From the IMG/VR virus record IMGVR_UViG_3300035034_001463, positions 22,271 to 86,270 of that record: a stretch of DNA of 64,000 nucleotides, one strand, 5' to 3'. Origin of the DNA: a virus. The notes under the pieces are model-generated. The model worked only from the letters and a program-made list of their open reading frames with translations, searched no databases and was not told where the DNA came from. The first letter of the stretch is position 1; each line of letters starts with the position of its first letter. Both the position numbers and the translations under genes were made by a program. Positions 1 to 64,000 of the stretch are shown one piece after another.

Positions 1-1
1 C

Positions 2-304
2 TGTGATCCTGCAAGAAATCCTGTTTGTTACGGATTAAATGGAATTTATCCGTCTTATGTAATGTTTGATAATTTTTGTGGTTGTAGTAAAACAGGTCCT
101 GTTTTTGGATACGAAAATTGCGCTTGTACATTACCATGGTGTGGGAGCACTTGTGGTGGATGTTGCTACAGAGCAAACCAAGGAATAATGCAAATACCTG
201 GTGCCGGAGGATACGGGGCAACTGTAACTAGCGGAAATAATGCTTCAACTTATACCGGAGATTCGGGACGTATGGGAATGGTTTGTGTAAGTTGGGAATG
301 TTAA
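2..304 (+). CDS. Cysteine-rich protein, C-terminal part (5' end outside window)
   Basis: The frame is open from base 2, and the ATG at 62 is probably internal, so the gene starts outside the window. The visible 100 residues hold 12 cysteines, mostly in tight clusters (FCGC, CAC, CGGCC), and a Gly-rich stretch around GAGGYGA. No membrane segment is visible. The pattern would suit a disulfide-linked or metal-bound tip of an exported or virion protein, which is inference; I do not recognise a family. It precedes a sugar-modification cluster on the same strand. Confidence 0.55.
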   Translation, partial: CDPARNPVCYGLNGIYPSYVMFDNFCGCSKTGPVFGYENCACTLPWCGSTCGGCCYRANQGIMQIPGAGGYGATVTSGNNASTYTGDSGRMGMVCVSWEC

Positions 305-367
305 TCAATAATTTCTTTTATTAAAGATTAGTACGATATATAATGATACTAATTAATAGGAAATTAT

Positions 368-1345
368 ATGAAAAAAGCGTTCTTTATAAACGGTGGTGCT
401 GGAAGAGTTTTGTGTGCTGTTCCAGCACTTGAATATTACAAACAAAATGTAGACAATGATGTTATTATTGTCTCCGAAGGTTGGCCGGAATTATTCTTAT
501 CAACTTCATTAAGAAATAATGTCTATCCAGTTAATCATATAAAATTATTTGATCTTTTAAAAGATCGAGAATTAATCTCTCCAGAACCTTATCGTTTAAA
601 TGCTTATTTTAATCAAAGAGTTAATTTAATACAAGCATTTGATATGTTAATTAATGGCGTAGATGAAACTGTAGAAAGTAAAAAGATAAATTTAGATCTT
701 GGAAAGAATGATCAAATTTATGGTTATAATCTAATAAATCAAATTAAGATGCAATTTAAGAAAGACAAAGTTATAGTTTTTCAACCATTTGGTAGTGGTA
801 TTAAAATGGAAGGAAATTTCATTTGGGACACAAGCGGTCGTAGTTTTGAATTAAAAGACGTATTTCAAATAATTGATGAACTATCAAAAGATTACGGTAT
901 AATAATGATGTCAAATCAAAAAATACCAACAGATCGACAAATACAAGCAGCAATACCCGAAAATACAAACCTATTACAGTGGATGGGTATTATCAAAGCT
1001 GCTGATTATTTTCTAGGATGTGACAGTGTAGGACAGCATTATGCACATGCTCTTGGTAAACCGGCTACGGTAGTAATTGGATCAACTTATCCTGATAATA
1101 TTTCTTATCCTTTTAACAAAGAGTTTACAATAATTGATAATGGTAAAGAAATGAGGTCCTATAGTCCATATAGAATTACATTTGATCCAATCGCTGAAAG
1201 AAATAATGAAAATAATATGATTTTATCCGAGGATAGTCATAAAAAAATATTAAAAAGTATTAGAGATAAATTAGGTGTACCTAAAAATGTTTCAACATTA
1301 CCGGTAAATCAACCATTCTTTACAACTAAGAAATCAAAAGGATAA
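368..1345 (+). CDS. Glycosyltransferase family 9-like (heptosyltransferase fold)
   Basis: Probably transfers a heptose or similar sugar from a nucleotide-sugar donor (GT-B fold, cytoplasmic). The N-terminus GGAGRVLCAVPALE corresponds to the GT9 glycine loop. The second half has QPFGSG and then FLGCDSVGQHYAHALGKP, the usual donor-site region of ADP-heptose transferases, followed by ATVVIGSTYP. At 325 residues it has normal GT9 length. AGGAAATTAT precedes the ATG. It ends 2 bases before the carbamoyltransferase gene, so the two are likely co-transcribed. The GmhB-like and Nudix genes nearby also suggest heptose or nucleotide-sugar chemistry. The exact sugar is unknown. Confidence 0.8.
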   Translation: MKKAFFINGGAGRVLCAVPALEYYKQNVDNDVIIVSEGWPELFLSTSLRNNVYPVNHIKLFDLLKDRELISPEPYRLNAYFNQRVNLIQAFDMLINGVDETVESKKINLDLGKNDQIYGYNLINQIKMQFKKDKVIVFQPFGSGIKMEGNFIWDTSGRSFELKDVFQIIDELSKDYGIIMMSNQKIPTDRQIQAAIPENTNLLQWMGIIKAADYFLGCDSVGQHYAHALGKPATVVIGSTYPDNISYPFNKEFTIIDNGKEMRSYSPYRITFDPIAERNNENNMILSEDSHKKILKSIRDKLGVPKNVSTLPVNQPFFTTKKSKG

Positions 1346-1347
1346 AA

Positions 1348-3144
1348 ATGACAACAGGATATATTTTAGGAATATCAAGGGGACACAACTCTGGTGCATG
1401 TCTATTAAAAGACGGAGAAATTGTGTTTTCAATTGAAGAAGAAAGATTGTCTCGTGCAAAATATGATGGTGGTCCACTTGCTGCTATAGTAAAAGTAAAG
1501 GAATACACTGATAAAATTGATTTTATGGTTATATCGCATACACAGAGTTTAGAAGAAACTTGTGCTCGTATTGATTTTATGGGAGACTTCGTATATACCG
1601 GTCTTGCTAGAAAATTAGGACTAATTGAAGACATTGGGAATATGGACGGACATCCTCAAGTAATTGATTTATCTGCGCATCATCATAAAATACATGCAGC
1701 ATTGTCATTCTATCACAGTGGATTTGAAGATGCAGTTTCGGTTGTTGTAGACGGCGCCGGTTCAAATATGTCCGGAACAGCAGGAAAAGTTAATTTTACA
1801 GCATGGGAAATAGAATCAATATTTGACTGTGCTTATCCTGCTTATTTTAAAACAATATTTAAGAATCTTGGAACTAGAGATCCTGTTCCTACACATTATG
1901 ACTTTACTGCTTCTAGTAAAAGACTAAATGAAGAAGGTACACATATGGAAATGGTATCTCAGAGTGCAGGCATTGTAAAAACTTATGAAGCTGTTACTGA
2001 ATATTGCGGATTTTTTGGAATTGAAGCTGGGAAGACAATGGGATTGTTTCCTTACGGAAAAGAAAATAACAATCTACCAAATATCTTTAATAAAGACGAT
2101 AAGTTTAAATTGAGTAATAAGAATCTCTTCATTCCAACTTATCCTCAAGGAGCAACTCTTAATGTATTTCAATACGACGGATTAGACCCTTGGCCAATTG
2201 AAGGTAAAGATATGACTTTATTACAAAACCGTAGAGATATGGCATATAAAGTACAGAAAGAAACACAAGAAAAAGTATTAGACTTGATATTAACTGCTTC
2301 TAAGCTAACCGGAAAGAAAAGAGTTGTATTAAGTGGAGGATATGGATTAAACTGTGTAGCCAATTACTACTATCTTGATAGATTAAACGAAGAAGGCATC
2401 GAATTATATGTTGAACCAATGTCAAATGATGGAGGAACAGCACTTGGTGTAGCATTGCTTTGGTATAGGATACAAAGCCAAGACGAAACTATAAACCCTA
2501 GGGTTAATAATGTTTATTTTGGACCAAAATACGATCATGACAGAAATGATATAGACAAATTTGCCAACAAATACAATGCTACCGTAGAAAAAACCAATGT
2601 TGAATCAGTAGTTAACTTAATGAGAGAAAAGAATATAGTAGCAATATGGCAAGGTAGATCTGAAAACGGTCCTAGAGCATTAGGTAATAGATCATTAATG
2701 TTTGATCCAACATTTAAAGACGGAAAAGACTTTGTAAATCAAATAAAGAATCGTGAATATTTTAGACCATTTGCTGGGTCTATACTAGCAGAACATGTTC
2801 ATGAATGGTTTGATCTTCGAGGAATGGATGAATCTCCTACAATGATGTATGCAGTTAATTGTAAAGATGGTGTTGAAGAAAAAATACCAAGTATTATTCA
2901 CGTTGACGGAACTTGTCGCATACAAACAGTTAAAGAAATTGACAATCAATTTTATTATGATGTTATAAGCGAATTCTATAAACAAACCGGAGTACCAGTA
3001 ATCTTTAATACTAGTTTTAACCTTGGTGGAGAACCACTTGTTGAAACATTAGATGATGCATTGCGTACATTGGAAAATAGTAAAATTGAATACATATATC
3101 TTCCAGAATACAAGTTATTACTAACAGTCAAGAACGAAGATTAA
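1348..3144 (+). CDS. Carbamoyltransferase, NodU/CmcH family (full length)
   Basis: Carbamoyl-phosphate-dependent O-carbamoyltransferase, likely acting on a sugar hydroxyl. The N-terminal ASKHA/Kae1-like domain starts ILGISRGHNSGACLLKDG and has EEERLSRAKYDGG, HHHKIHAALSFYHSGF (metal-binding histidines) and VVVDGAGSN. The C-terminal YrdC-like domain carries WQGRSENGPRALGNRS, FNTSFN and a typical end. At 598 residues it has the family's full length, unlike the shorter homologue at 45735-46709. The stop codon overlaps the convergent GmhB-like gene by 4 bases. It probably works with the GT9 gene on virion or host glycans. Confidence 0.93.
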   Translation: MTTGYILGISRGHNSGACLLKDGEIVFSIEEERLSRAKYDGGPLAAIVKVKEYTDKIDFMVISHTQSLEETCARIDFMGDFVYTGLARKLGLIEDIGNMDGHPQVIDLSAHHHKIHAALSFYHSGFEDAVSVVVDGAGSNMSGTAGKVNFTAWEIESIFDCAYPAYFKTIFKNLGTRDPVPTHYDFTASSKRLNEEGTHMEMVSQSAGIVKTYEAVTEYCGFFGIEAGKTMGLFPYGKENNNLPNIFNKDDKFKLSNKNLFIPTYPQGATLNVFQYDGLDPWPIEGKDMTLLQNRRDMAYKVQKETQEKVLDLILTASKLTGKKRVVLSGGYGLNCVANYYYLDRLNEEGIELYVEPMSNDGGTALGVALLWYRIQSQDETINPRVNNVYFGPKYDHDRNDIDKFANKYNATVEKTNVESVVNLMREKNIVAIWQGRSENGPRALGNRSLMFDPTFKDGKDFVNQIKNREYFRPFAGSILAEHVHEWFDLRGMDESPTMMYAVNCKDGVEEKIPSIIHVDGTCRIQTVKEIDNQFYYDVISEFYKQTGVPVIFNTSFNLGGEPLVETLDDALRTLENSKIEYIYLPEYKLLLTVKNED

Positions 3145-3752
3145 GCTATTTGTTCTAAATATAATGAGAAAGACCATAAGTCATCAAAGACCATGGTCTT
3201 TTTTGCTATGCTCTTATAGGTAAATCTGTTTAATAGCTCTTCGGTTTCATTACCGTAGCCAGTGCGAACTAAAACAGGAATGGCTCCTGCTTTTAAAGCA
3301 GCTTTCAAGTCACTTATTTTATCACCTACATAATATCCCTGTTTAAAGTTAAGGTATGGATGTTCTTTCTCACATCTTTTAAACATACCAATATTAGGTT
3401 TAACAAATGGATCTTGTTTTTGTGAACCAGCAGCATAATAGATAGCATCTATACTTGGACATCCTTCTTCACCAAGCAATTTTAGCATGTAATCATGCGT
3501 GTTATCAACGTCTTGAGGTGTATAAAGTCCTTTATCTATTCCACTTTGATTCGTTATAATAGCAATGCCGTGACCGATCATTCTTAATTTTGCTATAGCT
3601 TCTAAGCTACCGGGGATAGGATTAAAATCTTCAGGTTTCCAAACATAAGTACCTTTATCAATATTAATAGTACCGTCTCTGTCAATACCAATTACACATT
3701 TAGATCTTGAGAAGTTTTGAAACGAACTAGTTTCGAGTACATCAGCTGCCAA
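3141..3752 (-). CDS. gmhB: HAD-family histidinol/heptose-bisphosphate phosphatase (GmhB-like)
   Basis: Likely dephosphorylates D-glycero-manno-heptose 1,7-bisphosphate or a related sugar phosphate. The HAD motif I is GIDRDGTINID, then motif II IITNQSG, a K in FVKPNIGMF, and motif IV GYYVGDKISDLKAALKAG. An ATG exists at 3797, but I prefer the TTG at 3752: it has AGGAGA 8 bases upstream, overlaps the end of the cupin gene by 11 bases as in a coupled operon, and gives about 203 residues, near family length. It lacks an obvious zinc-binding Cys loop. It belongs to the minus-strand operon Nudix-cupin-phosphatase. Confidence 0.82.
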   Translation of the reverse strand: MAADVLETSSFQNFSRSKCVIGIDRDGTINIDKGTYVWKPEDFNPIPGSLEAIAKLRMIGHGIAIITNQSGIDKGLYTPQDVDNTHDYMLKLLGEEGCPSIDAIYYAAGSQKQDPFVKPNIGMFKRCEKEHPYLNFKQGYYVGDKISDLKAALKAGAIPVLVRTGYGNETEELLNRFTYKSIAKKTMVFDDLWSFSLYLEQIA

Positions 3753-4113
3753 TTTGTGAATCTCCTGGTACAATCCTAAAAGTATCATCAAATTCATTAG
3801 TTGTACTTGCTTCTGTTATAGAAGCATTGTCTGACAAAGCAATAAGTTGATGCGGAGTTAATGGATTCATAACAAAAGTATTACCTTCTTCAAGTATTTT
3901 TTCATAAACTACTCCTTGTTCAGTGTCGATCCACTTTAGTGTAAAATTACCTGAGTTTATAAACCAAGTTTTGTGTTTCTTTTTATGAAAATGCATGGAA
4001 GTTTTGTTTCCTTCTTTTAAGAAAACTAATATCTTACCACAATAGTTGTCAGTAGACGCCCATATTAGTTCATATCCCCAACCTTTTTTTATATAACCTT
4101 CTTGTTTGCTCAT
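3742..4113 (-). CDS. Cupin-domain protein (mannose-6-phosphate isomerase type II-like)
   Basis: A small beta-barrel of 123 residues. It begins KKGWGYELIW, like the KPWG(Y/W)E start of type II phosphomannose isomerase cupins. The metal site is MHFHKKKHKTWFINSG (HxH...), and the second cupin motif is TFVMNPLTPHQLIAL. The expected role is sugar-phosphate isomerisation or nucleotide-sugar epimerisation, which is inference. Its ATG overlaps the stop of the Nudix gene by one base (TAATG), and its 3' end overlaps the GmhB-like gene. These three form a compact sugar-nucleotide operon. Confidence 0.78.
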   Translation of the reverse strand: MSKQEGYIKKGWGYELIWASTDNYCGKILVFLKEGNKTSMHFHKKKHKTWFINSGNFTLKWIDTEQGVVYEKILEEGNTFVMNPLTPHQLIALSDNASITEASTTNEFDDTFRIVPGDSQIGS

Positions 4114-4550
4114 TAAATTTCCAATAATTCGTCTATTAGAGTTAAGACTGTTTCTAATTTAGTACGACTAACTCTACTTCTTAATGTGTTTGTTAAACCT
4201 ACATGTAATGGTTTTGGCCATTGATTGTACGAAACCCATGCCCATCCATCATGTTCATCATTTAATATAGGAACAAATTCGTTCTTTACTATGCACAAAT
4301 AAGTATGAAAATGAAACTTATCATCGTTGCTAACAAAAGTTTCTAAAGGAATTGTTTTGATAATTTTATCATCAAATCTAATTTCTTCTTGAATTTCTCT
4401 CTGCAAACCTTGCCAAGGAGTTTCTCCTTCTTCGGTTTTACCTCCGACAAGTCCCCAACAGGGTTTATTGTCTGTTCTATGCAGTAAAAGAAATCTTTTT
4501 GTTTCAAAACTATAAAACAAGGATCCTGTTGCGGTAATTTTCTGCGTCAT
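4113..4550 (-). CDS. Nudix hydrolase
   Basis: Hydrolyses a nucleoside diphosphate linked to another moiety, such as a nucleotide sugar. The Nudix box is clear at about residues 37-58: GGKTEEGETPWQGLQREIQE followed by E-I, fitting GX5EX7REUXEE. The N-terminus ITATGSLFYSFETKRFLLLHR and CWGLVGG are typical of the fold, as are 145 residues. It is the first gene of the minus-strand operon with the cupin and GmhB-like genes. The substrate cannot be read from sequence. GDP-mannose-type substrates are plausible given the neighbours. Confidence 0.9.
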   Translation of the reverse strand: MTQKITATGSLFYSFETKRFLLLHRTDNKPCWGLVGGKTEEGETPWQGLQREIQEEIRFDDKIIKTIPLETFVSNDDKFHFHTYLCIVKNEFVPILNDEHDGWAWVSYNQWPKPLHVGLTNTLRSRVSRTKLETVLTLIDELLEI

Positions 4551-4600
4551 ACAAATAGTTAGCAGAAACCGAGAACTAATTAAAGGTTAACTGAATGTAA

Positions 4601-6043
4601 TTAACCGTTTAATTCAAGACGCCAGGTACCTACAGGGTAAACACCGTCGACAGACAACAACCAATCTTCACCATCCCATCGATATTGTATTCCTGTATTT
4701 AGATTTGTTGTATAAGTGAGAGATCCATCTGTATTTTCACTTGCATCAAACACTATAACCCAATTAGATCCAGTCCATTCAATTATATCATTTGCATTTG
4801 CTATAAAGTCTGAATTATTTAAGTTCTTCCATGCTGTAGGTCCGGAAGAATTTTCACTACTACCTATATCTTCTAATAATAAGATACGCAGACCTGGTGT
4901 TTTGAGAGAAGTTGGATTAGTTCTTAAAGGATCAATTATATAATCAATTGAAGTAAACGCATTGGTACTGCGGGCAGGACCAGATATGCTTGTATCGTCT
5001 GGAAAGGTATCAGTATCCCAATTAACTATTATTTTACTTTCGTCCAGCGGATTAATAGTAAAGGTTCCCGTCATTTCTATATAGGTATTTAATTTACGAA
5101 CAATATAAATTCTTGATATATCTTCTTGATACTGTCCTGGATGAGGTTCAGTAACTCTTTGCCAACTAACATTACTTAACAATCCATTTTGACCAAGTTG
5201 TATTGTATTACCACTAATAACTATATCAAAATTTTCATGATTGGTATTAACTAATTGATCGGTTTCGCTAGTGGTTGCAGTTCTAATACCATTTACATCG
5301 GTTGATCCTGCTCTTGCAGTATCACTATAAGCAGAAACTTCCGGCCTTGACAGACCTAATTCAATTGTTCCCTTGCGCTCGTCATGTATAGAATTAATAA
5401 TATTGGTAATAACACCAAGACGTTTAACTTTAACTGGCGGATTAATCCAAATTGGTGTAGAGAAAATTAATGAAGCTACATCAATCTCTGCATCAATACC
5501 TTGAGGAACGGATCTACTAGACCAATTAATACTATCAAGGTTAACCGTAGTGAGAGAAGTCCAGTCTACATAGTTATCTGTTGTTTGTATTTCAACTTGA
5601 GGACGAAATATCATTAATATTTGTTCAAGTATCTGCAATTTTTGATCAGTATTAGTAGTCCAAAGGTCAACTTGCACTGTCATCTTGTAAGGAGTTGGCA
5701 TTAACCTTTCAACTGTATAATTCTTTCCTTGATAGTTAAGATATTCATTATTGTCAGAATCATAAGCACGCTCTCTTATGTTTACCTTTCCAACAAACGA
5801 ATGATCTCTTGTATTTTCTCGATCTTGCTCAAGTGCCGTGATAAAAATACCCATCCGAGGTGCACAAGGAACTTTGTTTTCTGAATTTTCTCGTAATATA
5901 CTAGCTACTTGACGTGTCATGTCTCCGTAAAGAATAGGAATTTCATGTTCGCCGCCTGCATCCTTATATTTAAAATTGCTCAACATGCGTATTAATTGAA
6001 TTAGATAGTTTCTAATCTGGCCATCATAAAAAAATTGTGAAAT
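4601..6043 (-). CDS. gp15: gp15-like tail sheath stabiliser and tail completion protein, probable AUU start
   Basis: Forms the terminal ring that caps the contracted-tail tube and sheath and joins tail to head. The match to T4 gp15 is clearest in MTVQVDLWTTNTDQKLQILE, followed by QIL..FRPQ, and then IDAEIDVASLIFSTPIWINP. The first ATG is at 5986, but the frame continues upstream through FFYDGQIRNYLIQLIR, which aligns with the N-terminus of T4 gp15 as I recall it. An in-frame stop lies just beyond. Between them no ATG, GTG or TTG exists; ATT at 6043-6041 follows AGGAG by exactly 7 bases. The protein is about 480 residues against 272 in T4, with an extra acidic C-terminal domain. Confidence 0.85.
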   Translation of the reverse strand: MSQFFYDGQIRNYLIQLIRMLSNFKYKDAGGEHEIPILYGDMTRQVASILRENSENKVPCAPRMGIFITALEQDRENTRDHSFVGKVNIRERAYDSDNNEYLNYQGKNYTVERLMPTPYKMTVQVDLWTTNTDQKLQILEQILMIFRPQVEIQTTDNYVDWTSLTTVNLDSINWSSRSVPQGIDAEIDVASLIFSTPIWINPPVKVKRLGVITNIINSIHDERKGTIELGLSRPEVSAYSDTARAGSTDVNGIRTATTSETDQLVNTNHENFDIVISGNTIQLGQNGLLSNVSWQRVTEPHPGQYQEDISRIYIVRKLNTYIEMTGTFTINPLDESKIIVNWDTDTFPDDTSISGPARSTNAFTSIDYIIDPLRTNPTSLKTPGLRILLLEDIGSSENSSGPTAWKNLNNSDFIANANDIIEWTGSNWVIVFDASENTDGSLTYTTNLNTGIQYRWDGEDWLLSVDGVYPVGTWRLELNG

Positions 6044-6054
6044 TGTATCTCTCC

Positions 6055-7209
6055 TTATACGTTATCTGCGCGCGGACGTAGTGCTTTGGTGATACTTTGA
6101 CGTTCCTGTATAGTTTCGCCGCCAATTTCACTAGTATTAGTATTGTTAATGAACGTTCCAAGTTGTGTTTTACGAGTGTCTGTATTTGAAAGTGTTTCTC
6201 TTACGTCACTTACCACATTAACCCAACGAGTTCCGTCGTACTTAAATAATCTTTTTGGCATAAAATCTGTTCTTAAATAATAAGAACCAGGTGCGCTATT
6301 AGTAGGAAAGGAGATACCAGAACCAAATGGTGCTCCGTTTGGTGCTTCATCTAAACCAATTAGATAACCTTTGTAACCCAACCGGTCAGGATTACCATAT
6401 ACTTGATCAACCGTTCCGTCAGATACAAAACTATCTGTTTCGTCTGCTGTATTGATAACTGCTTTTCCATTCTCGTCTAAATCAAGAGTGTAGTAATGAT
6501 TAGTTTCATATCCTGATTTTTTAGCATCGGCTTCGGCTTGAGCCAAAATTCCTGCATTAATTTCCATTTCTTTTGCACACATTGACATTACATCACGCAA
6601 CGTAGTATCATCATTTTCGCCAGCCGGTCTATCAAATATGTCTGCAAACTCAGTACCGTCGTAAATTTGTTTTAGTTTTAGTCTATAAAGGTGTGGATAC
6701 CATGTGTGAGAAAATCCTTCAGCTGCTCTAGTAACATCCTCAACTACATAAAATCTTTTAAGTGAATAAGCTAAGTCATTTAATCCGTAATCGTCAATTA
6801 AATGAGGAAGCTCAACTACGTCACCTATTATTATTTTTCTTCCCAACGTCTTGACAGATCTATTAATGTGAATTGTCATAAACAATACGTCGTTGCTGAG
6901 AAATAATCCAAATTGAGATAGGTCAAAATCTAAATCTTGTACATTATAAATTCCACGAATGGTATAAATGTCCTCTTCGTAATCTCTATCTCGATTCTCA
7001 AGAAACAATAGATCCTGTATGTTAGTGACATTAACACTATCATACTGTGGTTGATCTGCTGTTGCGTCTTCGTCAGATGGATTTTTTGGTCCAAGATACT
7101 TATGAACAAATACATCAGTACCGCCGACAATAAACATTTCTTCAATTGTTTTATCAAAGAATTGATAATCTTTACCGCGTTCCGGTTTATATAAGCTAAG
7201 ACGTGGAAT
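6055..7209 (-). CDS. gp14: gp14-like neck protein, probable AUU (or AUC) start
   Basis: Neck protein that, with gp13, closes the filled head and receives the tail. The coding frame runs from the stop at 6055 up past the first ATG (7137) through IPRLSLYKPERGKDYQFFDK, which reads as a natural conserved N-terminus. The in-frame stop TGA is at 7233, and no ATG, GTG or TTG lies between. AGGAG at 7221-7217 is 7 bases before ATT (7209) and 4 before ATC (7212). From ATT the protein is 384 residues. It lies next to gp15 and divergent from gp13, which supports the identity. Identity is by context and family resemblance. Confidence 0.8.
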   Translation of the reverse strand: MPRLSLYKPERGKDYQFFDKTIEEMFIVGGTDVFVHKYLGPKNPSDEDATADQPQYDSVNVTNIQDLLFLENRDRDYEEDIYTIRGIYNVQDLDFDLSQFGLFLSNDVLFMTIHINRSVKTLGRKIIIGDVVELPHLIDDYGLNDLAYSLKRFYVVEDVTRAAEGFSHTWYPHLYRLKLKQIYDGTEFADIFDRPAGENDDTTLRDVMSMCAKEMEINAGILAQAEADAKKSGYETNHYYTLDLDENGKAVINTADETDSFVSDGTVDQVYGNPDRLGYKGYLIGLDEAPNGAPFGSGISFPTNSAPGSYYLRTDFMPKRLFKYDGTRWVNVVSDVRETLSNTDTRKTQLGTFINNTNTSEIGGETIQERQSITKALRPRADNV

Positions 7210-7232
7210 GATCTTTCTCCTAATTACTATTC

Positions 7233-7248
7233 ATATTTAGCTAAATAT
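7233..7248. promoter_or_regulatory. Bidirectional late-type promoter (16-bp perfect palindrome)
   Basis: ATATTTAGCTAAATAT is a perfect palindrome, so a CTAAATAT late-type box points in both directions, toward gp13 on + and gp14 on -. T4-like late promoters use a TATAAATA-type -10 element with no -35. It would fire both neck genes at the same time. Confidence 0.65.
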
Positions 7249-7263
7249 GAATGGAGGAATACT

Positions 7264-8022
7264 ATGGCAACTGCTACTGAAAAACAAGAAATATTTGATT
7301 ACGTTAATGCTTTCTTAGGTGGAGGTATGGTTGATGTAGAACTTGATCCAATACATTATGAAGTTGCTTTGTCAAAAGCACTTAGTAAATACAGACAACG
7401 TTCGGATAATTCTGTTGAAGAAAGTTACATCTTTCTTGAATTAGTAAAAGACCAAAACGAGTATACTCTTCCAAAAGAAGTAATAGAAGTACGAAAAATA
7501 TTTCGTAGGTCAGTTGGATCAAGATCCGGCGGTGGTGATGGAAGTGGAACAGTTTTTGAACCATTCAACCTTGCTTATACTAATACATACTTACTTTCAA
7601 GTTCAAATATGGGCGGATTAGCAACTTACGACTTCTTTGCTCAGTATCAAGAACTAGTTGGACGTATGTTTGGTGGATTTATAACATACAAATGGGACAT
7701 GCCTACTCGCAAGTTAACAATCTTTCAACGCCCTCGCGGTAAAGAAGAAGTGATGCTTTATGCTTATAATTATAGACCGGATAGCATTTTGTTAGCAGAT
7801 TATCTTTCTCAGCAATGGATAAAGGATTATACCCTTGCATCATGTAAATATATGTTAGGCGAAGCACGTTCTAAATTTGCAACCATAGCAGGACCTCAAG
7901 GTGGTTCTTCACTAAATGGCGATTCTTTAAAAGCAGAAGCACAAGCCGAAATGGAAAAACTCGACCTAGCACTACAAAATCAAGAAGCCGGCGGAGTGGG
8001 GTATTCCTTCACCATCGGCTAG
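7264..8022 (+). CDS. gp13: gp13-like neck protein
   Basis: Neck component that binds the portal side of the filled head. The sequence matches the cyanophage type of gp13: N-terminal EIFDYVNAFLGGGMVDVELD, YEVALSKALSKYRQRSDNSV, a central QNEYTLPKEVIEVRKIFRRS and WIKDYTLASCKYMLGEARSK near the C-terminus. It has 252 residues. GGAGG precedes the ATG. It is divergent from gp14 across a shared palindromic late promoter. Confidence 0.85.
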   Translation: MATATEKQEIFDYVNAFLGGGMVDVELDPIHYEVALSKALSKYRQRSDNSVEESYIFLELVKDQNEYTLPKEVIEVRKIFRRSVGSRSGGGDGSGTVFEPFNLAYTNTYLLSSSNMGGLATYDFFAQYQELVGRMFGGFITYKWDMPTRKLTIFQRPRGKEEVMLYAYNYRPDSILLADYLSQQWIKDYTLASCKYMLGEARSKFATIAGPQGGSSLNGDSLKAEAQAEMEKLDLALQNQEAGGVGYSFTIG

Positions 8023-8039
8023 ATTCCTTGTTGGTTAAG

Positions 8040-8047
8040 AATAAATA
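8040..8047 (+). promoter_or_regulatory. Late-type promoter box AATAAATA
   Basis: AATAAATA lies just after the gp13 stop and upstream of the kinase gene, about 113 bases before its ATG. It may add late transcription to that gene; the sigma70-type promoter downstream is the stronger candidate. Confidence 0.35.
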
Positions 8048-8109
8048 GGTGTATGAAAGATATACTTATTAAAATTATTAACAATGATGATTCCCGATCG
8101 TATAATAGG

Positions 8110-8138
8110 TTGACATTTATCTAAAAATATGTTATATT
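8110..8138 (+). promoter_or_regulatory. Sigma70-type early promoter
   Basis: TTGACA (8110-8115), 17 bases, TATATT (8133-8138). The start of transcription would leave a leader of about 15 bases carrying AGGAG before the ATG at 8161. It is host-type, so the kinase gene is expected to be early. Confidence 0.75.
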
Positions 8139-8160
8139 CTACTTAACACTAGGAGAACAT

Positions 8161-8697
8161 ATGAGTCAAACCCCAAAATTAATGATAGTAGGTCACGGAC
8201 GACATGGCAAAGATACTGCTTGTGAAATATTAAGAGACAAATACGGATTTACTTTTGAAAGTAGTTCAAAGTTTTGTTCAAAACTTTTTATATTTGATCA
8301 ATTAAAAGACAAATATGGTTATAAAACAGAAGAAGATTGTTATATTGATAGACACAATCGTCGAGCAGAATGGTTTAAATTAATTTCAGATTTTTGTGAA
8401 GAGGATGCCGCCGCTCTTGGTAAATCTATATTTTCTGAATATAATATCTATTGTGGGTGTAGAAGTAAGCGCGAACTTAATTCAATGAAACTACAGGGTG
8501 TTTTTGACTATTGTGTTTGGGTTGACCGGTCAGAACATCTTCCTCCGGAAGATTCATCTATTATTAGCATAGAACCTTGGATGGCAGATTTTATAATTGA
8601 CAATAATCGAGATATAGCTCAACTCGAAACGAATTTAGATCATTTATATGGTAGAGTTAAAAATCTGGCCTTAGGTCGCCTTGCTTCCATGTTTTAG
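8161..8697 (+). CDS. Deoxynucleoside monophosphate kinase-like P-loop protein (T4 gp1 type)
   Basis: Likely phosphorylates dNMPs to dNDPs for phage DNA synthesis. The P-loop is at residues 11-19, GHGRHGKDT, matching GxxxxGK(D/S/T) with the D typical of the T4 gp1 family. The rest is alpha/beta with VWVDRSEHLP and a final helix. At 178 residues it is shorter than T4 gp1 (241). It has its own sigma70-type promoter and AGGAG before ATG. The last 41 bases overlap the convergent HNH gene. Confidence 0.72.
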   Translation: MSQTPKLMIVGHGRHGKDTACEILRDKYGFTFESSSKFCSKLFIFDQLKDKYGYKTEEDCYIDRHNRRAEWFKLISDFCEEDAAALGKSIFSEYNIYCGCRSKRELNSMKLQGVFDYCVWVDRSEHLPPEDSSIISIEPWMADFIIDNNRDIAQLETNLDHLYGRVKNLALGRLASMF

Positions 8698-8998
8698 CAT
8701 CTTTTAGATGTAAAATTCTTTGGCAATTTGCACAAACCGTTTTTAAGTTTGTTAATCGACAGTTGTCAAGATTTCCATCTATATGAAAAACATTAAACTG
8801 TTCCGAGTGTTTACTTTTAAATCCACACTTTTCGCATTCTGATTTTTTAACGTATCCCTTCTGTTTCCATCTTGGGATCCCGTGACCTGTTCCTCCGTGT
8901 TTGAGGCAAATCTCGCATTTCTTTCTATAAAATGTTCGTCCTTCTTTTTTATAATTAACTGCGGCAGCACGCATTCCGCATATACAAAGTGGTCTCAT
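8657..8998 (-). CDS. HNH homing endonuclease (small, cysteine-knuckle type)
   Basis: Free-standing HNH nuclease of 113 residues, a type common in T4-like marine phages. Cysteine pairs occur at CICG, CEIC, CEKCGFKS and CANC, and the catalytic segment reads FHIDGNLDNCRLTNLKTVCA. It probably cuts a homologous site in competing phages to spread itself. It sits between the kinase and the sheath gene on the strand opposite to both, overlaps the kinase 3' end, and has a late-type box ending 4 bases before its ATG. Confidence 0.88.
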   Translation of the reverse strand: MRPLCICGMRAAAVNYKKEGRTFYRKKCEICLKHGGTGHGIPRWKQKGYVKKSECEKCGFKSKHSEQFNVFHIDGNLDNCRLTNLKTVCANCQRILHLKDAKTWKQGDLRPDF

Positions 8999-9002
8999 AA
9001 CT

Positions 9003-9010
9003 TATTTAAT
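9003..9010 (-). promoter_or_regulatory. Late-type box ATTAAATA ending 4 bases before the HNH ATG
   Basis: On the minus strand ATTAAATA is followed by AGTT and then ATG (8998). The same spacing occurs at other genes in the window and predicts a leaderless transcript. Confidence 0.4.
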
Positions 9011-9072
9011 CAAACTAAACCTTTAGTGCCCCTTTATCACATGATATAAGAGTTATTTTTTCTTCCCATCAA

Positions 9073-9080
9073 CTAAATAT
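9073..9080 (+). promoter_or_regulatory. Late-type promoter for the tail sheath gene (CTAAATAT)
   Basis: CTAAATAT lies 45 bases before the sheath ATG. The leader contains GAAGGAG 7 bases before ATG. This is the usual leadered layout for a highly expressed structural gene. Confidence 0.6.
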
Positions 9081-9125
9081 AGATGAGACAGACGACATTC
9101 TTATATAGTCGAAGGAGAACAAAAG

Positions 9126-12100
9126 ATGGCATTAGTATCACCAGGTGTAGAAGTAAGCGTAATTAACGATAGTTTTTACACTCCAGCGGAACCGGGCACT
9201 GTTCCAATGGTTTTCATTGCAACAGCACAAGATAAATCAAATCCAGCAGGAACCGGAACTGCATCAGGCACGCTTAAAGCGAATGCCGGAGTACCTTATT
9301 TGCTTACATCACAGCGTGATGCTTCCGAAACGTTTGGGGATGCAATATTTAAGACCGACACTAACAATAATCCAATTCATGCAGGTGAACAGAATGAATA
9401 TGGATTGCAAGCACTTTATTCAATACTTGGTGTTTCTAATAGAGCGTGGGCAGTTCGTGCAGATATTGATTTAAGTGAAATTGAAGGAACTGCAAACGAA
9501 CCAGCAGGACCTCCTACAAATGGAACATATTGGTTTGACACACAGAATACTAGTTTTGGTGTTTTTGAATGGAACGGTAATCCTAAGACTACAACAGGTG
9601 GACAAAGTTTCTCCGTACAGGATGTTCTAGTTATAACCGATACTACAAGAGTTAGCAGCGGAGTTCCAAAGACTTCAGTTGGCGCAATTGGAGATTATGC
9701 TCTAGTTGCAACTACCACTCTTAACAAATTATTTTATAAAAATTCAACAGGTACATGGGTAGAAGTTGGAACAAGTGATTGGGCAGCAAGCTGGCCAACA
9801 GTACGTGGTACTGCAAGCAACCCAACTATAACAAACGGTGAAACTGTTGTAATTAATGGATCAACCGTTACAGCAAGTGGCACAACCGTAACTGTTCTTG
9901 CTAATGATATAAACAGTGCTTTGATATCTGGTGTTACAGCAGCAGCAGTTGATGGTTCACTTGAAATTTATACAAATGGTATTGACCTAACACTTGCTGA
10001 GGGAACTGGTTCCCTAGCAGCGGCAGGATTAACAGCTGGTGTATTTTATGCTCCAAAGATTCAAATTAGCAGACACACCAATGTACCACAATATAAACTA
10101 ACAGATACAAATTCTCGTCCAACAGGTTCTATTTGGGTTAAGACTACACAACCAAATGCAGGAGCAAGATGGAGAGTTAAGGTATATAACGGAGATACAT
10201 TACTTTTTGATAATGTAGAAGCTCCGCTTTATGCAGATAACCAAACTGCTATTTCTAATTTGGATCCAGCCGGCGGCGGATTAAATCTTGCAGTTGGTGA
10301 TCTTTATGTTAAGTATAATGATGCAGAAGACGAACCAGTTCTTGCAGATTTTAAGATATACCGTCGTAGGGCATCAGGTCGCACAACGATAACTTCAAGG
10401 GCAATCACAAGCAATATTTCAGCAGGTGCATTTAGCTTTGATATTTTTGAATCAGTAATTGGAAGTGCTTCATTAGCAGCAGATGTTACTGTAACAGGAA
10501 CGGCAACTGGTGCATCAAGCGATGCTGACGTAATAGCAGGTGCTATCAACTCAGCTGGATTGGTTAACATCGTAGCAAGCGTTGACGCAAGTAATAGGGT
10601 TGTAATTCAACATAAGTTAGGTGGTGAATTCCGTCTAAATGATACAATTGGAACACTTTTAGAGATGGGATTCAGTGCATATGTTGATGCAAATAACGGT
10701 ACAGTAAATCTTTATACTGCTCCAGCTGGAGATTCAGCTTCGTCAGATTTCTTAGCAACAAATTGGCAAGTCCTTTCATATACTGCAAGCGAAGATGCTC
10801 CAACTGCACTTACAACTGACGGACGTCTTTGGTACTCATCAGTTGTTGATGAAGTTGATATAATGGTACATAATGGAAACACATGGGTTGGATACCTTGA
10901 TTCAACCAGTCCATTTTATGATGTAGACGATACGGCACAAACAGATCCAGCAGGACCAATTGTTGCTGCAACCGAACCTACAACACAAAGTGATGGTACT
11001 TCATTAGTAAATGGTGATCTTTGGATTGATACAGCAGATATTGAAAATTATCCTACAATTTATAAGTATGACGGTGCTCTACTTCAGTGGAACCTAGTTG
11101 ATAAAACAGATCAAACAACTGAAGACGGTATATTGTTTGACGACGCTCGTTATAATACTTCCGGAGCAAACAGTAATGTTGCAGGAGATATTGATGAGTT
11201 GTTAATAAGCAACTTTTTAGACTTTGATGCACCAGATCCTGCATTGTATCCAAGAGGAATGTTACTTTGGAATTTGCGTCGTTCAGGATTCAATGTAAAG
11301 CGTTTTGAGCGCAATTATATTGATGTAAATGACGACAATATAAGATTTAATAACGACGAAAGCATGGATGGTTATTATCCACATCGTTGGGTTACAGAAT
11401 CAGCAAATGACATAGACGGTAGTGGATCTTTTGGCCGTAAGGCACAACGTAAGGTTGTTGTACAGGCATTACAGGCATTGGTTAACAGCAATCAAGATAT
11501 CAGAGACGACGAATCAAGATTATTCAACTTAATGGCATGCCCAGGATATCCAGAATTGATCGGCGAAATGATCACTCTAAACTTTGATCGTGGACTAACG
11601 GCATTTGTCGTAGCAGACTCGCCTGCAAGGCTCACACCTGATGCTACTTCACTTAATAATTGGGGTACTAACGTTAATACTGTTGTAGAAGACAACGACG
11701 ACGGATTGGTGTCAAGAGACGAGTACATGGGCGTTTATTACCCTTGGGGCTTTACTAGTGATAACTTTGGTAACAACGTAGTTGTACCACCAAGCCACAT
11801 GATGCTACGCACAATTGCACTGAACGACCAAATTGCTTATCCTTGGTTTGCTCCGGCAGGAACCAGACGTGGCGGCATCACTAATGCAACTTCAACCGGT
11901 TATGTAAATAACGAAGGAGAATTTGTAGCAGTGGCTCTAAACGAAGGTCAAAGAGACACACTTTACTCAGTAGATGTGAATCCAATTACATTCATAACAG
12001 GCGCTGGACTTGTTGCTTACGGGCAAAAGACAAGAGCACGTGGTTCTTCATCACTTGATAGAATTAATGTTGCAAGACTGGTAGTTTACCTACGTAGACA

Positions 12101-12377
12101 GCTTACAACACTTTCTAAGCCATACTTGTTTGAACCAAATGATAAAATCACACGTGACGAAATTAAGCAGGCAGCAGAATCGTTGCTACTTGAATTAGTT
12201 GGACTAAGAGGAGTTTATGATTACTTGGTCGTATGTGACGAAACTAACAATACGCCATCTAGAATTGACAGGAATGAGCTATATTTAGATATTGCTATAG
12301 AACCAGTCAAAGCAGTTGAATTCATCTATATTCCATTGAGATTGAAGAATACTGGCGAAATAGCTGGTCTAGGTTAA
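9126..12377 (+). CDS. gp18: gp18 tail sheath protein (enlarged)
   Basis: The contractile sheath subunit. The N-terminus MALVSPGVEVSVINDS and the C-terminal third (RRQLTTLSKPYLFEPNDKIT, AIEPVKAVEFIYIPLRLKNT) match T4-like sheath proteins. LQALYSILGVSNRAWAVRAD is the conserved nucleotide-fold-like region near residue 110. At 1083 residues it is much longer than T4 gp18 (659). The extra length lies in the middle (about residues 160-700), with repeated beta-rich segments such as GTYWFDT, GSIWVKTT, GRLWYSS and GDLWIDT, which look like surface-exposed inserted domains. It is followed by gp19, as in T4. Confidence 0.95.
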   Translation: MALVSPGVEVSVINDSFYTPAEPGTVPMVFIATAQDKSNPAGTGTASGTLKANAGVPYLLTSQRDASETFGDAIFKTDTNNNPIHAGEQNEYGLQALYSILGVSNRAWAVRADIDLSEIEGTANEPAGPPTNGTYWFDTQNTSFGVFEWNGNPKTTTGGQSFSVQDVLVITDTTRVSSGVPKTSVGAIGDYALVATTTLNKLFYKNSTGTWVEVGTSDWAASWPTVRGTASNPTITNGETVVINGSTVTASGTTVTVLANDINSALISGVTAAAVDGSLEIYTNGIDLTLAEGTGSLAAAGLTAGVFYAPKIQISRHTNVPQYKLTDTNSRPTGSIWVKTTQPNAGARWRVKVYNGDTLLFDNVEAPLYADNQTAISNLDPAGGGLNLAVGDLYVKYNDAEDEPVLADFKIYRRRASGRTTITSRAITSNISAGAFSFDIFESVIGSASLAADVTVTGTATGASSDADVIAGAINSAGLVNIVASVDASNRVVIQHKLGGEFRLNDTIGTLLEMGFSAYVDANNGTVNLYTAPAGDSASSDFLATNWQVLSYTASEDAPTALTTDGRLWYSSVVDEVDIMVHNGNTWVGYLDSTSPFYDVDDTAQTDPAGPIVAATEPTTQSDGTSLVNGDLWIDTADIENYPTIYKYDGALLQWNLVDKTDQTTEDGILFDDARYNTSGANSNVAGDIDELLISNFLDFDAPDPALYPRGMLLWNLRRSGFNVKRFERNYIDVNDDNIRFNNDESMDGYYPHRWVTESANDIDGSGSFGRKAQRKVVVQALQALVNSNQDIRDDESRLFNLMACPGYPELIGEMITLNFDRGLTAFVVADSPARLTPDATSLNNWGTNVNTVVEDNDDGLVSRDEYMGVYYPWGFTSDNFGNNVVVPPSHMMLRTIALNDQIAYPWFAPAGTRRGGITNATSTGYVNNEGEFVAVALNEGQRDTLYSVDVNPITFITGAGLVAYGQKTRARGSSSLDRINVARLVVYLRRQLTTLSKPYLFEPNDKITRDEIKQAAESLLLELVGLRGVYDYLVVCDETNNTPSRIDRNELYLDIAIEPVKAVEFIYIPLRLKNTGEIAGLG

Positions 12378-12385
12378 GATAAATA
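12378..12385 (+). promoter_or_regulatory. Late promoter for the tail tube gene (GATAAATA)
   Basis: GATAAATA immediately follows the sheath stop codon. The tube ATG at 12407 has AAGGAGA in the short leader. Confidence 0.65.
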
Positions 12386-12406
12386 GTAGCAATAAGGAGA
12401 GAATAA

Positions 12407-13042
12407 ATGTCAATCTCATCACTATCAAAGATCACTGTTCCATTAGCGAGCGACCAATCAGCGGTCGCTCAGGGACAGCTGATGCCAAAGCTTCAGTATC
12501 GCTTTAGGGTAACACTGGAAAACTTTGGAGTAACAACACCAAGAACTGAACTTACTAAGCAAGTTGCGGATGTAACTCGACCAAACTTGTCGTTTGAAGA
12601 AATTACGATCGACGTTTATAACTCACGTAGTTATTTGGTTGGTAAGCATACTTGGGAACCAATTACTTTAAACTTGCGCGACGACGTCGGGGGAAACGTA
12701 CAAAAGCTCGTAGGCGAGCAAAATCAGAAACAATTCGACTTCCAAGAACAAGCAAGCGCAGCATCCGGTATCGACTATAAGTTTACCACAAGGATTGAAA
12801 TGCTTGATGGAGGTAATGGGCAATTCCAACCAACAGTACTTGAAACATGGGAACTTTACGGTTGTTTAGTACAGAATACTAACTGGAATTCATTAGCATA
12901 TAATTCAAATGAACCAGTATTGATTACATTGTCTATTCGTTATGATAATGCAGTACAGACACCACAAGGAACTGGTATTGGTACAAATGTTGGACGTACT
13001 GTCAATACACTTATTACAGGTGGTGGTCTTTCAACAGGCTAA
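12407..13042 (+). CDS. gp19: gp19 tail tube protein
   Basis: Forms the inner tube through which DNA passes. The sequence MPKLQYRFRVTLENFGVTTP, then VTRPNLSFEEITIDVYNSRS and WEPITLNLRDDVGGNVQKLV are characteristic of T4-like tube proteins. It has 211 residues against 163 in T4, with an added flexible C-terminal Gly/Thr tail. A late promoter precedes it and an intrinsic terminator follows, so it can be expressed as its own unit in high amounts. Confidence 0.95.
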   Translation: MSISSLSKITVPLASDQSAVAQGQLMPKLQYRFRVTLENFGVTTPRTELTKQVADVTRPNLSFEEITIDVYNSRSYLVGKHTWEPITLNLRDDVGGNVQKLVGEQNQKQFDFQEQASAASGIDYKFTTRIEMLDGGNGQFQPTVLETWELYGCLVQNTNWNSLAYNSNEPVLITLSIRYDNAVQTPQGTGIGTNVGRTVNTLITGGGLSTG

Positions 13043-13062
13043 TGCTTAAAGATAAGTAGATC

Positions 13063-13091
13063 AAGAGGGAACTTAGGTTCCCTCTTTTTTT
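13063..13091 (+). terminator. Intrinsic terminator after the tube gene
   Basis: AGAGGGAAC and GTTCCCTCT form a 9-bp perfect stem with a TTAG loop, followed directly by a run of T residues. It separates the sheath-tube unit from the next gene. Confidence 0.9.
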
Positions 13092-13094
13092 GAC

Positions 13095-13102
13095 GATAAA
13101 TA
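13095..13102 (+). promoter_or_regulatory. Late promoter GATAAATA ending 4 bases before ATG
   Basis: GATAAATACAATATG: the box and the start codon are 4 bases apart. With T4-type spacing, transcription would start at or within the ATG, giving a leaderless mRNA for the gene at 13107. Confidence 0.6.
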
Positions 13103-13106
13103 CAAT

Positions 13107-14231
13107 ATGAGTTTAATAAACGGCTTTCTCGATAATTTAGTATCAGGTACACTTAATCCTAAAGGTAATCTTGGGGATTTTAAACATTCGTCGTATCTAT
13201 ACAATGCAAACAGTTTTAGGTTAGCACCTAAAAGTAAATTTCTTTATCAGGTAGTATTTGAACTATCTCCTCAAGCACTGGCACTTAATCCTGTTCTCAG
13301 TAATAAACACAGAGAAGAAATTAATATGCTGGTTAAAGCAGTGGATTTACCAAAATTTCAAGCACAAAGTGAGATGAGAAATCAATACAATCGAAAAAAG
13401 AACTTTCAAACGTCTATAACATATGATCCGGTGCAAATAACACTACATGATGATAATTTTGGTGTTACTACCGCATTAATGGAAGCATACTATCGTTATT
13501 ATTATAAAGATGGAAATTATGTAGATGAGAGAACTACTTCATCCTTTGATCCTAGATCTTCATATAAAGGATCAGAAATAAACAGAAAAAAATATGGATT
13601 AGACAATGGATCGAGAAGACCATTCTTTCACCGTATTACAATATATCAATTAGCAAGACAAACCTATACAGGATTTTCATTAGTTAATCCGCTTATTACT
13701 CAATGGGGACATGATTCGTTAGATAATTCAGATAGTAGTCCTACTGCTAATCAAATGACGGTTGCGTATGAATCTGTGTTCTATTTAAGAGGTAATGTAA
13801 AACAAGGAGATCCAGCAGGATTTGCTACTACACATTATGATTTGACTCCGTCACCGTTACGAGTTGCAGGAGGAGGCACAAGCACTATTCTCGGCGCCGG
13901 CGGTGTTGCCGATGGTGTAGGGTCTATTCTTGATGACATTTCTTCTGGTAATTTTGGAATAGGAAGCATACTAAAAGGTGTTAATACATTCAATAATGCA
14001 AAGAAACTTACATCAGGTGGATTAAGAGAAGAAGGTTTAAATTTGTTAGGAACTGTTGCCACAGCAGCCGCTCCTGCATTGCTCGGATCAATAAGTAATA
14101 CTGTGTTTCCAAAATCATTAGGTAATGGTGGTAAAAATTCAATTACAACTGCAACTGGTGGAAATAGCAATCCGACTGATCCTGCTTATAGAGCAAGGAT
14201 AGAACAAGCAAGATTTAATAACGGAAGATAA
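13107..14231 (+). CDS. Tube-fold virion protein (gp19 paralogue, gp54/gp48-like)
   Basis: Probable virion structural protein of 374 residues. Residues 40-130 (KFLYQVVFELSPQ, MLVKAVDLPKFQAQSEMRNQ, ITYDPVQITLHDDNFGVTTA) follow the plan of tail-tube-fold proteins such as T4 gp19 and gp54. The C-terminal third is Gly/Ala-rich with possible helical hairpins (GLNLLGTVATAAAPALLGSI), which could anchor it in a complex. It follows the tube gene and precedes gp4. A baseplate tube initiator or cap is the best guess. The start is fixed by the strong late box just upstream. Confidence 0.6.
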   Translation: MSLINGFLDNLVSGTLNPKGNLGDFKHSSYLYNANSFRLAPKSKFLYQVVFELSPQALALNPVLSNKHREEINMLVKAVDLPKFQAQSEMRNQYNRKKNFQTSITYDPVQITLHDDNFGVTTALMEAYYRYYYKDGNYVDERTTSSFDPRSSYKGSEINRKKYGLDNGSRRPFFHRITIYQLARQTYTGFSLVNPLITQWGHDSLDNSDSSPTANQMTVAYESVFYLRGNVKQGDPAGFATTHYDLTPSPLRVAGGGTSTILGAGGVADGVGSILDDISSGNFGIGSILKGVNTFNNAKKLTSGGLREEGLNLLGTVATAAAPALLGSISNTVFPKSLGNGGKNSITTATGGNSNPTDPAYRARIEQARFNNGR

Positions 14232-14232
14232 C

Positions 14233-14601
14233 ATGACAAGTTCAGGAATAAACGAACAAAATAGAGATAGCGCATCAGAAGTAAAGGAATTTTATGATCG
14301 TTATTTTGTTAAGAAATTAACATATCCAGCTAATGAAATTGATGCAGTTTTTGGATTTTTTCGTAAAAGAGGCTTTGAAGAAGAAGCAGCAAGGTCTGTA
14401 TCCGCCGTATTATTACAACAGGCAAAGTTAGATGATATTAAAGTTTTTAAATTACTTGATACACTAACCGGACTAAATCAAGTACAATTAAATTCATTAG
14501 TAGCAGAGATTTTAAATTACAATAGACCAAAGTCAAGTACACTTGGTTATCGAGTACAAGACGAAACACAATGGAATGAATCCAGAAATATAATTGTCTA
14601 A
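14233..14601 (+). CDS. Conserved T4-like marine phage protein of unknown function
   Basis: A 122-residue mostly helical acidic protein. Recognisable conserved stretches are VKEFYDRYFVKKLTYPANEI, DAVFGFFRKRGFEEEAARSV and LVAEILNYNRPKSSTLGYR, which I recall in T4-like cyanophages next to gp4. No catalytic motif is visible. It overlaps gp4 by one base (TAATG), which suggests translational coupling and perhaps a role in head or tail completion. Confidence 0.6.
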   Translation: MTSSGINEQNRDSASEVKEFYDRYFVKKLTYPANEIDAVFGFFRKRGFEEEAARSVSAVLLQQAKLDDIKVFKLLDTLTGLNQVQLNSLVAEILNYNRPKSSTLGYRVQDETQWNESRNIIV

Positions 14602-15047
14602 TGTCAAGATACGCATCGGGTAAATATAATCTTAAAAATCCAGAAAAATATATAGGTAAATCGGTTCCTACTTACCGATCCGGTTGGGAATTTACATTTA
14701 TGAAATTCTGTGACGAACATCCTAATGTAGAACAATGGGCAAGTGAGTCAGTAAGAATACCTTATCGAAACCCACTAAGCGGAAAACAGACAATTTATGT
14801 ACCTGATTTTCTTGTTTCTTATGTTGACAAGAATAGCAAAAAACATGTTGAATTGATGGAAGTAAAACCAAAGAATCAATCGTTAAAAGAAAATTTAGGA
14901 AAAAGCAAACATAATCAGGCTGCGTGGTTGGTGAATCAGGCTAAGTGGGAAGCAGCAAAAGCATGGTGTAAACAAAGAGGAATATTCTTTCGAGTAGTAA
15001 CAGAAGACGACATCTTTGCAAGCACAAAAGGAAATAGCAGAAGATAA
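14601..15047 (+). CDS. gp4: gp4-like head completion protein
   Basis: Head completion protein of the T4 gp4 (gp50/gp65) family, with a nuclease-like fold thought to act on the packaged DNA end or connector. The text KYIGKSVPTYRSGWEFTFMK, then ASESVRIPYRNPLSGK, YVPDFLVSY and LMEVKPKNQ shows the E..D..EVK pattern of a TnsA/restriction-like core. It has 148 residues, as in T4 (150). Confidence 0.9.
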   Translation: MSRYASGKYNLKNPEKYIGKSVPTYRSGWEFTFMKFCDEHPNVEQWASESVRIPYRNPLSGKQTIYVPDFLVSYVDKNSKKHVELMEVKPKNQSLKENLGKSKHNQAAWLVNQAKWEAAKAWCKQRGIFFRVVTEDDIFASTKGNSRR

Positions 15048-15650
15048 ATGGCAGTTATAATAAAAGAACCTTATCATTGCACTTTTATTCATAATCCAAA
15101 AACAGGCGGTTCGAGTATTACTGCATGGCTTAAATCTAACTTTAATTGTAATACTACTAAACGACAAATGGGGGCAAATGTTGAACAGTCTAAAGAAATA
15201 TTTGGAGATTTAGGATGGACCTTTTCAACTGTAAGAAATCCTTGGAGATGGGCCGTAAGTTGGTACGAATTTAAATTAACTGAAAATCAAGAAAGAATGG
15301 AAAACCTAAATAATCCAAGATATTTTAATTCACATAAAAAGAAACATAATAAAGAATATCTAATTGAAACACAAAAATTTCTTGAATTAGGTTTTGAAAA
15401 TTGGTTATTTCAATCTAAACAAGGACCTCAATATCAAAATGTAATTCATTGTGATTATATAATGAAACAAGAAACTCTTTCAACGGATTTTAGATTAGTC
15501 CAGGATAGGTTAAATTGTTATACCGAATTACCAACCTTAGTACAATCTATCAAACTTAAACCATGGCGAGAATATTATACTCCTAAAACCGTTGATTTTA
15601 TAGCGAAAACCTACATCAAAGACATCAAAGAATTCAATTATCAATTTTGA
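15048..15650 (+). CDS. Sulfotransferase-family protein
   Basis: Likely transfers sulfate from PAPS to a carbohydrate. The 5'-phosphosulfate loop is FIHNPKTGGSSITAWL (residues 13-28), and the 3'-phosphate motif is FSTVRNPWRWAVSWY. At 200 residues it is close to bacterial and viral carbohydrate sulfotransferases. The ATG directly follows the gp4 stop. A sugar-modifying gene among virion genes suggests that a virion glycoprotein or the host surface polysaccharide is the acceptor; this is inference. Confidence 0.82.
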   Translation: MAVIIKEPYHCTFIHNPKTGGSSITAWLKSNFNCNTTKRQMGANVEQSKEIFGDLGWTFSTVRNPWRWAVSWYEFKLTENQERMENLNNPRYFNSHKKKHNKEYLIETQKFLELGFENWLFQSKQGPQYQNVIHCDYIMKQETLSTDFRLVQDRLNCYTELPTLVQSIKLKPWREYYTPKTVDFIAKTYIKDIKEFNYQF

Positions 15651-15653
15651 TAC

Positions 15654-15661
15654 GATAAATA
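15654..15661 (+). promoter_or_regulatory. Late promoter GATAAATA ending 4 bases before ATG
   Basis: GATAAATACAGTATG: same box, same 4-base gap and nearly same gap sequence as at 13095 and 21239. Confidence 0.6.
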
Positions 15662-15665
15662 CAGT

Positions 15666-15839
15666 ATGGAAATATATTGTAAAAATTGCGGACAATCATC
15701 TCATTGCAATGAACTTCTATTAGAGGATGTAAGAGATTGGCGAGGTGATCGCCTAGGACAAAAAGAAATCTGCTGTTCTTGCCAGTGTGAAAGGTGTACA
15801 AATGACCAAAAAATTAGAAGAGATCTTGAACCTTCCTGA
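15666..15839 (+). CDS. Small zinc-ribbon-like protein
   Basis: A 57-residue ORF, MEIYCKNCGQSSHCNELL..., with eight cysteines: CxxC at 5-8, C14, and the cluster CCxCxCxxC at 36-44. Such spacing fits one or two zinc sites. It starts 4 bases after a late-type promoter and its last 38 bases overlap the small terminase gene in another frame. The role is unknown; a DNA-binding or regulatory partner of packaging is possible. The codon structure and promoter make it more than a chance ORF. Confidence 0.65.
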   Translation: MEIYCKNCGQSSHCNELLLEDVRDWRGDRLGQKEICCSCQCERCTNDQKIRRDLEPS

Positions 15840-16314
15840 TTCAAAAGAAATCATTAAAAAAGAAGAAGATGAAAAGATAGCAATTAAGAAGTCTCAAGAA
15901 AAACAAGAACGAGATCGTCAAAAGAAAGCCATGACAGACATGGAAAAATTTGATAAGATCGCTGCTGCCCTTCCCCACGTAAGAGGATTAGATCAAAAAG
16001 CTGACGAAGAACTAGGTGACATTGCTCAGCGTGCTCTTAATTCTTATGAAGATTTAATGGATCTTGGTATGAACGTAGAAGGACGATATGCAGGTCGTAT
16101 CTTTGAAGTAGCAGGTAACATGCTCAAAACAAGTTTAGATGCTAAGGTTGCAAAGATTGATAAAAAATTAAAAATGGTAGATCTTCAACTTAAAAAAGAA
16201 AAAATAGACAATGATCGCGCTGGTAATACAACTGATGTTGTAAACGGAGATGGTTATGTAATAACTGATCGTAACAGTTTGATGAAGCAACTACGCGGCA
16301 ATGCTGATAAATAG
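15802..16314 (+). CDS. gp16: gp16-like terminase small subunit
   Basis: Small terminase, which recognises concatemeric DNA and stimulates the large subunit. A basic, charged N-terminus is followed by ALNSYEDLMDLGMNVEGRYA and IFEVAGNMLKTSLDAKVAKI, then KKLKMVDLQLKK, the coiled-coil core typical of cyanophage gp16. ATG at 15802 with AGGTG 7 bases upstream is preferred over a GTG at 15787. It has about 170 residues (T4: 164). It lies upstream of gp17, as in T4. Confidence 0.82.
   Translation: MTKKLEEILNLPDSKEIIKKEEDEKIAIKKSQEKQERDRQKKAMTDMEKFDKIAAALPHVRGLDQKADEELGDIAQRALNSYEDLMDLGMNVEGRYAGRIFEVAGNMLKTSLDAKVAKIDKKLKMVDLQLKKEKIDNDRAGNTTDVVNGDGYVITDRNSLMKQLRGNADK
16306..16313 (+). promoter_or_regulatory. 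Late promoter overlapping the gp16 stop codon (GATAAATA)
   Basis: The box is made by the last codons of gp16 (GCT GAT AAA TAG). The following gene starts at 16332 with AGGGG in the leader. Confidence 0.5.
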
Positions 16315-16331
16315 AACAACAGGGGAATAGA

Positions 16332-16907
16332 ATGAAAACCTTCTTTGATTACATCGCCGAAAGCGAAAAAGAATATAATTTTAAAATAAGAGTAGCCGGT
16401 CCAATGGGAGAAGGCATAACGGATAAGTTAAAATTGGCATTAACGAAATACGACCTAATTAGTGTTTCGGCTGGAACAAAGTCTCCAATACAAGAATCTC
16501 CTTTACATTTCCCACAAATACAAAATTGTGAAATACACACTCATGATGTAAAGGTAAGATATCCTGCAACAGCAGCGGTATTAAGAAAATATATTGGAGA
16601 TGTATTAGGAGTTACCGAATCACATATATTAGTTACTTCACCAACTGAACCTTACGAAGAGCTTATAGCAAATTCTGTAAAGGACAATGACGGAGTATAC
16701 GAGCCATTGTTGACAAAAACAGAAATGGGAAATTCGGATCCTAATGCACAACCTAAAGTAGGTACCCATCGAATAATGGATCTATTAAAAGAACTTGAAG
16801 TTGCAAGACAAGAACGAACAGAGGGCAACGCTATTGAAAACACTCCAGTTGGATCAAGCAAAGATATTTCCCCAGAACAAAATAACAAGCCGGTCATAGG
16901 AGGCTAA
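16332..16907 (+). CDS. Conserved phage protein between the terminase genes
   Basis: A 191-residue protein of a type I recall between gp16 and gp17 in marine T4-like phages. It begins MKTFFDYIAES, a leader-like start that resembles T4 head-protein propeptides, then YNFKIRVAGPMGEG, an alpha/beta domain with QNCEIHTHDVKVRYPATAAV and VLGVTESHILV, and a disordered tail. No enzyme motif is visible. A virion or prohead role is possible but unproven. Confidence 0.55.
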   Translation: MKTFFDYIAESEKEYNFKIRVAGPMGEGITDKLKLALTKYDLISVSAGTKSPIQESPLHFPQIQNCEIHTHDVKVRYPATAAVLRKYIGDVLGVTESHILVTSPTEPYEELIANSVKDNDGVYEPLLTKTEMGNSDPNAQPKVGTHRIMDLLKELEVARQERTEGNAIENTPVGSSKDISPEQNNKPVIGG

Positions 16908-16908
16908 A

Positions 16909-18297
16909 ATGGATTTTAATAAAGTATATAACAGGATAAAAGAAATTGATCTTAATCTTGATAAAAAGAATAAATTAACTGAAACAGCTTCAGTTAACCT
17001 ATCATTAACCGGAGAAAACGCATCTGAAGTTGAACAACTTATGTCAATGTTTAAGAATGCTGGTGTTGCTCCACCACCCGAGATGTCAAAACCACCTGAA
17101 ATGCCAGACGGTCCTCCAAAACCTTCACTTTCAGTTACTGGAATAGGCGCCGGTGAACTAGGCGCACCTATTGATGTTGATGCTCCTAATGGAATGGCAA
17201 AAGCAATGGATCGTGCAGCAGACGAACACGAAGCAATGATGGACAACGGAGTTGATGAGCGGGAAACAGATCCAGCGCAAGATGATTCGGATAGATGGGA
17301 ATCAATGCAATCGTGTATCGAAGTTGTTGACAAAGATTGGCAGAAAAAGAAATACTCATACGATGAAGCACAATCGATGGCAGCTTTAGTTGAAAAAGCA
17401 ACTGGTCAAGATGCTGTTTCAGTTTTACATTTCTTAGAAAATGAAGGTAGAGTAGAAGAAAAATCAGAAGATGTTGAAGAATGGGATAATTCACCAGACG
17501 AAGATTATCAAGATAATGATTACATGCAACATGATCTAGCAGGCGGTGCTGGACCCAAGAGTAAGATGTATTCGCCTGCAGCCAACGGAGACAATCCAAT
17601 GTCTGTTGGTGAAGAATTAACAAAGAAATTAGAGGATCTAAGTGTTATGGATAATAAAAGAACAGAGAGTATACGCGATCAGTTGTATGCAGCTCTAAGC
17701 GAAAAGATTGTAAAAGAAACCAAATGCAATTGCAATTGCGGTAAGTCACCATGTGAAAAGTGTGGAAAGACACATCATAATGTAAAAGAAGGCGCTTACA
17801 AAGATGGTGAAAAAGACAAAATCGAAAAGAAGGTAAAGTCCGGAGAATTCAAAAAAGGTAAAACTAAAAAGGCAGTTGGATCTTCAGGTAAGAAGCCAGG
17901 ACAGAACCATTCGGGACATTTAACAAAAGACGGACAAGGTAAAGTAAGGAAGTTTGGTGAAACAAAGAAACCAAACTTAGAAAATACAAGAGACACAAAG
18001 GGTCCAGACAAAAAGACCAAAGAAGCGTTTTCAGGAACAGGAAAGACTTCTCGTCCAGGCGATCAATTAAAGGGAACCCACAAAGCTGGTAAGAGTTCAC
18101 CTACTACAGGTCCTGAACAGAAGAATGTTACTAAGGGTAAATTAGTAGGTGATAGTAAGATTAACAATAAGAAAGCTATGTCCGAAAGCAAAGAAGTAAA
18201 TGATATTATTGCTTTAGCTACTCACAAGGTTGGCAATCAAAGAGTTGCTTCTAGTACTAAATCAATGATGGATCTTAAGAAATTAGCAGGACTATAA
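16909..18297 (+). CDS. Large hydrophilic internal-type protein with Cys/His cluster
   Basis: 462 residues, low complexity. The N-terminal third has SVNLSLTGENASEVEQLMSM, a segment I recall in marine T4-like phages, then a Pro/Gly stretch. Residues about 155-185 read YDEAQSMAALVEKATGQDAV. A CNCNCGKSPCEKCGKTHH cluster near residue 275 could bind zinc. The last 180 residues are Lys/Gly/Thr-rich and disordered, ending in a short conserved-looking helix (SMMDLKKLAGL). A DNA-binding internal or scaffold protein is a guess from composition. It is directly upstream of the terminase. Confidence 0.5.
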   Translation: MDFNKVYNRIKEIDLNLDKKNKLTETASVNLSLTGENASEVEQLMSMFKNAGVAPPPEMSKPPEMPDGPPKPSLSVTGIGAGELGAPIDVDAPNGMAKAMDRAADEHEAMMDNGVDERETDPAQDDSDRWESMQSCIEVVDKDWQKKKYSYDEAQSMAALVEKATGQDAVSVLHFLENEGRVEEKSEDVEEWDNSPDEDYQDNDYMQHDLAGGAGPKSKMYSPAANGDNPMSVGEELTKKLEDLSVMDNKRTESIRDQLYAALSEKIVKETKCNCNCGKSPCEKCGKTHHNVKEGAYKDGEKDKIEKKVKSGEFKKGKTKKAVGSSGKKPGQNHSGHLTKDGQGKVRKFGETKKPNLENTRDTKGPDKKTKEAFSGTGKTSRPGDQLKGTHKAGKSSPTTGPEQKNVTKGKLVGDSKINNKKAMSESKEVNDIIALATHKVGNQRVASSTKSMMDLKKLAGL

Positions 18298-18298
18298 A

Positions 18299-18937
18299 AT
18301 GAGTAGAAATGTAGACGGAGTTCTTGTTAAGAAGGCAAACCAACAGGAAAAATATACACAAGACCAAATTGATGATTTAGTTAGGTGTATGGATCCAGAA
18401 GATGGACATCATTATTTTTTAAGGAACTTCTTCTACATACAGCATTCTGTCAAAGGAGAATTGCTGTTTGACCCATTTTCTTACCAAACAAGATTATTAG
18501 ATAGTTATCACAAATATCGATTTAATATTAATATGTTACCTCGACAAACAGGAAAAACTACCTGTGCTGCAGGATATTTGCTTTGGTATGCAATGTTTAA
18601 TCCTAATCAAACTATTCTAATTGCGGCTCATAAATATACCGGTGCATTAGAAATTATGCAACGAATACGGTATGCTTATGAAATGTGTCCTGATCATGTA
18701 CGTGCAGGACAAACAGAATATAATAAAGGAAGTATTGTTTTTGAAAATGGTTCAAGAATTGTCGCTCAAACTACAACCAATAATACCGGTCGTGGTATGG
18801 CTATATCATTATTATATTGCTTGGACGGCGACACTACTACGGTCCAAATTCGAAATAAATTGACAAAAATAGAAGAAACTGTTACACTAAAAGATCTATA
18901 CGTAAGATTAACAGGAGCCACAAAGGTCCTAGTTTAA
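18299..18937 (+). CDS. gp17: Terminase large subunit N-part fused to N-intein (split gp17, gene 1 of 2)
   Basis: Residues 1-173 are the N-extein, the ATPase half of the packaging motor, with Walker A PRQTGKTT at 81-88 and the conserved HKYTGALEIMQRIRYAYE. Residue 174 is the intein Cys1 (18818-18820), followed by a short 39-residue N-intein, CLDGDTTTVQIRNKLTKIEE..., then LKDLYVRL and a stop. The GDT and LKDLYxRL pattern resembles the atypically split AceL-TerL intein (25-residue N-part). The break falls just before Walker B, so the gene product alone cannot hydrolyse ATP. Confidence 0.9.
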   Translation: MSRNVDGVLVKKANQQEKYTQDQIDDLVRCMDPEDGHHYFLRNFFYIQHSVKGELLFDPFSYQTRLLDSYHKYRFNINMLPRQTGKTTCAAGYLLWYAMFNPNQTILIAAHKYTGALEIMQRIRYAYEMCPDHVRAGQTEYNKGSIVFENGSRIVAQTTTNNTGRGMAISLLYCLDGDTTTVQIRNKLTKIEETVTLKDLYVRLTGATKVLV

Positions 18938-18952
18938 CAGAAAGCTTGTAAT

Positions 18953-19888
18953 ATGCAAATAAAAATTAAAAAGTTCATAGAACGTAATCAAAAAAGAAAT
19001 CAAAAACTATATCAATCTGAAATGAAAGAGCGTATTGATTATATTGTGTGTCCGGTTAGTAATCAACGATTGAGTATGATTAAATCATCTTATATCGTCA
19101 ACGTATTAGAAATGACAGTTGAAGAATACGACCGGTTGTATCCGGGTATTAGAGGTGTTAGCGAAGCAAGAAAACGAAATATTAAAATGGGTCTTAAAAA
19201 GATTGACGCAGAAACTGGCTTGTCTAAATACGAAGTTGGCCAAGTCAAAGCGAGAAAAATCTTAAAGCAAAAAGATTCTGATGGTCTAAGTGGGTATGAT
19301 AAAAAAGGTAAAAAAACTCGTGCAACACATATGGCAAATGTTGATGAATTTGGTAGGAATGGCTACCGCCGGCAAGCTGATGCCAGATTAACTACAATAT
19401 TGCCCAACGGTTTAACCATCGAACAAAATGCACACAAAAAACAGAAACAAACCTTAATTAAAAACAATAAAACAGGCACCGGTGGTGCTAGCAAACTTTC
19501 TAAAAGAGTTTTGAAACCGATTATTGATTGGTTAGATCAAAACGAAATCAAATATTATTTTGATAAAAACGAATATGGGATTAAAGATACAGCGACTGAA
19601 AATTATTATTTTTGGGATTTAACTATTCCGAAATTTAAGATGGCAATAGAATATCAATCAACGGCCTGGCATGCAGATCCAACTCTTTCTGAATCAGAAT
19701 GGAAGGATTGGAAACCACCTAGAGGTAAGAAGAAATCTGCAGATGAAGTATTAACATATGACTATAATAAAGCCCGTTCGTTATTTAAAAATAGACAATT
19801 TTTAACATATTACATCTGGCAATCAACGCAAGACCTAATCGTAAAGGAAATTATATGTTTGTTGAAAACAATGAATATGAAATATTAA
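18953..19888 (+). CDS. Homing endonuclease, VSR-like (EDxHD-type), inserted in the split terminase
   Basis: 311 residues, inserted between the two halves of the terminase. The C-terminal nuclease region is YYFWDLTIPKFKMAIEYQST, then AWHADPTLSESEW, SADEVLTYDYNKARSL and YYIWQSTQDL, matching the VSR-like family described in fractured-gene split-intein loci. The N-terminal half has DNA-binding-like helices. Its 3' end overlaps the C-intein gene by 34 bases. It probably drives homing of the whole split locus. No strong Shine-Dalgarno precedes its ATG, so expression may be low. Confidence 0.85.
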   Translation: MQIKIKKFIERNQKRNQKLYQSEMKERIDYIVCPVSNQRLSMIKSSYIVNVLEMTVEEYDRLYPGIRGVSEARKRNIKMGLKKIDAETGLSKYEVGQVKARKILKQKDSDGLSGYDKKGKKTRATHMANVDEFGRNGYRRQADARLTTILPNGLTIEQNAHKKQKQTLIKNNKTGTGGASKLSKRVLKPIIDWLDQNEIKYYFDKNEYGIKDTATENYYFWDLTIPKFKMAIEYQSTAWHADPTLSESEWKDWKPPRGKKKSADEVLTYDYNKARSLFKNRQFLTYYIWQSTQDLIVKEIICLLKTMNMKY

Positions 19889-21240
19889 CTCCAACAGGAT
19901 GGAAAGATTTCCGAGGAGTATCGTGTGCTGGTGAAAAAATTACATACAATATTGTTACAGATAATAATAGTATTAATGCAACATTGGGGCATTATTTTTT
20001 TATTAACAATGAAAGAAGAAAAGTAGCCGATTTGTTGGTTGGTGATATTATTGAAACAAATAATACCCATGAAAAAATTATATCAATTACAGAAAACCCG
20101 TCGTCGGTAGTTTATGATATAATTGAAGTAGATGAAGACAACCATAAGTTTATAGCTAATAATATTACAACTAAAAATTGTGACGAGTTTGCGTTTGTTC
20201 CACCTAACATTGCTATAGAATTTTGGACTTCTATATCACCTACTCTAGCAACTGGTGGACGTGCTATTATAACATCTACACCAAACTCAGACGAAGATAC
20301 TTTTGCTACTATCTGGAAAGAAGCAGAAAATAAATTTGACGAATATGGTAATGAAGGCACAGTGGGAGAAAATGGATTTCATTCTTTTACTGTTGCATGG
20401 AACGAACATCCGGACCGTGATGAGGAATGGAAAAAAGCAGAAACAGGTCGTATAGGTGAAGAAAGATTCCGGCGTGAATATGGGTGTGAATTCCTTGTAT
20501 TTGACGAAACTCTTATATCTTCTATTAAATTAGCAAACATGCCCGGGCGAGAACCATTACTTAACATGGGACAAACACGCTGGTATAAAAAACCAAATAA
20601 GAAATTTAGTTATGTTGTTGCACTTGATCCTTCTATGGGAACCGGCGGTAACGATGCTGCTATACAAGTATTTGAAGTTCCTACATATGAACAAATAGGA
20701 GAATGGAAACATAACTCTACAGCTATTCCTGGACAAATACGAGTACTAAGAGAAATATGTAATTATCTTGAAGAAATGTGCGGCTCCTCGTCTAACATTT
20801 ATTGGAGTGTTGAAAACAATACAATAGGAGAAGCTGCTCTTATTGTTATTGAAGATTTTGGTGAAGAAACTATTCCTGGATTGTTTGTATCAGAACCTAT
20901 GAGAAAAGGACATATACGCAAATTTCGAAAAGGATTTAATACCACGCACGGAACTAAAATTTCAGCTTGTGCTAAGTTAAAAACTCTAATCGAAAACGAT
21001 AAATTTAAAATTAATTCTAAACCTCTTATTTCTCAATTAAAGGATTTTGTTGCTCATTCTACAACCTACAAAGGAAAGAACGATCGACCAGATGATTTAG
21101 TATCTGCTATTCTTCTTACAATAAGAGTATTAACCGTAATGAAAGATTGGGACCCTGCTGTATATCAAACATTTGTTCAAGCCGACCCCGACGATTATTA
21201 CGATGTAAGACCAATGCCGATGTTTATAACAATGGGTTGA
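19855..21240 (+). CDS. gp17: C-intein fused to terminase large subunit C-part (split gp17, gene 2 of 2)
   Basis: Residues 1-108 are the C-intein: MFVENNEYEILTPTGWKDFR, TLGHYFFINN (block B-like His), VVYDIIEVDEDNHKFIAN (block F) and NITTKN with terminal Asn (20176-20178). Cys+1 (20179) starts the C-extein CDEFAFVPPN, the Walker B acidic pair. The nuclease domain begins with VVALDPSMGTGGNDAA near residue 258. After splicing the product would be about 526 residues (T4 gp17: 610). AAGGA lies 7 bases before ATG. Confidence 0.92.
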   Translation: MFVENNEYEILTPTGWKDFRGVSCAGEKITYNIVTDNNSINATLGHYFFINNERRKVADLLVGDIIETNNTHEKIISITENPSSVVYDIIEVDEDNHKFIANNITTKNCDEFAFVPPNIAIEFWTSISPTLATGGRAIITSTPNSDEDTFATIWKEAENKFDEYGNEGTVGENGFHSFTVAWNEHPDRDEEWKKAETGRIGEERFRREYGCEFLVFDETLISSIKLANMPGREPLLNMGQTRWYKKPNKKFSYVVALDPSMGTGGNDAAIQVFEVPTYEQIGEWKHNSTAIPGQIRVLREICNYLEEMCGSSSNIYWSVENNTIGEAALIVIEDFGEETIPGLFVSEPMRKGHIRKFRKGFNTTHGTKISACAKLKTLIENDKFKINSKPLISQLKDFVAHSTTYKGKNDRPDDLVSAILLTIRVLTVMKDWDPAVYQTFVQADPDDYYDVRPMPMFITMG

Positions 21241-21246
21241 TAAATA
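21239..21246 (+). promoter_or_regulatory. Late promoter GATAAATA overlapping the terminase stop, 4 bases before next ATG
   Basis: GATAAATACGATATG: the G and first A of the box belong to the TGA stop of gp17. A 4-base gap to ATG predicts a leaderless mRNA. Confidence 0.6.
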
Positions 21247-21250
21247 CGAT

Positions 21251-23131
21251 ATGAGAGATTTAGACACAATAGGCGAAGAACTTTTTAACAAAATACGAGG
21301 AAGATTTCCGTCGGTATCAATAGGTACCGCTGAAGGACAAGTAACAAATGAACCTTCAGAGGCAAGATTTTTTGATTTTAGTTACGAAAATAATTCAGAC
21401 TCGCAAGGCAAAGTGTCAGTTAGTTTAAGTGAAGAAGAAGGAGTAGTTATACTCTTTAATAGTGATTCTATAGCAATAGAAAATGGAATAGCTAAATCAC
21501 AATGGTATGGATTTCTTAAAGAACTTAGAAAATTTGCTCGAAAGAGAGCTCTTAATTTTGAAACAAGAGATATAGAGCGTGACAATTTACAAAAGAGAGA
21601 TTACTCGTATCTCGCTACGAGTCCAGGAGATGATAAAATGACAGAATCAAAGATGTACGGAACATCAAAGGTAAGTTTTCAAGATATTGGGAATGCTAGA
21701 TTAAGACTTCAGCACACCCAGCGCGTCAATAATGATATACCCGCCGGTAGAACTCAACACATAGAGGGTATTTTTATTGAGAGCGACAACGGAGAAAGAT
21801 TTAAATATCCGTTTAAACACATATCTGGCGCAAGGGCAATGGCAAGACATGTATCAGAAGGCGGAGTACCACATGACGAATTTGGTAAACATATAACTGG
21901 ATTATCTGAAGAATTGGCCAACCTCAAGAAGTTTAAAACATACATGGGTCGATCATCTGTTATGGCAGAAGGACTCGGACAATACATGGATGTTGTAAAA
22001 GAACGAGTTATAACTGTTAAGAATCGTATCAATAAACTACAAAAAGAAAACTTTTATAAAGAAGAAATTGAAACTTTTGAAAGTTCAGAATTAACTGAAG
22101 TACCAGAAGATGTAAAACAAGATTGGATCAAGCAACTTACGATTGAACAATTTAACGAAGAACTTAAAGACGTATTTCCATATATCTATAAGTTGATAGG
22201 AGAATCTGGACCAAAAGAATTAAATGCTGATGATTTAGTTGGAGAAGACTCACCAAAAACATCTTCATATACACGCGCCGGACAAAAAGAATGGAATGTA
22301 ACATATGATGAGGGTAAAAAGAAGAATATAAAAACATCATTCCTTACACAACCAAACATGAATATAAGTCAAGCTGCAGAGTTATTTCGTAAAAAGAATC
22401 GTTTAGCAGGTAATGTGCGTTTAAAGTATGTTGGTATTGCAGAAAATGACATCTACATGAATAGTTTTGAAAAAACAATGAATGAGATAGGAAATTATCC
22501 AGACGACTTTGATCAAGGAGCATTTGATCGTTCGCAGGGAACACCTGAACCTGGAGAAGAACGAGCACAAGAAGAAGTCATGGATGAAATTAAAAATCTT
22601 ATCCAAAATTATGATTATTCTCGTTATGATGATTTAACTGATCCTGATGACATCAAAGGATATATGAGCGATGCAGCAAGTGATTTAATACATACTGCAA
22701 TCGAAAATGTAGGTGCAGAAGGATTTTATGATGGAATTATGGAATATTTTACAACCGAATACTTAGATCAAATAAAAGATCAATTGATTAAAAATCATCC
22801 AAATAATGCACAAGAATGTCCGGATGGAGAAGAAGAGGAAGAAAAACCTCAAACACCATTGCCTGAATATATTCTTTCATTATTTGATCGAGACAACGGA
22901 CGATTCCCTAAAGGCGAAACTGCGGTACTTACTGCAATTGAAAAAGATTATGGAAACGAATTTATTAATCCTGCTAAAAATTTCATTGAAAGAATACAGG
23001 AAATTTATAGAGAGCACACGGGAATAACTGTTGATTCTGACATGGAGCCTCTTGCAGACGAAGAACAACAAAGACCATATGAGGATATAACTCGTATGAA
23101 AACTCTTGCAGGTCTTACTTTACTCCGTTAA
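21251..23131 (+). CDS. Large conserved T4-like marine phage protein, function unknown
   Basis: 626 residues. The N-terminal 220 residues contain stretches I recall as conserved in T4-like marine phages: GEELFNKIRGRFPSVSIG, EARFFDFSYEN, FLKELRKFARKRALNFETRD, NLQKRDYSYLA, ESKMYGTSKVSFQDI and GERFKYPFKHISGARAMARH. The C-terminal half is acidic and less ordered. A distant structural or injected role is possible; no enzyme motif is visible. The late box directly upstream supports late, virion-phase expression. Confidence 0.6.
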   Translation: MRDLDTIGEELFNKIRGRFPSVSIGTAEGQVTNEPSEARFFDFSYENNSDSQGKVSVSLSEEEGVVILFNSDSIAIENGIAKSQWYGFLKELRKFARKRALNFETRDIERDNLQKRDYSYLATSPGDDKMTESKMYGTSKVSFQDIGNARLRLQHTQRVNNDIPAGRTQHIEGIFIESDNGERFKYPFKHISGARAMARHVSEGGVPHDEFGKHITGLSEELANLKKFKTYMGRSSVMAEGLGQYMDVVKERVITVKNRINKLQKENFYKEEIETFESSELTEVPEDVKQDWIKQLTIEQFNEELKDVFPYIYKLIGESGPKELNADDLVGEDSPKTSSYTRAGQKEWNVTYDEGKKKNIKTSFLTQPNMNISQAAELFRKKNRLAGNVRLKYVGIAENDIYMNSFEKTMNEIGNYPDDFDQGAFDRSQGTPEPGEERAQEEVMDEIKNLIQNYDYSRYDDLTDPDDIKGYMSDAASDLIHTAIENVGAEGFYDGIMEYFTTEYLDQIKDQLIKNHPNNAQECPDGEEEEEKPQTPLPEYILSLFDRDNGRFPKGETAVLTAIEKDYGNEFINPAKNFIERIQEIYREHTGITVDSDMEPLADEEQQRPYEDITRMKTLAGLTLLR

Positions 23132-23182
23132 TTTGTTCAATAATTTTAATCTAAAATAGGCCACTTTTAGCCGCTTTTCGAC

Positions 23183-23210
23183 TTGACAAGATAAATACTC
23201 TGTGTAATAA
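23183..23210 (+). promoter_or_regulatory. Composite early and late promoter upstream of gp32
   Basis: TTGACA (23183-23188) and TAATAA (23205-23210, 16-base spacer) form a sigma70-type promoter. GATAAATA (23190-23197) lies inside the spacer as a late box. The gene would be transcribed at both stages, sensible for an ssDNA-binding protein needed throughout infection. Confidence 0.6.
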
Positions 23211-23287
23211 TACAATTATTAGTATTGTTGCACTATAGGCAAAATTATAAGCACATAGAAGGCATTTAAAATAAGGAGGCAAATACT

Positions 23288-24280
23288 ATGGCTACACTAG
23301 CAGAAATTAGAGCAAAACTCAAGGAACAAGAGGTCAAAAGTTCCGGACCAGTCGATAACGCAATTTTTCCATTTTGGAATATGAAGGAAGGTGAAACTTC
23401 GGTTTTCCGTTTCCTACCTGACGGTGACAAGTCAGCAGATTTCTTTTGGAAAGAACGTTTGATGATTAAACTACCTTTTGCAGGTGTTAAGGGTCAATCG
23501 GATTCACGTCCAATTACTGTTAATGTTCCTTGCATGGAAATGTACAAGGAAACTTGTCCTGTACTTTCTGAAGTAAGAGGATGGTTTAAGGATCCTAGCA
23601 TGGAAGATATGGGACGTAAATATTGGAAAAAGCGTTCATATATATTCCAGGGTCTAGTTATTGACTCGGCATTAAAGGACGAAACTCCTCCAGAAAATCC
23701 AGTACGTAGGGTTATAATTGGTCCTCAAATCTATCAAATTATCTATTCTGGAATAATTGATCCTGATTTAGAGCATATGCCAACTGATTACGTTAACGGA
23801 CTTGATTTTAAAATCACAAAGACCAGTAAGGGAAGCTTTGCTGATTATTCAACTTCGTCATGGAGTCGTCGTGAACGTCCGCTTTCGGCATCAGAATTAG
23901 AAAGTGTCGAAACACACGGACTTCACAATCTTGGTGATTTTATTCCAAAGAAGCCAACCGAAGTAGAATTAAAGGTTATTTCTGAAATGTTCGAATCGAG
24001 CGTTGATGGAGAACCATATGATCCAGATCGTTGGAGCAATTACTTCCGTCCAAGTGGCATGATAGCAACAACTGGTGATCCGAATAAAAATGATTCGGCT
24101 TCTCCTACTAATGTCAAGCCAGCAGAAGTAAAGGCACCAGTAGTTGATAATAAGGTTGACAATGACGATGAACCACCATTTGATGGTGGCAAGCCAATTG
24201 CACAAAAGACCGAATCAGCAGCAGATGATAATGCTATGGACATCTTAGCAAAGATCCGTAGCCGTCAAAACGCAAGCTAA
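23288..24280 (+). CDS. gp32: gp32 single-stranded DNA-binding protein
   Basis: Coats ssDNA in replication and recombination. The core has IFPFWNMKEGETSVFRFLPD, the conserved start of the OB fold in cyanophage gp32, and SYIFQGLVIDSALKDETPPE. The C-terminal third is acidic and Pro/Asp-rich (NDDEPPFDGG), ending in MDILAKIRSRQNAS, typical of the protein-interaction tail. It has 330 residues (T4: 301). AAGGAGG precedes the ATG. It starts the cluster gp32-uvsX-uvsY. Confidence 0.92.
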   Translation: MATLAEIRAKLKEQEVKSSGPVDNAIFPFWNMKEGETSVFRFLPDGDKSADFFWKERLMIKLPFAGVKGQSDSRPITVNVPCMEMYKETCPVLSEVRGWFKDPSMEDMGRKYWKKRSYIFQGLVIDSALKDETPPENPVRRVIIGPQIYQIIYSGIIDPDLEHMPTDYVNGLDFKITKTSKGSFADYSTSSWSRRERPLSASELESVETHGLHNLGDFIPKKPTEVELKVISEMFESSVDGEPYDPDRWSNYFRPSGMIATTGDPNKNDSASPTNVKPAEVKAPVVDNKVDNDDEPPFDGGKPIAQKTESAADDNAMDILAKIRSRQNAS

Positions 24281-24287
24281 TAAAAAC

Positions 24288-24309
24288 GGGGCGGCAGCAA
24301 TGTCGCCCC
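24288..24309 (+). terminator. Hairpin after gp32, weak terminator or mRNA-stability element
   Basis: GGGGCGGCA and TGTCGCCCC pair (one G-U) around a GCAA tetraloop. The plus strand lacks a clean T run (AACTTT follows), so termination on + is uncertain. It may protect the gp32 mRNA 3' end or separate gp32 from uvsX. Confidence 0.55.
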
Positions 24310-24334
24310 AACTTTCAACAATCAAGGAGAAAAT

Positions 24335-25459
24335 ATGGCGAACAAGAGCTTCGATCCCACTAAATTTCGAAAAGACTTAACAAAATCAATAAATGGTATG
24401 AGTGCTGGATTTCATGATCCAACCGATTGGATATCAACTGGTAGTTATGCACTCAATTATCTTGTAAGTGGTAATTTTAATAAAGGAATTCCTTTAGGTA
24501 AGGTTAGTGTATTTGCAGGAGAATCCGGTTCGGGAAAATCATATATTTGTGCAGGTAATGTTATCAAAGCAGCACAAGCTCAAGATATTTTTGTTGTATT
24601 AATTGATACAGAAAATGCACTTGATGAAACTTGGCTAAAAGCATTAGATGTTGACACATCTGAAGAAAAATTGCTCAAACTAAACATGGCAATGATAGAC
24701 GACGTCGCTAAGACAATATCAATGTTTATGAAAGGTTATAAAGAACAAGCAGAAGAAGAACGACAAAAGGTTCTCTTTGTTGTAGACTCTCTTGGTATGT
24801 TAATGACCCCAACTGAAGTTAATCAATTTGATGCAGGAGATATGAAAGGTGATATGGGTCGTAAGGCAAAAGCACTTAAGACCCTGGTTACTAACTGTGT
24901 AAACATGTTTGGAGCACACAATGTAGGTATGGTAGCAACTAACCATACCTATGCTTCACAAGATATGTTTGATCCGGATGATAAGATATCCGGAGGAGCA
25001 GGATTCATTTATGCTTCTTCTATTGTAGTAGCAATAAAGAAGCTAAAATTAAAAGAAGACGAAGACGGAAAGAAAACATCTGAAGTGCATGGAATACGCG
25101 CGGCCTGTAAGGTAGTTAAGTCGAGATACTCTAAGCCATTTGAAGCAGTACAAATAAAAATTCCGTATTCTACAGGAATGGATCCTTATAGTGGGTTAGT
25201 TGATTTATTTGAGAAGAAGGGATTAATTACCCAACAAGGAAATCGATTAAAATATATTGATTCTTTTGGTAAAGAACACTTAGCATATAGAAAAGACTGG
25301 AATGGCAAAATGCTTGATCTAGTTATGTCAGATTTTGAAGAAAAAACAAACAGCAAGGTAAATATCGGCGAAGAGAGCGAAGAGAGCGAAGCCGAATTAA
25401 TCGGCGAAGACAACCAAGCCGAGGAGTTAGAGCTGGATGGAAGAGAACAGGATTATTGA
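24335..25459 (+). CDS. uvsX: UvsX recombinase (RecA-like)
   Basis: Forms filaments on ssDNA and performs strand exchange. Walker A is GESGSGKS (about residues 67-74), Walker B VLFVVDSLGML, and the L2-like loop contains KISGGAGFIYASSIVVAIKK. The N-terminus has IDTENALDETWL-type features downstream of Walker A as in T4 UvsX. It has 374 residues with an acidic C-terminal tail containing EESEESEAE. AAGGAGA precedes the ATG. Confidence 0.95.
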   Translation: MANKSFDPTKFRKDLTKSINGMSAGFHDPTDWISTGSYALNYLVSGNFNKGIPLGKVSVFAGESGSGKSYICAGNVIKAAQAQDIFVVLIDTENALDETWLKALDVDTSEEKLLKLNMAMIDDVAKTISMFMKGYKEQAEEERQKVLFVVDSLGMLMTPTEVNQFDAGDMKGDMGRKAKALKTLVTNCVNMFGAHNVGMVATNHTYASQDMFDPDDKISGGAGFIYASSIVVAIKKLKLKEDEDGKKTSEVHGIRAACKVVKSRYSKPFEAVQIKIPYSTGMDPYSGLVDLFEKKGLITQQGNRLKYIDSFGKEHLAYRKDWNGKMLDLVMSDFEEKTNSKVNIGEESEESEAELIGEDNQAEELELDGREQDY

Positions 25460-25652
25460 CACGTGGATGCTTTTTAGAGAATACCTTGATAAAAAGCAAA
25501 TAGAGATAGTAGCAGAAAAGTATATTGATATGCTTGCTGATTACGGTGTTGATGAAGAATCACTTACAAATGCACTAGGTTCGGATGGCTCATTAGATGA
25601 AGCCATCCGATACTATCTTGATCTTGACGGAGAAGACGAAGAGGATTATTAA
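25437..25652 (+). CDS. Small conserved acidic protein between uvsX and uvsY
   Basis: 71 residues: LFREYLDKKQIEIVAEKYID, then MLADYGVDEESLTNALGSDG and a strongly acidic end (DGEDEEDY). I recall similar small proteins near uvsX in marine T4-like phages. It overlaps uvsX by 23 bases and uvsY by one base, so it is translated as part of the recombination operon. Function unknown. Confidence 0.6.
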   Translation: MEENRIIDTWMLFREYLDKKQIEIVAEKYIDMLADYGVDEESLTNALGSDGSLDEAIRYYLDLDGEDEEDY

Positions 25653-26107
25653 TGGGGTGGTATAGCAAAGTTTCTGATGATTTATCAGAAATACCAAATG
25701 CTATCACTTACTTTGAAAACGAGCTAATTGAAGCACGTAAAGAGGTACAGTTGAACGGAGTTGTAGAAAAATCCGCAGCAAAAATGCCTGGAATAATTGA
25801 GTATAGATTTGCTCAATTACAAGAAATAGAAGCAATACTTAGACATCTCGAAATACAATTACGAAAAATTCGTAGTAAATGGTTTAAAAAGTATCTTGAA
25901 CATTATCAACGATCTTTAAGTAGTCGCGATGTTGAAAAGTATGTTGATGGAGAATCCGAAGTAATAACTTACGAAGATTTAATAAATGAATTTGCATTAT
26001 TAAGAAATAAGTGGTTAGCAATAATGAAAGGTCTTGATCAAAAACAATGGCAAATAACTAACATTGTTAGATTAAGAGTAGCAGGAATGGAAGATGCTTC
26101 AGTCTAA
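25652..26107 (+). CDS. uvsY: UvsY recombination mediator
   Basis: Loads UvsX onto gp32-coated ssDNA. Recognised by IPNAITYFENELIEARKEVQ, then IIEYRFAQLQEIEAILRHLE and ALLRNKWLAIMKGLDQKQWQ, a helical pattern typical of UvsY in marine phages. It has 151 residues (T4: 137). The gene abuts and overlaps the small acidic gene and the following glycosyltransferase. Confidence 0.85.
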   Translation: MGWYSKVSDDLSEIPNAITYFENELIEARKEVQLNGVVEKSAAKMPGIIEYRFAQLQEIEAILRHLEIQLRKIRSKWFKKYLEHYQRSLSSRDVEKYVDGESEVITYEDLINEFALLRNKWLAIMKGLDQKQWQITNIVRLRVAGMEDASV

Positions 26108-26801
26108 AATAAAGACTAAAGTTATAACTATGATAGGAAAGGAAATATCCGAAACCTTATCTCGTGCCGCTATAGATTCTTGTAAAGAACACAATATTGA
26201 CGCAGAGATACACCATGCGGTCTGGGGGGAAGAAAACGTAATAAAAGAATATGAAAAATATCAACTACGTCCCTTCTACAATATTAAAAAAAGCCGAGAT
26301 ACATTAGGTGTAAGAGGATGTTTCCTTTCTCATTTTCAACTATGGAAAGAAGTTATTGAAACAAAAGAACCAATGCTTATACTTGAACATGATGCATTAG
26401 TAATAAAAGATATTCCCGATTCTATATTAAATTACTCTTTTGGTGTATTAAATTTAGATGCATATAGTAGAACTGCTGAAGATTACGAAGAACATTTGAA
26501 TAAACCTTTAATAGCAGGAATAAGGAAAAATATAGTTGAAACTCCTGCTTTTTCTCGTAATTGGCAAACATTTGATGATACTTCAATAAAGGGATTACAT
26601 GCCTATATTATTAAACCAGCTGGTGCAAAAGACTTGATAGAGTTTACATATGAATACGGAGTATTACCAGCCGACGTACATGTAAACTCTATCTCATGCA
26701 ATCTTTTGGTTACAAACTCAAGTCTCTGTAGAGTAAATCCAACATACTGGTTACCTAAGAAACGTAAGTCAATAAACTCATATACAAGGACAGATCCATG
26801 A
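26094..26801 (+). CDS. Glycosyltransferase family 25 (LPS-type)
   Basis: Family resemblance is clearest in GVRGCFLSHFQLWKEVIETK followed by PMLILEHDALV, the GT25 acceptor-site and D/EHDA motif. It has 235 residues, close to family length. It starts inside the end of uvsY and opens a cluster of sugar and methyl transferases. The GT25 family includes LPS galactosyltransferases; the acceptor here is unknown. Confidence 0.82.
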   Translation: MLQSKIKTKVITMIGKEISETLSRAAIDSCKEHNIDAEIHHAVWGEENVIKEYEKYQLRPFYNIKKSRDTLGVRGCFLSHFQLWKEVIETKEPMLILEHDALVIKDIPDSILNYSFGVLNLDAYSRTAEDYEEHLNKPLIAGIRKNIVETPAFSRNWQTFDDTSIKGLHAYIIKPAGAKDLIEFTYEYGVLPADVHVNSISCNLLVTNSSLCRVNPTYWLPKKRKSINSYTRTDP

Positions 26802-27454
26802 TAACATTTGTTTGTGTATTAAGAATAGATGAAGATCTCCGTAAGAAACAACCTGTTCCTTATGATAAAGAATGGGTTAATAAACTATACCGAGCAGTAC
26901 AAAGAAATTACAAAAATCCTTTTCGATTTGTTTGTTTGTCAAATGTTGATACTGATGTTGAAACTATTCCATTAGTAACAGATTGGAAAGGATGGTGGTC
27001 TAAAGTAGAATTATTTCGACCAGGATTATTTAATGGTCCGGTTGTTTATTTTGATTTAGACGTACTCTTGTGCAAAGATTTTAGTAATTTCTTTAATGGA
27101 TTTAATGAGAAGAATTTTCATATGTTATTAGAACCTCCCAAGAATACTCCAAATAGTTCTATAATGTATTGGGATGGAGATTATTCTTATATATGGGATA
27201 AGTGTTATAAAAATTATGAAGAAATTTTCTCTAAGTACTGGAAAAAGAATAATCCTGTAATCGGAGATCAAGGTTTTATATACGATGAAACTAGAGCTGT
27301 TTTTTTAAATGATATTGAAGATCCTTGTTTTAACTGGAGAAGTCATTTAGGAGATCAAAATAATCAAGATCCAATGTTTTATGTTTTTACAAGCAAACAC
27401 GAAAAACCCTATAATAACATTGACCTAGACATAGTGAGGAAAAATTGGATATAA
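26798..27454 (+). CDS. Glycosyltransferase-like protein (DxD, GT-A type)
   Basis: 218 residues with WWSKVELFRPGLFNGPVVYF followed by DLDVLL, which places the DxD donor-binding motif as in GT8-like nucleotide-sugar transferases. The beginning ITFVCVLR and FRFVCLSNVD fit a GT-A Rossmann start. It overlaps the GT25 gene by 4 bases. The donor and acceptor are not evident. Confidence 0.72.
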   Translation: MITFVCVLRIDEDLRKKQPVPYDKEWVNKLYRAVQRNYKNPFRFVCLSNVDTDVETIPLVTDWKGWWSKVELFRPGLFNGPVVYFDLDVLLCKDFSNFFNGFNEKNFHMLLEPPKNTPNSSIMYWDGDYSYIWDKCYKNYEEIFSKYWKKNNPVIGDQGFIYDETRAVFLNDIEDPCFNWRSHLGDQNNQDPMFYVFTSKHEKPYNNIDLDIVRKNWI

Positions 27455-27726
27455 TAAAAGAAATTGTTGATTTTTGGATTAACTCATACCGACAATCAAA
27501 AAAATTATTTTGGGTTGATACTGTTGGTACAGTAACCAGTGTGTTAGCTTCTTTAGCTATGGCCGTTGGGTCTCCAATGCCTAATATGCTGTTTGTTTTT
27601 TCTTTCTATCTAGTAGGAAGTTTGTGCCTCCAATATACAACTTTTAAAAGAGGAGCATCTTGGTTATTCACTCTTATGACATGGTATACCTTAATGAACC
27701 TAATCGGACTATATAATTTAATATAA
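27445..27726 (+). CDS. Small integral membrane protein
   Basis: 93 residues with about three hydrophobic segments: residues 27-44 (TVTSVLASLAMAVGSPMP), 47-62 (MLFVFSFYLVGSLCLQ) and 72-92 (WLFTLMTWYTLMNLIGLYNL). No signal peptide. I recall similar small membrane proteins in cyanophages. It sits inside the sugar cluster, overlapping the upstream gene, so a role in membrane-linked glycan work is possible. Confidence 0.6.
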   Translation: MDIIKEIVDFWINSYRQSKKLFWVDTVGTVTSVLASLAMAVGSPMPNMLFVFSFYLVGSLCLQYTTFKRGASWLFTLMTWYTLMNLIGLYNLI

Positions 27727-27738
27727 CAGGAAATCAAC

Positions 27739-28422
27739 ATGGTAGAATATAGAAATAGTAAAATCTTTGGAGATAATTGGGCATGGAGATCCGATGACTC
27801 CATGTGTTGGCGATTCTTTAATAAACACACACATTGGATTAATGGATTTGCATATCATTCAGCAAATATTCCAAGAGAAATAGTTGAATTAATTCCAGAA
27901 AATAAAAGAAATTGTGTGATACAAGCAGGAGGAAATGCAGGATTATATCCAAAGATTTACTCTGAATACTTTAAAGAAGTTAATACATTTGAACCAGATG
28001 ACGAATGGAGAGAATGTCTTCGACTCAATTGCACAGAACAAAATATCATTTGTAGACCTGTTTGTTTAGGAGATAAAATTTCTAACGTTTCTCTCATTGC
28101 GCCGCCAGGAAAGGGTGGAAGAGATAACCTTGGGGCATTACATATTAATCCTAAAGTAAAAGGTGAAATCCCGGTTATTACAATAGATAGTTTAGAACTT
28201 GTACCTGATTTGATTCATCTTGATATAGAGGGATATGAAGCTATGGCATTAATTGGAGCAACCGAAACTATTAAGAAACATCGACCGATTATAGTTATTG
28301 AAACTAATAATTCAGGAGATAAATTTGGATGGACCGATAAACGGGTTATTTCTTTAATTGAAACTTTTGGTTATAAGATGATATTTGACTGGCAACATGA
28401 TAAAGCCTTTGCACCATTATAA
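27739..28422 (+). CDS. FkbM-family methyltransferase
   Basis: SAM-dependent O-methyltransferase-like. VIQAGGNAGLYPKIYSEYF is the SAM glycine loop, VNTFEPDDEW the second strand, and LIHLDIEGYEAMALIGATET then IIVIE the FkbM catalytic region. 227 residues. It likely caps a glycan or other small molecule; the substrate is unknown. AGGAAATCAAC precedes ATG. Confidence 0.85.
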   Translation: MVEYRNSKIFGDNWAWRSDDSMCWRFFNKHTHWINGFAYHSANIPREIVELIPENKRNCVIQAGGNAGLYPKIYSEYFKEVNTFEPDDEWRECLRLNCTEQNIICRPVCLGDKISNVSLIAPPGKGGRDNLGALHINPKVKGEIPVITIDSLELVPDLIHLDIEGYEAMALIGATETIKKHRPIIVIETNNSGDKFGWTDKRVISLIETFGYKMIFDWQHDKAFAPL

Positions 28423-29049
28423 CTTATAAACCCAATCAGATTCTTTATAATTAGTATTTTTCCAAAATAAAGAATCTAACTCTTTGTTCCAAGTAAAAGT
28501 TTTATTATCTTCTAATACAATGTATCGACAGAAGATTAAATCTCCCCAGCGTCTTTCTTTTTTATTCATAAGTTCTTGTGCAGGAGTAACTTCAAAATAA
28601 TCAATCTTATAATTATTTAATTCAGCTAATTTTTGAAAAAATTCAGGATATGGATGCCAACATGATCCTGCATTTGCGTGGTCTAGATGTTTTTCTGCTT
28701 TAGGAACACAATGAACTTGATATGTTCCTTTTTTAGATAATTGATGGACTGTATACCAAAATGTTTGTTGACTCGTTACATGTTCCGAAGTTCCAATATT
28801 AACAATAAGATCATATTTTTCTTTTTTGGTCTTTTCGATAATTATATCTGGTGCACTAAACTCTCTTAAATCAACAGGAATAGCACCGTCTTGTGCATTG
28901 ATGTCTATTGAAACATAACTAGAAGCACCATTATAAAGATATTCATCTTTATAAAGACCTTTCTTAGACCTTTTATTACCAAATTCAAGGATATCTAAAC
29001 CCTTAAATTCCGGAAAGTGTTTTGACTCCTGAACCGGTATTGTTATCAT
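28417..29049 (-). CDS. Class I SAM methyltransferase-like protein
   Basis: LDILEFGNKRSKKGLYKDEY is a degenerate SAM loop, YVSIDINAQDGAIPVDLREF the next strands, and YDLIVNIGTSEHV the motif IV region. An ATG at 29067 exists, but the ATG at 29049 has GGAGA at proper distance and follows the stop of the upstream gene by one base, so I take 29049 (210 residues). It converges on the FkbM gene with a 6-base overlap. Substrate unknown. Confidence 0.7.
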   Translation of the reverse strand: MITIPVQESKHFPEFKGLDILEFGNKRSKKGLYKDEYLYNGASSYVSIDINAQDGAIPVDLREFSAPDIIIEKTKKEKYDLIVNIGTSEHVTSQQTFWYTVHQLSKKGTYQVHCVPKAEKHLDHANAGSCWHPYPEFFQKLAELNNYKIDYFEVTPAQELMNKKERRWGDLIFCRYIVLEDNKTFTWNKELDSLFWKNTNYKESDWVYKL

Positions 29050-29050
29050 T

Positions 29051-29767
29051 TTATCTCCATTTTTCAACGTGTTCTATAAATCGAGCATTTTCTATTTTCT
29101 TTATGCCCTTACCAGTTAATGCAAATCCATAATTCTTTTTAGAATAATTACAATAACTTAGATTAATCTTTTGTACGTCATATTTGGTTGCACAATTAAT
29201 AAAAATATTTTGGTCCATAGTAGGATGAAATATTTTCTCATTTATATTATGTTCAAGCAATTCCCCCCATTCTTTTAACAAACGACTGTTGTTTCGAAAT
29301 GCAGTCAAACTTACAACTTGGTTTCCTTTTACATCAAGACATCCTTGATCTGTATCGTTACAAATTTCATTAGTATAATCAAACATCTTGTTTATAGCAA
29401 CAGTATCAACATCGTATATCATTAATAATTGATTACTATTCCATATACGGCTAATCTCTATAAATCTCCAGCAACGATACCATGTTGCTTTGATTGCTAA
29501 ATTTTTATCAGAGCAATCTAATAACCATTTTACATCTTTGTATTTTTCTATTATTTCGTTTATGTAATTTTGATCAGTGTAACTAACCGTGTATTCACAA
29601 GGCAGTAACTCTAATAATTCTAGGTCTTCTTCTTTAGGATCCATAATGTGATAAAGGATATCCATCTCTGGATTAAAATGTTTAAAACTTTTGACAAAAC
29701 TAATTCCAAACATTTTAAAAAATGTTGAATCTGATCCTGCATAAATTAAGGGTTTATTATTCATCAT
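29051..29767 (-). CDS. Glycosyltransferase-like protein (GT8-like, DxD)
   Basis: 238 residues. LLMIYDVDTVAINKMF contains the DxD motif, and TMDQNIFINCATKYDV matches the acceptor-side segment of GT-A transferases. Two ATGs lie in tandem; a late-type box ends 3 bases before the first. It forms a two-gene minus-strand unit with the methyltransferase. Confidence 0.68.
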   Translation of the reverse strand: MMNNKPLIYAGSDSTFFKMFGISFVKSFKHFNPEMDILYHIMDPKEEDLELLELLPCEYTVSYTDQNYINEIIEKYKDVKWLLDCSDKNLAIKATWYRCWRFIEISRIWNSNQLLMIYDVDTVAINKMFDYTNEICNDTDQGCLDVKGNQVVSLTAFRNNSRLLKEWGELLEHNINEKIFHPTMDQNIFINCATKYDVQKINLSYCNYSKKNYGFALTGKGIKKIENARFIEHVEKWR

Positions 29768-29770
29768 ATA

Positions 29771-29801
29771 TATTTATCAGTTTAAAGTGCATATATAAAT
29801 A
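29771..29801. promoter_or_regulatory. Divergent late promoters between two glycosyltransferase genes
   Basis: On - GATAAATA (29778-29771) ends 3 bases before the first ATG (29767). On + an exact T4 consensus TATAAATA (29794-29801) serves the gene at 29825, with GAAAGAG in its leader. Confidence 0.7.
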
Positions 29802-29824
29802 CCTATACTAACTGAAAGAGTATT

Positions 29825-30514
29825 ATGAAAAACAAAGTGTATATTGGATATGATCCGAGAGAAGACATTGCATACCAAGTATGTAAATGGAGCATCGAGT
29901 CCCGAAATTCAAATATAGAAGTTATACCTCTAAAACAAACAGAACTTAGAAATTATGGAATTTATTCAAGAGAAATAGATCCGCTTGCATCAACTGAATT
30001 TACCTTTACTAGATTTTTAATAGCTGAATTAAACAAATTCGATGGATGGGCTTTATTTTGTGATTGTGATATTATTTTTAGAGATGATATACAGAATTTA
30101 TTTAATTTAGCAGATGAAAAATATGCAGTGATGTGTGCAAAACATGATTATAATCCAACAGACGGAATAAAAATGGATAATCAAGTGCAAACACAATATC
30201 CTCGTAAAAATTGGAGTTCGGTTATGTTAGTTAATTGTGGTCATCCTTCAAATAAAATCTTAACAAAAGAATTAGTAAATGATCCAAAAACAACCGGCGC
30301 GTTTCTTCATAGGTTTAGTTGGTTGAAAGATAGTGAAATTGGAGAATTTAGTCATGAGTGGAACTGGTTAGTTGATTGGTATGTTCCTGGTAAAGATGGA
30401 TATCCAAGAGGTCTGCATTATACTTCGGGAGGTCCTTGGTTTGAAAACTATCGTTTTTGTGAATTAAATCATGTATGGAAAAGTGAATTATCTAGCATGA
30501 TGAGAGGATATTAG
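29825..30514 (+). CDS. Glycosyltransferase-like protein (GT8-like)
   Basis: 229 residues. VYIGYDPREDIAYQVCKWSI and GWALFCDCDIIFRDDI carry the GT-A start and DxD motif; QYPRKNWSSVMLVNCGHPSN and LHYTSGGPWFENY match a family found in marine phages and bacteria. It probably transfers a sugar to a phage or host acceptor. It has the strongest late promoter of the cluster. Confidence 0.75.
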   Translation: MKNKVYIGYDPREDIAYQVCKWSIESRNSNIEVIPLKQTELRNYGIYSREIDPLASTEFTFTRFLIAELNKFDGWALFCDCDIIFRDDIQNLFNLADEKYAVMCAKHDYNPTDGIKMDNQVQTQYPRKNWSSVMLVNCGHPSNKILTKELVNDPKTTGAFLHRFSWLKDSEIGEFSHEWNWLVDWYVPGKDGYPRGLHYTSGGPWFENYRFCELNHVWKSELSSMMRGY

Positions 30515-30524
30515 GTTTATAAAA

Positions 30525-31331
30525 ATGATTGAAACAAAGATGTTAGGTGTTGATAACACTGATATGATAGTAAATGATTGGTTAGTTGGATCACATGGTA
30601 TCTTTATTGACCCCGAAAAGAGAAATGAATATCCATTAGAATTACCAATTGCATTTCGTTCACTTACACGAAGAAAATTAATAAGAAAATTATGGAATGA
30701 AGGTAGGGATTTTTATTATATTGATACTGGTTATATTGGTAATTTAGGAAAGAGAAAAGAATTTCATAGGGTTGTCAAAAATAACGTGCAACACTTAAAA
30801 GGAATAATAGAGGTTCCAAGTGATCGATACGATGCACTATGCGAATGGAAATCCTATATGAAATATAAAGGAAAACAAAAAGCCGGTGATTCTATATTAA
30901 TAGTCACTCCGTCAGACAAACCTTGTAAATTTTATAATATTGATAGAACAGAATGGTTAGAAGATACCATTCAAACTATTAAACAATATACAGACAGAAA
31001 GATAATAATAAGAGATAAACCATTAAGAAGAGAACGCATAGGAGAAAATTCGTTATATCATCAATTACAAAGAGATAGTGTTCATGCTCTTGTTACATAT
31101 AATTCCATTGCAGCAATAGAAGCTATACATGCAGGGGTTTCAGCCTTTACGTTAGCACCAAATACTGCACAATTTTTTGCTTCTCAAGATCTTTCTATTA
31201 TAGAAACTCCTTATTATCCACCAGAAGAAGAAGTAGTTAAATTCTTAAAATATCTATCATACTGTCAATATACTCCAAATGAATTAAGAGATGGAACAGC
31301 GTGGGCAATACAAAAGGAATTTAATTTATGA
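30525..31331 (+). CDS. Capsule-synthesis-like protein (KpsS/LipB-like), copy 1 of 3
   Basis: 268 residues. The C-terminal half shows the sugar-nucleotide site segment HALVTYNSIAAIEAIHAGVS, preceded by IIIRDKPLRRERIGENSL. The same arrangement is found in the genes at 31328 and 33109. Capsule-type Kdo transferases (PF05159-like) have this pattern. The three are probably paralogues with different acceptors. Family call by resemblance only. Confidence 0.6.
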   Translation: MIETKMLGVDNTDMIVNDWLVGSHGIFIDPEKRNEYPLELPIAFRSLTRRKLIRKLWNEGRDFYYIDTGYIGNLGKRKEFHRVVKNNVQHLKGIIEVPSDRYDALCEWKSYMKYKGKQKAGDSILIVTPSDKPCKFYNIDRTEWLEDTIQTIKQYTDRKIIIRDKPLRRERIGENSLYHQLQRDSVHALVTYNSIAAIEAIHAGVSAFTLAPNTAQFFASQDLSIIETPYYPPEEEVVKFLKYLSYCQYTPNELRDGTAWAIQKEFNL

Positions 31332-32287
31332 TAAAAGTAGCAGCATATTTAAAAGGTATTCCACCTAGAAATACTAATCCGGAAAAACCTGCATTATTAC
31401 GAAATTTTATAGAGGGCGTTAATAAAACAGGAGATTCCGGAATGTTAATAGATGACAATAATATACAAGAATCGGATGTAGCATTAATACAAGGATTTGT
31501 CCACGAGAATAGTAAACAATCTCCTCATTTAATACTTAGAAAACAAATAATTGATACACAGGCTGCATTAGGTAGGAGATCTATCATAGCTGATAGTAAT
31601 TTATTTTTATACGCAGATCCTGGAAATACCAAGACTTATTTAAGATATTCTTTTGATGGAGTATTTCCTAACACAGGCGAATATTGTAATGATGATCCAG
31701 ATCCCGATCGTTGGCTTAAAATACAAAAGGATCTTCGTATTAATTTAAAACCATGGAGAATGAAGCATGGTAGGTATATATTGATATGTTGTCAGAGAGA
31801 TGGAGGTTGGAGTATGGGAGGACAGAGTCTTATTCCTTGGCTAGTTCAAACTATAACACAGCTTCGTAGATTTTCTCATTTACCAATACGAGTAAGATTT
31901 CATCCGGGTGACAAAGGGAATAAAGAACACATTAAAAAGATGTTAAGTATGCGAATGCCCAATATTTCCTATAGTTCGTCTAAAGTTAGTCTATTAGATG
32001 ATTTTCGAAAAGCTCATGCAGTAGTAACCTATAACTCTTCACCAGGGGTTGCAGCAGCAATTGAAGGTGTTCCTGTTATAGTATTAGATCCAGAAAGATC
32101 ACAAGCAGCCGGTGTTTCTCATCATTCATTGAAAGATATTTCTAATTTAAGAGAATTTGATAGAGAAAAATGGATACAAAAGATAGCACAAATGCACTGG
32201 ACTCTTGAAGAATTAAAATCAGGAGAAGCTTGGTCTCATATGAGAAAATGGGTTAATATAGAGGAAGAAAATAATGAAAAAAATTGA
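31328..32287 (+). CDS. Capsule-synthesis-like protein (KpsS/LipB-like), copy 2 of 3
   Basis: 319 residues. YILICCQRDGGWSMGGQSLI, IRVRFHPGDKGNKEHIKKM and HAVVTYNSSPGVAAAIEGVP then VIVLDPERSQAAGVS match the pattern of the other two copies. It overlaps the upstream gene by 4 bases and the following glycosyltransferase by 14, as in a tightly packed operon. Confidence 0.65.
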   Translation: MIKVAAYLKGIPPRNTNPEKPALLRNFIEGVNKTGDSGMLIDDNNIQESDVALIQGFVHENSKQSPHLILRKQIIDTQAALGRRSIIADSNLFLYADPGNTKTYLRYSFDGVFPNTGEYCNDDPDPDRWLKIQKDLRINLKPWRMKHGRYILICCQRDGGWSMGGQSLIPWLVQTITQLRRFSHLPIRVRFHPGDKGNKEHIKKMLSMRMPNISYSSSKVSLLDDFRKAHAVVTYNSSPGVAAAIEGVPVIVLDPERSQAAGVSHHSLKDISNLREFDREKWIQKIAQMHWTLEELKSGEAWSHMRKWVNIEEENNEKN

Positions 32288-33119
32288 AGTTGTTACCACT
32301 TTTCATAAAGAAGGTCTTGATGTATATGGACAACGTTTTTTAGATAGTTTTGCAAAAAATGTTGATTTGAGTATTAGACTAACTGTTTATGCAGAGGATT
32401 GTTCTCCGGTTAATCCTAACCCAGAACAAATAACAATATTAGATGCAAAAGAAAACTTACCAAAACTTAACCAATTTAAGGAAAAATGGAAGAATGAACC
32501 AAAAGCAAATGGACAATGTCCCCACCCCGAAAAAAGACCAAGAGATTACCACAAAGAATTTAAATGGCATGCAATTCGCTTTGCAAACAAAACCTATGCC
32601 GTCTTCGAAGCGGCGCGCAAAACCGAAGCGGATTGGCTTGTGTGGTTGGACGCAGACACCTACGTCCACAGCCCCATCTCAGGGGAGCAATTCGAGGAAT
32701 TGCTCCCAGAAGGAAAATGGATCACATATGTCGGACGAGGTAAAGGAAGTCAGACCTGGCCGGAATGTGGATTCTACGGTCTCAATTTACGACACGAATC
32801 AGCCCAATCGTTTCTCCAAGAATTTGAAAGATACTACGAGGAAGCAGAAACCGGAATCTTCACACTTGATGAATGGCACGACTCCTTCATCTTTGGGCAC
32901 ATATTGGATAAAATGAGATCTAATCATCCAGGATATTTTGATTATTCTGAAGACTTATATCTTAATACAGCCAAGACAGGGGGCGGCGGCCATCCATTTA
33001 TTAATTGTGTATTAGGAACATGGTTTGATCATATGAAAGGTGGCCGAAAAAACCAAGGACACTCTTTAAAGAAAGATTTAATGGTTAATCGAAAAGAGTC
33101 ATACTGGAATGAAATTTAG
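32274..33119 (+). CDS. Glycosyltransferase-like protein with internal GC-rich patch
   Basis: 281 residues. WLVWLDADTYVHSPISGEQF carries the DxD motif, and TYVGRGKGSQTWPECGFYGL, then DEWHDSFIFGHILDKM, fit a GT-A transferase. Between about 32510 and 32890 the codon choice shifts toward GC (GCG, CGC, GCC endings) while both flanks are AT-rich, which suggests a recombined segment. The reading frame is intact throughout. Confidence 0.72.
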   Translation: MKKIEVVTTFHKEGLDVYGQRFLDSFAKNVDLSIRLTVYAEDCSPVNPNPEQITILDAKENLPKLNQFKEKWKNEPKANGQCPHPEKRPRDYHKEFKWHAIRFANKTYAVFEAARKTEADWLVWLDADTYVHSPISGEQFEELLPEGKWITYVGRGKGSQTWPECGFYGLNLRHESAQSFLQEFERYYEEAETGIFTLDEWHDSFIFGHILDKMRSNHPGYFDYSEDLYLNTAKTGGGGHPFINCVLGTWFDHMKGGRKNQGHSLKKDLMVNRKESYWNEI

Positions 33120-33942
33120 TTTATGGACAAATTATGGTGCTCGCAATTCAGTTCCTGTGTTTGCAGCCTTTGCAGAAAGCCTGCAGAAAGCAGGTCATGA
33201 AGTTGTTTATAATGAAAAAGGCGCTGACAAAGATGTCATTTGGAGCGTTTTATGGAGAGGTAAAATGTCTCGCAACAAAGAGATTTTTACCCCCAATACT
33301 ATTGTACTAGAAGTGGGCGGCCTAAAACGCAATAAAACATGGAAGGTTGCGATCGGTGGCATCAACCGACAAGCCTATTTTGGTCCAATGGAGAATAACT
33401 CTGATCGAGCAGAAAAATTGGGATTATCTCTTAAACCATGGAATCCCAATCCAACCGGCCCAATAATAGTTTGTTGTCAAAATCCTTTTTCAAAACAGAT
33501 GGAACATCAATCTAGTCCAAGTGATTGGGTAAGAGAAACTATATTAGGAATAAGAGAGAAAACCGACCGGCAAATTATATTACGACCACATCCAAGATAC
33601 AGATTACCACCAATTGAAAGAGGTCTTTGTTCAAAAGTGATACAACAGGTTCCTATACATATACCCGGAACATATGACGACTTTGATTTTGCTCCCATTG
33701 ACGCATGGGCAGTTGTTAATCAATCATCAAATCCTGCTACACAAGCAGTATTGGACGGAATACCTGTTTTTGTTAAACACGACAGCCTTGCCTATGATGT
33801 AGGAAATCATGATTATACTACTTTAGAAAATCCTCTTATGCCGGATAGAACACAATGGTTAAATGACATAGCATATACTGAATGGACAATAGAAGAAATA
33901 AAAGATGGGTTGCCGCTTACTCGCTTGACTTCTCGTCTATAA
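33109..33942 (+). CDS. Capsule-synthesis-like protein (KpsS/LipB-like), copy 3 of 3
   Basis: 277 residues. IIVCCQNPFSKQMEHQSSPS, IILRPHPRYRLPPIERGL and DAWAVVNQSSNPATQAVLDG then IPVFVKHDSLAYDV match the sugar-nucleotide-binding half of the other copies. It overlaps the upstream transferase gene by 11 bases and ends the surface cluster before the recombination block. Confidence 0.65.
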   Translation: MKFSLWTNYGARNSVPVFAAFAESLQKAGHEVVYNEKGADKDVIWSVLWRGKMSRNKEIFTPNTIVLEVGGLKRNKTWKVAIGGINRQAYFGPMENNSDRAEKLGLSLKPWNPNPTGPIIVCCQNPFSKQMEHQSSPSDWVRETILGIREKTDRQIILRPHPRYRLPPIERGLCSKVIQQVPIHIPGTYDDFDFAPIDAWAVVNQSSNPATQAVLDGIPVFVKHDSLAYDVGNHDYTTLENPLMPDRTQWLNDIAYTEWTIEEIKDGLPLTRLTSRL

Positions 33943-33953
33943 TAAGCTATAAT
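33925..33953 (+). promoter_or_regulatory. Sigma70-type promoter for the uvsW operon
   Basis: TTGACT (33925-33930), 17 bases, TATAAT (33948-33953), lying in the end of the capsule-like gene. The next ATG is 6 bases downstream, and a second ATG at 33992 has its own Shine-Dalgarno. Confidence 0.7.
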
Positions 33954-33991
33954 AAATCATGAGACAACGCACAAATCCTAGAGGGTATGAC

Positions 33992-35209
33992 ATGATTGCT
34001 TATGATAACATCGAGTCTATGATAAATCATTTAACAATAAAAAAACTTAGTAATGAAGAAGATCAAAGTTTCTTAAACTCTGTTTCTCAACAGATACTTC
34101 GAAAAGGTTTATCGTTAACAGATAAACAGTATCTTCTTTTAAAAGAAATGTTACTAAAATACAAAGACCTTCTTGAAACAAACGGGTATAACTTTGATTT
34201 AGCTATTAATACATTGTCATTGGGATTACGAAGAGTTAATCGTGAGAGAAAGATAGAGTTGATAACCGAAAACGATAAAAATTTAATTTCAGTTAGATTT
34301 TTGTTTAATCGTCGATTGATTAATACTATCAAAGAATTAAGATCTTTAAAAGGTCATTATTATGAAAAAGAAAACAAGACCCATAAATTTCCTGCCACTT
34401 TAGAAAATGTTTACAAAATTATAAATTCACTACAAGATAAGAATTTTGAAATTGACGAGAAAATATTAGAATTGTATGAAATAGCTAAAAATTATGAAAT
34501 GAATCCTCATGATTATCTTCCGTGTATAATTGATTATAAATTGAAGAATTTTTCAAAACCGGCATCAGAATATCTTTATAAGAAATTTGGCAATCCAACT
34601 GTTGATAATCTTATTTTCTATAAAGATATATCTCTAATGTTCAGCATTCAATATATAGAAAGAAAAGCTCTTTTAGAATCTGCTAAGAAATTTAGTAATA
34701 TTGCCGTTTCTCTGGCAACGAGAGAAAACCAAGTTATCCAAGCAGCACCAGATCAATTTAAATTAAGAGAAATCATTAACGGTCTCATGGAATTGAACAG
34801 ATTTCCTATTCTAATTTTGTTAGATCAAAACAAAGCATTTTCACAGTTAAAAGAATCAATAGGTGAATTGCCGGAAGAAATATCCAAAGATAGTATTTCT
34901 GTGATGTATCGAATGGATAATAAAGGCATAGGTAAAAATTATAATCAATATGTTAAAGAAAATGGATTAAACAATCAGGTTGACAAATCGACTAAAGTAG
35001 TTTATATTATAAAGACTAAATTGCCTAAGACTTTATTAAAAGCTGACTGGCATCCAGAGTCAATTATATTGATCAATAGTAGTCATTGTTCGTCAAAAAT
35101 TAATGGGTTTTTAAATAACGTTGATTTGAAAATTCATTATGATAACGAAATGACTAGCTGGAGAAGAATAAAAGCGGAGAAACTAACAAGAGACAATGCC
35201 TACATGTAA
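33992..35209 (+). CDS. Conserved protein upstream of uvsW, function unknown
   Basis: 405 residues from ATG 33992, preceded by AGAGGG at 6 bases. An earlier ATG at 33959 would add 11 residues and sit 6 bases after the -10 box. The protein is mostly helical (LSLTDKQYLLLKEMLLKYKD), with a C-terminal half containing ISVMYRMDNKGIGKNYNQYV and KVVYIIKTKLPKTLLKADWH. I recall relatives upstream of uvsW in marine T4-like phages. No catalytic motif. It overlaps uvsW by 14 bases, so a helicase partner role is plausible. Confidence 0.55.
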   Translation: MIAYDNIESMINHLTIKKLSNEEDQSFLNSVSQQILRKGLSLTDKQYLLLKEMLLKYKDLLETNGYNFDLAINTLSLGLRRVNRERKIELITENDKNLISVRFLFNRRLINTIKELRSLKGHYYEKENKTHKFPATLENVYKIINSLQDKNFEIDEKILELYEIAKNYEMNPHDYLPCIIDYKLKNFSKPASEYLYKKFGNPTVDNLIFYKDISLMFSIQYIERKALLESAKKFSNIAVSLATRENQVIQAAPDQFKLREIINGLMELNRFPILILLDQNKAFSQLKESIGELPEEISKDSISVMYRMDNKGIGKNYNQYVKENGLNNQVDKSTKVVYIIKTKLPKTLLKADWHPESIILINSSHCSSKINGFLNNVDLKIHYDNEMTSWRRIKAEKLTRDNAYM

Positions 35210-36656
35210 AATAATAATTTATGATGAAGTTAATATTAAGATAGATGGATTACCGCCAAGTGTAAGAAGGAAACTTTCAAGTTCGATGAAATTTGAAATT
35301 CCTCATGCAAGATATTCTGAAAAATATAAATTAGGAAGATGGGACGGTACTAAAGGTTATTTTGGTATAGGTGGAAATGGATACTTAAATCATTTAGATA
35401 GACTTTTACCAATCTTAAAAAAAGAAGGTTACGAAGTATCGGAAATTGATGATCGTCGACAGACTATTGACATAGGATTAACAACAATAGACGAAAACTT
35501 CTGGGAAGGATCTTTTTGGCCAGAAGGACACGAAAAGGCCGGCGAACCAATTGAATTAAGAGATTACCAAGTAACTGCAATAAATGACTTTTTAAAGAAT
35601 CCCCAATCATTACAGCAGATTGCCACTGGCGCTGGCAAAACAATTATGACGGCTACTTTATCAAAGATAGTAGAACCGTTGGGGCGATCATTAATTATTG
35701 TCCCAAATAAAAGCCTAGTTACACAAACTGAAAAAGATTATATAAACGTTGGATTAGACGTTGGAGTTTATTTTGGTGATCGAAAAGATCTAAATAAAAC
35801 TCACACAGTTTGCACATGGCAAAGTCTCAACATATTAGACAAAAAAAGTAAAAAAGGTGATACAACTTTACTCACCTTGGCAGAATTTCTTGACGGAGTA
35901 CAAACCGTTATAGTTGACGAAGTTCACATGGCTAAAGCCGAAGTGTTAACTAAATTATTAACTGAAAATTTAAAGAATGCTCCTGTAAGATGGGGATTAA
36001 CAGGGACGGTTCCTAAAGAAGAATATGAATTTATAGGCATACTTGCCGCAATTGGACCAGTTGTCGGAAACATATATGCGCACGAGTTACAAGATAAAGG
36101 CGTTTTATCAAACCTACAAGTTAATGTCACACAATTAATAGATGTTAAAGAATTTGAGGGTTATCAAGAAGAATTAAAATATCTAGTAACAAATAAACAA
36201 CGAGTAGAATATTTAGGAAAATTATTCACAAACATAAGCAAAACAGGCAACTCATTAATCCTAGTTGATAGGATAGCAACAGGCAAAGAATTAGAGGCAA
36301 TTATACCTGATTCGATTTTTATTAACGGTGCAGTTAAAATTAAAGATCGACAAGAAGAATATGATGGCGTAAACACGTCCGATCATAAAGTGATTATCGC
36401 TACATATGGAGTTGCTGCTGTTGGAATTAACATTCCTCGTATTTTTAATTTAATACTAGTCGAACCTGGCAAATCCTTTGTGAGAGTAATACAATCTATC
36501 GGACGTGGAATTCGTAAAGCAAAAGATAAGGATTTTGTACAGATATGGGATATAACATCAACATGCAAATTTGCCAAAAGGCATTTGCGAGAAAGAAAGA
36601 AATACTACAAAGAAGCCAAATATCCTTTCTCAATAGAGAAGATAGATTGGAATTAA
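35196..36656 (+). CDS. uvsW: UvsW DNA/RNA helicase
   Basis: Superfamily 2 helicase that unwinds R-loops and remodels recombination and replication forks. Motifs: ELRDYQVTAINDFL (Q/Ia start), QQIATGAGKTIMTATLSK (motif I), TVIVDEVHMAKAEVL (II, DEVH), WGLTGTVPKEEYEF (III) and FVRVIQSIGRGIRKAKDKDF (VI). 486 residues (T4: 503). The N-terminal substrate-recognition domain is present (ARYSEKYKLGRWDG). Confidence 0.95.
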   Translation: MPTCKIIIYDEVNIKIDGLPPSVRRKLSSSMKFEIPHARYSEKYKLGRWDGTKGYFGIGGNGYLNHLDRLLPILKKEGYEVSEIDDRRQTIDIGLTTIDENFWEGSFWPEGHEKAGEPIELRDYQVTAINDFLKNPQSLQQIATGAGKTIMTATLSKIVEPLGRSLIIVPNKSLVTQTEKDYINVGLDVGVYFGDRKDLNKTHTVCTWQSLNILDKKSKKGDTTLLTLAEFLDGVQTVIVDEVHMAKAEVLTKLLTENLKNAPVRWGLTGTVPKEEYEFIGILAAIGPVVGNIYAHELQDKGVLSNLQVNVTQLIDVKEFEGYQEELKYLVTNKQRVEYLGKLFTNISKTGNSLILVDRIATGKELEAIIPDSIFINGAVKIKDRQEEYDGVNTSDHKVIIATYGVAAVGINIPRIFNLILVEPGKSFVRVIQSIGRGIRKAKDKDFVQIWDITSTCKFAKRHLRERKKYYKEAKYPFSIEKIDWN

Positions 36657-36657
36657 T

Positions 36658-37164
36658 ATGAGAATTTTAACACTTGAAAATAGTACATTCAATCTAACAA
36701 ATTTACCAGATGAAATTGATGATGATATTAGATTTGCTGTGTTAGATAACTCTGACTCAAAAAATCCAGATTTCTTTTTTGTTCCTCTTATTTTGCTGGA
36801 ATCATTTAGTTCTCCAGCAGTAGTTATTGAAGTAGGAAATAAAGAAATTATGGTACCTTTAGATTGGCACATCGCATTAGGTGATAGAGAAACAGGAAAT
36901 GATATTGAAATATTACCTATTACCAGTCTAAATTTAAGAGGATTTGAAGCATTCTTGTTTAATCCTCTAACAAGCGGTATGACTAGATTTGAACACGTCA
37001 AGGTGGTTAATTTCTACAACGACGTGACTTGGTATTTTCCAAAGATGAGGAATGGGCAATTATTAGCCTTACCTCTTGAAGAAGGCAACAATCCGCAATG
37101 TATCTACATAGTAAAAGAAATTAGTAGACAGAGTGAATTGATTGACTACGCTAAATTACTATAA
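36658..37164 (+). CDS. Conserved phage protein downstream of uvsW
   Basis: 168 residues. The core GFEAFLFNPLTSGMTRFEHV then KVVNFYNDVTWYFPKMRNGQ followed by LLALPLEEG is conserved in T4-like marine phages as I recall. It is a beta-rich, soluble protein with no known motif. It starts one base after the uvsW stop and is probably part of the same operon. Function unknown. Confidence 0.6.
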   Translation: MRILTLENSTFNLTNLPDEIDDDIRFAVLDNSDSKNPDFFFVPLILLESFSSPAVVIEVGNKEIMVPLDWHIALGDRETGNDIEILPITSLNLRGFEAFLFNPLTSGMTRFEHVKVVNFYNDVTWYFPKMRNGQLLALPLEEGNNPQCIYIVKEISRQSELIDYAKLL

Positions 37165-37177
37165 GGTTTAAAAACAT

Positions 37178-37702
37178 ATGCTGGTTACAGCAATAAAAGA
37201 AGAATTAAATATTAACTCCTATATCAAAGATGGTTTTGAAAAAGTGTGTGATGTAGCTATGTCACATGGCAAACGATTTATATATAAAAGTATTAATAAC
37301 GAGCTGATGTATGCTAGTCATCGTAGTTGGGTCTACATGATTGTTTCTGGAGAAACAATAGTTAAAATTGGAGAAACAGGTAACCCTCTTGGAATTGAAA
37401 AGTCGTATAGTGATCAACCAATAACGGGTACAAAATCTCGATTAGGTCGACTTGCTTCCCATGGAAGTTCAGGGGACCAAGATACAGACCTACGTATAAG
37501 AACTGAATTATACGAAGATTGTATAGAAGGTAAAGTTAGCATCTGGGCCAGGAGATGCAACACAATCAGGATAAAACATATTATTTGTGGTCTTGAATTT
37601 GGTATAAGTTCAACAATTCATAAAGACTTAGAATTGTTGTACCTTGATTATATTGAAAGAGCAACAGGGAGTTATCCTCGACTTAACGCAGGAAGGAAAT
37701 AA
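37178..37702 (+). CDS. Protein with possible GIY-YIG-like core
   Basis: 174 residues. SWVYMIVSGETIVKIGETGN resembles the first strand-turn-strand of GIY-YIG nucleases, and SRLGRLASHG lies where the conserved Arg helix would be. The usual catalytic Glu is not obvious (RTELYEDCIEGKVSIW is a candidate). I treat the family call as weak. It may be a small endonuclease or a fold relative without activity. Confidence 0.4.
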   Translation: MLVTAIKEELNINSYIKDGFEKVCDVAMSHGKRFIYKSINNELMYASHRSWVYMIVSGETIVKIGETGNPLGIEKSYSDQPITGTKSRLGRLASHGSSGDQDTDLRIRTELYEDCIEGKVSIWARRCNTIRIKHIICGLEFGISSTIHKDLELLYLDYIERATGSYPRLNAGRK

Positions 37703-37703
37703 T

Positions 37704-37928
37704 ATGATAGTATCAGCCTCTAGAGTAGTTAACAAACCTTTAATTCAGATGTTTGATCAACTTGTAAAAGAAGGATACATATCTGATTATAATAGCAAAG
37801 AACGTTGGTACAAACGAATAAGGTCAGAAATCGAAATAAGAGAACGTATTCAGGAAATTATAAATGAAGACGCTCTCAATATAATTACTATGCCAGACAT
37901 AGCATGGCGAGATTGGAGATATTTATAA
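37704..37928 (+). CDS. Small protein of unknown function
   Basis: 74 residues (MIVSASRVVNKPLIQMFDQL...). GGAAGGA lies 7 bases before the ATG at 37704, better than an upstream ATG at 37644 inside the previous gene. It is charged and helical, ending MPDIAWRDWRYL. Its stop overlaps the ATG of the cupin gene (TAATG). Confidence 0.6.
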   Translation: MIVSASRVVNKPLIQMFDQLVKEGYISDYNSKERWYKRIRSEIEIRERIQEIINEDALNIITMPDIAWRDWRYL

Positions 37929-38542
37929 TGTCAATTAAAGCAGGTAAAATATGGGGGGCTACAGAGCTTATCCATGCAAACGGAGTTTTAGAATTCCACA
38001 GAATTGAATTTAAAGGAGGATACAAATGCTCCGAACATTCTCATCAATATAAATGGAATGGATTCTTTGTTGAGTCAGGAAAGATGATTGTACGAGTGTG
38101 GCAAGACAGCGACCAAGAAGGATTAATTGATGAAACTGTTCTTGGTCCGGGAGATTTTACTCAAGTAAAACCAGGCAAGATACATCAATTTGAAGGTGTT
38201 GAAGACGGAGTAGCATTTGAATTATATTGGGCTGAATTTAATCACAACGATATAGTTCGTAGAACTATTGGAACTCAGATTAAAAAGGATGAAAAAATAA
38301 TGAATATGTTAAAGGAATTATCAAAGAATTTGCCATTTGAAATTGAACTAATTGAAGTTGAAACAGGAATAACAAAATTCCGTGATGTTGAAGATGATTT
38401 TATTTACAAATGTACTTGGTATCCCGAATACAATAATAATGAAATTGGAATTAGCAGCATAGATGATTTAGTAAGAGAAGAACTTCTCAAGATACTTACT
38501 ACCGAATTAATAGCTGAGAAAAAGTTACACAAAGATGGGTGA
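37928..38542 (+). CDS. Cupin-domain protein with C-terminal extension
   Basis: Residues 1-115 are a cupin: HRIEFKGGYKCSEHSHQYKW gives the HxH metal pair in motif 1, and GPGDFTQVKPGKIHQFEGVE gives the motif 2 histidine. The C-terminal 90 residues are acidic, helical and of unknown role. It starts at 37928 by overlap with the upstream stop; the ATG at 37904 is less likely. Substrate unknown. Confidence 0.72.
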   Translation: MSIKAGKIWGATELIHANGVLEFHRIEFKGGYKCSEHSHQYKWNGFFVESGKMIVRVWQDSDQEGLIDETVLGPGDFTQVKPGKIHQFEGVEDGVAFELYWAEFNHNDIVRRTIGTQIKKDEKIMNMLKELSKNLPFEIELIEVETGITKFRDVEDDFIYKCTWYPEYNNNEIGISSIDDLVREELLKILTTELIAEKKLHKDG

Positions 38543-38780
38543 TTTAATACCCGGTGAAGCAATCATCTATGAAAAAGTTGGTACAAAAATATATGCAAAA
38601 TATAGAGATAAATCAGAAATTCCTAGATGGGTAGTAGGATTAAATGTAAATGAAGATTTGCCGAGTTGGGCAGATTGGTTAGAAATGATAGAACTGTCTG
38701 AAGAGAATCCCATATTAAGACAACATTTAGAGAAAGCGTTAACTATATATTATATGGTTAAAAGTAATAAAAATGTCTAA
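38535..38780 (+). CDS. Small phage protein of unknown function
   Basis: 81 residues: IPGEAIIYEKVGTKIYAKYR, then SEIPRWVVGL and a helical end. I recall short proteins with this start in T4-like phages and have no function for it. It overlaps the cupin gene by 8 bases. Confidence 0.5.
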   Translation: MGDLIPGEAIIYEKVGTKIYAKYRDKSEIPRWVVGLNVNEDLPSWADWLEMIELSEENPILRQHLEKALTIYYMVKSNKNV

Positions 38781-38984
38781 AATACTGTTTATCGTATACT
38801 CTATGTTAATGTAGGAAATGTACCATCAAACAAAGGAAAAGAAATCATTGATGGAATGAAGAATAATACAAATCCAATGAGAGAAAATTTAGAGAAATAT
38901 TTTACTGAAGTCTTTGAATTTTGGATAATGAGACGAGCCGGTGAAGGTAATTCAGAAATAGCTTTCCAAGAATTTGAAATATAG
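38773..38984 (+). pseudogene. Broken or non-AUG-started small ORF (YVNVGNVPSNK...)
   Basis: ATG at 38773 gives only MSKILFIVYSMLM and a stop. The next frame reads on to the TAG at 38982-38984 as ILYVNVGNVPSNKGKEIIDG and a natural-looking 60-residue protein, but has no ATG before residue 22. Either a frameshift near 38790-38800 joined the two, or translation begins at ATA 38796. No Shine-Dalgarno precedes the ATA. Confidence 0.4.
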
Positions 38985-38985
38985 T

Positions 38986-39014
38986 TTGACAAATAACGAC
39001 AAAGACTGTATAAT
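38986..39014 (+). promoter_or_regulatory. Perfect-consensus sigma70-type promoter ending 6 bases before ATG
   Basis: TTGACA (38986-38991), 17 bases, TATAAT (39009-39014): every base matches consensus. ATG at 39021 begins where transcription should start, so the message would be leaderless. Confidence 0.85.
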
Positions 39015-39020
39015 TACAAT

Positions 39021-39722
39021 ATGAAAATATTACAAGATTTGTCTCGGAGAAAATTCTTATATAGTATTAGTACCGGTATAGGTGCTACACTACTACCTCG
39101 CCCAACATTAGCAAAAACTAATGTTGGGTCGGTGGTAAGCACACCCAACACAACCTTTTTTAATCTAGCAAGGAATAAAAAAGATCCTATATTTAATGAT
39201 CACCATCTGGTTTATGAATTGCAACAAATTGTAACAAGAGATAATAATTTACCATTTTCTCAAACAACAAAACTTCAAATCTTAAAAAAGGAAGTAGGAC
39301 CAGAAGAAAAGATTAATTTAGATAACCTTGGTGATGTAGAATACGAATTCCTACATAGAAAATGGCCATCAAGAGATGTACATTTTTCAATTTTTAATCG
39401 AAAAATTCCTTCTCCAAAGATTGTAAGAATGGGAAACTATATTGCAAGACTCTCTCGTAGAGGTTTTGGTAATGTTTTAATTTATCATCCTGATAATCAA
39501 AAATTGCTTAAAAATTCTGATATCCGTGACAACGGCAAGTATCTTGATATGATGAAAATGCACCCAACTAAGAATTGTCCAAAAAATAAAATGGTTGTTA
39601 TATATAATGGCAGCTCGTCTTGTGATGGACCAGTTCAATTATATCAACCAAATGACAACGATGGGTATATTATTGAACATACTCATGTTAACAATTATGT
39701 TCAAGAATTAAAAATAATATGA
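39021..39722 (+). CDS. Exported protein with twin-arginine (Tat) signal, function unknown
   Basis: 233 residues. The N-terminus MKILQDLSRRKFLYSISTGI then GATLLPRPTLAKT has the Tat pattern S-R-R-x-F-L, a short hydrophobic core and a plausible cleavage site after TLA. The mature part has no motif I recognise (HLVYELQQIVTRDN, FEF-poor, basic). A phage gene exploiting the host Tat system is uncommon. It has a perfect host-type promoter, so it would be made early. A periplasmic role such as envelope modification is inference. Confidence 0.65.
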   Translation: MKILQDLSRRKFLYSISTGIGATLLPRPTLAKTNVGSVVSTPNTTFFNLARNKKDPIFNDHHLVYELQQIVTRDNNLPFSQTTKLQILKKEVGPEEKINLDNLGDVEYEFLHRKWPSRDVHFSIFNRKIPSPKIVRMGNYIARLSRRGFGNVLIYHPDNQKLLKNSDIRDNGKYLDMMKMHPTKNCPKNKMVVIYNGSSSCDGPVQLYQPNDNDGYIIEHTHVNNYVQELKII

Positions 39723-40180
39723 AACATTTTCCTTTAAAAGATATACTTGCTTGCATTGATTCTAATGGTATAGAAATATGGGACGAGTTAGATGATGATC
39801 AAAAAAAAGAAGTTAATTTTTGGTTGTTAAATCGATACACCAGTAGTGTAGTTGGTACTAGCAAAGATAATGTTGCATTGGCAGTTCTTAAGACAAATGA
39901 ATTCTATAACAAAAACTGGAATACTATTGGAATCAAACATAATCGTAAATTGCTGTGGCAATTGCTTTGTATGTCTGGATTAGGAGAAATCCAGGAACAC
40001 AAATGGATCGGATTTAAAAAGAAGGAAGGAAACAATAGTAAAGTTGAAAAATTCCTTAAAGATTTATATCCAAATATGAAAGAAGATGAGGTTGAACTCC
40101 TTGCTAGAATATCTACAAAAACAGAAATCAGAGAGTTGGCTAAAGACCTTGGTTACGAAACAAAAGATATCCCAATCTGA
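39719..40180 (+). CDS. gp62-like clamp-loader small subunit (tentative)
   Basis: 153 residues. IWDELDDDQKKEVNFWLLNR and NRKLLWQLLCMSGLGEIQEH then KWIGFKKK resemble the cyanophage clamp-loader small subunit gp62. The large subunit gp44 and clamp gp45 are not in the window, so context cannot confirm it. It overlaps the Tat gene by 4 bases. Confidence 0.45.
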   Translation: MKHFPLKDILACIDSNGIEIWDELDDDQKKEVNFWLLNRYTSSVVGTSKDNVALAVLKTNEFYNKNWNTIGIKHNRKLLWQLLCMSGLGEIQEHKWIGFKKKEGNNSKVEKFLKDLYPNMKEDEVELLARISTKTEIRELAKDLGYETKDIPI

Positions 40181-40859
40181 CAAACCTTTTCGCTGTGAAT
40201 ATTGTGGAAATGGATTTGTAAAAGAAAAGACACTATTTGCGCATTTGTGTGAAAAGAAACGGCGTGCACTTGCAAAAGATGAAAAACATGTAAGGCTTGG
40301 TTATTTTACCTACAAAAGATTTTTTAAATTAAGTGTAGGACAATCAAAAACAGAAAAAACTTACGAAGAGTTTTCTTCTTCTCCTTATTATAATGCTTTT
40401 GTAAAATTTGGTTCGTATCTTTCAAATGTAAAACCATTGCATCCTGAAAAATATATTGATTATATAGTAACAAGTGGTGTTAAGTTAGATAATTGGTGTA
40501 GTGATAAATTATACGAAGAATACGCTCTTAATTATATTCTTAAAGAAGATTGTACTGTTGCCTTAGAAAGATCGATTAATACTATGGTAGAGTGGGCAAA
40601 AGAGAATAATAGCAGTTATCAACATTATTTTTTATATGCATCTTCAAACAGAATTGTACGTGATATAAGAGATGGAAAAGTTTCTCCGTGGTTAATGTTA
40701 AATTGTAAAAGCGGAAAAGACATGTTAAATAAATTAAACGATGAACAACTCGATATGATCTACAACGTTGTTGATCCAAAGAAATGGACAATTAGATTTG
40801 GTAGAGAACCAGAAAATGTTCAGTTAGTAAAAGAAATAGTAAAGGATGCAAAATTATGA
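40086..40859 (+). CDS. Zinc-finger-containing conserved phage protein
   Basis: CEYCGNGFVKEKTLFAHLCE has a CxxC and later H/C that could bind zinc, followed by KKRRALAKDEKHVRLGYFTY. The remainder (SPYYNAFVKFGSYLSNVKPL, LDNWCSDKLYEEYALNYILK) is a conserved helical region in marine T4-like phages as I recall. Its start is uncertain: the ATG at 40086 lies deep in the upstream gene; TTG at 40149 or a site nearer 40170 is possible. A DNA- or RNA-binding role is a guess. Confidence 0.6.
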   Translation: MRLNSLLEYLQKQKSESWLKTLVTKQKISQSDKPFRCEYCGNGFVKEKTLFAHLCEKKRRALAKDEKHVRLGYFTYKRFFKLSVGQSKTEKTYEEFSSSPYYNAFVKFGSYLSNVKPLHPEKYIDYIVTSGVKLDNWCSDKLYEEYALNYILKEDCTVALERSINTMVEWAKENNSSYQHYFLYASSNRIVRDIRDGKVSPWLMLNCKSGKDMLNKLNDEQLDMIYNVVDPKKWTIRFGREPENVQLVKEIVKDAKL

Positions 40860-41368
40860 ATATAAATGATCTTCATTTAATCAAATATCCTGCAGAGATA
40901 CTCGATCAGCAAGTAGCAACGGTTGATATTGAAAATCCGGGGTTTGACGTTAAAGAATTAAAAGAAAGAATGACTGCTGTTATGGTTGACAACGGTGGAA
41001 TTGGACTTTCAGCTAATCAAGTAGGACTTGATGCTCAAGTCTTTGTATTTGGATCCGATAAGAAAAATTTAACTATGGCAATTAATCCAATGGTTCTACA
41101 ACACACTATCGAATCAACACTTGAGTATGAAGGGTGTCTTAGTTTTCCTGGAATTTTTGTTAAGGTACCACGACCAAAAGAAATACTAGTTGAATTCTAT
41201 AATGAAAATCTCGAAAAGCAAACTGTAAAGATTGAAGGATATTCTGCCCGTGTGTTTCTACATGAGTATGATCATTTACAGGGTATTGTTTTTAAAGATA
41301 GAGTTAGCAAAATGAAATGGGATCGTGCTAAGACAAAACTTGAAAAAATAAGAAAGAAAATATCATGA
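40856..41368 (+). CDS. def: Peptide deformylase
   Basis: Removes the N-formyl group from nascent proteins; an iron or zinc enzyme. Motif 1 NGGIGLSANQVG (GxGLxAxQ), motif 2 YEGCLSFPG (EGCLS) and motif 3 VFLHEYDHLQG (HExDH) are all complete. 170 residues, standard length. Known in several marine T4-like phages, where it may speed maturation of highly expressed proteins. It overlaps the upstream gene by 4 bases. Confidence 0.96.
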   Translation: MNINDLHLIKYPAEILDQQVATVDIENPGFDVKELKERMTAVMVDNGGIGLSANQVGLDAQVFVFGSDKKNLTMAINPMVLQHTIESTLEYEGCLSFPGIFVKVPRPKEILVEFYNENLEKQTVKIEGYSARVFLHEYDHLQGIVFKDRVSKMKWDRAKTKLEKIRKKIS

Positions 41369-41622
41369 TGATACTAAGAAACGACCTAAATAGAAAATTA
41401 GATTTTGAAATAGAAGTACACGAAGAAAAGATTATAAGAGATGATGGAATAACTCAATGGGAATATTCTTTTTCAATTAATGGAAAAAAGTTTCATAATG
41501 TAAAATTTAGATGTTCAGATAAAATTGATTCTAGTTATAGGAATACTACAAAAGAACAACTTCTTTTAAGTTTAATTGTTGGTTTAGAAAAAGAATATAA
41601 AGAAATAAATGCCGGATATTGA
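41365..41622 (+). CDS. Small protein of unknown function
   Basis: 85 residues, acidic and basic mixed, with a beta-rich centre (WEYSFSINGKKFHNVKFRCS) and a helical end. It overlaps the deformylase stop and the DnaE-like gene by 14 bases. I do not recognise it. Confidence 0.5.
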   Translation: MMILRNDLNRKLDFEIEVHEEKIIRDDGITQWEYSFSINGKKFHNVKFRCSDKIDSSYRNTTKEQLLLSLIVGLEKEYKEINAGY

Positions 41623-42166
41623 TATAGATTTTGCAGATCGAGATGACTTACTTTCAAGATTAAGCCATCGATCTGCATGTTTAGAGAATGGTAAAAAACA
41701 CAACACTGGTGTTTATTTTACAGAAATTCCGTACAATCCTATTACCAATGTATCAACGATTGATTATAAAACTGCAGACTCACGAGGATATTTTAAAGTT
41801 GATTGTTTGAATGTAAGTATATATGAACAAGTAAAAGATGAAGAACATCTTGTTTCTCTAATGAAAGAACCTGTTTGGGATCTATTACATCATCAAGAAT
41901 TTGTAGATCAAGTTTTTCATATAAATGGATATACCGATTTATTAAAGAAATTAAACCCTCGTTCTGTTGAACAGTTAGCAGCAGTCTTGGCTATAATAAG
42001 GCCTGCTAAGAAACATTTGACAAACAGTACATGGGATGTTATACTAAAGCAAGTGTGGGAAAAGCCAACAGACAATCAATATTTCTTTAAAAAATCTCAT
42101 GCTTTTAGTTATGCTATGGCAGTGATTGTACATATGAATCTACTATGTGAAGAATTGCAAAATTGA
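41609..42166 (+). CDS. DnaE-like fragment (DNA polymerase III alpha-related)
   Basis: 185 residues. PDIDIDFADRDDLLSRL matches the PDIDxDF catalytic aspartates of bacterial DNA polymerase III alpha, then RGYFKVDCLNVSIYEQVKDE and LAAVLAIIRPAKKHL match the following finger and helix region. Most of the polymerase (PHP, thumb, tau-binding) is absent. I recall similar small genes in T4-like marine phages. It is unclear whether it acts as a nuclease, an inhibitor or a partner of the host replisome. Confidence 0.65.
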   Translation: MPDIDIDFADRDDLLSRLSHRSACLENGKKHNTGVYFTEIPYNPITNVSTIDYKTADSRGYFKVDCLNVSIYEQVKDEEHLVSLMKEPVWDLLHHQEFVDQVFHINGYTDLLKKLNPRSVEQLAAVLAIIRPAKKHLTNSTWDVILKQVWEKPTDNQYFFKKSHAFSYAMAVIVHMNLLCEELQN

Positions 42167-42217
42167 TATTTGCTTTCAGGAAAAGAACGAAAAAGATTTA
42201 ACAAAGAGAGTAACACA

Positions 42218-43078
42218 ATGACAGGTATAAAAGATAGAGGTAGAGGATGCTTAATTGGATTAGCAATAGGCGATGCATTAGGTACTTCGGTTGAATTTAA
42301 GGAACGAGATACGTACGATCCAGTAACTAGGATGAGAGGCGGCGGAGCATTTAATTTACAACCAGGTGAATGGACAGATGATACAAGTATGGCGCTTGCC
42401 TTAGCCCGTTCTATTATTAGCTATAAAGGCATCAATCAAGTTGACATACTTAAGAACTTTAGTGATTGGTATAATAAAGGTGCATTTTCTCACAATAATC
42501 TCTGTTTTGATATAGGTAATACTACTCGAACAGCAATTGATAAATTTGATAAAGGCGGCCAAATTGAACCAGTTTGTGGTTCAACACACGGACTTGATTC
42601 TGGTAACGGTGGTATAATGAGACTTGCACCGGCTCCTATGATTGCTAAGACTCGAAAACAAGCAGTAGAATATTCCGTTGCTCAATCAATTACTACACAT
42701 GCATCTCCAGATTGTGTAGACATGGCAGAATATCTAGGAGGAGTACTTTGGGATATAATTGATACAGGCGGAACCAAAGTTGAAGATCGCTGGGATGTTG
42801 CTGAAAAATACCGAGCACAAATAAGTTCTTCCGGATATGTCGTACATACAGCAGAAGCAGCATTTTGGTGTGTTGAAAAGACTGAATCGTTTAAAGATGC
42901 GGTGTTGTTAGCAGCTAATTTAGGAGACGATGCTGATACAGTTGCTGCCGTAACTGGGCAAATAGCAGGAGCATTTTATGGATATTCGAATATTCCTAAA
43001 GAATGGTTAGAAGTTCTTGCATGGCATGATAAGATATTAAAGATGGCAGACATTATAATGGATTATCGTTCTACTTAG
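42218..43078 (+). CDS. ADP-ribosylglycohydrolase (DraG/ARH family)
   Basis: Removes ADP-ribose from proteins or other acceptors. GCLIGLAIGDALGTSVEF, GEWTDDTSMALALARS (metal DD motif), GNGGIMRLAPAPM and NLGDDADTVAAVTGQIAGAF (second metal site) are the complete family motifs. The ATG at 42218 with AAAGAGAG upstream is preferred over a TTG at 42170. T4 uses ADP-ribosyl transferases; a hydrolase could reverse host or phage ADP-ribosylation or counter defence, which is inference. Confidence 0.92.
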   Translation: MTGIKDRGRGCLIGLAIGDALGTSVEFKERDTYDPVTRMRGGGAFNLQPGEWTDDTSMALALARSIISYKGINQVDILKNFSDWYNKGAFSHNNLCFDIGNTTRTAIDKFDKGGQIEPVCGSTHGLDSGNGGIMRLAPAPMIAKTRKQAVEYSVAQSITTHASPDCVDMAEYLGGVLWDIIDTGGTKVEDRWDVAEKYRAQISSSGYVVHTAEAAFWCVEKTESFKDAVLLAANLGDDADTVAAVTGQIAGAFYGYSNIPKEWLEVLAWHDKILKMADIIMDYRST

Positions 43079-43424
43079 ATATTCTAGTAGGTTTATATTG
43101 AATAACATGACTTTTAGTATTAGTATCAGCTAATTCGGATGCTCCTCCAGCTGATACTATATTTTCAAAAGATATACCTTTTGATCTTAAATCCTTTTCA
43201 AATTTCTGTTTTTCTTCTTCAGTATAAAACATAATTAAAGCCTTAGTTCCGGCTTTGCCATATGATATTCCGTTGTTCGGATATTCTTGTACTAATTTAG
43301 ATAATTCATAATTTGAAATATCAACTGCTAATACGTTTGGATTTCCAATTAGTTGCTCGGACCTATTAGATCCGTCTTCCATTGAAGAATCTTCTATTAA
43401 CTTTATAATTTCTCTATATCTCAT
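43071..43424 (-). CDS. Small protein, unknown, with late-type promoter
   Basis: 117 residues, MRYREIIKLIEDSSMEDGSN... A late-type box ends 5 bases before the ATG, within the stop region of the upstream gene. The first 12 residues (MRYREIIKLIED) resemble N-terminal segments found in some T4-like head-associated proteins. No other motif. It converges with the ADP-ribosylglycohydrolase gene with an 8-base overlap. Confidence 0.5.
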   Translation of the reverse strand: MRYREIIKLIEDSSMEDGSNRSEQLIGNPNVLAVDISNYELSKLVQEYPNNGISYGKAGTKALIMFYTEEEKQKFEKDLRSKGISFENIVSAGGASELADTNTKSHVIQYKPTRISK

Positions 43425-43429
43425 AATTT

Positions 43430-43440
43430 TATTTATTTAG
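43430..43440 (-). promoter_or_regulatory. Late-type box CTAAATAAATA ending 5 bases before ATG
   Basis: Reading on -, CTAAATAAATA contains two overlapping late-type boxes; the proximal one ends 5 bases before ATG 43424. It overlaps the stop codon of the upstream gene. Confidence 0.55.
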
Positions 43441-43801
43441 GTATTCGGACAAGTTGAACTGATTTTCGTTTAACTCTTTTTACAGCAAGATTGCTTAAAT
43501 TCACAGTTGGTCCTGTTACTATTCTAACATCTTTTGAATTCATTGACAGAACACAATATCCAAATTTTTCCATTTCATTTCTTAAAAAGATATTGATAGG
43601 AATCATTCTATTTGATTCCCACCACCATATGTCACCTAGATCTAAAAATAGTTTTTTCTCATCTAATGTTTTGATAAGGTTATAACTATAAAGATTAGTA
43701 ACATACTGATCTTGATTTGAAATGATGCCGACATATTCATTGCCACCATAAGTGACAACGCTTATAAAGGGAAAGTTCTCATTAATATCTTTTAATAACA
43801 T
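43433..43801 (-). CDS. Conserved marine T4-like phage protein
   Basis: 122 residues. FISVVTYGGNEYVGIISNQD, WWWESNRMIPINIFLRNEME and VTGPTVNLSNLAVKRVKRKS are stretches I recall as strongly conserved in T4-like marine phages. A beta-rich RNA- or DNA-binding fold (SH3-like, with basic C-terminus KRVKRKSVQLVR) is plausible, function unknown. It is divergent from the structural gene at 43817. Confidence 0.6.
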   Translation of the reverse strand: MLLKDINENFPFISVVTYGGNEYVGIISNQDQYVTNLYSYNLIKTLDEKKLFLDLGDIWWWESNRMIPINIFLRNEMEKFGYCVLSMNSKDVRIVTGPTVNLSNLAVKRVKRKSVQLVRIPK

Positions 43802-43803
43802 AC

Positions 43804-43811
43804 GGTAAATA
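43804..43811 (+). promoter_or_regulatory. Late-type box GGTAAATA ending 5 bases before ATG
   Basis: GGTAAATATATCCATG: a 5-base gap to the ATG at 43817, no Shine-Dalgarno between. Confidence 0.5.
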
Positions 43812-43816
43812 TATCC

Positions 43817-44596
43817 ATGCAGCTAACGCCAAGATATTTAGTCAACAATAGAACTACTGTGGTACTAGATCAGACAGGCTTCACCGTGGAGTATAAACCA
43901 GTGTATCAAAGAAACCTACAAGTCTATAAAGGAATAGACAATAAGCTTCAGTTCCAGGTAAAGAACGCGGATCAGAAGTCAGTTAATATAATCAACTACG
44001 TCCCTCGTTTTGTAGCATTTGACGAAAACCAAAATATGGTATTGGACCTAACAGGTACAGTACTCGACGATGGTTCTTCGTTTACAAGAGGAACATTTGA
44101 AGTTACAATAACCGAAAATAGTTTACTTAATCTCGATCAACAGTATCTTAGCTATAATGTTTATCTAATTGATTCCGAAAGTACACGAGTATTGACTTAT
44201 GCAAACGAATGGTTTGACGCAACTGGTATTATATATCTTTCATCATCTGCCTTTCCTGGTCCTAGTACAAGCCAGTCTGTTGATAATTTTGCAGAAACAG
44301 GATTTAATTCTAGTATATGGATAAGTGATCCAGTTGATGCTATGCCTTCACTTAATGGAAATGAAGCATTACATACGGCAGCAGTCTATCCTGGAGACTT
44401 TGTTGGAGATATAATAGTTCAAGGTACTCTTGAAAATGCCCTTACTCCAAATACTGATTGGGCTGATATAGCTACCATAAGTATATTAAATAACAATGAA
44501 CCATCGTATGTTAATTTCAACGGGATGGTAAGTTATGTACGGTTTAAAACAACATTAGATCCATCTAATATTACGAAAATCCTCGTAAGAATATAA
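43817..44596 (+). CDS. Probable virion structural protein
   Basis: 259 residues, almost entirely beta-strand and turn. The start MQLTPRYLVNNRTTVVL and YQRNLQVYKGIDNKLQFQVK then NADQKSVNI resemble structural proteins of marine T4-like phages. The C-terminal third contains AVYPGDFVGDIIVQGTLEN, suggesting an Ig- or lectin-like outer domain. It has a late-type box right upstream. Confidence 0.6.
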   Translation: MQLTPRYLVNNRTTVVLDQTGFTVEYKPVYQRNLQVYKGIDNKLQFQVKNADQKSVNIINYVPRFVAFDENQNMVLDLTGTVLDDGSSFTRGTFEVTITENSLLNLDQQYLSYNVYLIDSESTRVLTYANEWFDATGIIYLSSSAFPGPSTSQSVDNFAETGFNSSIWISDPVDAMPSLNGNEALHTAAVYPGDFVGDIIVQGTLENALTPNTDWADIATISILNNNEPSYVNFNGMVSYVRFKTTLDPSNITKILVRI

Positions 44597-44624
44597 TTGA
44601 CATTTTCTAAACTTATGTTATATT
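44597..44624 (+). promoter_or_regulatory. Sigma70-type promoter ending 5 bases before the primase ATG
   Basis: TTGACA (44597-44602), 16 bases, TATATT (44619-44624). ATG at 44630 falls about at the predicted start of transcription. Confidence 0.7.
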
Positions 44625-44629
44625 AACAC

Positions 44630-45616
44630 ATGAGTTTAGTATACGATACATTAATTGCATATCTTCCTAGTAATCGTAAACATACTCCGTCTGGATGGAT
44701 GTCATTTAATGCAGTTTGTTGCATACATAATGGTGAAACAGCAGATAATAAAAAAAGAGGTGGTCTCCGACAGGAAGATGACACCGTTTCCTATCATTGT
44801 TTTAATTGTGGATATAAAGCATCTTGGAGTAAAGGATTACTTCTTCAACACCGCATGAGAAAATTATTTGAATGGATAGGTGTACCAGATGACGTAATAA
44901 TGAAAATTGCATTTGAATTATTGCGTGATAAAGAAGGAGTAGTAACCAAAAATAGAGTAGCAGTTCTTCCAAAGTTTGAAATTAAAAACCTTCCGCCCGA
45001 CGCAAAACCATTAGAAGAATGGTCAGGTGAAGATAACAAATATATAATCAAATTAGTTGAATACATGCGCTCAAGAAATTTATATCTTGAAGATACTTCT
45101 TTTTATTGGAGTCCTAATCTTCAGTATCGTAATCGACTTATAATTCCATTTTTTTATGAAAAAAAGATAGTTGGATGGACTGCTAGAGACGTTCTTGATG
45201 GGAAAAACTTTAAATATATTTCTGAACAACAACCTGGGTATGTCTATGGAATTGATCAACAACAAGATTATAAAAGAGTTTTCTCTATATTAGTAGAAGG
45301 TCCAATTGATGCTATACATGTAGATGGAATGGCTCTTCTTGGCTCTGAGTTAAAAGATGAGCAAGCTCTGTTAATCAATTCTTTAGGCAAAGATATCATA
45401 TTTGTACCAGATAGAGATAAGAAAGGTTCTTATATGATTGAACCCGCAATTGATCAAGGTTGGATGGTTTCTTTACCAGAATGGGACTCTGACATAAATG
45501 ATGTTGGAGCAGCAGCTGAAAGATACGGAAGGCTATATACTTTACATAGCATAATCAGTGCAGCTGAATATTCACCATTAAAGATTAGATTAAGGAAGAG
45601 AAAATGGTTTTTTTAA
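44630..45616 (+). CDS. gp61: gp61-like DNA primase
   Basis: Makes RNA primers with gp41. The zinc ribbon uses CCIHNG and YHCFNCGYKASW (CxxH, CxxC). The Toprim domain has FSILVEGPIDAIHVDGMALL (E motif) and IIFVPDRDKKGSYMIEPA (DxD). 328 residues (T4: 342). The gene lies three genes upstream of the helicase gene gp41, with a small gene and a carbamoyltransferase-like gene between. Confidence 0.93.
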   Translation: MSLVYDTLIAYLPSNRKHTPSGWMSFNAVCCIHNGETADNKKRGGLRQEDDTVSYHCFNCGYKASWSKGLLLQHRMRKLFEWIGVPDDVIMKIAFELLRDKEGVVTKNRVAVLPKFEIKNLPPDAKPLEEWSGEDNKYIIKLVEYMRSRNLYLEDTSFYWSPNLQYRNRLIIPFFYEKKIVGWTARDVLDGKNFKYISEQQPGYVYGIDQQQDYKRVFSILVEGPIDAIHVDGMALLGSELKDEQALLINSLGKDIIFVPDRDKKGSYMIEPAIDQGWMVSLPEWDSDINDVGAAAERYGRLYTLHSIISAAEYSPLKIRLRKRKWFF

Positions 45617-45726
45617 AAAAGGTTTGGGAATGGATCACTTACCCCTATACATGGTGGCAAGAAGAAAGAGCCTTTAAAAAAAGATTAAAGAAGATGCAAG
45701 AAAGAGATCCTTTCATTTACAAATAG
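45604..45726 (+). CDS. Small conserved basic protein (ends DPFIYK)
   Basis: 40 residues: MVFLKKVWEWITYPYTWWQE then a basic helix ending KMQERDPFIYK. I recall a small protein with the same ending in T4-like cyanophages at this position. It overlaps the primase end by 13 bases and its stop is 8 bases before the next gene. An amphipathic helix suggests membrane or partner binding. Confidence 0.6.
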   Translation: MVFLKKVWEWITYPYTWWQEERAFKKRLKKMQERDPFIYK

Positions 45727-45734
45727 GAAATTAG

Positions 45735-46709
45735 ATGATAATTTGGGGAGCAACAGGTGGAAGCCATGATGCAAGTTTATCGGTACATAATTTTGGTGTA
45801 AGAGGATTATCTTACACCAAAAAGCCATGGCCATTATGGGCACGGCTAGCAAGTGAATACTCAGGAATGAAAGGAGACAACTTTATATCTCCAGACATGG
45901 AAAAGGATGCAATAGATCTTTTTGGTTATCCTGATAAAATATTTTGGTATGAAAATCCACCACTTAAATCTATCAGACAATTACGTGCAGGACAGGGATT
46001 TATCAACAATAGACCTCAAAAATTCTCATATGCAACAGCACCTATCACATATACATTACACCATCAGTCTCATGCCGCTTATGGATATTATACACAAGAA
46101 AATCCAGAGTGTGCAGTTTTGGTGATAGATTCTATTGGAGAATTTGACACTATATCTATTTGGAAAGGCACTAAAGAATGGACCCTAAAAAAGGTATATT
46201 CTCAAGGTTATCCTCATAGTCTTGGATTGTTTTATTCGGCTATGACTCAACGTATGGGATTGATACCTCAACAAGATGAATATAAAATAGCAGAAATTAG
46301 AGACACAGACAAGACTAAGGGAGGAAAATTATTAGAACATATGTTAGATGATATATTTGAACTACAGAACAGAAAACCTTTTGTAAAATTGAAAACCAAC
46401 CTTCATCGAGGATGTAGATCCTGGAAAGAGGATGACGGCTTTACGAAAGAACAATTTGCTTCATGCACACAATATCTTTTTGAAGCAGCAATTGAACATC
46501 TGTCATATCATACACAGAGATTAACCGGAGCAAATGATCTTGCAATAACGGGTGGATGTGCAATGAATAAAAGATCAATTGACAAGATACGAAAACAGTG
46601 GTATAATGTACATGTACCTCAATACCCGGGCGATCCAGGATCTGCAATTGGAGCAGTACTTTGGCATTATCGTAAACCGGTTAGTATTGATGGTGTATGG
46701 GGAAATTAA
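45735..46709 (+). CDS. Short carbamoyltransferase-like protein (N-terminal domain only)
   Basis: 324 residues, matching only the Kae1-like N-terminal domain of NodU/CmcH enzymes: MIIWGATGGSHDASLSV, HHQSHAAYGYYTQ (metal histidines), AVLVIDSIGEFDTISIW, GCAMNKRSIDKI and DPGSAIGAVLWHY. The YrdC-like C-terminal domain is missing, so carbamoyl adenylate would have to come from elsewhere, or the activity differs. Found between primase and helicase, as I recall in other marine T4-like phages. Confidence 0.8.
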   Translation: MIIWGATGGSHDASLSVHNFGVRGLSYTKKPWPLWARLASEYSGMKGDNFISPDMEKDAIDLFGYPDKIFWYENPPLKSIRQLRAGQGFINNRPQKFSYATAPITYTLHHQSHAAYGYYTQENPECAVLVIDSIGEFDTISIWKGTKEWTLKKVYSQGYPHSLGLFYSAMTQRMGLIPQQDEYKIAEIRDTDKTKGGKLLEHMLDDIFELQNRKPFVKLKTNLHRGCRSWKEDDGFTKEQFASCTQYLFEAAIEHLSYHTQRLTGANDLAITGGCAMNKRSIDKIRKQWYNVHVPQYPGDPGSAIGAVLWHYRKPVSIDGVWGN

Positions 46710-46716
46710 ATAACGA

Positions 46717-48132
46717 ATGGCAACTAGACAAAATACAGACTATGGATATGATATACAAAAAGTTTATTTAGAAATGCTACTGTCTGATGCAGTAACCTTT
46801 GTTAGATGTCAAAATATATTTGATGACACACTTTTTGATAGACGCTTGCGTCCAGCAGCAAAATTTATAAATGATTATGTTACTCAATATAATGCATTAC
46901 CGTTAGTTGAAATTGTCAACTCAGCAGCTTCTACAGATTTGAGACATGTATCTCAATTAGAAAGTAATCATTATGACTGGTTAATGGATGAATTTGAAAC
47001 ATTTACGCGTCACAAAGCATTAGAACGAGCTATTATGGATTCGGCTGAACTTCTTGAAAAAGGAGATTATGGACCAGTTGAAGAACAAATAAAGAAGGCT
47101 GTACAAATTGGGTTACAAAAAGATATGGGTACAGATTACTTTGCTGACCCGAGAGGAAGATTGTTAAGCATAAAAGAAAAGAATGGGCAAATAAGTACGG
47201 GATGGGAAGCATTAGACCGAAAACTTTTTGGTGGAATGAACCGAGGAGAATTGAATATATTTGCAGGAGCATCCGGTGCAGGTAAATCTTTGTTCCTTGC
47301 TAACCTTGGAGTTAATTGGGCAAGGGCCGGATTAAATGTTTTATATCTTACCTTAGAATTAAGTGAGCCGTTGGTGTCTATGAGACTTGATTCGATGCTA
47401 ACAGACATACCGAGTAGAGATATCTTTAAGAGCATTGATGATGTTGAACTTAAGGTTAAGATGATTGGCAAGAAATCAGGCAGCGTTCAAATCAAATATA
47501 TGCCATCAGGAAAGACTGCAAATGATGTTCGGGCTTATATAAAGGAACTTGAAATAAAAGGTGGAATAAAGTATGATGTAATCTTACTTGACTACTTAGA
47601 CCTGTTGATGCCTATTTCGGTTAAAATTAGTCCAGAGAATCTTTTCATAAAAGACAAGTATGTTTCGGAAGAACTACGAAATCTAGCTATGGAATTAAAC
47701 ATGATTTTCGTTACAGCTTCTCAGTTAAACAGAGGAGCAGTTGAAGAAATTGAATTTGATCATTCTCATATATCTGGAGGGTTAAGTAAGATTCAAACTG
47801 CTGATAATGTATTTGGCATCTTTACTTCTCGAGCAATGAGAGAAAGAGGAAGGTATCAATTACAGTTGATGAAAACAAGATCGTCATCTGGGGTTGGCAC
47901 TAATATTGATTTAGGATATAATATTGACACACTTCGAATCTTTGATCTAGGAGAAGACGATGATGACGCTCCTATCAATGCAGGGATAAAAAGTGGTGGT
48001 ACATCTATGTTGAGTAAATTAAAGCGGACGGGAGCATCAGATAATGAAGATGCTCCCGAAGCTAAAGTAAGAGCGGTGTCTAGTTCTTCAAAAGTTAGAG
48101 ATTTTTTGAAAAATTACGATGCTGAAGATTAA
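46717..48132 (+). CDS. gp41: gp41 replicative DNA helicase (DnaB-like)
   Basis: Hexameric 5'-3' helicase. Walker A is GASGAGKSLFLANLG (about residue 190), Walker B VILLDYLDLL, followed by FVTASQLNRGA and HISGGLSKIQTADNVFGIFT (H4 and arginine finger region). 471 residues (T4: 475). The last 60 residues are disordered. It ends the replication block. Confidence 0.95.
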   Translation: MATRQNTDYGYDIQKVYLEMLLSDAVTFVRCQNIFDDTLFDRRLRPAAKFINDYVTQYNALPLVEIVNSAASTDLRHVSQLESNHYDWLMDEFETFTRHKALERAIMDSAELLEKGDYGPVEEQIKKAVQIGLQKDMGTDYFADPRGRLLSIKEKNGQISTGWEALDRKLFGGMNRGELNIFAGASGAGKSLFLANLGVNWARAGLNVLYLTLELSEPLVSMRLDSMLTDIPSRDIFKSIDDVELKVKMIGKKSGSVQIKYMPSGKTANDVRAYIKELEIKGGIKYDVILLDYLDLLMPISVKISPENLFIKDKYVSEELRNLAMELNMIFVTASQLNRGAVEEIEFDHSHISGGLSKIQTADNVFGIFTSRAMRERGRYQLQLMKTRSSSGVGTNIDLGYNIDTLRIFDLGEDDDDAPINAGIKSGGTSMLSKLKRTGASDNEDAPEAKVRAVSSSSKVRDFLKNYDAED

Positions 48133-48148
48133 CCGGTTTAAACCGGTT
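48131..48148. repeat. 18-bp perfect palindrome after the helicase gene
   Basis: AACCGGTTTAAACCGGTT overlaps the gp41 stop. It has no T run, so termination is uncertain; a protein-binding site or processing element is also possible. It marks the boundary between the plus-strand core and the minus-strand array. Confidence 0.6.
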
Positions 48149-48216
48149 ATAACACGGTGTCCTGCGTGTAGACTTAACACTATACGCGCAGCGCATAACT
48201 TAACAAAAAAACAAAC

Positions 48217-48257
48217 ACCAGCATTGTACGCGCATTGCAGCGCGGTGTATTGCTGGT
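48217..48257. terminator. Long imperfect hairpin between convergent blocks
   Basis: ACCAGCA and TGCTGGT close the stem and CGCGC/GCGCG pair inside. It sits between gp41 (+) and the minus-strand array, where a bidirectional terminator is expected. The region 48149-48305 otherwise shows no gene. Confidence 0.5.
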
Positions 48258-48305
48258 TAAGTGCAGGTTTTTAAATACATGACTCTTTAGACGTCTTGTT
48301 AGATT

Positions 48306-48542
48306 CTAAGTTTGCGTATCTTCGTCTATACTAAAGTAACGACTAAGACTTCCTAATATAATAGCAACTTGAGTTTTTGATGAAAGTTTTTGATGCTCAA
48401 GTTGAATTATATCTCCGGTTAAAGTAGTAACCGAGAATCCACGAGATTTTAATTCACTTGCTATGCTTTTTATCATAGCAAGTCTTACGCCTGGCCAGTT
48501 GTTTAATGGTTCGTGAAAACGAACATAGAAATTAGTGAGCAC
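48306..48542 (-). CDS. Last gene of the minus-strand small-gene array, unknown
   Basis: 78 residues, GTG start (MLTNFYVRFHEPLNNWPGVR). It does not clearly share the C-terminal motif of its neighbours. It contains a helical middle (MIKSIASELKSRGFSV). Function unknown. Confidence 0.45.
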   Translation of the reverse strand: MLTNFYVRFHEPLNNWPGVRLAMIKSIASELKSRGFSVTTLTGDIIQLEHQKLSSKTQVAIILGSLSRYFSIDEDTQT

Positions 48543-48585
48543 ATATTATATATCATTATTATAAATTTCTATTAAAATTTTTTCT

Positions 48586-48847
48586 TCATTCTGTTACGAT
48601 CCAATCACTTAAATTAGTTGTTAGATAAAATCTTGTCAGGTCTAATTTATTTTTAAATTTTAAGACCCAATATGAAGGATCATATCCCTCAAAACAATTA
48701 GGATTTGGTGTTGGTGGCATTATCTCTTTAATTATATCTATTTTAGATTCTTTTAATCTTTCTGACATAGCACTGTGTAATATAAAATATTGATGTGTGG
48801 TATCTTTAGTTTTTTTCAAGTCTAATTTTAAGTTTTATTTCTATCAT
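48586..48847 (-). pseudogene. Family B small paralogue, frameshifted at an A7 run
   Basis: ATG 48847 overlaps the upstream stop (ATGA), giving MIEIKLKIRLEKN and then a stop. A one-base change in the A7 run (48810-48816) would join it to KTKDTTHQYFILHSAMSERL and the C-terminal KFKNKLDLTRFYLTT motif. The start MIEIKLKIRLE matches MITRKFKIVE of the next gene. It is either a true frameshift, programmed slippage or a sequence error. Confidence 0.6.
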
Positions 48848-49104
48848 AATTCTTCCTCTACTAAAGTAATCGACTTCAAAATTTGATTAATTGTTGTGTC
48901 ACTCATTAAGTATGCAGTTAGATTTTTTTCATTTTCAAAAGTTAAATTAGCATACCAAACAAAACTAAGATCTTTATTTCTTTCAAGCTGATCAGTTGAA
49001 GAAAGTTCAGCCTTATGTACAAATCTATTATCGCAAATTAAAGGGACAATTTGTATAAGATCTACTGAACTTGATTCAACTATTTTAAATTTTCTAGTTA
49101 TCAT
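48844..49104 (-). CDS. Family B small paralogue (recent tandem copy)
   Basis: 86 residues. Nearly the same plan as the next gene upstream: MITRKFKIVESSS, RFVHKAELSS, FVWYANLTFENEKNLTAYLM and the identical ending TLVEEEL. The two copies clearly arose by tandem duplication. The shared domain has the pattern F-x-x-E-x-x-x-T-x-x-L. Function unknown. Confidence 0.65.
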   Translation of the reverse strand: MITRKFKIVESSSVDLIQIVPLICDNRFVHKAELSSTDQLERNKDLSFVWYANLTFENEKNLTAYLMSDTTINQILKSITLVEEEL

Positions 49105-49364
49105 AATTCTTCCTCCACTAAAGTAACTGACTTTAGTTTCTCATTAATTGTTGTATCACTTATTAAATAAGCAGTTAGATTTTTTTCATCTTTAAAGATT
49201 ATAGAAGTATACCAAACATAATTATTATTTGAATCTTTTCCTAAGTTACCAGGTAATTTAGATGCGACCTTATATACAAATCTATTTTCGCAAATTAAAG
49301 ATACAATTTCTTCAGTACGTAATGAAGTGTTTTCAACTATCTTAAATTTTCTAGTTATCGTCAT
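49101..49364 (-). CDS. Family B small paralogue (tandem copy)
   Basis: 87 residues. MTITRKFKIVENTS, RFVYKVASKLPG, YVWYTSIIFKDEKNLTAYLI and TLVEEEL. It overlaps the following copy by 4 bases (ATGA) and the upstream gene by 14. Function unknown. Confidence 0.65.
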   Translation of the reverse strand: MTITRKFKIVENTSLRTEEIVSLICENRFVYKVASKLPGNLGKDSNNNYVWYTSIIFKDEKNLTAYLISDTTINEKLKSVTLVEEEL

Positions 49365-49599
49365 GTTCTATCACAGTCCAATTACTAAGATTAGAAGAAA
49401 GCAAAAACGCTGTCTTCTTAACGTTTGAGTCAAATTTAATTTCAATTTCATCTATCAGTGTGATCGTTTTTCTAACCCTAAAAGACGTTACATACTTACA
49501 ATCGGTTAAAGATTTAGAGACAACCTCTTTCCATTCTGTTATTAATGGATCTCTATTGAGATTTTTTATTGTTACTGTTGGAATAACTATCTCTTTAAT
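49351..49599 (-). CDS. Family B small gene with probable AUU start
   Basis: 82 residues: (M)KEIVIPTVTIKNLNRDPLIT..., ending TLIDEIEIKFDSNVKKTAFL then LSSNLSNWTVIEHDDN, close to LTTNLSDWIVTE of the frameshifted copy. Between the in-frame TAA upstream and the coding region no ATG, GTG or TTG exists. ATT (49599) overlaps the upstream stop, where neighbours have ATG overlapping a stop. AUU initiation is inferred. Confidence 0.5.
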   Translation of the reverse strand: MKEIVIPTVTIKNLNRDPLITEWKEVVSKSLTDCKYVTSFRVRKTITLIDEIEIKFDSNVKKTAFLLSSNLSNWTVIEHDDN

Positions 49600-49758
49600 G
49601 TTTGAGGGTTCTTAAAATTTCTTCGTCTTCGATTAATTCAAACGATAGTATATCTTTTATCCCAAATGTAATATCTCTTAAAAGAAACATCGTCATTGAT
49701 TTTTCGTTATCAAATGTTAATTCTAAAAAATATATAAATGTATTTGGAGGACCTTCAT
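49595..49758 (-). pseudogene. Family B remnant, truncated or frameshifted
   Basis: AAGGAG then ATG (49758) opens MKVLQIHLYIF and stops. The neighbouring frame reads FIYFLELTFDNEKSMTMFLL then RDITFGIKDILSFELIEDEE, clearly the C-terminal half of the family, without the first half. A T6 run lies at the junction. Probably a decayed copy. Confidence 0.5.
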
Positions 49759-49857
49759 TAAAATCTCCTTTGATCCTAGTACAATCTTATTACCAAAGGA
49801 GAATCCTTATAAAGTAATATAAAATAAATATAAGAGAGGCTAGATGTGTCAGAAAGT

Positions 49858-50136
49858 TTAAAAATTTTCTTTATCATAAATTACTTTCCCGTACAACTTA
49901 TCTGATAAGAAACAAGCAGTTTCGTTTTTTTCATTTTTAAAGATGACGATAAAATAATGTTCAATTCTTTTTTCTTTAAGATTAGATACACTATGAAGAA
50001 ATTTGATACTTTCTATATAAGGTTTATATGTTTCTTTGAACAAGTCTGTAAATTGATGAACAGTTTTTGGAAAGGGAATATCATTTAAATCTAACAGAAG
50101 GCGGTCCAAAACTCTTAATGTTCTCTCTATTCTCAT
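49858..50136 (-). CDS. Family B small paralogue
   Basis: 92 residues. MRIERTLRVLDRLLLDLNDI at the N-terminus, then YKPYIESIKFLHSV and EHYFIVIFKNEKNETACFLS near the C-terminus. It has the F-x-x-E-x-x-x-T core. Divergent from the other copies except in this core. Confidence 0.6.
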   Translation of the reverse strand: MRIERTLRVLDRLLLDLNDIPFPKTVHQFTDLFKETYKPYIESIKFLHSVSNLKEKRIEHYFIVIFKNEKNETACFLSDKLYGKVIYDKENF

Positions 50137-50139
50137 TTT

Positions 50140-50397
50140 TCACCATCCCTCTATTATTTTATAACGCCCAAATGAAACCATCATTAAAAATTTAGTTACC
50201 TCGATGTCTTCTTCAAAATGTATCTTAAAAACGTATTCGCGATAAACAGTTTGATGTTCATAAAAAACAAGTTCGAGATTAAAATGATTCTTCAAAGAGA
50301 TTATAAAACTAGGTATATCATAAAATCTGTCGTTGGCTAAATTATGATATTTGGCAAATGCTCGTTTGGTCATTTTCAATTCAACAACTGTTTTCAT
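50140..50397 (-). CDS. Family B small paralogue
   Basis: 85 residues. MKTVVELKMTKRAFAKYHNL, a middle helix, and YVFKIHFEEDIEVTKFLMMV near the end. It overlaps the next gene upstream by 4 bases, as do several in this array. Confidence 0.6.
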   Translation of the reverse strand: MKTVVELKMTKRAFAKYHNLANDRFYDIPSFIISLKNHFNLELVFYEHQTVYREYVFKIHFEEDIEVTKFLMMVSFGRYKIIEGW

Positions 50398-50657
50398 TTT
50401 AAATACCTACCATATGAGCTTGTTAATAAAAAGACAGTAACGTCACTTTTCTTTTTGAAAGACAATTCAAAAATATGTGGTTCGTTGAAATTATTGACAT
50501 TATTATCAATAATATAATACATTTTATCGACAACAGGATGTTCTTTTATAAATTTTTGGCTAAATTCATCTGGAGTAAAATTATGACAGGCATCTGGAAT
50601 TGAATAGATGTACTCTAAAAACACCATTGGAGGAACTAACAATCTTTGAGTTATCAT
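50394..50657 (-). CDS. Family B small paralogue
   Basis: 87 residues. MITQRLLVPPMVFLEYIYSI, KFIKEHPVVDKMYYI and PHIFELSFKKKSDVTVFLLT then SSYGRYLK. The last part closely follows the array consensus. Confidence 0.6.
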   Translation of the reverse strand: MITQRLLVPPMVFLEYIYSIPDACHNFTPDEFSQKFIKEHPVVDKMYYIIDNNVNNFNEPHIFELSFKKKSDVTVFLLTSSYGRYLK

Positions 50658-50896
50658 TTTATTATTTCTCCAATCGTATTTTTTAAAGAAAAGAAAGTAA
50701 CATCACTTTCTTTTTTAAAGAAGATTTGAAATTCATAAGGCGCGTCATTTGTTATTTTAATTATATAAGGATGCTGTTTTTTTAATTTTTTGGACAAACG
50801 ATTAAAATTGTAGTCGTTAACGAGTGGATAGAGGTTAACCTCTATCCACTCTAAGACTTCTGTAAAAGAAAGGCTAATTGTAACTGAATAATCCAT
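50654..50896 (-). CDS. Family B small paralogue
   Basis: 80 residues. MDYSVTISLSFTEVLEWIEV, KKQHPYIIKITND and YEFQIFFKKESDVTFFSLKN. First gene of this operon segment, with a sigma70-type promoter upstream. Confidence 0.6.
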   Translation of the reverse strand: MDYSVTISLSFTEVLEWIEVNLYPLVNDYNFNRLSKKLKKQHPYIIKITNDAPYEFQIFFKKESDVTFFSLKNTIGEIIK

Positions 50897-50929
50897 AAAA
50901 CAAAACCTCTTTTATAACTATAGTATTAT

Positions 50930-50958
50930 ATTATGCAGGATTCTAAAACAAGAGTCAA
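50930..50958 (-). promoter_or_regulatory. Sigma70-type promoter in the family B array
   Basis: On -, TTGACT (50958-50953), 17 bases, CATAAT (50935-50930). It would start transcription toward 50896 and the genes beyond. Confidence 0.5.
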
Positions 50959-50976
50959 GAGAAACGTTGACGATTA

Positions 50977-51282
50977 CTAGATACAATTTTCATCGTTTTT
51001 TATAAATTTTATTCTTTTTAATACTTCGGAGCCGCGTAACCAAAATAAACTTTCTTCGTGTTCATGTTCAAAATATACAAGAATAGTGTAAATTTGAAGG
51101 TTTAATTCGTTACCACCGATCATATATTTACAAGTAGAAAATTTATGATAGGATATAGAATAACTAGGACCAGACGCTTGGCTCAATTGGTCAACAACAG
51201 CTTGAGCTAACTCGTCTTCCGCCATGGATGGTAACATATCCCAGGGACTTATTCTCAAAGTTATAAAACGATCTTTTTTCAT
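50977..51282 (-). CDS. Family B small paralogue
   Basis: 101 residues. MKKDRFITLRISPWDMLPSM, then YSISYHKFSTCKYMIGG and TILVYFEHEHEESLFWLRG. The last stretch matches the family core with E-H-E-H in place of K-N-E-K. It overlaps the next gene upstream by 4 bases. Confidence 0.6.
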   Translation of the reverse strand: MKKDRFITLRISPWDMLPSMAEDELAQAVVDQLSQASGPSYSISYHKFSTCKYMIGGNELNLQIYTILVYFEHEHEESLFWLRGSEVLKRIKFIKNDENCI

Positions 51283-51590
51283 CTTACAAAGTGATTTAAC
51301 AATTGTCGGTCAAGACTGTTAAATTTCATCCAAAACAAAGTAGCATCACTTGGTTTTTCATATTCTACTGTTATATTAAAAATTGCTACGCCACGCCTGT
51401 CAATCCTGATCACGTCATATGAAATATCAAATCTTTCTCCAACACCCTTTTTTAAATCTTTGCATAATGCTTTTATTCTCCACATGTTGGATAAAGAAAA
51501 TTTAAGATCTTTATTATTAATAGGAAGCGTGATGCAACTATCCTCACTTGGTTCTTCGACTGTAAACAAATTATCAAAATTGTTATTCAT
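51279..51590 (-). CDS. Family B small paralogue
   Basis: 103 residues. An extra N-terminal leader (MNNNFDNLFTVEEPSEDSCI) precedes the domain, which ends FNITVEYEKPSDATLFWMKF. Its ATG overlaps the stop of the frameshifted gene upstream. Confidence 0.6.
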   Translation of the reverse strand: MNNNFDNLFTVEEPSEDSCITLPINNKDLKFSLSNMWRIKALCKDLKKGVGERFDISYDVIRIDRRGVAIFNITVEYEKPSDATLFWMKFNSLDRQLLNHFVR

Positions 51591-51881
51591 CTAAAAATTC
51601 TTCCCTTCTTATAAAAACCAAGTTGTCTTCTGATATAAAAGAACCAGCCAATAACCAAAAAATCGATTCGAGCTGTGGATCATGAACGGTTACTTTCGTC
51701 CAAGGATAAAAGAACGTTTCAGGATTTTTTTCCTATTAGCACCTGAATAGACTTTAAATTGCGGGGCCGATAATTTTTCTGTTAGCTGATCTGCTTGTGG
51801 AGTGATTGCATCTTGAAAAGTAATGTCTTCAAGATCTTCTTTTTGAAAAGAAGGAGAAGTGAAATATAAATTAATTACCAT
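51583..51881 (-). pseudogene. Family B small paralogue, frameshifted at an A7 run
   Basis: MVINLYFTSPSFQKEDLEDI runs in frame to VYSGANRKK and then shifts. After the A7 run (51725-51731) the other frame reads NPETFFYPWTKVTVHDPQLE then SIFWLLAGSFISEDNLVFIR to TAA at 51583, matching the family pattern and coupling to the next ATG. About 100 residues if joined. Real frameshift, slippage or a sequencing error are the options. Confidence 0.6.
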
Positions 51882-51890
51882 AGTCTTTCC

Positions 51891-52124
51891 TCACCTTGTA
51901 TAAACAGATAATTCGCTTGTCATCAAAAATTTAGTTACTGCTACTTCATTCTTAAAATGAACGGCAAGGTCTAATCGTTGACGTAGCCCGGGATCGTTCA
52001 TTACATTTACTCTAACTATATCCGGATAACGAAATTTTAAACTTTGATCGATATTAAATTCTCGACGTGGATCACAATGATTTTGGTAAAGATGTGTCCA
52101 AAGATCAATCGGTTCTATCGACAT
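51891..52124 (-). CDS. Family B small paralogue, 5' end interrupted by a GC-rich insert
   Basis: MSIEPIDLWTHLYQNHCDPR, FRYPDIVRVNVMND and LAVHFKNEVAVTKFLMTSEL then SVYTR: full family pattern from ATG 52124. That ATG lacks a Shine-Dalgarno, and the frame is open upstream into a GC-rich stretch, so the original start may lie beyond the insert near 52480. Confidence 0.5.
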   Translation of the reverse strand: MSIEPIDLWTHLYQNHCDPRREFNIDQSLKFRYPDIVRVNVMNDPGLRQRLDLAVHFKNEVAVTKFLMTSELSVYTR

Positions 52125-52491
52125 GAATACTGTGGAAGTTTGTTTTACAAAGCCGACTTCTTGAGTTGAACCCGGTGCTGACCCAGCCGACAACCGTTCT
52201 TTCTGCGAAGCCGCGACAGCGGAAGCGGATTGCGAATTTTTGCCACGGCCCGTCATCGCCGAGACCGAACCGGCCGCTCACCCTCGGACGCCACACCGAT
52301 TGCTTCTCGAACCGCTCGCCGCCCGGCTGCACCGATTGCTTCTCGAACCGGCGATCGACCGCCCGCACCGGCTGATCAAGAGTTTGAACGGTGATTATAT
52401 TTGAATCAGACGGTTCAACCTTGGTCGGGGACGGCCCGCATGTCGGTCGGTTCTGTCGGTGCTGGCACCGGATTGTTTCTGTAATTGACAC
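52125..52491 (-). other. GC-rich insert with internal repeats
   Basis: The composition jumps from AT-rich to strongly GC-rich. A GTG-started frame from 52491 is open through it and ends at 52105. It encodes two ERFEKQSV-type copies 36 bases apart and otherwise low-complexity text (Arg, Gly, Pro). It sits between a sigma70-type promoter and a family B gene body. Possibly a small foreign insertion; I do not recognise it. Confidence 0.45.
52294..52350. repeat. Two direct copies of a 21-bp sequence, 36-bp period
   Basis: Copies at 52294-52314 and 52330-52350 are identical. They correspond to the repeated peptide RFEKQSV in one minus-strand frame. Confidence 0.75.
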
Positions 52492-52533
52492 TGTGATTTT
52501 TCTTTCTTGAGCTATAACTTTAACTGTTTTTAC

Positions 52534-52562
52534 AGTGTAGCAGAATCAAACTTGGTTGTCAA
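52534..52562 (-). promoter_or_regulatory. Sigma70-type promoter
   Basis: On -, TTGACA (52562-52557), 17 bases, TACACT (52539-52534). It faces the GC-rich insert and the family B array. Confidence 0.7.
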
Positions 52563-52645
52563 GTTATTAACTTGGTTGTGTGGTTCGCCGGCCGGAGCCC
52601 AGTCTCAACCGGCCGCATGCCGGCACCAAAATTCCTCGGGCCGGT

Positions 52646-52796
52646 CCGAAAAGGGGTCTGCAGGATTAAAAAAATAGCCCGCAGAAAATTTTAGTAGAAG
52701 TACTTATCAATTCTGGGTGGCCCGAAAAGGGGTCTGCAGGATTAAAAAAATAGCCCGCAGAAAATTTTAGTAGAAGTACTTATCAATTCTGGGTGG
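52646..52796. repeat. Perfect 75-bp tandem direct repeat (period 76)
   Basis: Copies 52646-52720 and 52722-52796 are identical. Each contains CTGCAGG...CCCGCAG arms that could pair. Two exact copies mean a very recent duplication or an assembly artefact. Confidence 0.85.
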
Positions 52797-52940
52797 TGAT
52801 TCTAACTCACCCCATTTTTAAAAAGCGTTGATTTAAAAGATTAAAAAGATTTAATTAGATTAATTAGGCTTTGCGCTTGCGCACGCTATAGTTGTAATTC
52901 TTTTTATATGCCCCCCACCCCTCGAGAATTTTTTAAACTA

Positions 52941-52971
52941 AAAAGTGTGCAACTATTTGTTGCACACTTTT
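52941..52971. terminator. Bidirectional terminator-like hairpin
   Basis: AAAAGTGTGCAAC and GTTGCACACTTTT form a 13-bp perfect stem with a 5-base loop, with T-rich ends in both directions. It follows the minus-strand gene ending at 52981. Confidence 0.75.
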
Positions 52972-52980
52972 AAGTTGTTT

Positions 52981-53295
52981 TTATGCGCGCATCGATCCCA
53001 TGTAACGTGTAGCAGTCTGCACGCAATAAGTGCGAGCTTGTGTGCAACGTATGCTTAACTTTTGAGCGACTGCAATTGCTGCGTGTATGCTTTGCGTAGT
53101 GCTAAAGCTGTCTGTGTGCTGCAGGGCGTGTTGCATGGCACGCATATGCACGCAATGGGTTGCATAAGCACTATTGGCACACTTGATAGTTGCGAAGAAG
53201 CTGCTGTGCTTTTTTAGCGTTGCTTGTGTAGCGCGGGGGTTGTAATGACCCGCAAGAGTCTCGGCGCGTGCAACTATAGCGTTTACGTTTTGCAT
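52981..53295 (-). CDS. Early-region small protein, unknown
   Basis: 104 residues, MQNVNAIVARAETLAGHYNP..., rich in Ala, His, Thr and Cys. GGAG lies 8 bases before ATG and a promoter (TTGCAA/TATACT) is just upstream. It shows no recognisable domain. The high His/Cys content is unusual and may mean metal binding. Confidence 0.55.
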   Translation of the reverse strand: MQNVNAIVARAETLAGHYNPRATQATLKKHSSFFATIKCANSAYATHCVHMRAMQHALQHTDSFSTTQSIHAAIAVAQKLSIRCTQARTYCVQTATRYMGSMRA

Positions 53296-53327
53296 TTTTA
53301 ACTCCGCGTGTTTGTTTAACTGTTATT

Positions 53328-53356
53328 AGTATACGGGAACGCCGGCGGTGTTGCAA
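53328..53356 (-). promoter_or_regulatory. Sigma70-type promoter
   Basis: On -, TTGCAA (53356-53351), 17 bases, TATACT (53333-53328), followed by the leader and GGAG of the gene at 53295. Confidence 0.65.
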
Positions 53357-53399
53357 GAGAAAAAGCGGGTTGCAATTAAAATAGTTTAACAACGAGTGG

Positions 53400-53424
53400 T
53401 TGTGGGGAGCCAGGCTCCCCACAA
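53400..53424. terminator. Strong hairpin after family A gene 1
   Basis: TTGTGGGGAGCC and GGCTCCCCACAA form a 12-bp stem with a minimal loop. It sits downstream of the minus-strand gene ending at 53440. No clear T run follows on -, so termination may be weak. Confidence 0.6.
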
Positions 53425-53439
53425 GTTTCACACATTCCG

Positions 53440-53703
53440 TTACGCCGCAACCTCTTTCTTGCTGGCTAGCTTTGCCTTTAGAACCTCTTGTGCCTCTTGG
53501 TCTTGGAAGTCTGCGTGCTGAATCAAATACTTGACAGCGTCTGCGCTTGACATATCAGTGGGCAGCTCTACCAGTCGAATTGCTGTGTGCAGGTTTGCTT
53601 TTAGCACTTTGATGCGCCCCAGCATGCCGTTTGCAAAGCGTGCCTTAACAACGCCGTGCAATGTGGAAACGCCTGCGGTGTTAAACGTGCGGGTGATTGT
53701 CAT
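53440..53703 (-). CDS. Family A small paralogue, copy 1
   Basis: 87 residues, MTITRTFNTAGVSTLHGVVK then ARFANGMLGRIKVLKANLHT. The most divergent of the four copies, with a shorter C-terminus. Probable beta-rich domain of about 45 residues followed by a helix (DAVKYLIQHADF). Function unknown. GAGG precedes the ATG at long spacing. Confidence 0.65.
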   Translation of the reverse strand: MTITRTFNTAGVSTLHGVVKARFANGMLGRIKVLKANLHTAIRLVELPTDMSSADAVKYLIQHADFQDQEAQEVLKAKLASKKEVAA

Positions 53704-53753
53704 GTTGCGTAGACCTCTTTTTGTTTGCTGCGCTGTATTGCGCTAACATCATA

Positions 53754-53782
53754 ATAATAGTATCTTCCCTCTGAGGTGTCAA
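53754..53782 (-). promoter_or_regulatory. Sigma70-type promoter for family A copy 1
   Basis: On -, TTGACA (53782-53777), 17 bases, TATTAT (53759-53754). Confidence 0.7.
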
Positions 53783-53894
53783 TGCTTTTTTGCAGTTTTT
53801 TATTTTATTTTGAGAGTTGCTCTTGAGCGATCTCTCGTGTTACAATAAACGGACGGCCACCCGTTCGCCCTGATCAAGTTCTCGCATACTCCTT

Positions 53895-54083
53895 TCAGTG
53901 TCCGGTGTCAACTCCTCGAATGACTTCTTTGTTGGTTTCTTCGAAGCCAAACAGCTCATCCCACTGTTGAGGAGTGAATCCGGAGGCCCGTGAGTTCCTC
54001 GTCTCCGGAAGTAGATTTTGGATAAGACCTCCGCGGTTTGATGCCCAGTTATGGATCTGATCCGGAGTGCAGTTTAACACCAT
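53895..54083 (-). CDS. Small early-region protein, unknown
   Basis: 62 residues from ATG 54083: MVLNCTPDQIHNWASNRGGL..., then SGFTPQQWDELFGFEETNKE. It reads as a natural protein; the in-frame extension upstream to a TTG at 54200 is Arg-rich and overlaps a promoter, so I reject it. No strong Shine-Dalgarno is visible. Confidence 0.5.
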   Translation of the reverse strand: MVLNCTPDQIHNWASNRGGLIQNLLPETRNSRASGFTPQQWDELFGFEETNKEVIRGVDTGH

Positions 54084-54138
54084 GTACCAAATCAACAAAC
54101 CTGGCGTCGCCGACTTCGCGTGCAATCTGCTTGGCGAT
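54049..54138 (-). CDS. Very small ORF with AGGAGG and possible AUC start
   Basis: (M)AKQIAREVGDARFVDLVHGV..., 29 residues, in the same frame as the membrane gene upstream of its TAA. AGGAGG lies 5 bases before ATC (54138), and a TTGACC/TATACT promoter is just upstream. No normal start codon exists in this frame. Alternatively it is the tail of a longer gene split by the TAA at 54205. Confidence 0.3.
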   Translation of the reverse strand: MAKQIAREVGDARFVDLVHGVKLHSGSDP

Positions 54139-54170
54139 CTCGTCCTCCTGTTCGGTTGCGCTCGGTTTGT

Positions 54171-54200
54171 AGTATAGAGCCGGGCTTGGCGGATGGTCAA
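54171..54200 (-). promoter_or_regulatory. Sigma70-type promoter
   Basis: On -, TTGACC (54200-54195), 18 bases, TATACT (54176-54171), immediately after the stop of the membrane gene. Confidence 0.55.
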
Positions 54201-54204
54201 GCTC

Positions 54205-54375
54205 TTATCTGTTGTCGTATTCTGATTCTTGAGACGCCTTTATGATTCCAAGAATCATAATACCGGTTCCGACCAACAACAAGACTGCAGATCCAACCAA
54301 ACCGTTATTCTCAACGGATGCAGCACCTAAGATGATCAAAACTAGTCCGATCCCAAACCAAATCCAGTTCATCAT
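54205..54375 (-). CDS. Small membrane protein with two hydrophobic segments
   Basis: 56 residues: MMNWIWFGIGLVLIILGAAS then VENNG and LVGSAVLLLVGTGIMILGII then KASQESEYDNR. Two TM helices joined by a short polar loop. GAGGAG lies 7 bases before the ATG. The size and layout suit a holin-like or early membrane protein; function unknown. Confidence 0.65.
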   Translation of the reverse strand: MMNWIWFGIGLVLIILGAASVENNGLVGSAVLLLVGTGIMILGIIKASQESEYDNR

Positions 54376-54387
54376 GTGTTTGCTCCT

Positions 54388-54513
54388 CTATGCGTGTGGT
54401 TGTGATCCAAGCCGTCCTCGCTCTCGTCGATCAACTCCAACCTTTTCGATGGATTTGATAATAGCAACTGGACTGATTATTCCGACTTGCAAAGAAACAA
54501 TAAACTTTTTTCA
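54388..54513 (-). CDS. Small early-region protein
   Basis: 41 residues, MKKVYCFFASRIISPVAIIK then SIEKVGVDRRERGRLG. Weak hydrophobic N-terminus. It sits behind a sigma70-type promoter with the GGGCAAGAAG leader end shared by other early genes. Function unknown. Confidence 0.5.
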
Positions 54514-54545
54514 TCTTCTTGCCCGCTCTGTGTTTCAGTGTGTTA

Positions 54546-54574
54546 ATACTAACACACTGTTTTTGAGATGTCAA
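54546..54574 (-). promoter_or_regulatory. Sigma70-type promoter
   Basis: On -, TTGACA (54574-54569), 17 bases, TAGTAT (54551-54546). It overlaps the stop of the upstream gene at 54571. Confidence 0.65.
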
Positions 54575-54996
54575 CAGTCTTTTTGTGCGCGCCCGGTCGA
54601 GCAGCGGGGCCCCGCGCGGGCGAAGGCCTGCTTGAAGAACTCATCCGCCTCTTCCATCGCCCGGCGGGTTTCCCGATTTGGAACCTTCAGCTCCTCAATA
54701 CCAAGTTGTTCGCTCGCAATCTCAAGCCGTTCCTTGTTCGTTAATACTTTGGGAAGTTGACCGGCGATCGAGTCTGGCAAAACCAACTCCAGACCTTCCG
54801 TAATTTTTGGACCTTTCCACTTGTCGTTAACCAGTTCCTTGATGGGTTCTTGTTCGCCGACGGCAACTCGATGTATCCAGCGAGGACTTGTTCCGTCATC
54901 TACATACCAAATCACTTGCAGCTCTCCAGTTGGAAGGTCTGTAAGTGGATCGACCACTTCGGTAATTACCAAGTAATCCGTTTCGTTCTTTGGCAT
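54571..54996 (-). CDS. Early-region protein, unknown
   Basis: 141 residues. MPKNETDYLVITEVVDPLTD and GELQVIWYVDDGTSPRWIHR suggest a small beta domain; the second half is helical and charged (LTNKERLEIASEQLGIEELK). GAGGG precedes the ATG. No family recognised. Confidence 0.6.
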   Translation of the reverse strand: MPKNETDYLVITEVVDPLTDLPTGELQVIWYVDDGTSPRWIHRVAVGEQEPIKELVNDKWKGPKITEGLELVLPDSIAGQLPKVLTNKERLEIASEQLGIEELKVPNRETRRAMEEADEFFKQAFARAGPRCSTGRAQKDC

Positions 54997-55029
54997 GTTG
55001 CCCTCGCTTGTGTTTGTTTAACTGTGTCT

Positions 55030-55058
55030 AGTATAGCTATATTAGACGAGTATGTCAA
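55030..55058 (-). promoter_or_regulatory. Sigma70-type promoter embedded in the end of the upstream gene
   Basis: On -, TTGACA (55058-55053), 17 bases, TATACT (55035-55030). The -35 lies inside the last codons of the gene at 55042-55155. Confidence 0.75.
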
Positions 55059-55155
55059 CGAGCTTTCCACGAGGACAGTCATCTTTTTTGGGCGGAAGAA
55101 TCCGCCAAACTCCATTGATCTTAATCAAAGTTATCTCTGCTATTTGTTTTGACAT
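55042..55155 (-). CDS. Small early-region protein
   Basis: 37 residues: MSKQIAEITLIKINGVWRIL then PPKKDDCPRGKLVDILV. It reads as a natural beta-strand-rich peptide. It has its own promoter upstream and carries the next gene's promoter in its 3' end. Function unknown. Confidence 0.5.
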   Translation of the reverse strand: MSKQIAEITLIKINGVWRILPPKKDDCPRGKLVDILV

Positions 55156-55181
55156 TGTTTCTTGATCTTTTAACTAATATT

Positions 55182-55210
55182 ATATTAGCGTGATCAACAC
55201 AGCTTGTCAA
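55182..55210 (-). promoter_or_regulatory. Sigma70-type promoter
   Basis: On -, TTGACA (55210-55205), 17 bases, TAATAT (55187-55182). Confidence 0.7.
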
Positions 55211-55230
55211 GGGTTATTTTTAACTCAAGA

Positions 55231-55258
55231 GGACAGCGCGGCCTCATCCGCGCTGTCC
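55231..55258 (-). terminator. GC-rich hairpin after family A copy 2
   Basis: GGACAGCGCGG and CCGCGCTGTCC form an 11-bp perfect stem with a 6-base loop. It lies just downstream of the gene ending at 55289. A weak T-containing stretch follows. Confidence 0.65.
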
Positions 55259-55288
55259 ATGTGCTAGAGTTTTCGTTTAGTTGTGCCC

Positions 55289-55621
55289 TTAGGCAGCAAC
55301 CTCTTCAGTTGCCTCAGTTGCCTTAGCAACCGTCTCAGTGACCAAGCCCATCTCAACAGCAAGTGCCTTGTCGTTCTTGATGATGAACGCATCAAACACT
55401 GCCTGCTGCTCAAGATAGCCAAAGTCGTCGTGCTCGCGCACTTCCAGTACTGCGTTGATCTTGGTCTTCGGAGCCGACAGCTCCATCAACTGGATGTCCG
55501 TGTGCTCGTTTGCCTTCAGCACCTTAATGCGCCCAGCCATGCCGTTTGCAAAACGCACTTTCATCACGCCGTTGAGGACGGAAGTGCCAGCAGTATCAAA
55601 AGTCTTGTTCGTGATAGCCAT
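55289..55621 (-). CDS. Family A small paralogue, copy 2
   Basis: 110 residues from ATG 55621, which has GGAG 8 bases upstream; an earlier ATG lies in the leader. MAITNKTFDTAGTSVLNGVM, FANGMAGRIKVLKANEHTDI and QQAVFDAFIIKNDKALAVEM. Almost identical to copy 3 at 60229 over the first 60 residues. The tail is Ala/Glu-rich. Function unknown; a small abundant early protein is likely. Confidence 0.7.
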   Translation of the reverse strand: MAITNKTFDTAGTSVLNGVMKVRFANGMAGRIKVLKANEHTDIQLMELSAPKTKINAVLEVREHDDFGYLEQQAVFDAFIIKNDKALAVEMGLVTETVAKATEATEEVAA

Positions 55622-55689
55622 GTGTAAGTCTCCTTGTGTGTGTTGTGCATGTTGCACCGTGTTGCGCGTCGTTGCGCTTTAGTCTCTGT

Positions 55690-55717
55690 AGTTTAGCATC
55701 TGTAACTTGGAACGCAA
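55690..55717 (-). promoter_or_regulatory. Sigma70-type promoter for family A copy 2
   Basis: On -, TTGCGT (55717-55712), 16 bases, TAAACT (55695-55690). The same -35 and -10 words occur at the promoter of copy 4. Confidence 0.6.
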
Positions 55718-55742
55718 GCACAAAATGCACTATTTCCAATTT

Positions 55743-55976
55743 TTATTTAATGCGCACCCAAATGCGATCTTTGAACCCAATGTTGTTGTAACAACTCCGG
55801 GGTTTTACAACTTCGGAATCAAATCCGTTATCCTGCAAGATTTGATTTACTTCTTCGGCGGTTTTGTTGCCAAACATTTTCAAGCTGTACCCAAAGGATG
55901 TCTTGTCCTTGTATATTGCTCTGCAACCATTTGCTTGCAGGACTTTTGTAACTGGATTCTGAACACGCTTTGCTAT
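55743..55976 (-). CDS. Small early-region protein with probable AUA start
   Basis: (M)AKRVQNPVTKVLQANGCRAI, then TSFGYSLKMFGNKTAEEVNQ. 77 residues from ATA 55976. GAGAGG lies 8 bases before ATA, at the same place as the ATG in the almost identical leader of the gene at 56439. An upstream ATG (55997) has no Shine-Dalgarno. AUA initiation is inferred. Confidence 0.55.
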   Translation of the reverse strand: MAKRVQNPVTKVLQANGCRAIYKDKTSFGYSLKMFGNKTAEEVNQILQDNGFDSEVVKPRSCYNNIGFKDRIWVRIK

Positions 55977-56012
55977 TTGTTTTTCCTCTCTGTGCATTGC
56001 TCTAGTGTCTAT

Positions 56013-56041
56013 ACTATAGCAAGTCTTGTTTGAAAACACAA
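56013..56041 (-). promoter_or_regulatory. Sigma70-type promoter
   Basis: On -, TTGTGT (56041-56036), 17 bases, TATAGT (56018-56013), with a leader very close to that at 56476. Confidence 0.6.
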
Positions 56042-56055
56042 GCAATTTGTTGGTA

Positions 56056-56439
56056 TTACTTCATGCTTGCCAAAGTCTTTCGAAGATCATTGGTCGTAGA
56101 TCGAGTACGGAAGAAGAGATTATCAATCTCGTCATACGTAAAAACACTGTGCCAAACTTCACTTGGTGGCCGTGCTTGATCACCTGCCGTTAATTTCCAA
56201 TAATCAAACGAATCCAGAACCCATTTAGGAGAGAATGGGCTTTCTGGATGATACAGTGCATGTCCTGCAAGACACATAGCTGTGCCACAAGGAGATGGTG
56301 GTCGATATCTTTCGTCTTCCGGTCGGGCTGAATGGTGTACTTCTCCAAAAGTCTCCATATCAAACCTCTCAGGAGGAAGAGAGTCGATATGATCAAGTGT
56401 TTCTTCCAGTATGCGAATTGCGGCAATTCGATTCAACAT
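56056..56439 (-). CDS. Early-region protein with CGTAMCLAGHA motif
   Basis: 127 residues from ATG 56439, preceded by GAGGGCAAG. MLNRIAAIRILEETLDHIDS, then CGTAMCLAGHALYHPESPFS. The Cys-Gly-Thr...Cys-Leu-Ala-Gly-His motif recurs in uncharacterised phage and bacterial proteins that I recall. Two Cys and a His suggest a metal or catalytic site. Function unknown. Confidence 0.62.
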   Translation of the reverse strand: MLNRIAAIRILEETLDHIDSLPPERFDMETFGEVHHSARPEDERYRPPSPCGTAMCLAGHALYHPESPFSPKWVLDSFDYWKLTAGDQARPPSEVWHSVFTYDEIDNLFFRTRSTTNDLRKTLASMK

Positions 56440-56475
56440 TTTCTTGCCCTCTGTGTGTATTGCTCTAGTGTCTAT

Positions 56476-56504
56476 ACTATAGCAAGTCTTGTTTGGAAAT
56501 GCAA
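56476..56504 (-). promoter_or_regulatory. Sigma70-type promoter
   Basis: On -, TTGCAT (56504-56499), 17 bases, TATAGT (56481-56476). Confidence 0.6.
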
Positions 56505-56516
56505 GAGGAGTTTTGA

Positions 56517-56675
56517 TTAAACTCCAAGAAACCGCAAAGCAGATTGCCAACGCGACTCTTCTGTTCGCTCTCGAGCAAAGTTCTCATTCATCTCCTTGAT
56601 GAACTGATCGCCTTGGGCTTTGCTGCTATTGTCGTTCGATGCCAAAGCTGCTTTGTATTGAAATACGTGTTGCAT
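56517..56675 (-). CDS. Small early-region protein
   Basis: 52 residues: MQHVFQYKAALASNDNSSKA, then QFIKEMNENFARERTEESRW. GGAG lies 6 bases before the ATG. Charged, helical. Function unknown. Confidence 0.55.
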   Translation of the reverse strand: MQHVFQYKAALASNDNSSKAQGDQFIKEMNENFARERTEESRWQSALRFLGV

Positions 56676-56859
56676 CTTGTACTCCGTTTTGCTCGTTAAA
56701 GTATTGCGCTATGCTGCGACTGTGTGTTGAGCTTTTAGTGCGCGCTACAAAAGTAACATAACAAATAAACCAGCTGTGTACAACGCTTAAAAACGGAGAT
56801 AACTATTTTAATTTGATTGCCTTGCCGGCGCTGATACAAGCAGCGGGGCCTATAAAGAA

Positions 56860-56893
56860 AACCCCCTGGAGCGAGGGCACACTCCAGAGGGTT
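56860..56893 (-). terminator. Intrinsic terminator after the AAA+ ATPase gene
   Basis: Reading on -, AACCC-CTGGAG and CTCCAG-GGGTT pair (one mismatch), followed by TTTTCTTT. A second hairpin (GAGTGAGC/GCTCACTC, 56935-56957) lies between it and the ATPase stop. Confidence 0.8.
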
Positions 56894-56964
56894 TAATGGA
56901 CGGAGCGCTGAGGGCAACGAGCGCATCAACGTCCGAGTGAGCATTGAGCGCTCACTCTGTACTG

Positions 56965-57990
56965 TTACAAAGCCTTGCGCTTCATAACAGTATTCTCAGC
57001 GTACGCCTCCCAATTCTCTGGGAAAGCCTTTGCAAGCTCGGCAACCTTAATTACCGTACGCAAGCTGAGTTCTTGCAAGCGCTCTCTATTGTCGCTTACA
57101 AATTCAACAATCTCCTCGTCAACACCTTCTGCCAAACGATACTCGTGCAACATACCGTCGCCGACAATCTGTTTAATGCGCAGCATGATCTCGCGCGGAG
57201 TATTGATAGTCAAGTCCATAATATGGCAGCGCGACTTGAGCGCTTCTAAGTGATCCTTGAGCTTCTTGGATCGAATGTTCTCGAACTTGATGTTCGTGAT
57301 AAAGATAGCGGAACCCTTAAATTCAAACGTGTCTGGGATCCCTTCTTCAGTCAACTTGCGAGAGTCAGTGTTCCAACTAATGCGACGGGACTTCTTGCTG
57401 TCTAGCGCAGCTTTAAGAATGTTCAATGAAGTATCATCAAAGAACACCGAGTCACAATCGTCAAACACCAAGATGTTATCAGCTTCTTTCATCTTATACA
57501 GTTTACAGTACAAGCCAAGAGCACTCATTGCGCCCTTGCACATCTCGTACTTCTTCTTGCCAGTCATCGCTTCTTCAGTGTCGTACAGGCTCAACACTTG
57601 CTCAATACCATGTGACTTGCCAACGCCCGGCGGTCCAGTAACAAGCAGAGCACGAACATCGCCTTTCTTAGCCGCTCTTGCCATGTCATTCAACATGTTA
57701 AAGCGCAGTCTCATTCTTTCAATAATCTCTTCGTCTGTCTCGTTGCTGTTGTAGTCATCAGCTGATCGAACAGCTTCTGCATCGACTTCGTAAACATCTC
57801 CCGGTTCTTCACAACGAACCTTGATGTTGCGTTCTGGAAATCCACGCGCACTGTTGCCGTCAACAGTTACAAAGCCTCCTTTTGTGCCCTCTTTAAAATC
57901 TTCAACGAGATCAAAGATCACGTCACTCACATCAGTATCAATGCCGCGAATCTTATATGTTCCGCCGGTGATACGAACCTTTTTAGCCAT
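56965..57990 (-). CDS. AAA+ ATPase
   Basis: 341 residues. Walker A GPPGVGKSHGIEQV (about residue 118), Walker B DNILVFDDCDSVF, sensor-1 ITNIKFENI and an Arg-rich region RSKKLKDHLEALKSRCH. The N-terminal 100 residues form a beta-rich domain (GTYKIRGIDTDVSDVIFDLV). I recall similar ATPases in large myophages without a defined role. AAGGAGC precedes ATG. Confidence 0.85.
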   Translation of the reverse strand: MAKKVRITGGTYKIRGIDTDVSDVIFDLVEDFKEGTKGGFVTVDGNSARGFPERNIKVRCEEPGDVYEVDAEAVRSADDYNSNETDEEIIERMRLRFNMLNDMARAAKKGDVRALLVTGPPGVGKSHGIEQVLSLYDTEEAMTGKKKYEMCKGAMSALGLYCKLYKMKEADNILVFDDCDSVFFDDTSLNILKAALDSKKSRRISWNTDSRKLTEEGIPDTFEFKGSAIFITNIKFENIRSKKLKDHLEALKSRCHIMDLTINTPREIMLRIKQIVGDGMLHEYRLAEGVDEEIVEFVSDNRERLQELSLRTVIKVAELAKAFPENWEAYAENTVMKRKAL

Positions 57991-58046
57991 GCGCGTTCTG
58001 CTCCTTGTTAAGCTACAGTTAACGCTGTTGCCTAAGCGTTAACTGT

Positions 58047-58075
58047 AGTATATTGTATTGTTCGCAAGATGTCAA
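58047..58075 (-). promoter_or_regulatory. Sigma70-type promoter for the AAA+ gene
   Basis: On -, TTGACA (58075-58070), 17 bases, TATACT (58052-58047). Confidence 0.75.
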
Positions 58076-58078
58076 CAG

Positions 58079-58282
58079 CTATTTCGCTTGCCAGTTTGAC
58101 TCTCGCAATTCTTCTTCAATTGCATCGTCAAACATCTTTGCTGCGGTGTTCATTGCCATCACAGCAGCCATCACTGCAACTGATCGGACCTCTTTTGGTT
58201 GCAAGTCAAGCCACGTAGTCAACTCCGGAAGTGTCTTGGTTGCAACCAAAGCATTCTGAGTTAGTGGATTTTTAACTACCAT
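58079..58282 (-). CDS. Small early-region protein
   Basis: 67 residues from ATG 58282, with AAGGGCAAG upstream. MVVKNPLTQNALVATKTLPE, then EVRSVAVMAAVMAMNTAAKM. A hydrophobic Ala/Met helix at residues 33-47 may be a short membrane or packing helix. The ATG at 58327 lies in the shared leader and is rejected. Confidence 0.6.
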   Translation of the reverse strand: MVVKNPLTQNALVATKTLPELTTWLDLQPKEVRSVAVMAAVMAMNTAAKMFDDAIEEELRESNWQAK

Positions 58283-58315
58283 TTGCTTGCCCTTTGTGTT
58301 GCTGTTTACTTTTAC

Positions 58316-58343
58316 AGTGTAGCACACCTAGTTGGAATGTCAA
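58316..58343 (-). promoter_or_regulatory. Sigma70-type promoter with shared leader
   Basis: On -, TTGACA (58343-58338), 16 bases, TACACT (58321-58316), followed by GTAAACAGCAACACA in the leader (58309-58295). Confidence 0.75.
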
Positions 58344-58356
58344 CTGGTTCTTTGAG

Positions 58357-58530
58357 TTAACAAACAACTAGATCTGCTTGACCATCCAATACTCCATCCT
58401 GGAACTTATCCGAAAGTTCATCATCTTCGTAGAAGTTTTGTGGGGCAGGAGCAAGGTTTTGCCCGTAATGTGTGGCTGCATCATATCCCTGCCAATAAGC
58501 AGCATCCAAATCTGCTTGAGTGTTCTTCAT
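58357..58530 (-). CDS. Small early-region protein
   Basis: 57 residues: MKNTQADLDAAYWQGYDAAT..., then QNFYEDDELSDKFQDGVLDG. ATG 58530 overlaps the upstream stop (TAATG) with GGAG 6 bases before. Acidic and helical with aromatic repeats. Function unknown. Confidence 0.6.
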   Translation of the reverse strand: MKNTQADLDAAYWQGYDAATHYGQNLAPAPQNFYEDDELSDKFQDGVLDGQADLVVC

Positions 58531-58721
58531 TACATGCTCCAATATCGTTCTGTTTGTGGATCTGTGCAACCGCCAACGCTGTCAGCTCGAATCCAAATCT
58601 CTTGATTGGTCATCAAGTTGCGCGTAACTGCCCATCCAGCTTTCTTGGCTGCTTCAATCTCTTGAGCCGTGCACTCCGAAGGATGAATAGTAGGATACTT
58701 TTGTTCATTAAACAGTATCAT
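58530..58721 (-). CDS. Small early-region protein
   Basis: 63 residues: MILFNEQKYPTIHPSECTAQ..., then RNLMTNQEIWIRADSVGGCT. The ATG at 58721 follows AAAGGGCAAAAAG. First gene of a two-gene unit with 58357-58530. Function unknown. Confidence 0.6.
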   Translation of the reverse strand: MILFNEQKYPTIHPSECTAQEIEAAKKAGWAVTRNLMTNQEIWIRADSVGGCTDPQTERYWSM

Positions 58722-58754
58722 CTTTTTGCCCTTTGTGTTGCTGTTTACTTTTAC

Positions 58755-58782
58755 AGTGTAACACAATCGTTTTGAAAGTCAA
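58755..58782 (-). promoter_or_regulatory. Sigma70-type promoter with shared leader
   Basis: On -, TTGACT (58782-58777), 16 bases, TACACT (58760-58755), then GTAAACAGCAACACA. Confidence 0.75.
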
Positions 58783-58904
58783 GAGGTTCCATACTTTTCG
58801 TCATAAACCCAATCGATGATACAAAGATCAGGAACTCCATACAATCGCATCGAGTCTGCTCATTGTCTTGCCCTTGGCTTGTGTTGCATGTTGCAATAGC
58901 ATTT

Positions 58905-58949
58905 AAACCAGCGCTGCACCGTGTTACAAGCAGGCTACAGCGCTGGTTT
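58905..58949 (-). terminator. Terminator-like hairpin after the gene at 58953
   Basis: AAACCAGCGCTG and CAGCGCTGGTTT form a 12-bp perfect stem around a 21-base loop. It lies immediately after the minus-strand stop. On - it ends in TTTAAAT. Confidence 0.7.
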
Positions 58950-58952
58950 TTG

Positions 58953-59462
58953 TTAGTTGTATACTGTACTAGCGACCCTTAGTGCAGTCACGCTTGCAAG
59001 CGCGTATGTGCGGATAATAACCTTATCGTTTACGCCGCCCTGCCCTTCTTCGCTTGGAGTTTTATCTTCCAAACCTTCAATGTCGCTCTTGTTGATTGGC
59101 TGCCCGTCTAGGAAGTATTCAGTAGTTCCGGGCTTCAAGTAAATCACTTCCAAGTAGACCTTGCCCTTGTGAGTAACGAACGGAGTTCCTTCGATTCGTT
59201 CTCCCCAAGCCCGCGCCCCTAGCTCGAAGTCGTCAGCTGCCTTCCCTTCCTTTACCAAGCGACGCTTTACCATATTTTCATATGCGTTGCTCTTCTTGTT
59301 TGCAAAGCACATTACGGTAGCACCAGTAACTGCTTTGGTAACTCGGTCTTGGTGCTCGTTCTTCTTGCCGCCCTTTAGCTTTACCGCTACCAAGGAGTCA
59401 ATACCAACGAACGTACCTGCTTCCAAGTCACCGAGTGCTCGTGTTGCTGTTTTAAAGTCCAT
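58953..59462 (-). CDS. Conserved early-region protein, unknown function
   Basis: 169 residues. ALGDLEAGTFVGIDSLVAVK, VTGATVMCFANKKSNAYENM, VKRRLVKEGK and RAWGERIEGTPFVTHKGKVY then LEVIYLKPGTTEYFLDGQPI. I recall homologues in several unrelated large phages, always without a function. The Tyr-Glu-Asn-Met...Arg-Arg and Trp-Gly...Pro-Phe pattern suggests a conserved enzyme or DNA-binding fold. It starts in the GGGGCAATGCG context overlapping the end of the upstream small gene region. Confidence 0.65.
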   Translation of the reverse strand: MDFKTATRALGDLEAGTFVGIDSLVAVKLKGGKKNEHQDRVTKAVTGATVMCFANKKSNAYENMVKRRLVKEGKAADDFELGARAWGERIEGTPFVTHKGKVYLEVIYLKPGTTEYFLDGQPINKSDIEGLEDKTPSEEGQGGVNDKVIIRTYALASVTALRVASTVYN

Positions 59463-59473
59463 CGCATTGCCCC

Positions 59474-59638
59474 TTAAGCTTCGACGGTGTAGTCTTGCCC
59501 GCTTGCAACGTAGCCCTCGCGAACCTTTTCGTTCTTAGGCTTTGCCCGATCAAAGTTGTCGAACATACGCGACATCTTCGCTTCTCGTTGCATCTTGCGC
59601 TCCAACTTGCGCGCCTTTTCTTTATTGTTGCTAGCCAT
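59474..59638 (-). CDS. Small basic early-region protein
   Basis: 54 residues: MASNNKEKARKLERKMQREA then KMSRMFDNFDRAKPKNEKVR. Highly charged helix with many Lys and Arg, so nucleic-acid binding is possible. It has GAGAGAAATAA before ATG and the shared leader upstream. Confidence 0.6.
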   Translation of the reverse strand: MASNNKEKARKLERKMQREAKMSRMFDNFDRAKPKNEKVREGYVASGQDYTVEA

Positions 59639-59670
59639 TTATTTCTCTCTGTGTTGCTGTTTACTTGTGC

Positions 59671-59698
59671 ATAATAACACAAGCGTTTGGATATGCAA
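59671..59698 (-). promoter_or_regulatory. Sigma70-type promoter with shared leader
   Basis: On -, TTGCAT (59698-59693), 16 bases, TATTAT (59676-59671), then GTAAACAGCAACACA. Confidence 0.7.
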
Positions 59699-59701
59699 GT
59701 G

Positions 59702-59911
59702 TTATTTTGAAGATTTGTTCTCAGTCTCACGAGCAAGACGGTCTGCTAGCCGACTTGCTTCTTCTCGACCCAATCCAGTAACGATCGGCCGAACCCGATC
59801 CGACCAAGTAATAATGCCACGCTTGCCCTTGACTTCTTCCTTTCGAAATACTGCCCAAGAATGTTGATCGTCGCCGTCAAACTTTCGTGTAGTAAAGAGA
59901 TGATTTGCCAT
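59702..59911 (-). CDS. Small early-region protein
   Basis: 69 residues: MANHLFTTRKFDGDDQHSWA, then VRPIVTGLGREEASRLADRL. GGAGG lies 5 bases before ATG. A beta-hairpin followed by a helix, as in small DNA- or protein-binding modules. Function unknown. Confidence 0.6.
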   Translation of the reverse strand: MANHLFTTRKFDGDDQHSWAVFRKEEVKGKRGIITWSDRVRPIVTGLGREEASRLADRLARETENKSSK

Positions 59912-59926
59912 CTTGTCCTCCGGGTT

Positions 59927-60091
59927 TTAGAGTCTATCAGAAGGGGGAATTGACTTTTCGTATAGTTCTTTTGCTTGTTCTTTGGTGAGATGAAATCTAC
60001 TCATAAGCAAATTGACAAAAGGCTGACGAACAAAACCTGACTCGCTTTGTTGCCATGCTTGATACATGAGAATGATCATTGACTTTTCTAT
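59927..60091 (-). CDS. Small early-region protein with probable AUA start
   Basis: (M)EKSMIILMYQAWQQSESGFV, then MSRFHLTKEQAKELYEKSIP. From ATA 60091, 54 residues; AGGAG lies 6 bases before ATA. The first ATG (60079) is 18 bases from the Shine-Dalgarno. Located directly downstream of the tRNA gene on the same strand. Confidence 0.5.
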   Translation of the reverse strand: MEKSMIILMYQAWQQSESGFVRQPFVNLLMSRFHLTKEQAKELYEKSIPPSDRL

Positions 60092-60109
60092 TGCCCTCTC
60101 CTAGAGAGT

Positions 60110-60186
60110 TGGTGGGCCTCCAGGGACTTGAACCCCGAACCGTTCCGTTATGAGCGGAATGCTCTAACCAATTGAGCTAGAGGCCC
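60110..60186 (-). tRNA. tRNA with CAU anticodon, probably tRNA-Ile2
   Basis: On -, acceptor GGGCCTC pairs with GAGGCCC; the D-arm is GCTC/GAGC, the anticodon stem TTCCG/CGGAA with loop CTCATAA, the T-arm CGGGG/CCCTG; the 3' CCA is encoded. The acceptor pairs C4-G69 and C5-G68 resemble E. coli tRNA-Ile2 rather than elongator tRNA-Met, which would need lysidine modification by TilS to read AUA. An initiator is excluded by the G1-C72 pair. Confidence 0.88.
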
Positions 60187-60191
60187 AGCAA

Positions 60192-60216
60192 AATGGGCAG
60201 CATTGCGCTGCCCATT
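60192..60216 (-). terminator. Terminator between family A copy 3 and the tRNA
   Basis: AATGGGCAGC and GCTGCCCATT form a 10-bp stem with a 5-base loop; on - it continues into TTTTG. It ends the family A transcript before the tRNA. Confidence 0.8.
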
Positions 60217-60228
60217 CACTTAGTCTAT

Positions 60229-60636
60229 TTATGCGTCTTCGGTCTGCGCAACCTCTTCGGTCGGAGCAGTCTTAGCCTTGTGTCCCCGCTTCTTGGCAGG
60301 CTTCGAATCTTCAGAAGCAGTATCCGTTGCCTCAGTTGCCTCAGTTGTCTCAGTTGTCTCAGTGACCAAGCCCAGCTCAACAGCAAGTGCCTTGTCGTTC
60401 TTGATGATGAACGCATCAAACACTGCCTGCTGCTCCGAATTCGCTCCCGCGCGGATCTCCATCACCGCATCAACCTTGGTCTTCGGAGCCGACAGCTCCA
60501 TCAACTGGATGTCCGTGTGCTCGTTTGCCTTCAGCACCTTAATGCGCCCAGCCATGCCGTTTGCAAAACGCACTTTCATCACGCCATTAAGAACGGAAGT
60601 ACCAGCGGTATCGTAAGTCTTGTTCGTGATAGCCAT
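60229..60636 (-). CDS. Family A small paralogue, copy 3 (extended tail)
   Basis: 135 residues from ATG 60636. MAITNKTYDTAGTSVLNGVM, then FANGMAGRIKVLKANEHTDI, closely matching copy 2. The tail is expanded by Thr-Glu repeats (ETTETTEATEATDTA) and a basic stretch KPAKKRGHKAKTA, so this copy may bind nucleic acid. GGAG precedes the ATG. Confidence 0.7.
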   Translation of the reverse strand: MAITNKTYDTAGTSVLNGVMKVRFANGMAGRIKVLKANEHTDIQLMELSAPKTKVDAVMEIRAGANSEQQAVFDAFIIKNDKALAVELGLVTETTETTEATEATDTASEDSKPAKKRGHKAKTAPTEEVAQTEDA

Positions 60637-60693
60637 GTGTAAGTCTCCTTGTGTGTGTTGTGCATGTTGCACCGTGTTGCATTTAACTATTAC

Positions 60694-60722
60694 AGTGTAG
60701 TATCTGCTGTTTAGGTTGTCAA
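60694..60722 (-). promoter_or_regulatory. Sigma70-type promoter for family A copy 3
   Basis: On -, TTGACA (60722-60717), 17 bases, TACACT (60699-60694). The -35 lies in the coding end of the tiny ORF upstream. Confidence 0.75.
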
Positions 60723-60776
60723 CAGTTTATTTTGTTTTTTCCTAAACTTCCGGACTACATTAACAAAGTGTTCGAT
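60711..60776 (-). CDS. Tiny ORF after the shared leader, AUC in start position
   Basis: (M)EHFVNVVRKFRKKQNKLLTT, 21 residues. The leader ACAGAGAGAAAC matches that of the gene at 59638, where ATG stands; here the position holds ATC. Too short to judge by content. Listed because it fits the non-AUG pattern. Confidence 0.3.
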   Translation of the reverse strand: MEHFVNVVRKFRKKQNKLLTT

Positions 60777-60806
60777 GTTTCTCTCTGTGTTGCTGTTTAC
60801 TTGTAC

Positions 60807-60834
60807 ATATTAACACAAACAAACAGCAGGTCAA
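60807..60834 (-). promoter_or_regulatory. Sigma70-type promoter with shared leader
   Basis: On -, TTGACC (60834-60829), 16 bases, TAATAT (60812-60807), then GTAAACAGCAACACA. Confidence 0.7.
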
Positions 60835-60848
60835 CTGGTTTGTTGGAT

Positions 60849-60998
60849 TTATTTACAGTAAATCACAGTTCCAGTTGATCGAGCCAGCATGACTCCAGTT
60901 TCATTTATGGAATCATAAGCTTCAACCGCGTGCCGGTAATTGGAAAAGATTCGAAACCCTTTTCCAAAATATAGTCTCCAAGTTCGCCTCGGTGACAT
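60849..60998 (-). CDS. Small early-region protein
   Basis: 49 residues: MSPRRTWRLYFGKGFRIFSN then YRHAVEAYDSINETGVMLAR. AAAGG lies 7 bases before ATG. A basic N-terminus and a beta/alpha pattern. Function unknown. Confidence 0.55.
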   Translation of the reverse strand: MSPRRTWRLYFGKGFRIFSNYRHAVEAYDSINETGVMLARSTGTVIYCK

Positions 60999-61013
60999 TG
61001 AAGTGCCTTTCAA

Positions 61014-61250
61014 TTAAAGGAACAAACCATTGCCAAACCAAATCATCCAACCGTGGATTATACCAATCGGTGGGATAAGAACTCCGGCAACGAGAAACAA
61101 GATCTCATTGGTTTGATTTCCTATTCCGTCAGCGATCAAATCAACCATGTAGATAACATGAGTAATCATCCCAGCAATCGCGAGGAGCGTCAGAAGCTCC
61201 ACGCAGATTGCTAAGATCATTCCCAAATTAGCCCACACATCAGTCTCCAT
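61014..61250 (-). CDS. Small membrane protein with two segments
   Basis: 78 residues, METDVWANLGMILAICVELL..., TM segments at about 9-36 (GMILAICVELLTLLAIAGMI onward) and 50-70 (ILFLVAGVLIPPIGIIHGWM). GTG at 61238 is an alternative start with GGAG 6 bases upstream. The upstream gene overlaps it by 11 bases. Confidence 0.6.
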   Translation of the reverse strand: METDVWANLGMILAICVELLTLLAIAGMITHVIYMVDLIADGIGNQTNEILFLVAGVLIPPIGIIHGWMIWFGNGLFL

Positions 61251-61548
61251 ATTCCTTAAAACGTTCAGCTACTACTTGATTGGCGTATCCAATCGAGCTA
61301 TTCTCAAACTTCTCAGTTCGCCGGGCATAGTCGCCGATCGCCTGCAAGAGCAATATGTTCTTTTCGGAGCGAGCGCGTTCGGGAAAGCTGAACTGATACC
61401 TGTTGCGGTTACAGCCGGCGATAAGAGTATCACATGCAACCGCTCGCAAATTCGGAGCTCCACAACCCAAGTCGTCCTTTACCATTGTGTTCAACTCTTT
61501 GCGGCTGTGCAGCTTCGAGTGAAGCAAACGTACAAACTTGTTTTCCAT
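61240..61548 (-). CDS. Early-region protein, unknown
   Basis: 102 residues: MENKFVRLLHSKLHSRKELN, then CGAPNLRAVACDTLIAGCNR. Basic N-terminus and three clustered cysteines. It has its own promoter and a GGCGGACAAG leader end. Function unknown. Confidence 0.6.
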   Translation of the reverse strand: MENKFVRLLHSKLHSRKELNTMVKDDLGCGAPNLRAVACDTLIAGCNRNRYQFSFPERARSEKNILLLQAIGDYARRTEKFENSSIGYANQVVAERFKEYGD

Positions 61549-61581
61549 CTTGTCCGCCTTTGTGTTGCTGTCTACTGTTAT

Positions 61582-61610
61582 AGTATAGTAGCGCCGCCGC
61601 GTGTTGTCAA
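61582..61610 (-). promoter_or_regulatory. Sigma70-type promoter with shared leader
   Basis: On -, TTGACA (61610-61605), 17 bases, TATACT (61587-61582), then a variant of the leader (GTAGACAGCAACACA). Confidence 0.75.
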
Positions 61611-61613
61611 CAG

Positions 61614-61850
61614 TTAATGCAAGGTGCGCGCACCACGCTGGCGCTCCAAAGCAACAATTTCGATTGCTTCGACTACCATCAGCATACCAACACTTTGATA
61701 TCCCGATTGGACCAACAGTTCGATGAACGAGATTGTTTCGAAGAGATCTCTTGCCGAAGCCTTGCGAAACTCTTCAAGGAGAACTCGCCGGCGCTCCTCG
61801 TCTGTGCCTTCCTCTGAAAAGATTCGGCTAAATTCTGCTTGTGTCTTCAT
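61614..61850 (-). CDS. Small helical early-region protein
   Basis: 78 residues: MKTQAEFSRIFSEEGTDEER, then LVQSGYQSVGMLMVVEAIEI. Helical, with an amphipathic middle. GAGG lies 8 bases before ATG. Function unknown. Confidence 0.6.
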   Translation of the reverse strand: MKTQAEFSRIFSEEGTDEERRRVLLEEFRKASARDLFETISFIELLVQSGYQSVGMLMVVEAIEIVALERQRGARTLH

Positions 61851-61883
61851 CAGCCTCGCCTCTGTGTTGCTGTTTACTGTTAA

Positions 61884-61912
61884 AGTATACAGAGTCTATT
61901 GATAGATGTCAA
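61884..61912 (-). promoter_or_regulatory. Sigma70-type promoter with shared leader
   Basis: On -, TTGACA (61912-61907), 17 bases, TATACT (61889-61884), then GTAAACAGCAACACA. Confidence 0.75.
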
Positions 61913-61919
61913 CGGGTAA

Positions 61920-62153
61920 TTATTTTCTATCTGCACTAATTCGATCTTTTATTTCATCTGCAACTATTTGAATTGCAAAGAACATCCATTCTGTTTCTAG
62001 TCCGGTTTTGAGAAAAAGGTTTAACGCCGCCCGGATTGAATCGAGTTCTTGGGGATCGGCAGTCTGAGCCGCAAGAATAATTGCGAGACCAATTTTGTCT
62101 CTGTCACCATCAGCATTAAGCAAGTCATCTTCAAACGCATCAAGGTCAATCAT
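61920..62153 (-). CDS. Small acidic early-region protein
   Basis: 77 residues: MIDLDAFEDDLLNADGDRDK, then LKTGLETEWMFFAIQIVADE. Strongly acidic first part and a helical end. AAGGA lies 6 bases before ATG. Function unknown. Confidence 0.6.
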   Translation of the reverse strand: MIDLDAFEDDLLNADGDRDKIGLAIILAAQTADPQELDSIRAALNLFLKTGLETEWMFFAIQIVADEIKDRISADRK

Positions 62154-62163
62154 TTATGTTCCT

Positions 62164-62370
62164 TTAATATACCAATTCTTCTTCGAATTCTTCTTCGAGA
62201 TCTTTGAGATCTTTGCGGGCAAAGTGTAGACCGTCATAGAGCGCTCCTCCCGATTGGCGCACCTGTTCAACCGCTCGCCGGCCAAATCCATCTAGAGAAC
62301 CAAACTCATTCACCCACGGTCTTTCTTCAGGTCGAGCGCGGCGCAGCCGATCGATTATCGCTTGTGCCAA
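62164..62370 (-). CDS. Small basic/acidic early-region protein, start uncertain
   Basis: 68 residues from TTG 62370: (M)AQAIIDRLRRARPEERPWVN... The frame is open further upstream (NRSSYKF) toward an AGGAGG that overlaps the previous stop, but no start codon lies at suitable spacing, so the true start is unclear. The C-terminus is Glu-rich. Confidence 0.5.
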   Translation of the reverse strand: MAQAIIDRLRRARPEERPWVNEFGSLDGFGRRAVEQVRQSGGALYDGLHFARKDLKDLEEEFEEELVY

Positions 62371-62396
62371 GAACTTATAAGAAGACCGATTACCTC

Positions 62397-62582
62397 CTAG
62401 CCCGCGTGAATTGAAAGAACGCTTCCAGCTATAATTCCCAAAGCCATAAAGAGAAACAGGACATCGTTGAGGTCGGCCCTCTGCCCGCGAGTTAATCTAA
62501 AGTTAACTTGAATCTTCCGGCTGGCGATCGTAACGAGGAATCCAAGAAGGATGCCAATCCCTATTCCAATCGCCCATCCCAT
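62397..62582 (-). CDS. Small membrane protein
   Basis: 61 residues: MGWAIGIGIGILLGFLVTIA then SRKIQVNFRLTRG, with a second segment DVLFLFMALGIIAGSVLSI. Two TM helices with a basic cytoplasmic loop. GGAGAG precedes ATG. First gene of a small operon. Confidence 0.62.
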   Translation of the reverse strand: MGWAIGIGIGILLGFLVTIASRKIQVNFRLTRGQRADLNDVLFLFMALGIIAGSVLSIHAG

Positions 62583-62801
62583 TTTACTCTCCTCGCCTCT
62601 AAGTTGTTTGCTGGACTGATCCCGACCGCCGCCCAGCTGTCAAACGTTCAATCACACCCGCGACGCGGGCTCGCGACAGAGTTTTGTCCAGCCAGCAATT
62701 CTTTTTGTAACAGCCCCTCACTCCGCTGATTACAGTGACAGTCTCATGCCAAATCCAAAGCCTAGACTTCAGACTCTCTATTAACTGTCTTACCTTGTGG
62801 T

Positions 62802-62831
62802 CTAAGAGAGGGGTTTACGCCCCTCTCTTAG
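62802..62831. terminator. Hairpin after family A copy 4
   Basis: CTAAGAGAGGGG and CCCCTCTCTTAG form a 12-bp perfect stem with loop TTTACG, just after the stop region of the gene at 62841. No T run follows on -, so it may be a stability element rather than a true terminator. The rest of 62583-62840 shows no gene. Confidence 0.6.
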
Positions 62832-62840
62832 CAGCGGTGT

Positions 62841-63197
62841 TTACAGGGCGGTGAATTCCTCAACGCCCTGTTCAGCACCGCTCTCAACAGCCCGCTCAGC
62901 CGCGTCAGCAGCCCCGGGAAGGACAATGCCGATCTCAACAGCCAGCTTGGGATCGTTCTTTGCAATGTATCGATCGAACACCGCCTGCTGCTCCACAGAA
63001 GCAAAGTCAGCACTCGCGCGCAGCGCCAGAACTGCATTGATCTTGGTCTGGGCTTCGGCCAGCTCAATCAGCTGCACATCGCAGTGATCGTTCTTGGTCA
63101 GCACCTTGATCCGACCCTTGAGATCATTCGCAAACCGCACCTTCATCACTCCGTTGAGAACCGAAGTGCCAGCAACAGTAAATGTCTTGTCAGCCAT
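62841..63197 (-). CDS. Family A small paralogue, copy 4
   Basis: 118 residues. MADKTFTVAGTSVLNGVMKV, then KGRIKVLTKNDHCDVQLIEL, QQAVFDRYIAKNDPKLAVEI. Same plan as copies 2 and 3, with a Glu/Ala tail. GGGAG lies 8 bases before ATG. Two tandem copies of a promoter lie upstream. Confidence 0.7.
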   Translation of the reverse strand: MADKTFTVAGTSVLNGVMKVRFANDLKGRIKVLTKNDHCDVQLIELAEAQTKINAVLALRASADFASVEQQAVFDRYIAKNDPKLAVEIGIVLPGAADAAERAVESGAEQGVEEFTAL

Positions 63198-63212
63198 GTT
63201 ATAATCTCCCGT

Positions 63213-63404
63213 GTGTGTTGCGCAGTATCGCGCGTTTAGTTTAAGTAGTTTAGCAGCAACTTCATTTTAACGCAAGTACATTTTTGACACATCAAACTGC
63301 GGTCGACGGTGTGTTGCGCAGTATCGCGCGTTTAGTTTAAGTAGTTTAGCAGCAACTTCATTTTAACGCAAGTACATTTTTGACACATCAAACTGCGGTC
63401 GACG
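63213..63404. repeat. Perfect 96-bp tandem repeat carrying the promoter of family A copy 4
   Basis: Copies 63213-63308 and 63309-63404 are identical. Each holds on - TTGCGT, 17 bases, TAAACT (63275-63247 and 63371-63343), the same promoter words as upstream of copy 2. The gene therefore has two identical promoters in series. An assembly artefact must be excluded. Confidence 0.85.
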
Positions 63405-63435
63405 GTGTGCCGCTCGCCTGCTGCTCGGTCTCTGT

Positions 63436-63464
63436 AGTGTATATAGAACCTAGTTGAGTGTCAA
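63436..63464 (-). promoter_or_regulatory. Sigma70-type promoter upstream of the repeat pair
   Basis: On -, TTGACA (63464-63459), 17 bases, TACACT (63441-63436). A third promoter in series for family A copy 4. The stretch 63465-63630 shows no convincing ORF. Confidence 0.65.
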
Positions 63465-63631
63465 CTAATTAGTTGGTATTATCCAACCGGTCTTTGACCA
63501 GTGCCCGGCCACGAACGCCGGAACCGAACCACAGTCAACGGCCCACGCCAACCGGAGAGGACTGAATCCGTTCTCGAATCTCACACCAGACACCCACTAC
63601 CGCCCCCGTTTAACTGCAACCTACGTCTCTA

Positions 63632-63660
63632 ATATAATTATAATGTGTCATGCTTGTCAA
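63632..63660 (-). promoter_or_regulatory. Possible sigma70-type promoter at the array edge
   Basis: On -, TTGACA (63660-63655), 17 bases, TTATAT (63637-63632). No gene with a recognisable product follows directly. Confidence 0.4.
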
Positions 63661-63744
63661 GAGAAAAGACGAGCACAACTCAAAATAATAGATCAAAAGA
63701 AAGTAGACAAATTGATAGCACTGAGCAAGTTCATCGCACGCTAG
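63643..63744 (+). CDS. Small plus-strand ORF with CxxC start
   Basis: 33 residues: MCHACQEKRRAQLKIIDQKK then VDKLIALSKFIAR. A CxxC and a basic helix read as natural. It is the only plus-strand candidate in this region and overlaps a minus-strand promoter, so support is weak. Confidence 0.3.
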   Translation: MCHACQEKRRAQLKIIDQKKVDKLIALSKFIAR

Positions 63745-64000
63745 TAGTAGAGTTGATACTAGTAGTAAGAGAGTTGAAGTTAGAGTTGATACTAGTAGTA
63801 GAGTTGATACTAGTAGTAGAGTTGATACTAGTAGTAAGAGTAGATGACTACTAGTAGTAAGAGAGTTGAAGTTAGAGTTGATACTAGTAGTAGAGTTGAT
63901 ACTAGTAGTAAGAGAGTTGATACTAGTAGTAGAGTTGATACTAGTAGTAAGAGAGTTGATACTAGTAGTAGAGTTGATACTAGTAGTAAGAGAGTTGATA
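63738..64000. repeat. Short-period direct-repeat array running off the right edge
   Basis: About eleven copies of a core containing GATACTAGTAGTA recur at spacings of 18, 21 and 33 bases, separated by AGAGTTGA and GTTGAAGTTAGA variants. Each core contains ACTAGT. The ORF read through it (repeated ELILVV) is a by-product. It could be an iteron-like site, a recombination hot spot or an assembly end artefact. Confidence 0.8.

What the first reader, a model, noticed from the sequence alone, without database searches (positions are those of the whole stretch)
18299..21240. Fractured terminase gene: atypically split intein with a VSR-like homing endonuclease between the halves
The gp17 ATPase is cut directly before Walker B. 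Gene 1 ends in a 39-residue N-intein starting with Cys (CLDGDTTT), gene 2 starts with a 108-residue C-intein ending in Asn before Cys (TTKN|CDEFAFV), and a complete nuclease gene lies between. Established: fractured-gene split inteins with such nucleases, and the AceL-TerL intein from terminase with a very short N-part. Inference: this is a new member of the AceL-TerL type, with N- and C-parts differing in length from it and the nuclease still in place. The catalytic core is whole only after trans-splicing, so packaging depends on it.
Basis: partly seen in the sequence, partly recalled or inferred. Interest (0 to 1): 0.92.

Follow-up and report, generated by a model that had tools for sequence, protein, structure and literature searches.

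The report
Split-intein terminase with homing nuclease
In this uncultured T4-like phage the gene for the DNA-packaging motor is broken in two by a mobile element, and the two protein halves are predicted to be stitched together by a split intein while a nuclease encoded between them spreads the element to other phages.

Summary
The terminase gene (T4 gp17 family) is two genes, with a 39-residue N-intein (Cys1) and a 108-residue C-intein (Asn before Cys+1) at the break and a 311-residue nuclease gene between. A close intein-free relative encodes one 526-codon terminase, exactly the predicted spliced product. The C-intein resembles the Cat/AceL-TerL atypical split intein in sequence and fold.

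AceL/Cat-type inteins sit at a different terminase site (before CEFLG; 47 of 47 loci), where inspected loci mostly carry a GIY-YIG nuclease. The window's site (LLY|CDEFAF, inside Walker B) is shared with Salicola phage SCTP-2 and about 15 metagenomic phages.

New from the relatives: near-identical elements in diverged terminases (recent homing); one N-terminal nuclease domain joined to two unrelated catalytic domains (VSR-like here, HNH elsewhere); and, in most relatives and in AceL-type loci, a copy of the homing site abutting a T4-type late promoter upstream of the nuclease, resembling I-TevI's operator. The window lacks that copy. Some relatives have terminases in three or four pieces. Splicing, cutting and autorepression are inferred, not shown.

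The parts
18299..18817 (+). N-extein: TerL residues 1-173 (Walker A PRQTGKTT; ends SLLY, the first part of the Walker B strand)
   Evidence: Terminase_6N E 8e-10; PHROG 5989/36964; colinear with intein-free L004
18818..18934 (+). N-intein, 39 aa (CLDGDTTTVQIRNKLTKIEETVTLKDLYVRLTGATKVLV); stop 18935-18937
   Evidence: Absent from L004; length 39 in L099-L105, 34-36 in L106/L108; residues conserved
18953..19366 (+). Nuclease N-terminal domain (aa 1-138), probable DNA-recognition part, degenerate ROS/MucR-like
   Evidence: 45-67% identical across all metagenomic nucleases at this site and 38% to SCTP-2 gp225; homologues L002 and L111 match Pfam ROS_MUCR
19367..19888 (+). Nuclease linker and C-terminal VSR-like (EDxHD-type) catalytic domain: E207, D222, E233, H240, D270
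   Evidence: phage VSR endonuclease homologues; bridge to Vsr/DUF559; homologous only in L099 and L113 among the relatives
19843..19848 (+). Ribosome-binding-like AAAGGA for gene 2, inside the nuclease gene
   Evidence: Sequence
19855..20178 (+). C-intein, 108 aa, ending ..TTKN before Cys+1 (TxxH block TLGH; no penultimate His)
   Evidence: CatC 6DSL_B by sequence E 3e-5 and profile 3e-9; AF2 model (pLDDT 71) matches 6DSL_B first in the PDB; alignment A8
20179..21240 (+). C-extein: TerL residues 174-526 (Walker B CDE, C-motif region, RNase H-like nuclease) plus stop
   Evidence: Terminase_6C E 3e-6; colinear with L004
18818..20178 (+). Whole element (1361 bp; not a multiple of 3, so no single reading frame) missing from intein-free relatives

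Best explanation
A homing element is inserted inside the Walker B codons of terL in a T4-like phage. It consists of the two parts of an atypically split intein with a free-standing homing endonuclease gene between them. The two gene products associate through the intein parts. Cys1 and Cys+1 carry out class-1 protein trans-splicing, the intein is released, and an uninterrupted 526-residue terminase is formed; this is needed because Walker A lies in one product and the Walker B Asp-Glu plus the nuclease domain in the other. The nuclease, by way of its N-terminal domain, is predicted to recognise the intein-free terL site (around TGTGACGAGTTTGCGTTTGT) and to cut it with its VSR-like domain, so that repair from the element-bearing copy spreads the element during co-infection. 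Shown here: anatomy, homology, empty sites, selection on the element in relatives, and recent transfer of a sister element. Inferred: splicing activity, cutting, the identity of the target and the dependence of packaging on splicing.
For: Exact anatomy. Intein-free L004 equals the spliced product, 526 codons, no gap. Cys1, TxxH, terminal Asn and Cys+1 present; HINT fold with CatC as top match. Contiguous versions of the intein at the same site in L112, L118 and L119, without a nuclease. The element is under purifying selection: dN/dS 0.10-0.17 for all four element parts in L101 v L104; 0.19 for the C-intein in window v L099. Mobility: L101 and L105 share an almost identical element (dS about 0.00-0.01 in each part) inside terminases with dS 0.77 and 1.99; identity is about 100% from the N-intein start to the C-intein end and 64-88% in most of the adjacent flank. 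On a terL tree with 15 element-bearing and 107 intein-free rows at least 11 changes of state are needed, 9 forced by supported branches. No Rfam intron matches.
Against: No splicing or cleavage data exist. The penultimate His of the C-intein is Lys, and Pfam's intein model does not reach its cut-off (E 0.25). The homing evidence is for HNH-bearing relatives; window v L099 is too diverged for the dS test. The nuclease model had low confidence (pLDDT 46), so the VSR fold is not shown. No dip in divergence or co-conversion tract is seen between the window and L004.
Confidence: 0.87

Rival explanations
1. Genes in pieces without splicing: the two halves work as a non-covalent complex and the intein parts are dead remains, as with the split ribonucleotide reductase that keeps its function as two peptides.
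For: A nuclease can split a phage gene into two working peptides (PMC10448857, citing Friedrich et al.).
Against: The N-intein and C-intein are conserved in length and catalytic residues across relatives and under purifying selection. The break runs through the Walker B strand, an unlikely place for a two-chain ATPase. Contiguous versions of the same intein exist.
Confidence: 0.05
2. The interruption is removed from the RNA (group I or II intron) rather than from the protein, as reported for terL of the phage ICP1.
For: terL of ICP1 is spliced at the RNA level (PMC10448857).
Against: No Rfam match up to E 1 in 18200-20700; intein blocks at both edges; the coding parts at the junctions are intein, not exon.
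Confidence: 0.02
3. A decayed element: the intein still splices but the nuclease no longer acts or is not expressed, so the element no longer spreads.
For: The window lacks the homing-site copy and the TATAAATA promoter found upstream of the nuclease in most relatives. A sister VSR nuclease (L113) carries an in-frame stop codon. Intein-only versions exist.
Against: The window's nuclease frame is intact and complete with all conserved acidic residues and His, and matches L099 at 69% over its full length.
Confidence: 0.2
4. The same intein allele as AceL-TerL/GOS-TerL with different part lengths.
For: Same host gene family, same atypical split position, CatC is the nearest solved relative.
Against: Different insertion site in terL (CDEFAF against CEFLG in 47 of 47 Cat-type loci), about 30% identity to CatC, unrelated nuclease (GIY-YIG in 7 of 8 Cat-type loci inspected).
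Confidence: 0.05

Closest known systems
Fractured genes with split inteins and VSR-like homing endonucleases (Dassa et al. 2009; paper not held here, known from citations in PMC10448857 and PMC6892783 and from memory)
   Same: Essential phage gene broken by the two parts of a split intein with a free-standing VSR-like nuclease gene between them
   Different: Atypical split after about 39 residues; insertion in the Walker B strand of a T4-type terminase; the nuclease has a N-terminal domain that in sister loci is joined to an unrelated HNH domain
AceL-TerL / GOS-TerL / Cat split inteins (25/104 Cys1, 37/115 Ser1, 30/104; PMC11766414)
   Same: Terminase host, atypical split, homologous C-intein and HINT fold (6DSL)
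   Different: Other insertion site (EFE|CEFLG), GIY-YIG nuclease in 7 of 8 loci inspected, about 30% identity to CatC
Salicola phage SCTP-2 terL (gp267, gp225, gp224; MF360958)
   Same: Same insertion site LLY|CDEFAF, C-intein 43-47% identical, N-terminal domain of the neighbouring nuclease 36-38% identical
   Different: The two halves lie 39 kb apart, there is a further split intein at Walker A and a contiguous intein in the C part, and the nuclease is HNH-like
Fractured terL of T4-like phages HY03, phiR1-RT, PspYZU05 and Campylobacter phages CPX and CP21
   Same: terL in pieces with homologous intein parts
   Different: Site three residues further on (IDE|CAF) or elsewhere; other nucleases (199 aa) or halves about 22 kb apart on opposite strands (CPX)
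I-TevI of phage T4 (PMC2988022)
   Same: Homing-site-like sequence overlapping a late promoter upstream of the nuclease gene, as in the sister loci
   Different: Group I intron, GIY-YIG nuclease; the window itself lacks the sequence

Membership tests
Fractured gene with split intein | Host gene in two open reading frames that is one frame in relatives | tested here: met
   L004 526 codons, no gap; 146 loci uninterrupted at all three terL sites scored
Fractured gene with split intein | N-intein at the end of the first frame and C-intein at the start of the second | tested here: met
Fractured gene with split intein | Free-standing endonuclease gene between the halves | tested here: met
   311 aa, 18953-19888
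Fractured gene with split intein | Protein trans-splicing | not testable with these tools
   Needs co-expression
AceL-TerL / Cat atypical split TerL intein | Short N-part and long C-part, split before block B, in TerL | tested here: met
   39/108; TxxH block lies in the C-part
AceL-TerL / Cat atypical split TerL intein | Homologous intein sequence and fold | tested here: met
   6DSL_B is top by sequence and fold
AceL-TerL / Cat atypical split TerL intein | Same insertion site in terL (before CEFLG) | tested here: not met
   Window CDEFAF; 47 of 47 Cat-type loci CEFLG
EDxHD / VSR-like homing endonuclease | Conserved E, D, H, D residues | tested here: met
   E207, D222, H240, D270
EDxHD / VSR-like homing endonuclease | Significant match to Vsr families or fold | tested here: inconclusive
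   No direct Pfam, NCBIfam or PDB match; homologue L098 matches TIGR00632 at E 0.013; profile link to L111, which matches DUF559/Vsr; AF2 model unusable
EDxHD / VSR-like homing endonuclease | Cuts the intein-free allele | not testable with these tools
   Needs a cleavage assay
Class 1 intein | Cys/Ser at 1, TxxH, C-terminal Asn, Cys/Ser/Thr at +1 | tested here: met
   Cys1, TLGH, Asn, Cys+1
Class 1 intein | Penultimate His before the terminal Asn | tested here: not met
   Lys (TTKN); also Lys in L099, L113 and L108. Active inteins without it are known (AceL NrdHF, a class 3 intein, PMC7891396)
I-TevI-like autorepressed nuclease | Homing-site-like operator overlapping a late promoter | tested here: not met
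   Absent in the window; present in L099-L101, L103-L105, L113, L114, L116, weaker in L104-like and L115

The most novel reading that the evidence does not exclude
The terminase site LLY|CDEF is served by a modular homing system: one site-recognition domain is combined with interchangeable catalytic domains (VSR-like or HNH), expression of the nuclease is held down by an operator that is a copy of the homing site lying against a late promoter (the I-TevI logic, evolved again at two terminase sites with unrelated nucleases), and stacking of such elements yields terminases built from up to four polypeptides by three split inteins.
Probability: 0.5. Interest if true: 0.78.

Novelty: new variant of a known kind. 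Interest (0 to 1): 0.62.

Why it matters
The packaging ATPase is essential, so the element survives only if splicing is very efficient; such inteins are sought as protein-ligation tools, and this family adds many natural 39/108-112 pairs with Asn or Gln ends. The relatives give a natural experiment on how homing nucleases keep a target while changing their cutting domain, and a sequence-defined prediction of the binding site. If the homing-site copy at the late promoter is an operator, the autorepression known from I-TevI would be a general device of fractured genes and not a peculiarity of T4. Three- and four-piece terminases ask how several split inteins in one protein avoid joining the wrong parts.

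Tried and rejected
Direct VSR matches by Pfam, NCBIfam and PDB sequence search failed for the nuclease; the best PDB profile match (a glutathione S-transferase, E 0.003) has no conserved nuclease residues and was taken as chance. The AF2 model of the nuclease was unusable, so no fold search was made with it. Single-sequence searches of viral contigs with the nuclease or the C-intein found nothing; the N-domain alignment with SCTP-2 gp225 opened the family. An alignment of ten C-inteins was too diverse to search with. A co-conversion tract between the window and L004 was looked for and not seen. RNA intron: rejected. A second copy of the element or nuclease in the same contig: none. A copy of the homing site elsewhere in the window: none with fewer than 5 mismatches. 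The automatic site table misreads some inserted sites (for example L100, L101) because outputs were joined loosely; the statements on those loci rest. The trees of the nuclease N-domain and the C-intein have low support, so the direction of the domain exchange is left open.

Full report
1. Observation. The window is part of an 86,270-bp virus record of a T4-like phage: gp32-like and UvsX-like proteins, tail sheath, tail tube and head-closure proteins surround the locus. Gene 1 (18299-18937) holds TerL residues 1-173 and a 39-residue N-intein. Gene 2 (19855-21240) holds a 108-residue C-intein and 353 residues of TerL. A 311-codon gene lies between them and overlaps gene 2 by 34 bp. Walker A is in gene 1. 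The junction lies within the Walker B strand (SLLY|CDE), so the Asp-Glu and the RNase H-like nuclease domain are in gene 2. PHROG 36964 meets in both genes at the same profile position, 522.

2. Empty sites. Of the terL relatives in IMG/VR, the 80 best are uninterrupted. The nearest, L004, is 84% identical on both sides of the junction by tblastn. Its terL has 526 codons, the exact sum of the two extein parts, and the DNA alignment breaks at 18817/20179, leaving a 1361-bp element. In a wider set, 146 loci are uninterrupted at all three sites scored.

3. The intein. Cys1, a TxxH block (TLGH), a terminal Asn and Cys+1 are present; the penultimate residue is Lys instead of His. The nearest solved protein is CatC, chain B of 6DSL (phmmer E 3e-5; profile E 3e-9), and the AF2 model of the C-intein (pLDDT 71) also has 6DSL_B as first match among solved structures, followed by other inteins. 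Cat is the consensus of AceL-TerL and GOS-TerL (PMC11766414). At the same site L112, L118 and L119 have the intein in one piece of 148-159 residues and no nuclease, so the break lies where the contiguous form has a linker.

4. Not the AceL-TerL allele. A search with the printed CatC sequence gave loci 78-90% identical to it. Of 47 examined, 45 were scored as followed by CEFLG and the other two read SIISHN-CEFLG when inspected. In 7 of 8 inspected loci the part before the break ends VEFE-C and a GIY-YIG gene of 189 codons lies between the parts; the eighth (L253) has none. A GIY-YIG gene of this kind was recognised in 61 of the 80 fetched contigs. The same site is the second break in L101 and L114. 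The window's site is therefore a different one in the same protein, shared with SCTP-2.

5. The nuclease. Its N-terminal 138 residues are shared by every split-site relative: 45-67% identity with the metagenomic ones and 38% with SCTP-2 gp225. Its C-terminal part is shared only with L099 and L113 (71%); the others carry a different, HNH-like domain (PHROG 5104, 23051 and endonuclease VII), with no similarity to the window's apart from a short linker match in L108. Thus one N-terminal domain occurs with two unrelated catalytic domains at one site. The C-inteins fall into two groups that go with this: those of window, L099 and L113 end TKN, while most HNH-type ones end SHQ; L108 is the exception, with HNH and TKN. 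The 5' half of the element (N-intein and nuclease N-domain) is about as similar between the two groups as within them, whereas the 3' half is not. That suggests exchange of the 3' half as a unit; the tree support is too low to fix a direction. The VSR-like call rests on conserved E207, D222, E233, H240 and D270, on homology to the VSR endonuclease gene between the split DNA polymerase halves of phage PTm1, on a weak match of that homologue to TIGR00632, and on a profile link (hhalign probability 94%) to L111, a ROS/MucR-plus-DUF559 protein. It is likely, not proven.

6. Mobility. L101 and L105 have elements with dS 0.00-0.01, while the exteins differ with dS 0.77 and 1.99. Along the DNA, identity is about 100% from the N-intein start to the C-intein end and falls to 64-88% in most of the adjacent flank. 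L101 v L104 shows the same pattern less sharply (extein dS 2.6-3.1, element 0.4-0.9). On a FastTree tree of 122 terminases, 15 element-bearing rows need at least 11 changes of state, 9 of them forced by supported branches. dN/dS of the element parts in L101 v L104 is 0.10-0.17. This is direct evidence of recent spread for HNH-bearing sisters; for the VSR-bearing window it is inference, since window v L099 is saturated in most parts.

7. A homing-site copy at a late promoter, in relatives. In L099, L100, L101, L103-L105, L113, L114 and L116 the stretch just before the nuclease start reads TGAC(G/A)AGTTTGCATTTGTATAAATA or very nearly so: a near copy of the first 18-20 nt of the C-extein (TGTGACGAGTTTGC., coding CDEFAFV) directly against TATAAATA, the T4-type late promoter motif. 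In the 18-base test 0-3 of 500 Markov-generated controls reach the observed match in each of the eight distinct loci tested; L115 is weaker (19 of 500) and L108 has a diverged form (9 of 500). The stop codon of gene 1 (TGA) lies in the copy. In the Cat-type loci the GIY-YIG gene is preceded by TGTGAGTTTTTTGGATTATAAATA or similar, a like copy of its own site (TGTGAGTTCTTAGGA.), in the same position relative to TATAAATA in 42 of 43 distinct loci, and TATAAATA is present in 60 of 61; individually these matches are weaker, and it is the constant position that speaks for them. I-TevI has this arrangement and represses itself through it (PMC2988022). The autorepressor reading is inference. Loci share ancestry, so they are not independent counts; the two sites with unrelated nucleases are. 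The window lacks both the copy and TATAAATA upstream of the nuclease (409 of 500 controls match as well), so its nuclease must be expressed differently or poorly.

8. Context. Fractured or scattered terL with homologous intein parts occurs in GenBank phages that are not annotated as such: SCTP-2 (pieces 39 kb apart), Campylobacter CPX (22 kb apart, opposite strands), CP21, HY03, phiR1-RT, PspYZU05, Serratia 92A1, Providencia PSTRCR_127. L101 and L114 have terL in three genes and L117 in four genes with three split inteins. Terminases are the main intein hosts in mycobacteriophages as well, there with contiguous inteins (PMC5050341).

9. Verdict. A real fractured terminase with an atypically split intein: a new variant of a known kind. 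Splicing is very likely on sequence grounds but untested. The most interesting parts, the shared recognition domain with exchanged cutting domains and the homing-site copy at the promoter, come from the relatives and should be credited to the family, not to this window.

Noticed in passing
L117 373-5438: terL in four genes with three split inteins (Walker A GK|C..T, LLY|CDEF, EFQ|CEFL) and two endonuclease genes (HNH-type 1611-2852, GIY-YIG-like 3587-4366); a packaging motor that would need three trans-splicing events.
   Followed up: partly
L101 4336-8737 and L114 5536-9957: terL in three genes: the window-type break plus a second break at REYG|CEFL with another small nuclease gene.
   Followed up: partly
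L001 5992-8076 and L085 2440-3333 (Salicola phage SCTP-2): terL pieces 39 kb apart; gp267 begins with the C-part of a further split intein at Walker A and gp224 holds an extra contiguous intein; the piece with the terminase start was not located.
   Followed up: partly
L086 3004-4332 and L087 2037-2753 (Campylobacter phage CPX): N- and C-intein-bearing halves of terL about 22 kb apart on opposite strands; the same pattern of two separate hits in many other Campylobacter jejuni phages.
   Followed up: partly
L090 2031-4883 (HY03), L091 2031-4880 (phiR1-RT), L096 2037-4871 (PspYZU05): Fractured terL with a 199-aa endonuclease between the halves at IDE|CAF, three residues from the window's site, annotated as two terminase genes.
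   Followed up: partly
L095 1011-6284 (Campylobacter phage IBB_35): terL with inteins at three sites (Walker A contiguous, RGYSC|C split, VVDE|C split).
   Followed up: no
L192-L271, upstream of the GIY-YIG gene: Near copy of the CEFLG homing site against TATAAATA in 42 of 43 distinct Cat/AceL-type loci, as at the window-type site of other relatives.
   Followed up: yes
L113 6204-7121: VSR-type nuclease with one in-frame stop (PP*G where the window has PPRG): a decaying copy.
   Followed up: yes
L100 3349-4974, L113 4579-6177, L116 324-1949: Large contiguous intein (over 300 residues) at Walker A of terL in addition to the window-type break.
   Followed up: no
window 18860-18888: TTGACA-17-TACACT with TG before the second hexamer inside the N-intein: a possible promoter for the nuclease in place of the missing late promoter; consensus match only.
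   Followed up: no
window 13096, 15655, 21240, 23191, 29795: ATAAATAC, five times, all on the + strand and mostly just before genes; possibly this phage's late promoter form (number is as expected by chance).
   Followed up: no
window 42170-43078, 1348-3144, 15048-15650: ADP-ribosylglycohydrolase, Nol-like carbamoyltransferase and sulfotransferase genes in the same phage.
   Followed up: no

What the first reader, a model, noticed from the sequence alone, without database searches (positions are those of the whole stretch)
48306..52256. Tandem array of diverged small paralogues (family B)
At least ten overlapping minus-strand ORFs of about 80-100 residues share a C-terminal pattern (F-x-x-E-x-x-x-T-x-F-L followed by a short tail). 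Two adjacent copies are recent duplicates with identical ends TLVEEEL. Others have diverged nearly beyond recognition or decayed. Amplification followed by fast divergence is a mark of proteins in an arms race, such as inhibitors of variable host defences. The pattern resembles scattered small proteins of T4-like phages but I know no function.
Basis: partly seen in the sequence, partly recalled or inferred. Interest (0 to 1): 0.7.

Follow-up and report, generated by a model that had tools for sequence, protein, structure and literature searches.

The report
Tandem array of ferredoxin-like phage miniproteins
A large virus of bacteria carries about fourteen side-by-side, strongly diverged and partly broken copies of a small uncharacterised gene that most of its relatives carry at most once; the pattern suggests a repertoire of proteins aimed at variable host targets, but no function has been shown.

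Summary
The minus strand at 48306-52256 carries 14 head-to-tail paralogues; in a leave-one-out profile test 11 of 14 outrank all 565 other window ORFs. Four are damaged: B2, B6 and B13 are frame-broken and B5 lacks a normal start. The window lies in an 86-kb virus fragment related to jumbo myoviruses (PA5oct, Atu_ph07). Its closest IMG/VR relative, L004, has a 7-gene version at the same place; many other relatives carry one probably related gene between the same helicase and AAA-ATPase. AlphaFold2 gives a confident β-α-β-β-α-β ferredoxin-like fold for the L004 B1 orthologue (pLDDT 94.9, pTM 0.82) and the same topology for window B10 (76.9, 0.67). The shared motif is β3-α2 and the tail is β4. 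No Pfam, PHROG, NCBIfam or PADLOC family fits. Between the youngest duplicates (B3, B4) the central half has dN>dS (about 2.8) while the C-terminal half is under purifying selection (0.13); single-copy relatives are purified throughout (0.15-0.24). Best reading: birth-and-death amplification of a small binding domain, most likely for counter-defence or host takeover. Family, fold and amplification are shown or well supported; the function is inferred.

The parts
48306..48542 (-). B1, last gene of the array; orthologue of L004 13348-13575 and nearest in the tree to the single-copy genes of relatives; GTG start without Shine-Dalgarno
   Evidence: 35% identity to the L004 gene, tree 94/85 with C1 and 93/87 with the single-copy genes
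48586..48847 (-). B2, frame-broken copy: ATG at 48847 and first strand in one frame, motif in another, change next to an A7 run (48810-48816)
48844..49104 (-). B3, intact, youngest duplicate pair with B4
   Evidence: 57% identity to B4; dN/dS by region
49101..49364 (-). B4, intact, twin of B3
49351..49611 (-). B5, open frame with motif but no ATG/GTG/TTG; ATT (49597-49599) at the expected start
49595..49877 (-). B6, frame-broken copy: B3/B4-like N terminus from ATG 49877, motif in another frame (49595-49786)
49858..50136 (-). B7, intact
50140..50397 (-). B8, intact
50394..50657 (-). B9, intact
50654..50896 (-). B10, intact; predicted beta-alpha-(alpha)-beta-beta-alpha-beta
   Evidence: pLDDT 76.9, pTM 0.67
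50930..50958 (-). promoter-like site before B10 (TTGACT-17-CATAAT), consensus match only
50977..51282 (-). B11, intact
51279..51590 (-). B12, intact
51583..51881 (-). B13, frame-broken at an A7 run (51725-51731); unbroken counterpart in L004 (13812-14135)
51891..52142 (-). B14, first gene of the array; ORF extends to 52256, true start uncertain
52534..52562 (-). promoter-like site before the array (TTGACA-17-TACACT, TG before the second hexamer), consensus match only
46717..48132 (+). gp41/DnaB-type helicase, anchor of the conserved place of the locus
56965..57990 (-). AAA-type ATPase (phrog_1250), second anchor

Best explanation
The array is one family of small single-domain proteins with a ferredoxin-like beta-alpha-beta-beta-alpha-beta fold. 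It was amplified in tandem, partly in the shared ancestor of this phage and L004 and again later in this phage, probably from a gene that many related jumbo myoviruses keep as one copy at the same place. Copies are born, change and break. In the youngest pair the beta1-alpha1-beta2 half changes its protein sequence faster than its silent sites while the beta3-alpha2-beta4 half is held constant, as expected of a stable scaffold with a changing contact face. The most likely use is as a set of small proteins that bind host proteins, each copy tuned to a different or changing target: counter-defence or host takeover. Well supported: family, fold, amplification, decay. Supported by one pair only: diversifying selection. 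Inferred: host-target binding and counter-defence.
For: Motif far above chance. Orthologous array in L004, and one gene in many relatives between the same helicase and ATPase. Same predicted fold for two distant members. Broken copies. B3/B4: dN/dS 2.8 in residues 14-55 and 0.13 in 56-86, heterogeneity p 0.002-0.02; single-copy genes 0.15-0.24. Precedent: T4 tandemly amplifies tifA under toxIN selection (PMC9391042); dmd and tifA lie directly 3' of the gp41 helicase in T4.
Against: No match to any known anti-defence or other family. The selection signal rests on one pair with few silent changes, and the region was chosen after seeing the data. Array genes do not diverge faster between genomes than single-copy genes. 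Nothing is known about expression, host or partners. Homology to the single-copy genes is not significant in profile-profile comparison.
Confidence: 0.45

Rival explanations
1. Neutral amplification: an accessory gene was duplicated by chance recombination, and the copies drift and decay with no adaptive role for their number or diversity.
For: Four of 14 copies damaged. Overall dN/dS of B3/B4 is 0.84, near 1. Divergence between genomes is not raised.
Against: Ten frames remain open although most pairs share under 30% identity; the C-terminal half of B3/B4 is strongly purified (0.13) and the central stretch has more protein than silent change. Several copies are shared with L004 across large divergence.
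Confidence: 0.27
2. The copies are subunits of a hetero-oligomer or a family of nucleic-acid-binding or regulatory proteins of the phage itself; ferredoxin-like domains often pair by their sheets or bind RNA.
For: The fold is compatible; the genes form one compact operon.
Against: No conserved basic face (net charges run from about -4 to +2 in the window); strong divergence and decay of copies is unusual for parts of one complex; most relatives do with one copy or none.
Confidence: 0.18
3. Relatives of Cas2/VapD-type nucleases acting as toxins or RNases.
For: Cas2 chains are among the nearest fold neighbours (5h1o, probability 1.00, TM 0.61); some single-copy genes have Asp at the end of strand 1.
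Against: Foldseek E is not significant (0.012), the Pfam Cas2 model finds nothing in the genome, and the Asp at the end of strand 1 is not kept in the single-copy family or in most array copies.
Confidence: 0.04
4. Artefact: chance ORFs in AT-rich DNA, or assembly errors that make one gene look like several.
For: Two breaks sit next to A7 runs, and GC changes sharply at the array's upstream edge.
Against: A coding signature (dN/dS 0.13 in the C-terminal half), an orthologous array in an independent GC-rich contig, and a confident fold. Other A7 runs in the array leave frames intact.
Confidence: 0.03

Closest known systems
T4 TifA (gp61.4) and the dmd-tifA-adfA anti-toxin island next to gene 41
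   Same: Small phage proteins (TifA 85 aa) encoded directly 3' of the gp41-type helicase gene; tifA is known to become tandemly amplified under selection by a host defence (PMC9391042).
   Different: No sequence similarity to the family; the T4 genes lie on the same strand as gp41; the T4 amplification consists of fresh repeats, not diverged paralogues.
T-even internal proteins (Ip1-3 and relatives)
   Same: Variable sets of small non-essential phage proteins, at least 10 reported, some with anti-restriction function (PMC12373910).
   Different: They carry an N-terminal capsid-targeting signal and are injected; sequence and fold were not compared here.
Single-copy gene ('D') at the same place in related uncultivated jumbo phages (for example L065 13940-14152, L041 13242-13442)
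   Same: Same place between helicase and ATPase, same strand, same apparent order of elements; the tree groups D with B1/C1.
   Different: One copy, under purifying selection; an invariant Gln of D is absent from the array. D is itself unnamed.
Cas2 / VapD and designed ferredoxin-like proteins (PDB)
   Same: Fold class only.
   Different: No significant score, no Cas2 Pfam match, no kept catalytic Asp.

Membership tests
Ferredoxin-like fold (fold class, not a homologous family) | beta-alpha-beta-beta-alpha-beta order of elements in one sheet with two helices | tested here: met
   (pLDDT 94.9, pTM 0.82) for the L004 B1 orthologue; (76.9, 0.67) for B10; fold neighbours are ferredoxin-like. Other copies were not modelled.
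Same family as the single-copy D genes of relatives | Homology of array copies to D | tested here: inconclusive
   Place and strand shared; tree 93/87 with long-branch warning; B/C profile finds L007 at E 0.006 and L092 at 5e-4; but hhalign E 0.1-0.22 and D-only profile E 21 for C1
Cas2 / VapD | Match to the Cas2 Pfam model | tested here: not met
   and (no hit)
Cas2 / VapD | Catalytic Asp at the end of strand 1 kept throughout | tested here: not met
   Variable in D and in the array; the feature itself is from general knowledge
Known phage anti-defence proteins (TifA, Dmd) | Sequence homology | tested here: not met
   (E 13 or worse)
Known phage anti-defence proteins (general) | Inhibits a host defence | not testable with these tools
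   needs expression and plaque assays
T-even internal proteins | N-terminal capsid-targeting signal | not tested
   no model of the signal at hand; the frames begin directly with strand 1

The most novel reading that the evidence does not exclude
The locus is a diversity-generating repertoire made by tandem duplication: one small ferredoxin-like scaffold with a constant half and a rapidly changing contact half, multiplied so that a jumbo phage carries many binders against variable host defences, with old copies left as broken genes.
Probability: 0.3. Interest if true: 0.75.

Novelty: new variant of a known kind. Interest (0 to 1): 0.5.

Why it matters
If the copies are host-target binders, the array is a natural library of small stable scaffolds with a visibly variable half. 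It would give a ready set of candidates for counter-defence tests, and a natural case of the amplify-then-diverge route of which the T4 tifA experiments showed the amplification step. Even without that, it defines a small protein family with a predicted fold that matches no entry in the four family catalogues searched.

Tried and rejected
Close relatives of single array copies were sought in IMG/VR, GTDB genomes and cultured phages: none. A scan with B1+C1 found only the L004 contig again. Cultured relatives PA5oct, Atu_ph07 and Phosso have no family member. The idea that array copies diverge faster between genomes than single-copy genes was tested and dropped: B1/C1 35% at helicase 83%, single-copy genes median 37% at helicase 70-88%. 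Homology to TifA/Dmd rejected. Cas2 membership rejected. Duplication of a two-gene block (B6-B5 and B3-B2) is suggested by protein similarity (B6 like B3/B4, B5 like B2), but the DNA shows only short matches, so it is not claimed. A7 runs as phase-variation switches were considered: two breaks sit at such runs, but other A7 runs in the array leave frames intact, so ordinary slippage is enough. Literature searches gave nothing on such arrays in phages.

Full report
OBSERVATION. The window is part of an 86,270-base virus record, positions 22271-86270. On its minus strand, next to a plus-strand gp41/DnaB-type helicase (46717-48132), lie 14 small head-to-tail frames of about 75-105 codons, several overlapping by four bases. 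I name them B1 (48306) to B14 (about 52142). A profile of the shared C-terminal block, built each time without the copy tested (and without its twin for B3/B4), puts 11 of 14 above all 565 other window frames. B2 is beaten by one frame; B1 and the broken B13 fail. Both failures are resolved by the relative L004: B1 has a 35%-identical orthologue there that does carry the motif, and B13 matches an unbroken L004 gene (z 9.1).

DECAY. B2 has its ATG (48847) and a first strand MIEIKLKIRLEKN in one frame and the rest in another, with an A7 run at the change. B13 changes frame at another A7 run. B6 has an ATG at 49877 with a B3/B4-like N terminus (MIKKIFKLSDTSSL) in one frame and its motif in another. 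B5 has no ATG, GTG or TTG and shows ATT at the expected place. Assembly error cannot be excluded without reads.

RELATIVES. The helicase is 53% identical to that of Pseudomonas phage PA5oct and 51% to that of Agrobacterium phage Atu_ph07, both with genomes above 280 kb. IMG/VR gave 80 helicase and 80 ATPase relatives. In about 28 loci both anchors lie 2-9 kb apart, mostly in the convergent arrangement of the window. L004, the nearest (helicase 81-83% identical), has seven members on the minus strand at 12747-14686. Other relatives have one small gene at this place. In a search of 50 records with the family profile, 20 had a match: L004 with six, one record with two weak ones, the rest with one. 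As far as seen, the expansion is confined to this phage and L004. Cultured PA5oct, Atu_ph07 and Phosso have no member. Many records are fragments, so absence is not proof.

FOLD. With alignments made only from window and fetched loci, AlphaFold2 gives the L004 B1 orthologue as E2-9 H17-33 E37-42 E45-49 H53-64 E70-74 with pLDDT 94.9 and pTM 0.82, and window B10 in the same order with an extra helix, pLDDT 76.9 and pTM 0.67. This is the ferredoxin-like order. Foldseek finds only fold-level neighbours (PDB best E 0.006; Cas2, designed ferredoxin folds). Pfam, PHROGs, NCBIfam and PADLOC give nothing above cut-off or convincing.

DESCENT. A tree of array, L004 and single-copy proteins puts B1 with L004 C1 (94/85) and both next to the single-copy genes (93/87), with long-branch warnings. 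The B/C profile finds L092 (E 5e-4) and L007 (0.006) among 3212 background frames, but profile-profile comparisons between single-copy and array alignments are not significant (E 0.1-0.22). I hold common descent probable, mainly because place, strand and apparent elements agree. B1/C1, B13/C3 and the B11/B12/C2 similarities suggest that part of the amplification predates the split from L004; B3/B4/B6 and B8/B9/B10 look specific to this phage.

SELECTION. B3 and B4 have the same length and align without gaps. Over residues 14-55 dN is 0.54 and dS 0.19 (ratio 2.8, one-sided Fisher p 0.02); over residues 56-86 dN is 0.09 and dS 0.70 (ratio 0.13). Shuffling codons along the gene, with the best window chosen each time, gives p 0.002-0.02 for the excess of protein changes in one stretch. 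Because dS is not lower at the conserved end, gene conversion of that end does not explain the pattern. Close pairs of single-copy genes have dN/dS 0.15-0.24. This is one pair with few silent differences, and the region boundary was chosen by eye. Between genomes, array genes do not diverge more than single-copy genes at similar helicase distance.

MECHANISM. A small scaffold kept constant on one half and changing on the other, multiplied in tandem, with broken copies, fits proteins that must follow changing partners. Host defence proteins are the likeliest partners of this kind for a phage. T4 shows the first step: under toxIN selection it tandemly amplifies the segment with tifA, an 85-aa ToxN inhibitor (PMC9391042), which with dmd lies directly beside gp41. 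T-even phages also carry variable sets of small internal proteins, some of them anti-restriction (PMC12373910). These are analogies: TifA and Dmd do not match the family, and internal proteins were not compared by sequence. I give counter-defence or host takeover about 0.45, neutral amplification 0.27, assembly, regulatory or nucleic-acid-binding roles 0.18.

VERDICT. It is a family found in no catalogue searched, with a predicted fold and an unusual tandem expansion; its function remains to be tested.

Noticed in passing
window 52100-52400: Sharp GC change: about 27-37% to the left (helicase third positions 25% GC), 44-50% to the right (ATPase third positions 52%). The gene order fits relatives, but a chimeric contig is not excluded, since L004 ends before the ATPase.
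   Followed up: partly
window 52636-52787: 76-base direct repeat, two adjacent copies 95% alike, upstream of the array.
   Followed up: no
window 53440-53703, 55289-55657, 60229-60672, 62841-63197: A second set of minus-strand paralogues (TSVLNGVMKVRFANGMAGRIKVLKA...); the three copies scanned match no PHROG.
   Followed up: partly
window 48542; L004 13575; single-copy genes in L007, L009, L041, L065 and others: B1-type genes lack a clear Shine-Dalgarno sequence, and an AT-rich, often TATA-like stretch abuts the start codon; possibly leaderless.
   Followed up: partly
window 18299-21240: The large-terminase-like gene appears split by an insertion: the first part runs on into CLDGDTTTVQIRNKL, a separate ORF lies at 18953-19888, and the second part begins with an intein-like stretch ending HKFIANNITTKNCDEFAFV.
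   Followed up: no
L043 15057-15320, L047 12606-12872, L056 14723-15067, L160 3233-3505: Another small protein type in relatives ends in a similar strand-helix motif (AFKxxxxKTLFLLRW/NYS) without a fourth strand; relation to this family unclear.
   Followed up: no
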